35,857 nucleotides of DNA. It comes from a bacterium (lineage in GTDB: Bacteria > Electryoneota > AABM5-125-24 > Hatepunaeales > Hatepunaeaceae). The DNA lies in the NCBI GenBank assembly GCA_025774605.1, contig JALGVR010000035.1, positions 1 to 35,857 of the forward strand. Direction: 5' to 3'. Both the position numbers and the translations under genes were made by a program. Below the pieces are notes generated by a model, which was given only the letters and a program-made list of their open reading frames with translations, had not been told where the DNA came from and did not search any database. Below are positions 1 through 35,857 of this stretch, in pieces. How positions within the stretch are numbered: the first letter of the stretch is position 1; every line of letters begins with the position of its first letter.

Positions 1-1284
1 GTGATAAAAAACAGCCCTGTTCTGATCCGGCAGGCTTTCAGGCGGACGATCTTTGACAAGCCGCAATCCCTCAAGTCATTTACAGGATACCGGCGTTTTG
101 AGCGGGACGACGGGGTCGCCTGGGTTGACGGGCATTTCAGGCGGTTGGGGTTTTCCATCCGCCGTCGAGCAATCGAGGAAGGCACGGCACTGGCCGGTTG
201 TTCGGGCGGATTGTCACGACTGGGACCCCTGCTAAGTCACATCGGGATGCTGCTGTTGATCGTCGGCGGACTTGCAGCGTCCATCACAGGCTATCAGGCA
301 CGCGTATCCGGTGCGGCGGGCGACACGATCTCACGCCCGGAATGGGACTTTGATCTGCGCATCGATGATTTCAAGCTGGTCTATTATCCGATATCATTGA
401 ACCAGTGGGTGGAGCTGCCCGACGGGCACCGCGGCAGGGTGACGGAGATCCGACACGACAGCGCGCGCGTTGACCTGTCGAGCCATCCCGGGCTGCACGA
501 GAGCCGCTGGCTGCTTAGGGATTCCCTGAGGAATGATTTTGAAGTCTATCGGAACGGGCGGCTGACGCCCTACCAGGGAAACATACGCAGCTATATCACC
601 CGCGCCGAACTGATCAAGGACGGACAGCCGGTCCTTAAGAGGAAGATCGAGGTCAACCACCCACTTCGCTACGGTGGTTTTCGTTTTTACCAGACCAGTT
701 TCGAAGCCGGCGGCGGGAATATCGACGTCGATACGGTTGTTGTCCTGGCGGTCGGCGAAGACAACGACTCGGCGGTGGTTCGGCTGGCGGTAAGGGGAGA
801 GGCCGAAAAACTTCCCTGGGGGGATCTGAGTCTCAAGGCAGGCGAATTCTTTCCCGACTTCAAGCTCGACCGGAACATGCAGCCGTTTTCCGCGTCGGGA
901 GAATTGATCAATCCAGCCGTGCGGGTCACCCTCGTCGGGGGCGGCCGGGAGATCGGCGCGAAATGGGTGTTCAGCCACGATTTCGGCGGCATGGGCGGAT
1001 CGAACATGCCGCTTAAGCTGCGAATCGTTGACCTGACGGGTGTAAACTCAAGCCGTTCAGGTTATGCAACGATCCTGGAGGTCAAGCGCGATAGTGGCAG
1101 GTGGATAATCTGGATGGGATTTTTCTGCGTCACGCTGGGGCTTGTCCTGACATACAGCATGACCCATCGACAGGCGTGGGCTGTTGTTTTGAGGAAGCCC
1201 GAGGGGAGGGACGAGATTCATCTCGCGTACCGAAACTCACGAATCGATCACCGGACGCGGGATTATTTCGAGCGGTTGGATTAG
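1..1284 (+). CDS. resB: ResB-like cytochrome c biogenesis protein, probably 5'-truncated by the window edge
   Basis: 427 aa open from base 1; TM segment SHIGMLLLIVGGLAASITGYQ, ResB-like region HPLRYGGFRFYQTSF, and C-terminal TM WIIWMGFFCVTLGLVLTYSMTHRQAWAVV. Confidence 0.75.
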   Translation: MIKNSPVLIRQAFRRTIFDKPQSLKSFTGYRRFERDDGVAWVDGHFRRLGFSIRRRAIEEGTALAGCSGGLSRLGPLLSHIGMLLLIVGGLAASITGYQARVSGAAGDTISRPEWDFDLRIDDFKLVYYPISLNQWVELPDGHRGRVTEIRHDSARVDLSSHPGLHESRWLLRDSLRNDFEVYRNGRLTPYQGNIRSYITRAELIKDGQPVLKRKIEVNHPLRYGGFRFYQTSFEAGGGNIDVDTVVVLAVGEDNDSAVVRLAVRGEAEKLPWGDLSLKAGEFFPDFKLDRNMQPFSASGELINPAVRVTLVGGGREIGAKWVFSHDFGGMGGSNMPLKLRIVDLTGVNSSRSGYATILEVKRDSGRWIIWMGFFCVTLGLVLTYSMTHRQAWAVVLRKPEGRDEIHLAYRNSRIDHRTRDYFERLD

Positions 1285-1429
1285 GTGGCGCATGGTCACC
1301 CCCTCTGGTTGACAGCATTGAAAGATATTCAGGAAAAGAAAAAGATCAATAATACAGCAGTTCATAGGCGATAAATAAAACCGTTCCTATGATTGCAAAC
1401 ACAAGTTTATCAAGCAACAGGAGATGTAA

Positions 1430-3634
1430 ATGAAAAGCGGATTAACTATCCTTTTGGTAGCGCTTCTGATGATGTGCATGCTGCCCTCAAGCAGTATTGC
1501 CGCACAGGATGCTGGTCCAACAATAACCAGATCACATCAGGTCTCGCTCGTTGGAGACGCACTGGAAACCGAAGAAGCTGTCGGTCCGGTTCGTGACTGG
1601 GGAGAAGACTGGATCTTCTATGATGACGGGAACGGTCGATTCCTCCTGCACTGGGGTGATAATGAACTCTGGAGCAGAACGAGATTTACCCCGCCGGCCG
1701 ATTTCGTGCTGGAGGGCGTCAGGTTCCAGATCTCCAACGGCAACGATATCGATCCCGATGACGCACCATGTCGCGTCTACGTTTACAGCGAATTGGAAAA
1801 TATGAACCTCGATGAGATCCTCTGGCAGGGTGAAGCCGATGAGCTCCCCAGCAACGAGTGGATCGATGTCGAGCTCGACGAAGATGACTATCTGGAATTC
1901 GCCGAGGGGGAGAACTTCTCCATCATCTACGGCCCGGCGCCTTCGGGCGATCCCAATCAGGGCGCCCGCGGCTGGTGGAACAGCCTTGACGCGGCAACCG
2001 AGGTCCATCGCAGTTTCGTTGCGCAGGCACACGAGGAAAACCCTCCAACGAATCACGGCCAGGATTGGTTCGGTTTTGACTCCGACCTGTTGCTGCGAGC
2101 CAACGGCACCTTCCAGGACGAGTTCTTCGACGCCGGTGTCGGCGGGATGAGCAATGACTCCGAGATGTGGTTGATGTACCCGGGAACAGAACAGGTCTTC
2201 ACAGCCCTCATATTCTACGAAGGTCAGCCTGCCGATTTCGTGACCGTTTCCTTCAACGTATTCGACGTCGACGGCAACCCTTACTGGGATGAACCTGTCG
2301 AACAGATCCTTGAGGATCCCTTCGCCGATGTTGAACCCGGTGAGATGATCGAGGTCGAGTGCGACAGCGTCTGGATTCCCGGGGAAGCCGGAACATACAT
2401 CGCCAGAGCCGTCGTCACGATCCAGGACGATGCCAACGAGGACAATGACAGCTTCGGCCTGGAGCAGTTGGTCTTTGATCCGGAGGCGGAGGAACCGATC
2501 TGGCTCGGCTACTGCGACGAAACGTCGGAAACACAGTTCAGCGCCGCCGATGATGAGGGTTGGGCGGTCGCCTTCGCTCATCCTGGAGGAGACCAGTCAC
2601 TGTGGCTGGAGCGGTTCCGTTACTGGATGGACAACAGGGGCAATGATAATGCGGTTGAATGCCGTTTCCGCGTCGGAATAAACACCGACCGCGGCTGGGG
2701 ATGGTTGCTGGCTCAGACGTTTACCGCCGAAATCGCCGCTGATGAGGAAGGCTGGGTCGAGTTCGAGCTTCCCGAGGAGGAGCGGGATTCAACCAGCTTC
2801 TCGGAGGGTAGCGAACTGCTGGTCTCATACCAGTATTCCGGTCTGTCGCTGAAATCCGACGGCACGCCGCCCATCTCGGGCGTTAATCCGGACATGCCGT
2901 CGACGATGTGGATCACTGTTGAAGACGGCAACCGGGCAGGGCCGACCGAATCGGGTGATTACATGTGCCAGGTGCAGTTGGGCGTTTCCGATATCGCTCC
3001 CGACGGTCCCAATCTGCGCATCGAGCCGGATCCCGTCGAATTCGGCTGGGATCTCGATCTCGACACGCCGTACGCGGTTGAAGCCACATTCACCTCGTTC
3101 GGAACCGATCCCGTGACCATCAGGGCGATCCAGATCGCCGGTTCCGGCGTGGATTACCTCACGATAGATGAAGATCATACCGGTGAGTTCGTCATCGAAG
3201 CCGGCGCGGAAGAGACCATCACAATAACCTTCGAAACAACCGAAGACATTGACCTTGAAACGCAGTTGCGGGTCGTCAACGACGCGGTCAACATATCCAA
3301 CCAGTACCGCTGGGCGGTTCATGCTTCCACCAATCCCGGTGCTGTCGACGAAAACCATACGGGGATGCCGATGGAGTACGCCCTGTACCAGAACCATCCG
3401 AACCCGTTCAATCCCACGACCAGCGTGGGCTTCTCGCTGAAAGCCGCCGCTGACGTCAGGCTCAACGTCTACGACATGAGCGGTCGCCTGCTCAAGGAAG
3501 TGATAAACAGCCATCTGAGCGCGGGCTATCACAACGCTCAAATTGACGCCTCCGATCTTCCGGCGGGGATCTATCTTTATCGCATCAGCGCCGGTGATTT
3601 CACCGACACGCAGAAGATGATCCTGCTGAAGTAG
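1430..3634 (+). CDS. Secreted protein with C-terminal T9SS type A-like sorting domain
   Basis: N-terminal signal peptide MKSGLTILLVALLMMCMLPSSSIAAQ; C-terminus YALYQNHPNPFNPTTSVGFSL...LNVYDMSGRLLKEV...GIYLYRISAGDFTDTQKMILLK is the typical PNPFNP-type CTD. Confidence 0.85.
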   Translation: MKSGLTILLVALLMMCMLPSSSIAAQDAGPTITRSHQVSLVGDALETEEAVGPVRDWGEDWIFYDDGNGRFLLHWGDNELWSRTRFTPPADFVLEGVRFQISNGNDIDPDDAPCRVYVYSELENMNLDEILWQGEADELPSNEWIDVELDEDDYLEFAEGENFSIIYGPAPSGDPNQGARGWWNSLDAATEVHRSFVAQAHEENPPTNHGQDWFGFDSDLLLRANGTFQDEFFDAGVGGMSNDSEMWLMYPGTEQVFTALIFYEGQPADFVTVSFNVFDVDGNPYWDEPVEQILEDPFADVEPGEMIEVECDSVWIPGEAGTYIARAVVTIQDDANEDNDSFGLEQLVFDPEAEEPIWLGYCDETSETQFSAADDEGWAVAFAHPGGDQSLWLERFRYWMDNRGNDNAVECRFRVGINTDRGWGWLLAQTFTAEIAADEEGWVEFELPEEERDSTSFSEGSELLVSYQYSGLSLKSDGTPPISGVNPDMPSTMWITVEDGNRAGPTESGDYMCQVQLGVSDIAPDGPNLRIEPDPVEFGWDLDLDTPYAVEATFTSFGTDPVTIRAIQIAGSGVDYLTIDEDHTGEFVIEAGAEETITITFETTEDIDLETQLRVVNDAVNISNQYRWAVHASTNPGAVDENHTGMPMEYALYQNHPNPFNPTTSVGFSLKAAADVRLNVYDMSGRLLKEVINSHLSAGYHNAQIDASDLPAGIYLYRISAGDFTDTQKMILLK

Positions 3635-3658
3635 GGAATGATTAAAGCACTGTAAACC

Positions 3659-3701
3659 CTGAAGCCGGTTGGGATACCATACCCGGCCGGCTTCAGTTTT
3701 T
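3659..3701 (+). terminator. Rho-independent terminator
   Basis: CTGAAGCCGG-TTGGG-ATACCATA-CCCGG-CCGGCTTCAG followed by TTTTT, 25 bp after the stop of the 1430..3634 CDS. Confidence 0.85.
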
Positions 3702-3818
3702 GCATTTTCAGCGCAGGCTTGTCCCCAATCTCAATCGGGACATTTGACTTCTGACGAGGCGAGCTTCGTCACTCCTCGACCGCCAGAGTGTATAAGCTTA
3801 CATGTGCTCTGTAATTTT

Positions 3819-4009
3819 GTCATGCTGAACGTGTGAACCGCCTTTGCCATACTGAACGTGTAAACCCACTTTTATTATGCTGAATATGCAAACCACTTTT
3901 GTCATGCTGAACGTGTAAACCACTTTTATCATACTGAACGCATAAACCCACTTTTGTCATGCTGAACGTATAAACCCACTTTGTCATGCTGAACGTATAA
4001 ACCCACTTT
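3819..4009. repeat. Tandem array of about 7 units, 27-28 bp, consensus GTCATGCTGAACGTGTAAACCCACTTTT
   Basis: Unit starts read at 3819, 3846, 3874, 3901, 3928, 3956, 3983, then the palindrome at 4010. Confidence 0.85.
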
Positions 4010-4076
4010 GTCATGCTGAACGCAGTGAAGCATCTCATTGATTTAACGGGAGATTCTTCACTTCGTTCAGAATGAC
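4010..4076. repeat. Dispersed palindromic element, near-perfect inverted repeat (GTCATGCTGAACGCAGTGAAGCATCTC ... GAGATTCTTCACTTCGTTCAGAATGAC)
   Basis: About 27-bp arms matching at most positions around a 13-bp loop; a diverged half copy occurs at about 23547-23600 in this window. Confidence 0.85.
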
Positions 4077-4190
4077 GCGGCCTGCTAAACAGCTTTGACG
4101 CGGCCTGCTAAACAGCTATGACGCGGCCTGTTAAACCACTTTGACACGGCCTGTTAAACAGCTATGACGGGGCCTGTTGAATCGCTGAAT
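4074..4190. repeat. Tandem array of about 5 units, 23 bp, consensus GACGCGGCCTGYTAAACAGCTWT
   Basis: Unit starts at 4074, 4097, 4120, 4143, 4166. Confidence 0.85.
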
Positions 4191-4276
4191 GGTAAGTCCT
4201 TTAACGAAGCGGGCTTAATTACTCCGTAGTCCTCGGGGTGCAAAAATGAGTTGTCATACACAAAAGGGTAATTTTA

Positions 4277-5812
4277 GTGTTCAGGTCATTCTTGTCTGCA
4301 GTATCGATCTGTCTGATGCTGCTTTCAGGCTGCAGTTCGAGTCCCAGCGACCAGGGACCGGCTGACAACACTTACCAATATGAGCTGATTGCGCCTCGCC
4401 GGACGGTGACCGGACGATCCCTGCCGGTTGTCATACTCGCCGTTGACGTCAACCCGCGCACTACCCCAACCGTATCCCTTGTGATTTCATCATCATATCC
4501 AAATCAGGCTCAAGCAGGCGTCAAGGTCAAGCGCGGCTGCGGAAGCGTCACCCTGCGGCCCGATGTCGAAGGGAATATGCAGGTCAGTCTGATCAACCAG
4601 GCCGGTGGTGTACTGGCGGAAAGCGTGGTCGGGGTGATCGTCGACACCGCCGTCAGGGAGCTTTCGGGCGCGCTGAGCGGTGAAGATCTGAGCTGGGATT
4701 CCAGCGCCGTGATTCGAATCAGCGGGGATGTCTCGATCGGAGCGGGGGATATGTTGGAGATAGGCGCCGGAACAACTGTCGAACTTGGCGACCGCGTCAA
4801 CATCGACTGCAGAGGGAACATGATGTGCTCCGGTACGGTAGACGCTCCCGTACTGTTTACCGCGGTCGATCCCGGCCGTCCCTGGGGAGGCGTCTGGCAC
4901 CCTTCCGGCGATCATTTGTACAGTTATGTCTTCTTCACGGGCGGGGGCGGCGACAGCACCGAAGCCCTGGGTCATTCGGGCAGTCAACCGGTTGTCGGTG
5001 GCTGCAACAGCCGGATCGAGCTTGACCACGTCTTCATGCTCGACAACCCGGGCAAGGCATTCTACTTCGACAGTAACGAGTTCTCCCTGACAAACAGCCT
5101 GGTCTCCCGCTGTGACACGGGCGGCGAACTAAAATTCTCGCTTGTGACCGTTGACAACTGCTACTTCCTGGACATGCCCAACGACGACGGGCTGGAGGTC
5201 GACGACGATAATGACGCCATCTACGTGGCTCTTCCCTGGAGAGGTGGAGACGACTTCTCGGTGATCCGTAACAGCGTGTTCATCAGCGGAAAGGACGACG
5301 GCATCGACCACAACGGCGCCAACCTCAGGATTTTAAACTGCATTATTGAAGATTTTGACAACGAAGGGATCGCCGGTTCAAACGAGAACCACCTCGAGGT
5401 TTTCAACACACTGGTTCTTAACTGCGAACAGGGGATAGAGGACGGTTACGGAACGGCGGAGGTCACGGTCGATCATTGTCTGGTGAGCGGCAACGAAACC
5501 GGCTTCAGGTTTGGAGACTGGTATAGTCATCGCAGCAGCGACGGATACCTGATAATCCATAACTCCATATCGGTTTTCAATTCGCTGCACAACGTCTGGA
5601 ACTGGGATATGCATCTTGATGCGCCGCGCCCTGAGAGGATATCGATCGACTACTCGATCGTAAACGACCCGCAATATAACGACGGTGCAGGTTGCCTGAC
5701 GGGTGAGCCCGTCTTTAACGAGGATTACACCCTGACCGAAGAGTCCATCGGATATCAGGCTGCCGAAGACGGGCGGAGCATCGGTCTGCTCGAGTGGGGG
5801 GAAGAGGAATAA
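4277..5812 (+). CDS. Lipoprotein with right-handed parallel beta-helix repeats
   Basis: GTG start; lipobox CLMLLSGC; repeated short N/D-rich strands (LTNSLVSRCDTGG, VIRNSVFISGKDDGIDHNGANLRILNCIIEDFDNEGIAGSNENHLEVFNTLVLNCEQGIEDGYG). Confidence 0.75.
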   Translation: MFRSFLSAVSICLMLLSGCSSSPSDQGPADNTYQYELIAPRRTVTGRSLPVVILAVDVNPRTTPTVSLVISSSYPNQAQAGVKVKRGCGSVTLRPDVEGNMQVSLINQAGGVLAESVVGVIVDTAVRELSGALSGEDLSWDSSAVIRISGDVSIGAGDMLEIGAGTTVELGDRVNIDCRGNMMCSGTVDAPVLFTAVDPGRPWGGVWHPSGDHLYSYVFFTGGGGDSTEALGHSGSQPVVGGCNSRIELDHVFMLDNPGKAFYFDSNEFSLTNSLVSRCDTGGELKFSLVTVDNCYFLDMPNDDGLEVDDDNDAIYVALPWRGGDDFSVIRNSVFISGKDDGIDHNGANLRILNCIIEDFDNEGIAGSNENHLEVFNTLVLNCEQGIEDGYGTAEVTVDHCLVSGNETGFRFGDWYSHRSSDGYLIIHNSISVFNSLHNVWNWDMHLDAPRPERISIDYSIVNDPQYNDGAGCLTGEPVFNEDYTLTEESIGYQAAEDGRSIGLLEWGEEE

Positions 5813-5819
5813 ACCACGA

Positions 5820-7526
5820 CTAAAACAGGCTTTCCAGTCTGACGTGCAGCCGCGCATTTCGCAGCGGTTCGCCGTCCGCCAGCGCCATGTCCAGCCCCAG
5901 CTTCCCGGCTTTTGTCCGCATGATTGCGGTCACCCCGAAGGAAACCGGCGTCCTTCTCACCGGTTTAAACCTCGTGTCTTCTCGATATACGCAGCCCACA
6001 TCACCAAACAGACCGACGTACTCATCGCGATCCGGACGCCAGCGCAGCTCGACCGTTCCCCAACCCGCCCCCCGCGCCGGAATGGCGGATTCGGCGTAAC
6101 CCCGTACGGAGCCGATTCCCCCGAACCTGACCAGGTCTTCCGACACGATTCCGGCGCCGGAAACGTCACGGACGGCAAAGCGTTCGAAAAGCACTGCCCG
6201 ACCGATCAGGGGTTGAGCGGCTGACAGGGCTGCCGTCTCCCGTTTCAGATCAATACCGCGGGAATCGACACTCCCACCGCGCCTCCAGCCCGCCGCGGAG
6301 CTTATCTCCATTCTGTAGCCTTGCACGGGGTTCCACCTGTAGTCAAGCCGGTCGTAACTGATCCCTCCCTCGATCCAGATTGAGCGCAAGACCGTGTCAG
6401 ATCCCTGGATGTCACCGCCGCCGCCGATCCTCTCACTGGTCGCCGATCCCGAGAATATCAGTCGATCCGACGGCTCCCATTCAAGCCCGAACTTGTAGCG
6501 CGTTGCAGTGGTAAGCGTGTCCTCTGTCCAGTGTTCGAGTTCAAGGACGGCATGCCAGGGATGACTGAATATCCACGGCTCCCGGTAGCTGACCAGGATT
6601 CCCTTCCGGTCCGGGTCCAGCCCCAGCCACTCGAAATTCAGCTTCCTGCCGGTGCCGAGTATGTTGCCGAAATGAATCCTGACCTCTCCGGTCGGTTCGC
6701 CCAGCCCCGGCGCTGTCGACAACACTCCCGAAAGCCTGTTCACCCTTCGCTCCTTCACGGGGATCAGCAGGTTGACCAGACCTGATCCGGCTGGTTCAAA
6801 CCGTGGTGTGCCCACGAAATCCACAAACGGAAGCCTCTCAAGGCGCTTCACCGCCCGCTCAAGCTTCGTCCGGCTGAACGCTTCACGGCTGCGCAGCCTG
6901 CTTTCCAAGCGCAGCAGGCGGCTCTCCGTCACCGCGCCGGGGAACTTGATTCGCCTCAACCTGATGTATGAACCCCTATCCACCCTGAAATCAAGGTCTG
7001 TCCGGATTGACTCCGAACCCGCCAGCAGGCTGTCGGGAACCACTGTCACCCGGGCAAAGGGGAAGCCGGCGTCCGCCTGTTCGCCCAGGATCGCATCGAC
7101 GATGGATCTTATTTCGTATTCATTCAACCTGCCGCGCGATGAAACCGTCCGTCGATCGACACCGGATCCTCCTACCGTTCCCACGCGCAATTTCACCGGC
7201 TCGGCGGTCGAAATGAACAGATCGAGGACGTTACCCGGCAATTCGGAACGGTATACGACCGAATCGAGCCGCGCCAGCGGGTAACCCTCGAGGGCCAGCG
7301 CGTGATACAGTTTTTCAAGCGGTGCGGCCAGCTCTTCGATGTTGTGGAAGGTCCGTGATCCGCCGGACATCTCGCGGAGCCGTTCGTCGTTGTAATCGGC
7401 GCAGTGAAACACAACACGATCAGGCATGCGATCGTCAGACTGTGCAGAATCCGCTTTGTTCGGCGCTCCCGCGCTGAATAGGGCGAGGGTGATATACACC
7501 GATATTGTCAGTTTCGGCGAGATCAC
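5820..7526 (-). CDS. Omp85-superfamily outer membrane protein (BamA/TamA-like, POTRA plus surface-antigen barrel)
   Basis: FGGIGSVRGYAES contains the conserved VRGY motif; POTRA-like N-half; C-terminal Phe (LESLF). ORF track starts at 7583, but a GTG at 7526 (VISPKLTISVYITLALFSAGA signal peptide) overlaps the upstream stop as GTGA and is the more likely start. Confidence 0.8.
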   Translation of the reverse strand: MISPKLTISVYITLALFSAGAPNKADSAQSDDRMPDRVVFHCADYNDERLREMSGGSRTFHNIEELAAPLEKLYHALALEGYPLARLDSVVYRSELPGNVLDLFISTAEPVKLRVGTVGGSGVDRRTVSSRGRLNEYEIRSIVDAILGEQADAGFPFARVTVVPDSLLAGSESIRTDLDFRVDRGSYIRLRRIKFPGAVTESRLLRLESRLRSREAFSRTKLERAVKRLERLPFVDFVGTPRFEPAGSGLVNLLIPVKERRVNRLSGVLSTAPGLGEPTGEVRIHFGNILGTGRKLNFEWLGLDPDRKGILVSYREPWIFSHPWHAVLELEHWTEDTLTTATRYKFGLEWEPSDRLIFSGSATSERIGGGGDIQGSDTVLRSIWIEGGISYDRLDYRWNPVQGYRMEISSAAGWRRGGSVDSRGIDLKRETAALSAAQPLIGRAVLFERFAVRDVSGAGIVSEDLVRFGGIGSVRGYAESAIPARGAGWGTVELRWRPDRDEYVGLFGDVGCVYREDTRFKPVRRTPVSFGVTAIMRTKAGKLGLDMALADGEPLRNARLHVRLESLF

Positions 7527-10500
7527 AGGTTTGCCGTGAATTCGATCAATCCCGTGTTGCGCGGCCGGTTGTCGCCGCGCCACAAGCCGCGGAAATAGGC
7601 TGTGGCTGTGACATTGGCGCCAAGCCTGTAATCCACGCTTAAATCAAGGCTCCAGTTATTCCCGACAACCCAACTCCGCGCGAGGTCGTATCCGGGGAAG
7701 GATGAAGTTGAGGCGAGCCGGCGCCAGCCGCCTTCGATTCGCGCCGCTCCGTCGGATCCGATATACCAGGTCAGGCGCGGCGAGGCGCGCTGTTCTTTGA
7801 CCGTAACGTCCGAGATCCTGTCCGCGCGCCGCTCGAAACCGTACGTCAATCCATACTCGACATTATCATCCGGTCGTCTGAACGTCAGCTTCAGATCACC
7901 CCCCGTGCCGGTCACGTCGGATCTGGCTTCTCCAAGCGTGATGCCGTCTCTTCGGTTACGTTGCCAGGATGGTGCGAGCTGGAGCCTGAAGCCGCCGCCC
8001 GGCTTAAGCCTGACGCGAAACGAAACCCTGTCCAGGGTGGTGGTTTCGCCGCCGCCGGTCTTCCTGTCGCGGTTGATCTCGCGCTGCAGTGACAGTCTGC
8101 CGTCCCCCCCCGGGTTGCCCTCCAGGAAATAGATGTCCTCCAGCCATGATCGGCGGGCGTAGACAGCCTCCCGACCGGCGAATTCAGGCGGATAAAGCAG
8201 AAAAGCGCGCCACGGATCGGTCGATGTTGTGCTCAGATTGGCTTCGAACCTGCTGTTTACTCCTGTAATGCCAAGAGGATATACTTCCTTCTGGTCATTC
8301 CGCCGTCGGCGCGGGCTCCAGTTCAACTGTCCGGCAAAGTACACGCGGCTCACCCGTCGCAACGTGTCGGTCGTCGTCAGATAGAGATTGAAGTCGCCGT
8401 CCGGGTCCGGCACGTAACGATCCCCCTCCCGGCGATAATTGCCCAGCCCTTCACCGACATAGGCGGCGATCTGCGCGCCGGCGCGATCGTTGCCGCTGCT
8501 GAGATTGTAGTCGACCCGCAACTTCCACGGCGAACCGGGAGGCGACACCGTGGTCTCGAACGCCGCCGAGGTGGCGGTGACCGGCGCTTCGCGCGCATCA
8601 GAGTAGGTCTGGTGATACCTGAGCAGATCGATCGACCAGCCTCCCCAGCGATAACCACTGCCGCTCCAGTCCGCAGTCAGCGTGCGCGTGTCGGATCTGT
8701 GGTCAGCCCCGCTATCCGTCAGGGCATCATCACTCCGACTGTTGAAGCCAAGATGGATATCATGTCCGTCACCCGGTTTTATCCCCAGACCGATTTCACG
8801 TTCAAGATACCGGTAGCCTGAATTTGAACCCGATTCACTGACCCTGCGCTCTTCAGACCTTACCGAGCATGATGGCTGAAACGTCTCCCAACTGCTGCTG
8901 ACCCCACCGAACAGACCGGTACGAACGCTCTCCCTGTTTTCGGTGAGATAATCACCTTCCGTCCTGTCGATGCGGGAGGTCAAATCGAGGTGCGGCAGAG
9001 ACAAGCCGCCCGACAGGTCATAGCGCCTCCCTTCAAAGCCCCCGGCGCGCCTCAAAAAACCGGTTGCAGCGGAAAAGCTTGAATTTCCCGTCGGAGTTAA
9101 ATCGAGACCGGCATTATACTCGGTTTCGCTGCGGGTGGTGTCATCTGCGACATCCCAGCGGAACAGGTAATCGACATCCCTGCCGCGCGAGAGGGGATGG
9201 AAGTTTTCGTCCTCGCGGCGAACCGAAGCTGTAACCACGGGGGACAGACCGCCTCGCTGCATCCACGATCCGCGCCAGAGCCAGGCCGCGCCCTTGTTGT
9301 CATGGTCATCCAGATTGGAAAGCGTATTGCGATCGAAACTTGAGAGCGCGATTTCCCCGCCGATTTCCAGCCCGCCGCTGTTGAAGTTCGTTCTGACCGC
9401 GACGATCTCCGCCCTCTCGGGCAGCGGCAGATAACGGACCGGCGCCCAATCGCCCGAATCGGCACTTACCCAGCGATAGTAGAAGGTGTACAATCCGGCG
9501 TCATATTCGCGCCGGTAGCCGCCGCCGGGAAGCTGCGAGAACTCCACCTGCAGATATCCGGTCGGTCGTCCGAGTGAATCGGGTGGAGCGAAGACCAGCA
9601 CGCTGTCCCCGTCAACCACGCCCCAGACATAATCACCCCGACCCGGGCCCAGCGAATCGATGCCTGAAACCAGCGCCCCCAGCGGATCGTCGCCGGCGCC
9701 GGCAACCGCGCCGCGCCATTCATCCGTCCAGTCGAAGGCAAGCGGATTATCGTTGTCGCCACCCTCGACCGCCGCGGTGGCTGCGACCGACAGCCCGGCT
9801 GCGGACTCCCCCGGTGTTCCAGCGGTTGCCGCGTAGAGGTAGCGGGGATATCCTTCGTCGTTGTACTCGTATTCAACCTCGATCCGCGAATCGGAGCGAA
9901 TCGGGCGGCGCGGGTTGAATCTCAGACTCCCACGCGTGTAGTCTACGACATAATCCGCCCTGCCGCCACGTTTTAACCGCTCACCGTCGAGGTAGACCGT
10001 CTCCGATCCGGCTGATATCGTGATCCCCGATCTGCCGAAACGATCGGTGAGATAGTAGGGGCCCTGATCCCCGTCACGGCCGGGGAAATTGACGGTGATG
10101 AAGCTGTTGTTGCCGCCGACTGCAGCCAGTTCGCCGCGCAGAAGCGGACAGCTCGCCCTGAGGCTGCCGCCCTTCAAACTGCGTGAAAATGAACCATATC
10201 GCCCGTTTTCCCAGTCCAGATCAAGGTCGCCGAGACGGGCGAGGAAATGCCTCGCTTCAACCCGGAACAGCAACCGGTCAAGCTCCGCCAGGCTTGCCGA
10301 GGCGCCACCGGATGAGGCGGGCATGTTGCGGTCGTCCAGTACCGCATCCACCCTGATGTCGGAGGTCGGTTCGCCTGACAGCTCCAGGTGAAGCCCGGAA
10401 GTTACTCCGCCGGACCCACCCCGGTCGAATCGCACGCCGCGCGTTATGGTGCCCGTTCGACGCAGTCCCTTCCACGGCTTCAGCGGATTCAGGGGACGAC

Positions 10501-10885
10501 CGCGCGGTCTGATATCCGTGCTGTCGGGGGGTGTGCCGGACGTATCGGGATTTGACGGGAAGAAGAGTTGAAAGACAAGCGTGTCGATTACGGCGGCTGA
10601 TTGATAGCTGAGCGTAACCTCGTCACCGGCGGCGACCTTGCCCCCCGGCGGAAACTCAACCTCGCGCAGCGAGTCGATCCAGACGTAATCACTGCCGGCA
10701 ACCAGTTCAAAGTCCCCGCTTCGAATACTGAGGCTGCCCTCGATCATCCACGGGTCGGTGATGCAGAGCTTCCCTGAGTCGGGCACTGAACAGGAGATCT
10801 CACGCCGGCCGCCGCCGCGGGGCAGATCGGGTTCGACGGTGCCGAAGCCAACGGTCAAAAATAAGATAGTCAGGCAGGTCAGCAC
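7523..10885 (-). CDS. Large secreted, probably outer-membrane beta-barrel protein of unknown function
   Basis: GTG start, short N-terminal hydrophobic segment MLTCLTILFLTVGFG, long runs of alternating amphipathic strands, DYVVDYTRGSLRFNPRRPIRSDSRIEVEYEY motif, C-terminus GLIEFTANL; stop overlaps Omp85 start. Confidence 0.6.
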   Translation of the reverse strand: MLTCLTILFLTVGFGTVEPDLPRGGGRREISCSVPDSGKLCITDPWMIEGSLSIRSGDFELVAGSDYVWIDSLREVEFPPGGKVAAGDEVTLSYQSAAVIDTLVFQLFFPSNPDTSGTPPDSTDIRPRGRPLNPLKPWKGLRRTGTITRGVRFDRGGSGGVTSGLHLELSGEPTSDIRVDAVLDDRNMPASSGGASASLAELDRLLFRVEARHFLARLGDLDLDWENGRYGSFSRSLKGGSLRASCPLLRGELAAVGGNNSFITVNFPGRDGDQGPYYLTDRFGRSGITISAGSETVYLDGERLKRGGRADYVVDYTRGSLRFNPRRPIRSDSRIEVEYEYNDEGYPRYLYAATAGTPGESAAGLSVAATAAVEGGDNDNPLAFDWTDEWRGAVAGAGDDPLGALVSGIDSLGPGRGDYVWGVVDGDSVLVFAPPDSLGRPTGYLQVEFSQLPGGGYRREYDAGLYTFYYRWVSADSGDWAPVRYLPLPERAEIVAVRTNFNSGGLEIGGEIALSSFDRNTLSNLDDHDNKGAAWLWRGSWMQRGGLSPVVTASVRREDENFHPLSRGRDVDYLFRWDVADDTTRSETEYNAGLDLTPTGNSSFSAATGFLRRAGGFEGRRYDLSGGLSLPHLDLTSRIDRTEGDYLTENRESVRTGLFGGVSSSWETFQPSCSVRSEERRVSESGSNSGYRYLEREIGLGIKPGDGHDIHLGFNSRSDDALTDSGADHRSDTRTLTADWSGSGYRWGGWSIDLLRYHQTYSDAREAPVTATSAAFETTVSPPGSPWKLRVDYNLSSGNDRAGAQIAAYVGEGLGNYRREGDRYVPDPDGDFNLYLTTTDTLRRVSRVYFAGQLNWSPRRRRNDQKEVYPLGITGVNSRFEANLSTTSTDPWRAFLLYPPEFAGREAVYARRSWLEDIYFLEGNPGGDGRLSLQREINRDRKTGGGETTTLDRVSFRVRLKPGGGFRLQLAPSWQRNRRDGITLGEARSDVTGTGGDLKLTFRRPDDNVEYGLTYGFERRADRISDVTVKEQRASPRLTWYIGSDGAARIEGGWRRLASTSSFPGYDLARSWVVGNNWSLDLSVDYRLGANVTATAYFRGLWRGDNRPRNTGLIEFTANL

Positions 10886-10886
10886 C

Positions 10887-11816
10887 TTACGGTCGTCCAG
10901 CGATGGCGCGTTCGACTCTCAGGACCAGCACCCGTCCGCCGGTCTCCGGCAACAGGTAGAGCCGCCGATCACCCTGCGGCGCAACGTCAACCGCAGGATA
11001 GACTCCCCAGGACTCCAGGCTGTCCACAGGAACGGAGAACAGGGGCTTTCCATCCAGTGAGACGCAGCATAATCCATCACCGACAATCCAGGCTTCATCG
11101 CCGTTCACGCCGGCGCCGACGGGGCGCGCGACGACTGTCTTCACCGGCGGACCCGGATCGCCGTGCGGGGCGGAGAGTTTCACGCCGTCTTCATCAAGTA
11201 TGATCAGTCTGTCAACCGATACCGAGTAATCCAGGCGGGTCGGTTTCCTGATTTTGCCGCTGCGCGCCGGTGACCATCCGAGAGGAACGGCTCTGCCGTC
11301 CCTGTTGATCCGCCAGACATCGTCATCAGCCCGGTTGATCACGAACAGCGTGCCATCGGTGATACGGCAGATGGACAGCGGTTCAAACCGCTCGCCGTCA
11401 ACTTCCGGCATAACGGGCGGCATCGGCTGCAGCCTGTGGTTCAGTCGCAAGATATATTTCCGCCGGGAGTCCGTAACCAGCAATTGCATGCCGCCGTCGG
11501 AGACCAGGTCGGTTGGTGCCGAGACCCAGCCTGAAACGTCTCCGGTCTCAAACGTCTCGTCGCTGTCCGTCTTCCAGACTACCAGCCTGGGCGGCGCGTC
11601 GTATAGCGCGTACAGCTCACCTCCCGGACCCGTTGCCAGAGCTACACCGACAGCCGCCGGTCCGCCGCCGGAGGGCAGGAACCTCTCCACGTGCAAGCCT
11701 TTCACCGGAGCCCCTGCCGTGACGAGTTGAGACAGGGCGACGGCGGAAAAAACGAAAGCCAGGCTCGTCGCCCGGCTCTTTAATCTCCTTACGGTTGTGC
11801 TCAAGTTCAACGGCAT
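10887..11816 (-). CDS. Secreted beta-propeller-like (NHL/SMP-30-type) protein
   Basis: Signal-like N-terminus; repeated blade-like segments (GELYALYDAPPRLVVWKTD, LVTDSRRKYILRLN, TLFVINRADDDVWRINRDGR); 1-bp gap to the next gene in the operon. Confidence 0.5.
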   Translation of the reverse strand: MPLNLSTTVRRLKSRATSLAFVFSAVALSQLVTAGAPVKGLHVERFLPSGGGPAAVGVALATGPGGELYALYDAPPRLVVWKTDSDETFETGDVSGWVSAPTDLVSDGGMQLLVTDSRRKYILRLNHRLQPMPPVMPEVDGERFEPLSICRITDGTLFVINRADDDVWRINRDGRAVPLGWSPARSGKIRKPTRLDYSVSVDRLIILDEDGVKLSAPHGDPGPPVKTVVARPVGAGVNGDEAWIVGDGLCCVSLDGKPLFSVPVDSLESWGVYPAVDVAPQGDRRLYLLPETGGRVLVLRVERAIAGRP

Positions 11817-11865
11817 TACATTATATCCCTGAAGATAACCCGCCGACGTTCAGGTCAAGCCCTTA

Positions 11866-13356
11866 TCAGCCCGAATACGGCGGGCGTGAGAGGGCATGGT
11901 TGTACAGCTCGATATACTCCTCAGCCACACCGCTCCAACTGAAATCGTGATCCATGACGCGGCTGCGCAACCCGCCCCAGGCTGTGGTGTCATTGTAAAG
12001 GTCGACCGCCCGCTTCAGGGCGCTCAGCATGTCGCCGCGCTCCGAAGCGGTGAAGAGGAAGCCGTTGCCGCGCCGGTCTGACGTCCGGTAGTCGACAACC
12101 ATGTCTCTTGCCGTCAGGGAGTCGTCGTTGACAACCGCCACCGCGCCATATTTCATGATGTACGCCAGATACGATTTCAGGTTATCACCGTGTGAAGGAA
12201 GAAGGAACATGTCCGCGCCTGCAGCCGTCTGACGCTCTGATGCCTCACCGTCCGTGAGGTCAACGGCAATTCTTCCCGGAAATTTCTGCACCCAGGATTG
12301 CAATCGTTTTTCCAGGGCCGGTTTGCAGGCGCCGGTGATCACAACCTGAGCGGGAAGCGTGAAGAGACATTCCTCCATCTCTTTCAGCAGTTCGATCTCC
12401 TGGTCGTCGACGAAACGAGTTAGAACTGCAATTACCGGCAAATCATCACTTACATTGAGATTCAGCCTGGCTTGCAAGGCTGTCTTGTTGGTTGATTTAC
12501 CCTCATGGATGTTATCCGAATCGAACTGGCAGGCTATCTTTCGGTCGCTCGAAGGATCCCACTCGGCAAGTTCAATGCCTCTTTTAACGCTGCGTATTTC
12601 GTCACCCCGGTCATTGATAACCCGTATAAGACTGCAGTCCGACGTTTCAGCCGTCTCGAGCTGCGTGACTAATTGTGGGTTTGAGCTGATGATCATGTCC
12701 GCCATCGACAGGCCGGCCTTCAGAAAGGAGATGTTGTTCCCGCAAATCAATGGTCCGTCCGTTTCGATCACCGTTTGATCAAAGCCGATCTCTGATGCGC
12801 GTTCGACGGGGAAAGCGTCGGGACTGTCGCACTGTTGAGTCTGCACGATGGCGCGTGTATGGTCGAACGATCCCTGGTACTGATCGAATCGCTTCACCAG
12901 ATACGGTGCAAGCGCGGCCTGCCATCCGTTGCAGTGAATTATATCCGGCATCCAGTTCAGCATCTGGGTCAGTTGCAATGCGCCGTGGCTTAACAGTGCA
13001 AAAGCCAGGTGTGAATCTACTTTACCATGGGTGCCGCGGCAGCCGCCGTCCGGTTGCGGCGCTTCATAAAGCCCCGGGCAGTCAAGGAAGTAAACTTGAA
13101 CCTTCGAACCGACCACAAAACCCGATTTGACTGAGCATTCGAAAATCTTGTCGCCCACAGCTATCTGTAATGAACGCAACCTGGCAACGTCTCTAAGACC
13201 ATAGCGACGCTCGCGGATACTCTTATAGCGAGGTGTGACCATTCTTATTTCATGCCCCAGACCCTTCACTGCCTTGGACAATGATCTGGCGAGGTCTCCC
13301 GCCTCACTGGTACGGGAAAAGGGTGTGATTTCGCTTGTGAGGAAGAGTATTTTCAC
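11866..13356 (-). CDS. Divergent glycogen/starch synthase-like glycosyltransferase (GT5 fold)
   Basis: N-terminus MKILFLTSEITPFSRTSEAGDLARSLSKAVKGLGHEIRMVTPRY and DIIHCNGWQAALAPYLVK match GT5 architecture; catalytic motifs are altered (see findings). Confidence 0.65.
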   Translation of the reverse strand: MKILFLTSEITPFSRTSEAGDLARSLSKAVKGLGHEIRMVTPRYKSIRERRYGLRDVARLRSLQIAVGDKIFECSVKSGFVVGSKVQVYFLDCPGLYEAPQPDGGCRGTHGKVDSHLAFALLSHGALQLTQMLNWMPDIIHCNGWQAALAPYLVKRFDQYQGSFDHTRAIVQTQQCDSPDAFPVERASEIGFDQTVIETDGPLICGNNISFLKAGLSMADMIISSNPQLVTQLETAETSDCSLIRVINDRGDEIRSVKRGIELAEWDPSSDRKIACQFDSDNIHEGKSTNKTALQARLNLNVSDDLPVIAVLTRFVDDQEIELLKEMEECLFTLPAQVVITGACKPALEKRLQSWVQKFPGRIAVDLTDGEASERQTAAGADMFLLPSHGDNLKSYLAYIMKYGAVAVVNDDSLTARDMVVDYRTSDRRGNGFLFTASERGDMLSALKRAVDLYNDTTAWGGLRSRVMDHDFSWSGVAEEYIELYNHALSRPPYSG

Positions 13357-13382
13357 GTTAAGGTGTTGTATTTTCTTTTTTT

Positions 13383-15056
13383 CTATTCAAATGCCTCACA
13401 CCGGTTGCGCCCTGCCTTCTTTGCTTTGTAGAGAGCGACATCAGCGCGGTTGATGAGTTCGTTGATATTTTCAACATCGGTGGTATTTGAAGCCACGCCC
13501 AGGCTCAGGGTCAGCGTACCGCCGGGTTGTCGATGACCAAACTTGAACTTGTGCGACTCTATGGTTGATCTTATCTTCTCAGCCACAAGCATGCCGCGCT
13601 CCAGGTTCGCCTCCGGCAGTATCACGGTGAATTCCTCACCGCCATAACGCGACACGAAATCGACCTCCCTGACACAGGCTTTCAGCAACTTGGCGACGGC
13701 AACCAACACCTCGTCGCCGCGCAGATGACCGAACGAATCGTTATAGTGTTTGAAGTGATCGATGTCGATCATGATCAGCGTCAGGCTGCTGTTGTACCGC
13801 GATGACCGCTTGAATTCACGCGTCAACTGCTCGGTAAAAAACCGACGGTTGTAAAGGTTGGTCAGACCGTCCACCGTCGCCATGCGCTTCATCAACGAGT
13901 GGATCTTGACGTTCTCGATCGACCGCGCCAGAATGCGACCGATGGCTTCCATGCCGATGATATCCTCTGCCGTGAAATGATCCCGGTTGTTGGCGAACAG
14001 TTTAAGTATTCCGTTGGCTCGCTTCTGGTAGACCAGCGGGACTATGATCCCCGATCCGATTTCCATATAGTTCATCAGGCGCGGATTCATCAAGGTGTCT
14101 TTGGACGTCTCGCGGTTGACGAGTATCGGCTTGAGTCCGTGCAGGACGCTCTCCCGTCGTTCGGGTCGCAGGATCACCGAGAGAAGCTTACCGCCGAACG
14201 CCGTGTCGTTTCGGTGGTAGACCGCCGTTACGTCGTGCTTCTTGCCCCGCTGTTCAAGGATCTGTATCTCGAGATAGTGATAACCGATTGTGCTCTTGAG
14301 TACCTGTGAAATAGCCTCGAAAAGTCTGCCCGTATCAAGTTCCCAGCCGACAGCATCCTGGATGCGGGAGATAAGACGGAACCATTTCAGCTCGCTCTCC
14401 CGCATCAAGCGTTGCTGTTCGAGATCAATTATGAAATCGGGCAGGTAGTTCTCCCATGAAGAAAAACCGCTGTCGTTTTGTGAAAATTTCTCCAGCCTTG
14501 ATACTGCATTCTTCACCCATTTCAGTGCGGCTTCATCATTGGTGTTATATCTGTTCAGTACTGTGTTGATCTCCTGTATACCGGCGAGAACCTCGTTGGC
14601 AACAAAGCTCAATCCGGTTTTCCATGTCCTCACCACGGATCTTCGATTTTCACCGTCATCCTCCCGCCTCGCGGTAAGCAGGGCGCACAGTGGTTTCCCG
14701 ACAAATGCGATAATCAGGTCGCTGCGGAAGGGGTGGCGCTGGGAAAGTTCACCCACCTGTTCAAGCTTAAGTTTGCTGTCTTCAGCCGCGTTGAAACCGC
14801 AGAGATACAACGAGCTGGTTCGCGGTTTCTCGCTCAACTGGAGTTTATCCTTGACAACCCTGGAAATTACCTGAGGTACGTGCAGTAAAGCCTGCGCCTT
14901 GAACTTGGGCTCCTTTACCCGGTCGATTATCACCTCAACCAGTCTCGTCAGGCTGGTCTGGTTGAACTTACCGACTCGGTTGCTGTTGGCAACGAAGATG
15001 TCTGCTGTGTGACTGGTTGATTTCTTTATATAACCGTTTCCGTGTTTTTTATTCAC
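13383..15056 (-). CDS. GAF-GGDEF diguanylate cyclase
   Basis: DGLTNLYNRRFF...RYGGEEFTVILPEANLERG; RxxD I-site REVD five residues before GGEEF; GAF-like IGSGIIVPLVYQKRANGILKLFANN. ORF track extends to 15149 into the DUF72 gene; GTG at 15056 (VNKKHGNGYIKK) is the more likely start. Confidence 0.85.
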   Translation of the reverse strand: MNKKHGNGYIKKSTSHTADIFVANSNRVGKFNQTSLTRLVEVIIDRVKEPKFKAQALLHVPQVISRVVKDKLQLSEKPRTSSLYLCGFNAAEDSKLKLEQVGELSQRHPFRSDLIIAFVGKPLCALLTARREDDGENRRSVVRTWKTGLSFVANEVLAGIQEINTVLNRYNTNDEAALKWVKNAVSRLEKFSQNDSGFSSWENYLPDFIIDLEQQRLMRESELKWFRLISRIQDAVGWELDTGRLFEAISQVLKSTIGYHYLEIQILEQRGKKHDVTAVYHRNDTAFGGKLLSVILRPERRESVLHGLKPILVNRETSKDTLMNPRLMNYMEIGSGIIVPLVYQKRANGILKLFANNRDHFTAEDIIGMEAIGRILARSIENVKIHSLMKRMATVDGLTNLYNRRFFTEQLTREFKRSSRYNSSLTLIMIDIDHFKHYNDSFGHLRGDEVLVAVAKLLKACVREVDFVSRYGGEEFTVILPEANLERGMLVAEKIRSTIESHKFKFGHRQPGGTLTLSLGVASNTTDVENINELINRADVALYKAKKAGRNRCEAFE

Positions 15057-15076
15057 TGTTGTACAATACCTTGGAA

Positions 15077-15928
15077 CTACTGATCCGATTCCATTTCGAG
15101 TAACTGACGCAACATGCGTGCGTTCTTGACCGCCTGACCGGCATGGCAATTATTAAAAAAGAGATAGCTTGTTGAACTCTCCCCGTCCAGTTCGGCGATA
15201 CGCGGCAACCACTCCTTCAACTGGCTGAGGCTGTACTCATAGTCGTAACGGTCACCAAGTGAAGGATTATTCCAGGCGCGGCTGTTCAATCCGTGAAACC
15301 GGACATAGGATGCCGGACCGGTAATATGAAGCTCCGGCCCGGGCAGTCCGGGCAGCGGCGGCAGGTCGACCACAACATACACGAGGCCTCGATCCTTCAT
15401 GAAGGCGAAGGTCTCGTCGACAAGCCACCCGTTGTGCCGGAACTCCACCGCCAGCATCCGGTCTTTCAGCGCGTCGTGAAGCCGGGACACTCTGTCAAAG
15501 GCGCGTACGCTCCTGCGAAACGAAGGGGGAAACTGCGCCAGGAATCCCCGCAACCTGCCGGCGTCATTGAGCGGTTTGACCGCTTCAAGGAACCGGCTCA
15601 TCGCTGCCGAGAAATCATCAGCCGTGTGTGTCGCTTGACCGGGAACCTTGACCCAGAATCCGAAGCCTTCCGGCGTCCGATCAACCATCGCCTGGAATGC
15701 CGCTGGAGCTGGCGTCCGGTAATAGGTCGCGTTTATCTCCACGGCGGTAAAATGCCTTGCGTAGAATGTCAGCCACCGCCCGCGTTCCAGCCGACCGGGA
15801 TAGAATACGCCCCGCCAGTCGTCAAAGCTGAATCCCGACGTTCCAACATGTATCGTGCCGTGACGCCTGAGCGGCGGAACCGCCTCTTCCTCGAACAAAA
15901 GACCGGTTCCTTCAGGTGGTACGCTCAA
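15077..15928 (-). CDS. DUF72 domain-containing protein (YecE-like)
   Basis: HVGTSGFSFDDWRGVFYPGRL...FTAVEINATYYRTP...FWVKVPGQATHT...YLFFNNCHAGQAVKNA. Confidence 0.85.
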   Translation of the reverse strand: MSVPPEGTGLLFEEEAVPPLRRHGTIHVGTSGFSFDDWRGVFYPGRLERGRWLTFYARHFTAVEINATYYRTPAPAAFQAMVDRTPEGFGFWVKVPGQATHTADDFSAAMSRFLEAVKPLNDAGRLRGFLAQFPPSFRRSVRAFDRVSRLHDALKDRMLAVEFRHNGWLVDETFAFMKDRGLVYVVVDLPPLPGLPGPELHITGPASYVRFHGLNSRAWNNPSLGDRYDYEYSLSQLKEWLPRIAELDGESSTSYLFFNNCHAGQAVKNARMLRQLLEMESDQ

Positions 15929-15937
15929 TTCAGGCCC

Positions 15938-17215
15938 TCAGAGCGTCAACAGCGCCGCCACCACCTCACCTTCCTTGAAGACCACCTCTGGAGTGATGTT
16001 TCCATAGGCGTAAGGCAGGAAGTCGATATCCTCCGCGTCCCAGAGACAAACATCAGCCTGATAGCCGGGGAGGAGGGTTCCGAGTCTGTCTGAACGGTTC
16101 AGGGCACAGGCGCCGCCCATCGTTACGGCCCAGAGAGCTTCAGCCGGTGTCAGATGCATCTTGATGCATGCCAGAGACATCATCAGCGGCAGTGATTGGG
16201 TCGGTGAACTGCCCGGGTTGAAATCGGTGGAGAGCGCGATCCGGCATCCCTTCTCAACCATCCTCCGCGCCGCGGCGTAATGATCCATGCCCAGGAAGAA
16301 CACCGCTCCCGGCAACAACACCACCGTAACCCCGTTTTCAGCCAGCTTATCGATGCCCGCTTCATCGGTGTAATCCATGTGATCAGCGGTCAGCGCGCCG
16401 AATTCAGCGGCGATCCGTGCGCCTGCACCAAGGCTGAACTGATCCGCGTGCAGTCTGCAGGCAAGCCCGGTTTTCTTCGCCGTCTCAAAAATACGCATAG
16501 CCTGCGATGTACTGAACGCGCCGTCCTCGAGAAAGACGTCCACGGATTCAGCAAGCTTTTCCGTTGCCGCCTGTGGAATGATATCCCGGCAGATGAGATC
16601 GACGTAGCCGTCCGGATTGTCCTGGAACTCGGGAGGAACCACGTGAGCGGCGAGCAATGTGGGACTCACCTCGACCGGATGATCTTCGGCGGATTTTTGC
16701 AGGGCGCGCAGTGATTTAAGTTCATCCTCGAACGAAAGACCGTAGCCGCTCTTGGCCTCGATTGAAGTCACGCCGAAGTTGAGGAATCCGTCAAGTCTCT
16801 CCAAGATCAAACCGGACAGTTTTTCCTGATCCGCCGCTCTGACGCCGCGGATGCTGGTGATGATTCCGCCTCCGTCTGCCGCGATCTGCTGATAGGTTTC
16901 ACCCCGACAGCGACGGACAAATTCAGCCTGGCGGGAATCGACGAAGATCGGATGCGTATGGGCATCGATCAACCCCGGCGTTACCATCATGCCATCGGCA
17001 TTGAACGCCTCACTGTCGTTCTCGTCCGGTGGAACCGGCTGCCCTTCCGGCCCAATCCGCAAAATCTGACCGTCCTTTATCTCGAGCCAGACATCCTTCA
17101 TTATTTTTACCGGTTCACTCCACAGGCTGCCTGAAAATGGTTGAGGCAGAGCGAGGCGGCCGATGTGCGTTATGTAACGCGGCGCAACCGGATCTGTTTC
17201 AGTATTCATATCCAA
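15938..17215 (-). CDS. hutI: Imidazolonepropionase
   Basis: VTPGLIDAHTHPIFVDSRQAEFVRR, FGVTSIEAKSGYGLSFEDELKSLRAL, LHADQFSLGAGARIAAEFGALTADHMDY, ALSTDFNPGSSPT. Confidence 0.88.
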   Translation of the reverse strand: MDMNTETDPVAPRYITHIGRLALPQPFSGSLWSEPVKIMKDVWLEIKDGQILRIGPEGQPVPPDENDSEAFNADGMMVTPGLIDAHTHPIFVDSRQAEFVRRCRGETYQQIAADGGGIITSIRGVRAADQEKLSGLILERLDGFLNFGVTSIEAKSGYGLSFEDELKSLRALQKSAEDHPVEVSPTLLAAHVVPPEFQDNPDGYVDLICRDIIPQAATEKLAESVDVFLEDGAFSTSQAMRIFETAKKTGLACRLHADQFSLGAGARIAAEFGALTADHMDYTDEAGIDKLAENGVTVVLLPGAVFFLGMDHYAAARRMVEKGCRIALSTDFNPGSSPTQSLPLMMSLACIKMHLTPAEALWAVTMGGACALNRSDRLGTLLPGYQADVCLWDAEDIDFLPYAYGNITPEVVFKEGEVVAALLTL

Positions 17216-17272
17216 GTATAAGATATAATTTTTATTGAATTAAAGCAAGTTATACGTTTACCTAAATTTCAA

Positions 17273-19882
17273 TCATTCAACGATTACCGTACTCATGCCG
17301 CGGAGCCCAAGATATTTCCGCGTCGCATCTTCAACCCGCTGTGCCGTTACCTCCCGCAGATCCCCGATCAGGTGGGTGCGGTAGTCGGGATCACCCCGGA
17401 AGAATTCTCCGATCCCCATCGCATAGGCTTGCCCGATGCGGGACATGCTGCGCATCATCAACCTGCCCGCGATTGCGTTCCGCATCTCCTCGACTTCACC
17501 CTCCGTGAAATGGTGTGCGAACGTCTCCCGTATCAGGTCCCCGATCTCCTGCTCGGCTCGCGCGATGTTCTCCCGGCGCGTGGAGATATGGATCTCCCGG
17601 TAAGCCCAGACATCACCGTCTTTACTGCGGTGCGATTGCACCGAGCTGCCGAGGGAGTACGCCAGGCCGAGCGTCTCCCGCAGAACTTCCGCCAGGCGTT
17701 TGTTGAAGAAAGCGTTGGCTACGGTCAGCGCCGGCAGATCAAGGGGGTCAACGGAGGGGATGATCCCGCCCGTCACAACTGCGCCCTGAGCCTTCCCAAG
17801 TTTCACTGTGTCGCGCCAGGCGGTTTCCCCTTCAACGGCGCCGGTCGGTGAAAAGGGAGTGTAAACCGGCGGGGCTGCGCCGGATGCCGGCAGTTTCCCG
17901 AATGCACTGCGAACCGCCTCCGTCACGGCTTCACCCGCTACAGGTCCGGCGACCGAGATGATCATGTTCCGCGCCTGGAAATAGTTCTTCTTCAACCTTC
18001 TCAAATCGTCCGAAGACAAAGCTGACACATCACCGTAGACCGATGCCGACAGCGCGGTTCCGGGGAAGAGGTGGTCCCTCAGCCGCTGTCGCCCAACGCT
18101 CACGGCGCTGCGTCCGGCTGCCATTCCGGCGGCGGACGTCTGTTTGCGCGCCTTTTCCAGTGCCGTGTCGTCGAACTGCACCCCGGACATCAGGTCCGCC
18201 ACCAGTTCGACGCCCTCACGCCAGCGCTCAGGCAGCATCTCAAGCCTCACGAATGAATAGGCGGGGGTCGTGTAGTAGTTATCGAACGGGATGCCGGGGT
18301 TGTCGGCGACCTTGAGCCTGGCGCTCAGGTCGTCAAGCCGTTCGCTGAGGCTCTTCCCGCCGCTGCGTGTGCCCTCACCCAACAGGTGATGCAGGAGGTC
18401 CACGGCGCCGGTTCCGAACTCCCTGTCGAAGAGCCAGCGGTTCCTGATCAGCACATGCATGGCAAACACCTGCGCCGATGGATCGCTGCGCACCAGGATC
18501 GTCGGTCCGTCTTCAACCTGCAGTCGTTCAACCCCGCGGGTGGTATCAACAGCGGTTTCCTCAACCTTTTGAACCGGTTCCAGCGTCATGACGAACCTGT
18601 CCGCACCGCTCAGCCACCTTGCCGCCACTTCAGCGAGATCGGACGGGGTCAGCCGCGCCATCCTGTCGGGCCAGGAACTGAACTCATCCCATGAGACCAG
18701 CGCCCAGTAATCGGCGTACATGATACCGTAATGGTTCAGCATTTCGGCGTTGAATATCCTTTCGGCGCGGTAGTTGCGCGCCAGTCGATTGATCTCTGCC
18801 TGATCCGGTGGATTGACGGTCAGGTCGGATATTATTTTATCGAGCGAAGCCACCAGTTCGGCGGCTGAAGGTCCGTCCGACGGTGAAGACAGCGATACCT
18901 GACAGACTGACAGGTCCGGATCATTGAACATCCGCCCGCCGCCTGATGATCCGGGCGGAAGTTTATCCTCGAGCCTGCGGTCAAGCGCCGTTTGCAGCAG
19001 CAGGAAGGCGGGGAACTCGGGATCGCCGGGACCGGGGGCATTAAAGGCAAGGAATACCTGTCTGTTTCGCCGTTCGACCTGCCTGTGAACGATGCCCAGG
19101 CTGTTCAGACCGGGGAAATCGGGTGGTGCGATCATCCTGCGCGGCGGCAGTTCGCGCGGCTGGTGAACCGAGAGCCTGTCCTGTAACCATTCGAAGAGCG
19201 TGTCCGCTGAGAAACTGCCGTAGACGAACAGCAGCATGTTGTTCGGTGCGTACCAGCGCCTGTAAAATGCCAGAACCGAATCCCGCTCCATGTGCTCTAT
19301 GCTCTCGACCGAACCGAGAACCGGGCGCGACAGCGGCGCATCGCCGAACAGCGCTTCCCTGAAGATCTGATCGTCATCGCGTCCCATGGCTTCGTTCTGA
19401 GCCATCTCCTCCATGACGATGCCGCGTTCCTTCTCGAATTTCCACGGAGGCAGATCGGAGTTGAAGATCATGTCGGTCAGGATTTCAAAGCCCGTCGTGA
19501 AGTCGGCGCTGGGGACGAGCAGCATGAAATCGACGAAATGGGAGCCTGTATGCGCGTTGCAGTAGGCTCCGATGCGGTCGAATTCGGCGTAAATCTCCTC
19601 CTGGGTTCGATTGACCGTCCCGTTGAAGAGCAGATGCTCCAGGAAGTGAGCCGCGCCCCAGGTCTCCCAGGTTTCGTCGCGCGCACCGGTCCTGATGACG
19701 ATGTTACAGTCGATCATCGGTACGGAGTGATTCTCGATCAGCACCACATCCATGCCGTTGTTCAGCCGTCCTGTGTATGCATCCTGCGCGGAGGTATTAT
19801 TCGGTGTGGAGATTAAGAATGTAAACAGAGCGAGGACGATGAAGGAATCGGTCAAACTGAAACGGGGATTTATTCGGTTCAT
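17273..19882 (-). CDS. M16 family zinc peptidase, two-domain, secreted
   Basis: HXXEH motif in AAHFLEHLLFNGT, downstream EEMAQNEAMGRDDDQIF; signal peptide; internal Met at 19882 (MNRINPRFSLTDS) preferred over the 19915 ORF start. Confidence 0.88.
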   Translation of the reverse strand: MNRINPRFSLTDSFIVLALFTFLISTPNNTSAQDAYTGRLNNGMDVVLIENHSVPMIDCNIVIRTGARDETWETWGAAHFLEHLLFNGTVNRTQEEIYAEFDRIGAYCNAHTGSHFVDFMLLVPSADFTTGFEILTDMIFNSDLPPWKFEKERGIVMEEMAQNEAMGRDDDQIFREALFGDAPLSRPVLGSVESIEHMERDSVLAFYRRWYAPNNMLLFVYGSFSADTLFEWLQDRLSVHQPRELPPRRMIAPPDFPGLNSLGIVHRQVERRNRQVFLAFNAPGPGDPEFPAFLLLQTALDRRLEDKLPPGSSGGGRMFNDPDLSVCQVSLSSPSDGPSAAELVASLDKIISDLTVNPPDQAEINRLARNYRAERIFNAEMLNHYGIMYADYWALVSWDEFSSWPDRMARLTPSDLAEVAARWLSGADRFVMTLEPVQKVEETAVDTTRGVERLQVEDGPTILVRSDPSAQVFAMHVLIRNRWLFDREFGTGAVDLLHHLLGEGTRSGGKSLSERLDDLSARLKVADNPGIPFDNYYTTPAYSFVRLEMLPERWREGVELVADLMSGVQFDDTALEKARKQTSAAGMAAGRSAVSVGRQRLRDHLFPGTALSASVYGDVSALSSDDLRRLKKNYFQARNMIISVAGPVAGEAVTEAVRSAFGKLPASGAAPPVYTPFSPTGAVEGETAWRDTVKLGKAQGAVVTGGIIPSVDPLDLPALTVANAFFNKRLAEVLRETLGLAYSLGSSVQSHRSKDGDVWAYREIHISTRRENIARAEQEIGDLIRETFAHHFTEGEVEEMRNAIAGRLMMRSMSRIGQAYAMGIGEFFRGDPDYRTHLIGDLREVTAQRVEDATRKYLGLRGMSTVIVE

Positions 19883-19967
19883 TATTTCACTTCTTTTTTG
19901 TTGTAAATAAGGCAATTACCGTAACGGGCGAGGATTCCTGAACACCCGCCGGCACAAGGATGATATT

Positions 19968-20969
19968 TCATCCCGTTATCTTTTTCATTTTTTCCAGTGC
20001 TTCAGCGGTTCCCAGCGTTACGAGCTGATCTCCCATGCTCATCCGGTAATCCGGAGACGGCGCCACGACCAGGTGGCCATTCTTCTGCTTGACAGCCATC
20101 ACCAGGGCGCCACCGGTGGATTTTCGGATCTCGGTTTCCGCCAACGTCCTTCCTTTCAGGGCGCTGTTATCCGATATTTCAAACTCCTGCAACCGGAGCG
20201 ACAGGTCGTCGCCGTGGGTCACAAAGTCAAGGAAATCAAGCACGTTCGGGTACTGGATAAAAGCCGCCATCCTCCGTCCGCCGATCTGGTGCGGCAGTAC
20301 CACCCAGTTGGCGCCGGCTCGCCTCAGCTTCGATTCGCTCCTCGGATTATCGCCCCTGGCGCTGATCATGATATCGGGCTTCAATTCGCGCGCCGTCAGG
20401 GAGATCAACACGTTGTCGGCGATACTGCCCGTGGCGATCATTATCGCCTTGGCGCGCTTGATTCCGGCACGCAGCAGCGTCTCATCGTGCGTTGCGTCAC
20501 CCTGGATCGTCATAAAACCGGCTCGGACAGCCTCGCCCAGGTTTCCGGGATTGCTCTCGATCACGACCAGGTCTCGATCCGCCCATTCGGCGGCGGCTTC
20601 CCTGCCGACCCTGCCGTAACCGGCCAACACGGTGTGATGTGAAAGTCGTTCTATATCCCTTTCCAATTTTCGACCCCGCAGAATGTTGATAACTTCACCC
20701 CCGAAGACAAACGCTCCGATATTTCCCACCGCGTAACCACCGACCATGATGGTGGAGAGAATGATCACAATGGTCAGGACGCGTCCCGGCTGATCAAGCG
20801 GAGCCACTTCACCGTAACCGACGGTGCTCATGGTGATAATGCTCATCCAGAGCGCATCCGGCAGCCTCCAATTCTCTAAATACATGTAGCCGACCGTGCC
20901 GAGCAGGAGGATTCCAGCCAGGACTATACAGGCGATGAGGGTTCCCCGGTTGAAAATCGGGGAAAACAC
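19968..20969 (-). CDS. Two-TM potassium channel with RCK (TrkA-N/TrkA-C) domains
   Basis: Selectivity filter TMSTVGYGEVAP; Rossmann motif VLAGYGRVGREAA; TrkA-C-like C-terminus. Confidence 0.9.
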   Translation of the reverse strand: MFSPIFNRGTLIACIVLAGILLLGTVGYMYLENWRLPDALWMSIITMSTVGYGEVAPLDQPGRVLTIVIILSTIMVGGYAVGNIGAFVFGGEVINILRGRKLERDIERLSHHTVLAGYGRVGREAAAEWADRDLVVIESNPGNLGEAVRAGFMTIQGDATHDETLLRAGIKRAKAIMIATGSIADNVLISLTARELKPDIMISARGDNPRSESKLRRAGANWVVLPHQIGGRRMAAFIQYPNVLDFLDFVTHGDDLSLRLQEFEISDNSALKGRTLAETEIRKSTGGALVMAVKQKNGHLVVAPSPDYRMSMGDQLVTLGTAEALEKMKKITG

Positions 20970-21096
20970 CCTTAAACAACTTCATAGATATCTGTCAGCT
21001 TATTGATTAAATGCGATGAGCAGCGACTCCGCGTTCATCACGGCATTTAGCGGTTGGAACCGTTATCCGCGCCACCTGGCCGGTCCGGCAGCCGGA

Positions 21097-21822
21097 CTAC
21101 CGTTTCTGCTGGGCTGCGCCGGTCATCGGCACGAAGACCACCGGCAGCAGTTCGGTCTCTTTCAACCCCTCCCGGGTGCGTTCCACCAGCACCAGCTTCT
21201 GCCAGCCTACTCCGACCGGTGCCAGCAGCCTCCCGCCGATGCTCAACTGATCCAGCAGCGGCTGGGGAATCTGCGGCGGCGCGGCGGTGAGGATCACGGC
21301 GTCGAACGGCGCAAATTCCGGCCAGCCCTGGTAGCCATCCCCTATCCTGACCTCTATATTCTCGTAGCCCAGTTCGTCGAGCAACTTTTCAGCCGAGCGA
21401 CCGAGCTCGGGAATGATCTCGATCGTGTATACTTCCTTGGCCAATAGACTGAGTACCGCGGCATGATAGCCCGATCCGGTGCCTATTTCAAGCACCTTCT
21501 CACCTCCGGTCAGCTTCAGAGCCTGGCACATGTAAGCCACGATATAGGGCTGCGATATGGTCTGGCCGTGACCGATCGGCAGGGGATGGTCGACGTACGA
21601 AGCGGCCCGCTGGCTCATGGGGACGAACTCATGGCGCGGCACAGCCTTCATCGCAGTCAGGACTCTCTCGTCAGTGATGCCCTTTTCAGCCAGGTTCGTA
21701 ACCAACCGCTCGCGCTGCACTGTCCAGCTCGCCTCGTCAGCCTGTCGGCAGGACAGCGGCGTTGTCAGGGCGAGAACTGCAAACGTAAACAGCAGGGGAG
21801 CGATGAGACGTCGGTTATCCAT
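21097..21822 (-). CDS. pcm: Protein-L-isoaspartate O-methyltransferase, with N-terminal export/lipoprotein-like signal
   Basis: RHEFVP, YVDHPLPIGHGQTISQPYIVAYM, VLEIGTGSGYHAAVLSLLA; N-terminus LLFTFAVLALTTPLSC. Confidence 0.88.
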   Translation of the reverse strand: MDNRRLIAPLLFTFAVLALTTPLSCRQADEASWTVQRERLVTNLAEKGITDERVLTAMKAVPRHEFVPMSQRAASYVDHPLPIGHGQTISQPYIVAYMCQALKLTGGEKVLEIGTGSGYHAAVLSLLAKEVYTIEIIPELGRSAEKLLDELGYENIEVRIGDGYQGWPEFAPFDAVILTAAPPQIPQPLLDQLSIGGRLLAPVGVGWQKLVLVERTREGLKETELLPVVFVPMTGAAQQKR

Positions 21823-21899
21823 GTGTATTCAACATTGACGGGTTATTTTTAACGCGTTTTCATTTCGTTCAGAACCTTTACAGCCATATCAAGCGTCGG

Positions 21900-22889
21900 C
21901 TATGACTTTTTCACACCCTCCAGCATATCCTTTATCCCGCCGATTGAGCTGAGGACGCCGGTCGCTTCGTAGGGCAGGTAAACCACCTTGTTGTCCTGCC
22001 CGGACACCATTTCCTTCAAGGTTTCAATGTAGCGAACCGCGATCAGGTAGTTCGCCGGATCGCCCTTGGATTCGGCGATGGCTTCGGTGACCCTGTTAAT
22101 GGCTTTCGCTTCCGCGGTGGCGACCTTGACGCGCGCTTCGGCTTGACCTTCCGCGACCAGGATCCTGGCGCGCTTCTCGCCTTCAGCCTTGTTGATCTCC
22201 GACTCGCGGATACCTTCAGCTTCAAGTATTTTCGACCTCTTCAGACCTTCCGCTTCGAGGATCGCCGCACGCCGGTCCCGTTCGGCGCGCATCTGCTTCT
22301 CCATCGCATCCCGGATATCGCGCGGCGGGTTGATGTCCTGCAGCTCGACGCGGTTGACCTTGACGCCCCACTTGTCGGTCGCTTCGTCGAGGATCACACG
22401 CATCTTGGAATTGATGGTGTCGCGTGAGGAGAGCGTGGCGTCAAGCTCCATCTCGCCGATGATGTTCCTCAGGGTCGTCTGGGTGAGCTTCTCGATGGCG
22501 TCGGGGAGATTGGCTATCTCGTAGACGGCCTTGACCGGATCGGTGATCTGAAAGTAGAGCATGGCGTTGATCTCGGTGACGACGTTGTCCTTGGTGATGA
22601 CGTTCTGGCGCGGGAAGTCGTAGACCGTTTCGCGCAGGTCGATCCTCTTGATCCTTCTGCGGACGACTATCTTACGGCCTTCACGGTCCTCGCGGATGTA
22701 GCGCCATTCGATATCGCGCGGCTTGTCGAAGATGGGCCAGATGATGTTGATGCCCGATTGCAGCGTCCGGTTGTATTTACCGAACCGCTCAACCACCACG
22801 GTCTCCGCCTGCTGAACGATAGTAAATCCTTTGGCGACAAAGATTATCACAGAAACAGCAAGCACAATCAATATTGTCAGGAAAGCCAT
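21900..22889 (-). CDS. SPFH/Band 7 (stomatin-like) membrane protein
   Basis: VQQAETVVVERFGKYNRTLQSGINIIWPI, TQTTLRNIIGEMELD, coiled-coil EAEG repeats. Confidence 0.9.
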   Translation of the reverse strand: MAFLTILIVLAVSVIIFVAKGFTIVQQAETVVVERFGKYNRTLQSGINIIWPIFDKPRDIEWRYIREDREGRKIVVRRRIKRIDLRETVYDFPRQNVITKDNVVTEINAMLYFQITDPVKAVYEIANLPDAIEKLTQTTLRNIIGEMELDATLSSRDTINSKMRVILDEATDKWGVKVNRVELQDINPPRDIRDAMEKQMRAERDRRAAILEAEGLKRSKILEAEGIRESEINKAEGEKRARILVAEGQAEARVKVATAEAKAINRVTEAIAESKGDPANYLIAVRYIETLKEMVSGQDNKVVYLPYEATGVLSSIGGIKDMLEGVKKS

Positions 22890-22891
22890 TT

Positions 22892-23344
22892 CTACTCCTC
22901 CTCGGTGGATGACAGCGGTTTAATAATCAGTTTCGTTCCTTCAACCCGAGCGACGACGATCCTTGTATCGGCGGGGATCAGGCTGTTGTCTTCCGTCGCG
23001 CCGCGCCAATTCTCGCCGGCGACGACCACCCTTCCCGCACCCTTCACGGTATCGATCGGCTCGATAACCATCCCCTGTCTCCCGACCAGGGCGTCAACGT
23101 TCGTCCTCACGCCTTCTGCAGCCTTGTAGAAGCGTTTGAGAATGAAGGGACGGATACCGAAGAAGACCACGAGGGTGGCTGTGATAAAGACGATTACCTG
23201 CACGGAAAGACCCGCTCCCAGCAGGGCGAATATCCCGGACGCCAGACAGCCCAGCCCCAGGCAGGCGAGCAGGAAGCCGGGCGTAAAGATCTCCGCCACG
23301 AGCATCACAAAAGCGACGATTATCCAGATCAACCAAGGTTTCAT
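22892..23344 (-). CDS. NfeD-like membrane protein
   Basis: TM-rich N-terminus and C-terminal OB-like domain LVGRQGMVIEPIDTVKGAGRVVVAGENWRG; directly upstream of the SPFH gene. Confidence 0.85.
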   Translation of the reverse strand: MKPWLIWIIVAFVMLVAEIFTPGFLLACLGLGCLASGIFALLGAGLSVQVIVFITATLVVFFGIRPFILKRFYKAAEGVRTNVDALVGRQGMVIEPIDTVKGAGRVVVAGENWRGATEDNSLIPADTRIVVARVEGTKLIIKPLSSTEEE

Positions 23345-23365
23345 AGATTCTCCTTAAGTTGGGCT

Positions 23366-23402
23366 TCCCCCCCTGCGAAGCAGGGGGGGACAAAGGGGGG
23401 GT
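23366..23402. repeat. GC-rich palindromic repeat copy (CCCCCCCTGCGAAGCAGGGGGGG)
   Basis: Shares the CTGCTTCGCAG-type core with the array at 23633-23795, in inverted orientation. Confidence 0.7.
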
Positions 23403-23632
23403 CGTTTTTACTCATTGAACTCAATGCTTTTTGGCTATTTCTTGTATGAATTCTGTGTATTGCCCCAGAGCTCTCTCAGAATGGTTCCCCGTGCTGCCAA
23501 TCCAATACATTGACATGGGCAAATGAAACCTAAATCGCGATCATGTCATGCTGAACGTAGAGAAGCATTCCGTTTTCATTCCCCTGATGTTTAGAGATTC
23601 TTTTTTATAATGTAACCCCCCCCTTTTATCCC

Positions 23633-23795
23633 CCCCTACTTCGCAGGGGGGGGTACTACAAGATCCCCTGCTTCGCAGGGGGGGGGTACTACAAGATCCC
23701 CTGCTTCGCAGGGGGGGTACTACAAAATCCCCTACTTCGCAGGGGGGGTACTACAAAATCCCCAGCTTAGAAGGGGGGGATACTACAACACCCCC
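23633..23795. repeat. Array of about 5.5 palindrome-bearing units, 31-33 bp, consensus CCCCTGCTTCGCAGGGGGGGTACTACAARAT
   Basis: Unit starts at 23633, 23665, 23698, 23729, 23760, partial at 23792 inside the CDS 3' end. Confidence 0.85.
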
Positions 23796-24268
23796 TGCTT
23801 CTCTCTCATCCTCCTTGCCGCGTCCTTGATCGCTTCGATGATCTTCTGGTAGCCGGTGCAGCGGCAGAGGTTGCCCGATATGGCGCGGCGAATCTGAGCG
23901 TCCGTCGGATCGGGATTGTCCTTCAGGAGCGCCAGCGCGGTCAGCACCATCCCCGGGGTGCAGAAGCCGCACTGAATAGCGCCGACTTCGACGAATGACT
24001 GCTGAACCGGATGCAGCCTGCCGCCGTCGGCGACCCCCTCGATGGTCAAAATTTCGCGACCTTCAGCCTCGACCGCCAGCACCAGGCAGGAGAACGACGG
24101 CACGCCGTCCAACAGAACCGTACAGGCGCCGCAATCGCCGATGCGGCAACCTATCTTCGTACCGGTTAATCCGAGATCGTAACGCAACGTCTCAGCCAGC
24201 GTGCGGCGCGGTTCAAGGGCGACCTCGTACTCCAGACCGTTCACGCGCAATTTCACCACCCGCTTCAT
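23783..24268 (-). CDS. (2Fe-2S)-binding small subunit, xanthine dehydrogenase/CO dehydrogenase family (CoxS/XdhC-like)
   Basis: GCRIGDCGACTVLLDG and QCGFCTPGMVLTALALL...ISGNLCRCTGYQKI. Confidence 0.92.
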   Translation of the reverse strand: MKRVVKLRVNGLEYEVALEPRRTLAETLRYDLGLTGTKIGCRIGDCGACTVLLDGVPSFSCLVLAVEAEGREILTIEGVADGGRLHPVQQSFVEVGAIQCGFCTPGMVLTALALLKDNPDPTDAQIRRAISGNLCRCTGYQKIIEAIKDAARRMREKQGVL

Positions 24269-25272
24269 ACGTTCACCTCCCGGGCAACACCCGTCAAAGC
24301 CCGATCCCGACAGAGGTTCAACACCCGTCTGACCAATACCTCGACCATCATTTTTCGGTAGCCTGCGCTGCCGCGATGGTCGGTGATCGGACGGGCTGTG
24401 TCGGCGGCGATGCGCGCGGCTTCAGCGGCGCTGTCCGGGTCAAACTTTCTGCCCTTAAGATACTCGCCGGCTTCGGCGGTTAACAGCGGTTTCGGCGCCA
24501 CCGCCCCCAGCGCGATTCTCGCTTCCCGGACGATGTTCCCCCTCTCTCCGCTCCGTCTCCCGGCGCCCGACTCCGCCGGTTCGAACGTCAGCGCTGCGGC
24601 TGCACCAACCATGGATATCTCCAGCGACTTGCGGTTTGCGAGCTTGATGTATCCACTGCCCCGCCGTTCGTCCGGTATGTCAAAAACGACCTCCTTCAGT
24701 ATCTCATCCGACTCAAGAACGGTTGCCCCGGGGGCGGTGACAAAGTCGCCGTGGTCGACGATCCGCTCGCCCCGGCTTGACACGAGCACCAGTTTTCCGG
24801 CGAGTGAAAGGGTGGGGATGGCGGTATCGGCTGCCGGGCGGGCATTACACAGGTTTCCGCCGTAGGAGCCGCGGTTGCGAACCAGCGGCGATCCGAGCTG
24901 AGCCGCGCCGTCGCTCAGCCCGGTCAACAGCTCTCTTATCACCGGCGAACGCTCCAGCTCGGCAATGGTGGTCATCGCCCCGATGCGCAATCGACTTCCG
25001 TCCAGTGAAATACCTCTCAGCTCCGGGACGCGGGACAGCGCCATCAGACAGTTGACAGGTTCAACAGCCGCCGCGCGCGCACTCCAGGGACCGCGGCGAT
25101 GTTGCTGGCAGCGCGGGCGGTGTCCATCCGGGATAACCTTCCCGCGGATGTCGACCAGCAGGTCGGTTCCGCCGGCAAGTATTTTAATCCCCGGGTCTCT
25201 GTGCTCGGTCAACCAGGTCAACGCTTCCGGAAGGCTGTTCGGAGAGTAATAATCGAAGCGGGGAAGTCGCAT
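24265..25272 (-). CDS. FAD-binding medium subunit, xanthine dehydrogenase/CO dehydrogenase family (CoxM-like)
   Basis: KILAGGTDLLVDIRGK, RIGAMTTIAELERSP, GSPLVRNRGSYGGNLCNARPAADT; 4-bp overlap with CoxS-like gene. Confidence 0.88.
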   Translation of the reverse strand: MRLPRFDYYSPNSLPEALTWLTEHRDPGIKILAGGTDLLVDIRGKVIPDGHRPRCQQHRRGPWSARAAAVEPVNCLMALSRVPELRGISLDGSRLRIGAMTTIAELERSPVIRELLTGLSDGAAQLGSPLVRNRGSYGGNLCNARPAADTAIPTLSLAGKLVLVSSRGERIVDHGDFVTAPGATVLESDEILKEVVFDIPDERRGSGYIKLANRKSLEISMVGAAAALTFEPAESGAGRRSGERGNIVREARIALGAVAPKPLLTAEAGEYLKGRKFDPDSAAEAARIAADTARPITDHRGSAGYRKMMVEVLVRRVLNLCRDRALTGVAREVNV

Positions 25273-25393
25273 GGCAATTATCCAGCTTGGTTTATAACTT
25301 ATAACGATGAAGGATCTTTCAATCCTTGGAAATATATATATGATGAGCCCTGTTTACAACATCTTCCGCAATCATGCCCGGAGATAGACAAAC

Positions 25394-25422
25394 AAAAAAC
25401 CCTGCCGGCAATCCGACGGGGT
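25394..25422 (-). terminator. Possible Rho-independent terminator (minus strand)
   Basis: Minus strand ACCCCGTCGG-ATTG-CCGGCAGGGT followed by TTTTT. Confidence 0.5.
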
Positions 25423-25597
25423 CTGTTTACAGCCCTGTTTACGATAAAACGGGGAAATCATCAAGCCCGGATATATGGCGTCCGAGCAGTCGCTCAGGTA
25501 AAAGGGGGCAATGTAGGGGGATATTGACAGCGCTGCAGGAAGAAAGGTGGTGAAATCGGTTGAGGAAGCCGTCACGCGTTGCAGGACAAGGAATTAA

Positions 25598-25648
25598 GGG
25601 GGGCATTAAGGGGCTTTATTTATTTTTTCCCCTTGTAATTGCCCCCCC
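25598..25648. repeat. Imperfect inverted repeat GGGGGGCATTAAGGGG ... CCCCTTGTAATTGCCCCCC
   Basis: Arms read directly, A/T-rich loop; located just downstream (minus strand) of the REC-HDOD gene. Confidence 0.6.
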
Positions 25649-25725
25649 GTCCCTCTGAAAACCAGAATTATATTCTCTGCGCAGGCAGTGAGCTGGTGGA
25701 GAGTTCCGTTCGTGCTTATGGATAT

Positions 25726-26994
25726 CTATCCGATCGTGCTCCTCACCATTTGTGCATCGATCTTCAACGACTTCCAGACCTCATCCAGATCAATGCCCTC
25801 GATTCCCAGCGCTTTCAGCGATATCCGACTGGGATCGTCGGGCACGGTGTTGCCGCTTTTGCCGATCTTGTTCCAGTGGCAAAAGATATTCGCCAGGTGC
25901 GCCAGGTGAACCTCCTTCTCCTCAATGCCGGCTTGCTCAGGCGTATGATGATACTTGATGGCATTTACCAAAGGTATCGGGAGATTCCAACTGTCCGCCA
26001 CCATGGCGCCCACTTCTCCATGCTCGATATCGGCGAGTTCAAGTGAGACGTGATGCAGCGGCTGCTTGCGCCGCGCGGCTTCCGCCAAAATCCGGTAGAA
26101 CACATCCCGGAAATGCTGACGCATCGCCACCTTGCCGAAATCGTGCAGAAGTCCGACCACGAAGGCGTCCTTGGATATAACTTCGTCCGTGTATCGGCTC
26201 AAGGCGCGGGCTATGTATGCCGAACCGATGGAATGCAGCCAGAATTTATCCCTGTCAAACAGGAAATTCCTTCCATTCTCGCAAAAATGCAGCAGGCTCG
26301 CCGCCAGCGCAATGTTCACCACCTCGTCGAAGCCCATAACCACGATGGCGTGATCGATGTTGCCGATCTGGCGGTGAAAGCCGTAAAAGGCGCTGTTGAC
26401 AATCTGTAATATCTTCGCCGTGAGCGATTGATCCCTCTTAACCTCCTCGGCAAGGTTCTTGGCTGACGAGTGCGGATCATTGCTGATCGCCAGGATCGAT
26501 TTGGCAAGGGCGGAGAGCGGTGCGAGCGAATCGATTCTGCTTAACTTGGCGCGGATCTCGGACGGGTTGATTATGGTGGAGTCTTTCTTCTTTCCTCCAC
26601 CGCTGGGAAAGATTTCCGCTATGGTTCTGCTGAGTAGAATCTGGCTTAACGGTTTGGTCAGGATATTGTTCGCCCCGAGATTTTTCGCCTGCACGGATAA
26701 CCTGGCTGAGATCTCATCAAGGCAGACTATGACCGGTATCTCCTTCCAGGTGGTACGGGTTCTGATCGCCTGCAGGAGCTCCGCGGCCGTGAGATGTTCA
26801 AGTGTCCAGTCGGTTATGATCAGGTCCGGCTGATCCTGCGAAATGTGCTGAATTGCCGCCCGCACGTCAACCACCGGCACGACCAGGCAATCCCTGATCC
26901 GGTTGAGCATCTGGCTCGTCTGCTTAAGCTGCAGGACCGACCTGCTTGCCAGTAATATCTTCAGCCTCTTTCCGCCGTTGAAATCCGTGGACAT
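25726..26994 (-). CDS. Response-regulator-like REC domain fused to HDOD domain (cassette 1)
   Basis: REC: PDLIITDWTLEHLTAAELLQAIR...GANNILTKPLS; HDOD: DQSLTAKILQIVNSAFYGFHRQIGNIDHAIVVMGFDEVVNIALA...VGLLHDFGKVAMRQHF. Confidence 0.88.
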   Translation of the reverse strand: MSTDFNGGKRLKILLASRSVLQLKQTSQMLNRIRDCLVVPVVDVRAAIQHISQDQPDLIITDWTLEHLTAAELLQAIRTRTTWKEIPVIVCLDEISARLSVQAKNLGANNILTKPLSQILLSRTIAEIFPSGGGKKKDSTIINPSEIRAKLSRIDSLAPLSALAKSILAISNDPHSSAKNLAEEVKRDQSLTAKILQIVNSAFYGFHRQIGNIDHAIVVMGFDEVVNIALAASLLHFCENGRNFLFDRDKFWLHSIGSAYIARALSRYTDEVISKDAFVVGLLHDFGKVAMRQHFRDVFYRILAEAARRKQPLHHVSLELADIEHGEVGAMVADSWNLPIPLVNAIKYHHTPEQAGIEEKEVHLAHLANIFCHWNKIGKSGNTVPDDPSRISLKALGIEGIDLDEVWKSLKIDAQMVRSTIG

Positions 26995-28667
26995 TAATCT
27001 ACCTGTTCAACCGGTAACGTGATAAAAAAGGTTGTACCTTCACCGGATTTGGTGTCAAAATGTATTTTTCCTCCATACGGTTCTATGAGCGACAGCGAGG
27101 ATGAAAGACCGAGCCCGCTGCCGGAGATCAATTCAGCCTGTTCATCCTCTTCACTGTTTTTCGTGGTGAAGAACGGTGTGAATATCCTGTCACGGACATC
27201 TTCCGGTATTCCACCGCCCGTGTCGGATATCGCCACAACAATATCCCCGCTCTTCTCCCTGTATTCAGTTCGAATTCCCAAGACCTTCCTGGGGCTGTTT
27301 CGCATGGCGTCCAGGGCGTTGTAAACGATGTTCATGATGGCCTGGGAAAAATCTCCGTATATACCCTTGACCGGCGGCAGCTTTTTATCGAATTCATATC
27401 TCTTCTCCACCTGATTCTTGAAGTACGCATTGGCATTGAGGAAGGTCAATTCGCAATTCAGCAGTTCGTTCAGATTGATGTTCACCCGCTTCGTGTTGCG
27501 TTCACGGCGCACCTTGTCCAGAAGGTTATTGATGATTTCCGTTATATTCCTGGTTGATTGTTCAATCGCCTCCAGCCCCGGCAGTTCCATCCCCTTCAGT
27601 TTCAGGATTTCCAGGTGTCCCATGGCGACGTGAACCGGATTCTGCAGGTTATGCACAATCCCCGAAACATAGAGCCCGAGTTGAGACAGCTCTCTCTGCC
27701 GCATCAGCTTCATGCGCATCTCCATCTCGAGCTTCTCCCTTTCGCCGCGCCTCTTTTCAGTAACGTCATGCATGTACAACCGGACAACGGCGATCCCCCC
27801 GTCCTGCCGCAGTCGCACATTTCCGGACAGCTCGAGCTCAAGCAGTCCTCCGTCACCTGATTTCACGTTCATATCAATATTATTGACCGCCTGCCCTTCG
27901 ATTAAACGCAGCCAACTGGAATAAAATGAATCACCGCCATCTTCTTTCAACAGATTCTCGATGTGGTCTCCGCGCGGATCGCACTGAATCTTCAATTTCT
28001 CCTTGAACATCCGGTTACAGTCCTTGATCAATCCTTCCGGAAACACCGAGACAACCATGTCCGATGAATTCTCGAAGAGGTCCTTGAACTCCTCTTCAGA
28101 GTTGAGCAGTCTCGTGTAGAGCATACGGTTGCGCGCCCCCGCCAACACCAGTCCGCCGATGGTATCGAGCAGTCGATTGGTCTTTTTATGTGACAGGCGG
28201 ATCACCGGATCGATCAGGGTGAAAGCGCCAATGTGGTCGTCATCGCCTTTGATCGGCAGCGCGGCAAGCCTCACTTTCTGCAGCGCATCCGAACCCCATA
28301 TCTTTATTATCTCCTCGTCCTCGACCTCTTCGACGTAGAACGGTTTTATCTGCTCCTCCACCCAATCCAGGATTCCCGCCCGCGAGCGGGGGATGAAATC
28401 CGTAACGGGACTGAAACTTCCGTACCGATTCGCCCATGAATCGAGTATCCAGCCGCTTGGTTCACGGTGCCGAAGCCAGAAGAAGGCACAAATCGACGCC
28501 TTGAAGATATTGGCAAAACTCGAACAGACCTGCGAGAAGTAATCCGGTTCATTCAGGTTCCTGACAATCGCTTCAGCCACCAGCCGGACCACGGACATCT
28601 GGTAGGTTTTAGCCTCGTTGTCCTTGGTCAGGGACTCTATCAGCTCACGATAGTTCGAGTTTTCCAA
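26994..28667 (-). CDS. GAF-PAS sensor histidine kinase (cassette 1)
   Basis: TTG start with AGGAG upstream; H-box GLYVSGIVHNLQNPVHVAMGHLEIL; N-box DFSQAIMNIVYNALDAMR; G-boxes ISDTGGGIPEDV, GSGLGLSSSLSLIEPYGG; TAATG overlap with REC-HDOD gene. Confidence 0.9.
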   Translation of the reverse strand: MENSNYRELIESLTKDNEAKTYQMSVVRLVAEAIVRNLNEPDYFSQVCSSFANIFKASICAFFWLRHREPSGWILDSWANRYGSFSPVTDFIPRSRAGILDWVEEQIKPFYVEEVEDEEIIKIWGSDALQKVRLAALPIKGDDDHIGAFTLIDPVIRLSHKKTNRLLDTIGGLVLAGARNRMLYTRLLNSEEEFKDLFENSSDMVVSVFPEGLIKDCNRMFKEKLKIQCDPRGDHIENLLKEDGGDSFYSSWLRLIEGQAVNNIDMNVKSGDGGLLELELSGNVRLRQDGGIAVVRLYMHDVTEKRRGEREKLEMEMRMKLMRQRELSQLGLYVSGIVHNLQNPVHVAMGHLEILKLKGMELPGLEAIEQSTRNITEIINNLLDKVRRERNTKRVNINLNELLNCELTFLNANAYFKNQVEKRYEFDKKLPPVKGIYGDFSQAIMNIVYNALDAMRNSPRKVLGIRTEYREKSGDIVVAISDTGGGIPEDVRDRIFTPFFTTKNSEEDEQAELISGSGLGLSSSLSLIEPYGGKIHFDTKSGEGTTFFITLPVEQVD

Positions 28668-28770
28668 GACTCGATTCTCCTGTTGAAAATCACTGCGACA
28701 TCCCGATGTTTTCTTTCATGCCTCAATCCTCTGAGGAAGTTTGAGTGTTGTCAGAAGCTCAATATCAACA

Positions 28771-28790
28771 TACTCTACCACCATGGAGTA
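28771..28790. promoter_or_regulatory. Palindrome copy 1, TACTCTACCACCATGGAGTA
   Basis: Inverted repeat, same family as three other copies. Confidence 0.7.
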
Positions 28791-28860
28791 ACCTTAAAAT
28801 TTCGCACAAAATGTCCATCCAATAAAGGCTTGTGGTCAACGAGGGAAATTAATCTGTGTT

Positions 28861-28880
28861 TACTCTATTACTATAGAGTA
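28861..28880. promoter_or_regulatory. Palindrome copy 2, TACTCTATTACTATAGAGTA
   Basis: Perfect 7-bp arms with 6-bp spacer. Confidence 0.8.
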
Positions 28881-28955
28881 ACCCTGAATTATCCCCAAAA
28901 AATACCTTCTGTTGGAAGGAGCGAAATAAATCGGTCTGGATCTGATCCCAAATAT

Positions 28956-28975
28956 TACTCTATGGTCGTAGAGTG
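28956..28975. promoter_or_regulatory. Palindrome copy 3, TACTCTATGGTCGTAGAGTG
   Basis: Same family; sits 12 bp downstream of the -10 of the predicted promoter. Confidence 0.8.
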
Positions 28976-28987
28976 ATACTTGGTTCG

Positions 28988-29016
28988 AATATACGATTTT
29001 ATCTCGGCTTTGTCAA
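28988..29016 (-). promoter_or_regulatory. Sigma70-type promoter for cassette 1, TTGACA-N17-TATATT
   Basis: Minus strand TTGACAAAGCCGAGATAAAATCGTATATT; -35 at 29011-29016, -10 at 28988-28993. Confidence 0.75.
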
Positions 29017-29055
29017 GAGAAAAATCACGGTTTATCACTTAAACTGGGCAAACGG

Positions 29056-30312
29056 TTATTCCAGGATATCCCTTAGATGCATTGGATCCATTTTCAACGA
29101 CTGCCAGAATTCATCCAGTTGATCTTCCTTAATGCCAAGCCTCAGCAGTGAGAGATAATTCGGTTCGTCAGCAACGCTGTTGCCGCTCTCGCCGATTTTG
29201 TATCGATGACAGAAGAAATTTGCCAGGTGTGCCACATCGATCTCCCGACCGTCCTTATCAACCGACTCAGGGCGGTGGTGATAACGGATCGCCCTGACCA
29301 GCGGAAGGGGCAGCTTCCAGCTCTCAGCGACCATTCCGCCTATCTCGGCGTGATCGGTACCGGTGAGCTCGCGGCAGACCTCGTGCAGCGGTCGTTGTTG
29401 ATCCTCCGCCGTCTTAATCATATGGTGAAATTCCTCCCTGAAGTGCTGATTAAGAACCACCTTTCCGAAATCGTGCAGTAAGCCCATCACAAAGGCATCC
29501 CTGGGGGACAGATCGTTTAACCGCTTGCTCAGGGCGCGAGCGATATGGGCAGTTCCCAGCGAATGGCCCCAGAATTCCTTCCGGTTGAGAGCGCTGTCAT
29601 CCTCCGTATCGAATGCCTCCATCAGACACACAACTTGGGCGATGTTCATGATCTCATCGAAACCGAGCACGACGATGGCGCGATCGACATTCCCGATCTC
29701 GCGGTGGAACCCGTAATAGGCAGAGTTGGCTATCTTCAGTATCCTGGCCGTGATCGATTGGTCCTTCTTGATCTCTCCGGCGAGATCGCGAGCCGATGAA
29801 TTGGGGTCCTTGAGCAGGTCCATAATCTTGGCGGCAAGGGAGGGCAGGGGTGCAAGGAGGTGTATCTGCTCAAGTTTTGCCTTTATCTTCCTGTAATCAA
29901 ACGGGGTATTGCCTTTCACCTGCCGTCTTGAGACCGGGAAAAATCCTGCCAATATCCTGCTGAGGGCGTTCTGGTTTAATGGTTTGAACAGAACCTGCGC
30001 CGCGCCCAGAGTCAATGCCTGTTCCGTTAAGTCCCGATCGGATTCATCGAGGGTGATTAAAACCGGAATACGTTTCCAATCATCATTCGTTCTCATAGCC
30101 TGAAGCAGGTCGGATGCAGTATGTGACTCAAGTTGCCAGTCCGCGATAACCAGGTCCGGTTTATACTGGATGAAATATCGTAAGGATTTGTGAACACTGT
30201 CCTTGTGTTCGATCTCACAAGGTCGGATTCGTTGCAGCATCAGGCAGGTTTCACTCTTGAACACGGTTGACCCGGTTATCAAAAGTACTTTCAATCTTTC
30301 AGAATGATTCAT
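29056..30312 (-). CDS. REC-HDOD protein (cassette 2 paralogue)
   Basis: REC: PDLVIADWQLESHTASDLLQAMR...AAQVLFKPLN; HDOD: DQSITARILKIANSAYYGFHREIGNVDRAIVVLGFDEIMNIAQ...MGLLHDFGKVVLNQHF. Confidence 0.88.
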   Translation of the reverse strand: MNHSERLKVLLITGSTVFKSETCLMLQRIRPCEIEHKDSVHKSLRYFIQYKPDLVIADWQLESHTASDLLQAMRTNDDWKRIPVLITLDESDRDLTEQALTLGAAQVLFKPLNQNALSRILAGFFPVSRRQVKGNTPFDYRKIKAKLEQIHLLAPLPSLAAKIMDLLKDPNSSARDLAGEIKKDQSITARILKIANSAYYGFHREIGNVDRAIVVLGFDEIMNIAQVVCLMEAFDTEDDSALNRKEFWGHSLGTAHIARALSKRLNDLSPRDAFVMGLLHDFGKVVLNQHFREEFHHMIKTAEDQQRPLHEVCRELTGTDHAEIGGMVAESWKLPLPLVRAIRYHHRPESVDKDGREIDVAHLANFFCHRYKIGESGNSVADEPNYLSLLRLGIKEDQLDEFWQSLKMDPMHLRDILE

Positions 30313-32000
30313 GATTTCCTTGCCTTCCTGCCCTTTGCTGTCACCTTGAAGGTAATATAAAAGGTTGTACCCTCACCGGGGATTGATTCATAGCTTATGG
30401 ACCCCTGATAAGGCTCCAGCAGGGATCTGGCGCTGGACAATCCCAGGCCGCTGCCGGAGGATAATCCATTCTTGGCGTCTTCGGAGCCTCCCTTGGTGGT
30501 GAAGAACGGTTCGAAGATCCTGTCGCCGACATCTTGCGCAACTCCCGGTCCGCTATCCGAAATGGATAACCTGACCTCACCCTGTCCGCTGTCGAACTCG
30601 GTCCGAATGGTCAGTTGCCTGTGCATGCTCCCCTTCATCGCATCGAGGGCATTGTAGACGATGTTCATGATCGCCTGGGAAAAATCGCCGTACAGTCCCT
30701 TCAACTTCGGCAGGTTGTCGGCAAAGTGAAATTCCTTCTTGACATCATGTTTGTAGAACATATTGGCTTCAAGGAACTTCAACTCGCTCTGAAGCAGCCA
30801 GTTCAGGTCAACATCTGTCGGTTTGGTGTTTCTCTCCCGACTGATCTTATCGAGCAGGTTCCCGACGATTCCGGTGATATTGTTAGTGTGTTCTTCAATT
30901 ATTCCAACCTCGGGAGAATCGACACCCTTCTTTTTAAGTAAGGTGAGATGTCCCTGGATGATATGGATCGGATTCTGCAGATTGTGCGCAATTCCGGTCA
31001 CATAGAGACCCACCTGGGCGAGCTCCCGCTGTCGCATCAGTTTCACCTTCATTTCGAGCTCGCGGCTTAACCGTTCATTACGGCGTTTCTCCGTCACGTC
31101 GCGAAGGTAGAGCCTTATGAAACCGACACTGCCGTTTGTCTGGAAATTGACATTGCCGGACAGCTCGGTTTCTATGTATTTTCCGTTTTTACCCTTGAGC
31201 AGCACATCGACGTTCTGTACTTCCTCACCCTTAATCAGCTTCGCCCAGCATCTGCTGAAATTGCCGCCCGGTTCCTCCTTGATCAAATCGGTAAAAATGT
31301 TGTCGGACGAATCGCCTTTAACCCCCAACTTCTTTCTGAACGCCTGATTGCAATCCCTGATAACCCCGTCCGGGAACACCACCACCGCCATGTCGGATGC
31401 GTTTTCGAACAGGTCGTAAAACGCCTCTTTTGCATCGTGCAATCCCTTGTAGAGGACGCGATTGTTGAATCCCGACTTGATCAGGCTGCTCAATATGTGA
31501 ATAAACCGGATGATGTTCTTGCTTGACATGTGCATGATCGGGTCGATAAGGACGATTGCACCCATTTTAAGATCGTCGAAGTTGACCGGTATCAGGGCGA
31601 ATCTCACCTTGTCAGGCACGTTTGGTCCCCAGAATCTGATGGCCGGGTCGTCCTCAACATTTTCAAGGTAGAGTGGATTGTCGCGCTGACGGACCCATTC
31701 CAGCAATCCCTCTTCATGCTCGGGAAGCAGGTCGGATACAGGATACAGACCGCTCGAGCCGCCCGCCCAAGCCTCCAGCCACCAGCCCGACGGCTCCCGG
31801 CGTCGAAACTGAAACAGCGCACAGACGGATGCTTCAAATATCTGCAGAAAATCGGAGCAGAGCCTGGTGAAATAGCCTGTGTCCTGCAATCCACTGACCA
31901 CAGACTCCGCCACCAGGCGGACTATCGACATCTGGTAAAGGTTTTCCTCGTTTTCCCTGGTGAGGGCGTCAATTATTTTGCGTAGGTTCTCACTTTCCAA
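30309..32000 (-). CDS. GAF-PAS sensor histidine kinase (cassette 2 paralogue)
   Basis: TTG start; H-box GLYVTGIAHNLQNPIHIIQGHLTLL; DFSQAIMNIVYNALDAMK; ISDSGPGVAQDV; GSGLGLSSARSLLEPYQG; ATGA overlap with REC-HDOD gene. Confidence 0.9.
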   Translation of the reverse strand: MESENLRKIIDALTRENEENLYQMSIVRLVAESVVSGLQDTGYFTRLCSDFLQIFEASVCALFQFRRREPSGWWLEAWAGGSSGLYPVSDLLPEHEEGLLEWVRQRDNPLYLENVEDDPAIRFWGPNVPDKVRFALIPVNFDDLKMGAIVLIDPIMHMSSKNIIRFIHILSSLIKSGFNNRVLYKGLHDAKEAFYDLFENASDMAVVVFPDGVIRDCNQAFRKKLGVKGDSSDNIFTDLIKEEPGGNFSRCWAKLIKGEEVQNVDVLLKGKNGKYIETELSGNVNFQTNGSVGFIRLYLRDVTEKRRNERLSRELEMKVKLMRQRELAQVGLYVTGIAHNLQNPIHIIQGHLTLLKKKGVDSPEVGIIEEHTNNITGIVGNLLDKISRERNTKPTDVDLNWLLQSELKFLEANMFYKHDVKKEFHFADNLPKLKGLYGDFSQAIMNIVYNALDAMKGSMHRQLTIRTEFDSGQGEVRLSISDSGPGVAQDVGDRIFEPFFTTKGGSEDAKNGLSSGSGLGLSSARSLLEPYQGSISYESIPGEGTTFYITFKVTAKGRKARKS

Positions 32001-32191
32001 GGTAAACGATGTCCTCTCTTAAGATTGATTACACCAAAGGAGCTTCAACTGTTACGCGCTGCCATCTGAACGCATCCGGCACAACCTGACGTTTCACCGG
32101 CAAACTCTTTGAACTGATAATGTCAAGCTGGTTTTATGTTGATCGTGAAATATCAAGTAATTATAAGATTCTTGTTGTCGTTTTCAATATG

Positions 32192-32211
32192 TACTCTATG
32201 GTTATAGAGTG
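32192..32211. promoter_or_regulatory. Palindrome copy 4, TACTCTATGGTTATAGAGTG
   Basis: 18/20 identical to copy 3; 11 bp downstream of the predicted -10. Confidence 0.8.
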
Positions 32212-32222
32212 CTTTTGGAAAG

Positions 32223-32251
32223 AATATATGCAATCAATATTATTTTGTCAA
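32223..32251 (-). promoter_or_regulatory. Sigma70-type promoter for cassette 2, TTGACA-N17-TATATT
   Basis: Minus strand TTGACAAAATAATATTGATTGCATATATT; -35 at 32246-32251, -10 at 32223-32228. Confidence 0.75.
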
Positions 32252-32350
32252 GAGAAATCCCCATTTTTCTATAGATTATTTATTTTCGTCCCGTTTTTTC
32301 CATTGAATCGTGGTCCGGCAGTTGTTCCAGATCACAATCATGAACGAGTG

Positions 32351-32378
32351 AGGCACAGCCGCTGCAATGGCTGTGCCT
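32351..32378. other. Perfect 10-bp-stem hairpin AGGCACAGCC-N8-GGCTGTGCCT, possible terminator or processing site downstream of porB
   Basis: Arms read directly; no U-tract follows on the minus strand. Confidence 0.6.
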
Positions 32379-32437
32379 CCGTGGAAGACAGGTATTGAGT
32401 TTATTTTTTAAGGAGATAAGAGTAGTCGGGGGTCCTC

Positions 32438-33367
32438 TCAGGCAGGATGCTCATTTGTTATGGCTTCGCTGACCCGCATATGATGCATCAGGCGCGCCCA
32501 TTCGGCGTTAACGTTTTTCTGGATGTAATCCCGCTGTTCCTCGGTCAGATGTCTGAAGCGCCCCTGCAGGGAGAGATAATCGTTCACCGGTCGCTGAGGC
32601 GGATTCTTCGACAGCGTGTAGTGTGTACCTGCTTCGACTTCATACAGGGGAAATACCCGCGATTCCACCGCATAGCGGGCTTCGAGGATCGAATCCTTTT
32701 CCAGGGCTTTATGTCCCGGCGGGCAGGGGCTGAAGATATGGATGATCCTGAACCCCTCGATCGACATGGCTTTGCGGAATTTATGGACGAGATCGTCTGG
32801 ATAGGCGATGGTTGTGGACGCGGCATAGGGGACGCGGTGCGCCGCCATGATTTCGAGCAGGTTCTTTTTCTTCTCCTTCTTGAAATCCTTTCCGGGCGTG
32901 GTGGTTGTCCAGGCTCCCCAGGGCGTCGCCGATGAACGTTGAATGCCGGTGTTCATATAGGCTTCGTTGTCATAGCAGACGTAGATTATATCGTCGTTGC
33001 GCTCCGCCGCGGCGGAGAGTTGACCGAAGCCGATGTCCATCGTTCCGCCGTCACCCGCCCAGGCGACTACGTTGATCCCCTTCTTTCCGGTGGCGTTAAG
33101 TCCGGCTCGAATGGCTCCGGCAGTTATCGCCGCAGTTTCGAAAGCCACCTGAAACACCGGGACGTTGCAGGCGGAGTAGGGGAACGGTCCGTCTATCACC
33201 GCCCAGCAGCACGCCGGGAAAATCAGGATAGTATTGCGTCCCAGAGTCTTCAACGCCAGTCTCATCGCCAGCGCGGCGCCGCAACCCGGACATGCGACAT
33301 GACCGGGCTTCATTATCTCTTCTTCGGCAACTTCCGTAAAATTCTTCAGATATGTTAGAGTTTCCAT
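32438..33367 (-). CDS. porB: Pyruvate/2-oxoacid:ferredoxin oxidoreductase beta (TPP-binding) subunit
   Basis: GHVACPGCGAALAMRLALKTLG, VVAWAGDGGTMDIGFGQLSAAAERNDDIIYVCYDNEAYMNTGIQRSSATPWGAWTTTTP. Confidence 0.9.
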   Translation of the reverse strand: METLTYLKNFTEVAEEEIMKPGHVACPGCGAALAMRLALKTLGRNTILIFPACCWAVIDGPFPYSACNVPVFQVAFETAAITAGAIRAGLNATGKKGINVVAWAGDGGTMDIGFGQLSAAAERNDDIIYVCYDNEAYMNTGIQRSSATPWGAWTTTTPGKDFKKEKKKNLLEIMAAHRVPYAASTTIAYPDDLVHKFRKAMSIEGFRIIHIFSPCPPGHKALEKDSILEARYAVESRVFPLYEVEAGTHYTLSKNPPQRPVNDYLSLQGRFRHLTEEQRDYIQKNVNAEWARLMHHMRVSEAITNEHPA

Positions 33368-33797
33368 TCCTTCAACCTGTATCTGAGTTTTGCCCGTTCA
33401 TGGACAAATTATCGAAACCATACAATGCCTGTTGAAAATCCGTCAACTGTCATACCTGCGGAACAGTCTGTCCGAAAATACAATTTTTCAATGTTCAGTC
33501 CCGGAAATGGATGCGGCGCGCCTGGGACGGCCTGCTGAGCCCGAACTCAGCGGGGCTCGATAAATCGGTCCCTGCGCGATATTGATCTTCACTCCATATA
33601 TTAAAGGAACCGAGCATTGGTTACGCTCGCAATATCGGCGACTTCTCTGATTCCAACTTCCGTTGGAAAGATGATATTCAAGGTGTTCGGTATTTCCGGA
33701 TACACTGCCTTCGCGGGAGTGACAATGTAAGATACGATCCTGGAAACGGTGTACTTTTCAACAGATACCATATACAGCCCCCCCGAACTCCGGTCTT

Positions 33798-34958
33798 CTA
33801 TTCCTTCAGCCCGATCCAGACCTGTTCACCTTCCTCGATCGGTCGTTTCTGGACGTCAAGGGCGATTTTTTCAATCGTTTCGGGTTTCACGTCACGGCCT
33901 CCAAGACCGACTATGTAACCGTAGACGGATGGACGTTGATCCTCGGGCAGATGATAGAGCGCGTTGCGGATCTCCTGAGTCCAGATGCCGCCCATCCCCA
34001 CACATATATCGCGGTCCAGAACCGCCACGCGCTTGCGCCCCGCCAGAACCCCGCGCACCAGCTCAACCGGGAACGGACGCAGCAGCTTCATCTTCAGCAA
34101 TCCGATGGAATGACCCTTGTCCCGAAGATCATCGATCACCGACCGCGCGGTCGATGTCACTGTCCCCGATGTCGCCAGCACGTAATCGGCGCCTTCAAGC
34201 CGGTAGGGTTCGATCAAGCCGTAGCCGCGCCCGAACATCGTTTTGAAATCCCTGTCCGCCTGCTCCGCAGCCTCAAGCGCCTCGTTCATCGCCACCTGCA
34301 TCTTGTAGCGGAACTCCATGTAGATATCCTGCGGTACAATGCCGCCGAAGGCGTGTGGATCATCGACGTCAAGGTAGATCGACGGTTTGTACGGAGGCAG
34401 GTATTCGGATGTCCGTTCCTGTCCCGGGATATCGACCGCCTCGTAGGTGTGCGAGAGGAAGAATGCATCCAGCACCAGCATCACCGGAAGGTTGACGATC
34501 TCGGCAACCTTGTAGCCTTGGATAACAGTGTCGAGCACTTCCTGGTTTGACTCGCAGTAGTATTGCAGCCAGCCGGTATCGCGCTGGGCGAGGGAGTCGT
34601 TCTGGTCTGTCCAGATCGACCAGCCGGGCGCCATGGCGCGGTTCACGTTGGCCATTACGACAGGCAGCCTGGCCAGCGCCGCCCAGTGGAGCATCTCGTG
34701 CATCAACGCCAAACCTTGCGCCGAAGTTGCGGTAAAGGTACGCGCACCGGCGGCTTGGGCTCCTATGCAGCCCGCCATGGCGGAATGCTCCGATTCGACC
34801 TTGATGAACTGGGCGTCGAGCAGACCCTTGGCGACGATGTCAGCCAACTCCTCGATGATCGTTGTCTGCGGCGTTATCGGGTACGCCGAAACAACCTGGG
34901 CTCTGGCGCACATCGCCCCCCAGGCTGCCGATTGATTACCGGTTAGTATTTTTTGCAT
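33798..34958 (-). CDS. porA: Pyruvate/2-oxoacid:ferredoxin oxidoreductase alpha subunit
   Basis: LTGNQSAAWGAMCARAQVVSAYPITPQTTIIEEL, ESEHSAMAGCIGAQAAGARTFTATSAQGLALMHEMLHWA. Confidence 0.9.
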   Translation of the reverse strand: MQKILTGNQSAAWGAMCARAQVVSAYPITPQTTIIEELADIVAKGLLDAQFIKVESEHSAMAGCIGAQAAGARTFTATSAQGLALMHEMLHWAALARLPVVMANVNRAMAPGWSIWTDQNDSLAQRDTGWLQYYCESNQEVLDTVIQGYKVAEIVNLPVMLVLDAFFLSHTYEAVDIPGQERTSEYLPPYKPSIYLDVDDPHAFGGIVPQDIYMEFRYKMQVAMNEALEAAEQADRDFKTMFGRGYGLIEPYRLEGADYVLATSGTVTSTARSVIDDLRDKGHSIGLLKMKLLRPFPVELVRGVLAGRKRVAVLDRDICVGMGGIWTQEIRNALYHLPEDQRPSVYGYIVGLGGRDVKPETIEKIALDVQKRPIEEGEQVWIGLKE

Positions 34959-35008
34959 TTTTACCTGTGTATGAACGCTGTCGCCTCTCCCCAGGTGACA
35001 GCAGGATA

Positions 35009-35341
35009 TTAATAACCTGAAAGAATTTCGCTGATATGCTGCTTAAGGATCGGAATGTCATTCTGGGTCACATCCCAAACGGCGTTTAAATCAACAGCCA
35101 TATAATCGTGTATCAATATGTCTCTCAGTCCGGCAATGCGTCTCCATTGAACCTCGGGATGACTATTCCGTAATTCAGTAGACAGGCGTTTGCTTGCTTC
35201 ACCAATGATTTCCAATTTCCGGATAACCGCATCCTGCCAGTGTGTCTGTTCCATGAACACGACCCGCCCGATTGATGTATATTCTTGTATCTTCTGGATG
35301 GCGTCGTCAATATGCTTTAGATAGAGTCTGTCGCTTTTCAC
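35009..35341 (-). CDS. hepT: HepT-like (HEPN/DUF86) toxin ribonuclease
   Basis: RX4HXY motif RDILIHDY; helical HEPN pattern; overlaps upstream nucleotidyltransferase gene. Confidence 0.85.
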
Positions 35342-35622
35342 AACGGAACCGCTTCTTCAAGGATGTCATCCCGAATATACGGACTTAAACCGGCTTCGGT
35401 GACAACGTCAACCTTGATTCCGAGCAAGTCTTCCAAGTCCTGCTGCATAGCGATAAGGTCCAACAGCGATCGTCCTGCTTCCAATTCGATAAGAATGTCG
35501 AGGTCGCTGGACTCCGTCGCTTCACCGCGTGCTGCTGAACCGAAGACGCGGATGTTACGCCCGCCGTATTGAGTTATAATGCGGGCTATGGATTCGCCGT
35601 ACTGATGAAACTTATTCTTCAT
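35338..35622 (-). CDS. mntA: MntA-like minimal nucleotidyltransferase antitoxin
   Basis: GSX10DXD motif: [20 protein letters not shown]; 4-bp overlap with hepT. Confidence 0.85.
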
Positions 35623-35687
35623 ACGAAAATATTCTTTCCCGATTACTGATGAAACTTATTCTTCATACGAAAATATTCTTTCCCGAT
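35600..35687. repeat. Exact 44-bp tandem duplication
   Basis: TACTGATGAAACTTATTCTTCATACGAAAATATTCTTTCCCGAT at 35600-35643 and again at 35644-35687. Confidence 0.95.
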
Positions 35688-35793
35688 GCTCGTTCCCCCT
35701 CGCCCGCGATCCGAACAGGTAGATCTTCGCCGGCTGGATGGCGGCGACAATCTTCTCAACAATCTCGGTCAGTTTTGCATCGTTGTTGATCAT
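35656..35793 (-). pseudogene. Truncated minimal nucleotidyltransferase fragment
   Basis: Own translation [47 protein letters not shown] motif present, DXD lost at the duplication boundary. Confidence 0.7.
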
Positions 35794-35857
35794 TGTCTTA
35801 CTTGAGGCATCTTTCCCTTTACTTTCCTCTTGTCCAGCGCCTTCAGGTCCCGGCGGG
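35791..35857 (-). CDS. C-terminal end of an unidentified upstream gene (partial)
   Basis: Minus strand frame ...RRDLKALDKRKVKGKMPQVRQ* whose TGA overlaps the ATG of the truncated nucleotidyltransferase (ATGA). Confidence 0.4.

Follow-up and report, generated by a model that had tools for sequence, protein, structure and literature searches.

A conserved promoter–dyad module appears to link pilus, surface-protein and sensor-kinase genes to a candidate wHTH-only MerR-type repressor

Introduction

Most MerR proteins with effector domains activate promoters, and the operators of the family are typically dyads of about the size of the 20-bp palindromes described here. In classical MerR activation, the dyad lies inside a −35/−10 spacer of 19–20 bp (PMC9938897). 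MerR-type repressors acting on palindromes at transcription start sites are also known: CvkR, at the promoter PtnsB, uses a palindrome at the start site/−10 of a promoter with a 17-bp spacer and blocks initiation, and HnoC and McdR are cited in the same paper as MerR-type repressors with start-site palindromes (PMC9938897). HspR, also of the MerR family, represses its own promoter, where its operator, HAIR, is an inverted repeat (PMC6102357). BldC, a wHTH-only relative, is a monomer that reads direct repeats, and GlnR and TnrA, which have no coiled coil, are summarized in the BldC paper as dimerising on a palindrome through their N-termini (PMC5859096).

Here we analyse a promoter–dyad module found twice in a 35,857-nt contig (JALGVR010000035.1 of assembly GCA_025774605.1; the window) from a bacterium of the Hatepunaeaceae, phylum Electryoneota, together with its candidate regulator, a 77-residue MerR-type protein encoded elsewhere in the genome. 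As with CvkR, HnoC and McdR, a MerR wHTH is paired with a palindrome that overlaps or adjoins the start site or −10, the promoter spacer being normal and the starts here predicted. Unlike CvkR, which carries a dimerisation and possible effector domain and has a motif of 15 nt, AnnACATnATGTnnT, the 77-residue protein ends after the wHTH, and the site, ACTC-N10-GAGT, lies before pilus operons. HspR offers a second parallel, since it is a MerR-family autorepressor acting at an inverted repeat in its own promoter, as is proposed here, but HAIR is CTTGAGT-N7-ACTCAAG, with the arms in reverse order, and HspR regulates other target genes. With BldC the protein shares the form of a stand-alone MerR wHTH of about 70–80 residues, with no coiled coil or effector domain and no helix after the wHTH; the conserved site, in contrast to the head-to-tail direct repeats of BldC, is an inverted dyad with symmetric covariation. 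Because BldC is a monomer on direct repeats, dyad binding by a wHTH-only protein is not automatic. GlnR and TnrA (PDB 4r4e) likewise place a MerR wHTH without a coiled coil at a palindrome, but they have N-terminal extensions, C-terminal tails that bind glutamine synthetase, and another operator and physiology. A literature search covering open papers found no MerR regulator of PilM/secretin operons.

Two kinase cassettes carry the same promoter–dyad module

The window contains two cassettes, each of a histidine kinase and a response regulator, with the following features:

30309..32000, minus strand: cassette 1 histidine kinase (PAS, HisKA and HATPase_c domains), 563 aa
29056..30312, minus strand: cassette 1 response regulator with HDOD output domain, 418 aa
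26994..28667, minus strand: cassette 2 histidine kinase, 557 aa, 50% identical to the cassette 1 kinase
25726..26994, minus strand: cassette 2 response regulator with HDOD output domain, 422 aa
32246..32251, minus strand: −35 TTGACA of cassette 1, exact match; TTGAC is invariant in 15 modules
32223..32228, minus strand: −10 TATATT of cassette 1, exact match, 17-bp spacer
32192..32211, minus strand: putative operator dyad of cassette 1, CACTCTATAACCATAGAGTA; module score 47 bits
29011..29016, minus strand: −35 TTGACA of cassette 2, exact match
28988..28993, minus strand: −10 TATATT of cassette 2, exact match, 17-bp spacer
28956..28975, minus strand: putative operator dyad of cassette 2, CACTCTACGACCATAGAGTA; module score 50.9 bits
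28861..28880, minus strand: second dyad in the cassette 2 leader, TACTCTATAGTAATAGAGTA, exact motif match, without a strong promoter of its own
28771..28790, minus strand: third dyad in the cassette 2 leader, TACTCCATGGTGGTAGAGTA, one mismatch to the motif

On the minus strand, the cassette 2 module (29016–28956) reads TTGACA-N17-TATATT-N12-CACTCTACGACCATAGAGTA and the cassette 1 module (32251–32192) reads TTGACA-N17-TATATT-N11-CACTCTATAACCATAGAGTA. Both are exactly as an earlier note on this DNA had described them, with identical −35, −10 and spacer length, and the two dyads indeed differ at 2 of 20 positions. On both strands of the window, exact TTGACA-N17-TATATT occurs only at these two modules, with about 0.002 matches expected from base composition, and TACTCTA-N6-TAGAGTA with up to three mismatches occurs at four places, against 0.22 in shuffled sequences, none of which reached four.

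The same note held that conservation is restricted to the promoter elements and the palindrome, and comparison of 15 full modules from this and related genomes bears this out. Mean pairwise identity is 98% for the −35, 82% for the −10, and 80%, 81% and 94% for the left arm, centre and right arm of the dyad, falling to 30% in the spacer and 38% between the −10 and the dyad. The −35/−10 spacer is 17 bp throughout, except for 18 bp in one case (genome G003), and the distance from the −10 to the dyad varies from N7 to N13.

The second and third dyads of cassette 2, which the earlier note does not mention, lie 95 and 185 bp downstream of the promoter's own dyad, before the kinase gene. The leader (28667–28975) thus holds three dyads, their centres 95 and 90 bp apart. 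Tandem dyads also occur elsewhere: on contig C25 of this genome (164 bp apart), on contigs C317 (~345 bp) and C360 (101 bp) of the related genome G002, and in a further relative, G004 (31 bp). Multi-operator control is possible at such places.

Seven modules in the genome stand at pilus, surface-protein and signalling genes

Across the 2.83-Mb genome, dyads with at most two mismatches occur at 12 places, against one for a reversed control, and 9 of the 12 fall in the proposed regulon. The full module has seven copies:

Modules 1 and 2, window: the two kinase/response-regulator cassettes
Modules 3 and 4, contig C25, in tandem: before the MerR-type gene that heads a pilus operon
Module 5, contig C123: before a prepilin-like gene (N-terminal methylation motif)
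Modules 6 and 7, contig C173: before two loci for giant Ig-repeat secreted proteins

The genome-wide scan proposed in the earlier note, for which abundance and random placement were the adverse outcome, finds a motif that is rare and sits at promoters. The remaining two-mismatch dyads (C31:14189, C154:4759 and C173:34977) lack a full module and were treated as chance matches.

On contig C25, the first gene encodes the 77-aa MerR-type protein and overlaps a gene for an ExeA-like ATPase; further genes on the same strand encode PilM-like, PilO, T2SSB-like, secretin, invasin-repeat, PilT-like and MshEN/GspE-type ATPase proteins. Judged by its predicted products, this operon encodes an MSHA-like type IV pilus or type II secretion machine. 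The C173 loci encode secreted proteins of more than 2,400 residues with Ig, PKD and cadherin-like repeats. After one of their modules (C173:28295; L007:7604–8069), the frame stops at 92 residues and a 2,533-residue Ig-repeat frame opens nearby; either the gene itself has a frame break here or the assembly is faulty.

The module accompanies a MerR gene within the family and in distant phyla

A pattern built from the sites of this genome only found matches in five other genomes of the family, in each case with at least one directly upstream of the MerR orthologue; one further match lies in G002, at its kinase cassette. The orthologue occurs in seven family genomes, and in all of them a module stands upstream of it. 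Two family genomes without the orthologue lack both the module and the orthologous operon, and because all three are absent together, presence and absence cannot separate the regulator from the operon. With a module model run on nine genomes, the 15 sites, which also trained that model, scored 39.5–52 bits, and the next best site scored 20.6 bits.

The pairing extends beyond the phylum. A profile search of 386 genomes found 10 MerR orthologues outside it, 35–61% identical and each with an ExeA-like gene following it (10 of 10), and a scan of genome contigs identified relatives as Calditrichaeota/Caldithrix MAGs and one Neomarinimicrobiota MAG. In 16 of 18 MerR–ExeA loci, the distant phyla included, ACTC-N10-GAGT lies no more than 160 bp upstream, where 0.03 such loci would be expected. 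The dyad of one remaining locus is slightly past 160 bp, and the last locus is at a contig edge with half-sites present. The sequence itself shows the module, how conserved it is, where it lies and how constantly it is paired with the MerR gene. In every genome the site is closest to the merR gene, which in most of them is its sole target. Of the 17 genomes that have the regulator, 10 match a strict promoter–dyad pattern, as do 15 of the 369 that lack it; the pattern's reversed control gives about as many hits, which are scattered.

The outer ACTC and GAGT of the dyad are invariant across loci, and the inner arm positions change symmetrically, with a covariation score of 0.247 against a shuffled mean of 0.085 (0 of 500 shuffles as high). 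Three cells contributing to this score are T opposite G, a combination without symmetry in DNA. Ten sites have A at arm position 7 and a MerR protein with N at residue 22, in the second wHTH helix; the 7 sites with C or T at that arm position go with K. This link between protein and site is suggestive, and the split tracks two clades, hence it is not independent evidence. In the family the dyad starts 7–13 bp past the −10, and in the distant group it starts at the predicted −10 or inside it; the leader from dyad to gene varies from 2 to 289 bases.

Two arrangements upstream of merR genes stand apart from this common pattern. In three genomes only (G234, G366 and G091; loci L126, L127 and L128), an extra direct half-site, CCATTGAGTA, lies about 21 bp, or two helical turns, downstream of the first copy, which may hint at cooperative filling. 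In the Neomarinimicrobiota genome J089 (L114, upstream of 5001), the right half of the dyad AACTCAAGAACCATTGAGTA recurs in inverted orientation, as ACTCAATGGTTCT, a short way upstream of the dyad.

The candidate regulator is a MerR DNA-binding domain

The earlier note placed the cognate regulator outside the window, and the candidate gene does lie elsewhere:

G000:C25:38121-38354, minus strand: MerR-type gene, 77 aa, outside the window

The protein scores 46.5 bits against Pfam MerR_1 (cut-off 21.6), its AlphaFold model (pLDDT 92.9) is a wHTH ending after the fourth helix, and the nearest folds are MerR DNA-binding domains, so that we assign it with confidence to the DNA-binding domain of the MerR superfamily. 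It lacks both a coiled coil and an effector domain, and the orthologues, of about 74–87 aa, all end after the wHTH.

Several other identities were considered and rejected. A classical MerR activator does not fit, as all orthologues lack the long helix/coiled coil and effector domain, and the dyad lies downstream of the −10 or overlaps it rather than inside a 19–20-bp spacer. Identity with HspR fails on the family model (23.4 bits; cut-off 105), and the operator differs too. BrlR, the best fold match, contacts c-di-GMP through R31, D35, Y40 and R67 in its DNA-binding domain (PMC6028453). In an alignment read by eye with a 2-residue chain offset, using the BrlR residues from that paper, these align with A34, R38, L43 and A70; the contacts are not conserved, and control by c-di-GMP as in BrlR was set aside. 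Domain analysis of the cassettes' response regulators found HDOD as the output and no DNA-binding domain, and control of the module by these proteins was rejected as well.

Proposed mechanism and alternatives

We propose that the module is a sigma-70-type promoter which, with its optimal 17-bp spacer, would fire unaided, followed by a putative operator, ACTC-N10-GAGT, between the −10 and about +25. The cognate regulator would be the wHTH-only MerR-type protein encoded on C25; we infer that it binds the dyad and that it reads it without the MerR coiled coil. Because the spacer has 17 bp and the dyad sits at the −10 or where transcription is predicted to start, repression is the natural reading: the bound protein most likely blocks RNA polymerase or transcription start, a reading that draws on the analogy with known repressors. 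The ancestral target would be the protein's own operon, merR-exeA-pilM-pilO-secretin, under autoregulation. In the genome studied here, the site would then have spread to the prepilin-like gene, the two giant Ig-repeat loci and both kinase/HDOD cassettes, with the outcome of one regulon joining pilus, pilin, surface proteins and signalling cassettes. We regard this model as a whole, from promoter and dyad to autoregulatory repressor and extended regulon, as probable on the comparative sequence evidence.

The principal alternative, which we consider improbable, is that the dyad is the operator of another regulator of pilus genes and that merR is only the first gene of its main target operon. 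The joint gain and loss of module, merR and operon speaks for this. Against it, the site is closest to merR everywhere and mostly has no other target, as is usual under autoregulation; apart from MerR, no DNA-binding protein of the locus accompanies the site from phylum to phylum; arm position 7 of the site and residue 22 of the recognition helix change in step, in two clades; and MerR-family operators, from general knowledge and PMC9938897, are dyads of similar size.

A little less plausible still is that the same MerR protein binds as an activator. General knowledge of the family favours activation, as noted above for members with effector domains, but the classical mode requires a 19–20-bp spacer that contains the dyad (PMC9938897), and here the spacer is 17 bp (18 once) with the dyad downstream of the −10.

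The earlier note had read the palindrome either as an operator covering about +5 to +25 or as a 5′ RNA hairpin. Comparative genomics strongly supports the operator. For a 5′ mRNA hairpin controlling stability or translation, one can cite the position of the family dyad just past the predicted start, its constant orientation and its nearly invariant promoter-distal half. Among the 15 modules, however, no base pair is altered in both arms at once, and changes in the left arm disrupt pairing; the dyad of the distant genomes reaches or overlaps the predicted −10, so that its left arm would stay untranscribed; and the leader from dyad to gene has no fixed length. Because left-arm changes are uncompensated and the distant-group left arm lies outside the RNA, a hairpin is very unlikely.

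That the window modules are alike merely through recent duplication of the cassettes, which are paralogous (kinases 50% and response regulators 49% identical), is already refuted: the kinases are about as distant as orthologues in other genera, spacer identity is 30% against 80–98% for the elements, and the module also stands at unrelated genes and in other genera. Because paralogue identity is about as low as that between orthologues in other genera, the cassette duplication is old.

Returning to the autoregulatory MerR repressor, we think it somewhat likely that it represents a cross-phylum class, in which a stand-alone MerR wHTH reads an inverted ACTC-N10-GAGT without a dimerisation domain and serves as a dedicated autorepressor of ExeA/secretin–pilus operons, its operator having spread in some lineages to pilins, giant adhesin-like proteins and two-component systems and so coupling pilus building to sensing. 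The work provides a candidate regulator–operator pair for the type IV pilus/secretin operons of phyla that have been little studied and are for the most part uncultivated. It suggests a second working mode for MerR proteins cut down to their DNA-binding domain, on an inverted dyad as opposed to the direct repeats of BldC. The operator is compact and predictable, so that pilus and surface regulons could be called from sequence alone, and the suggested link between operator position 7 and recognition-helix residue 22 is directly testable.

The cassette locus in relatives and its neighbourhood

At the syntenic locus, from por genes to FAD/2Fe-2S oxidoreductase genes, G002 has a single cassette, accompanied by the module and one further dyad. 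G003 also has a single cassette there, but without the module, a point against the proposed model. The G002 HDOD response regulator (L056:5554-6813, minus strand) has glutamate at the expected phospho-accepting aspartate (PDLIITEW, against PDLIITDW in the window), perhaps making it a locked-on form. Elsewhere in the window, 35009–35622 on the minus strand encodes a HepT/MntA-type toxin–antitoxin pair (HepT-like and NTP_transf_2 domains); the same 29-base promoter-like sequence, ATGAAACTTATTCTTCATACGAAAATATT, stands at both 35605 and 35649.
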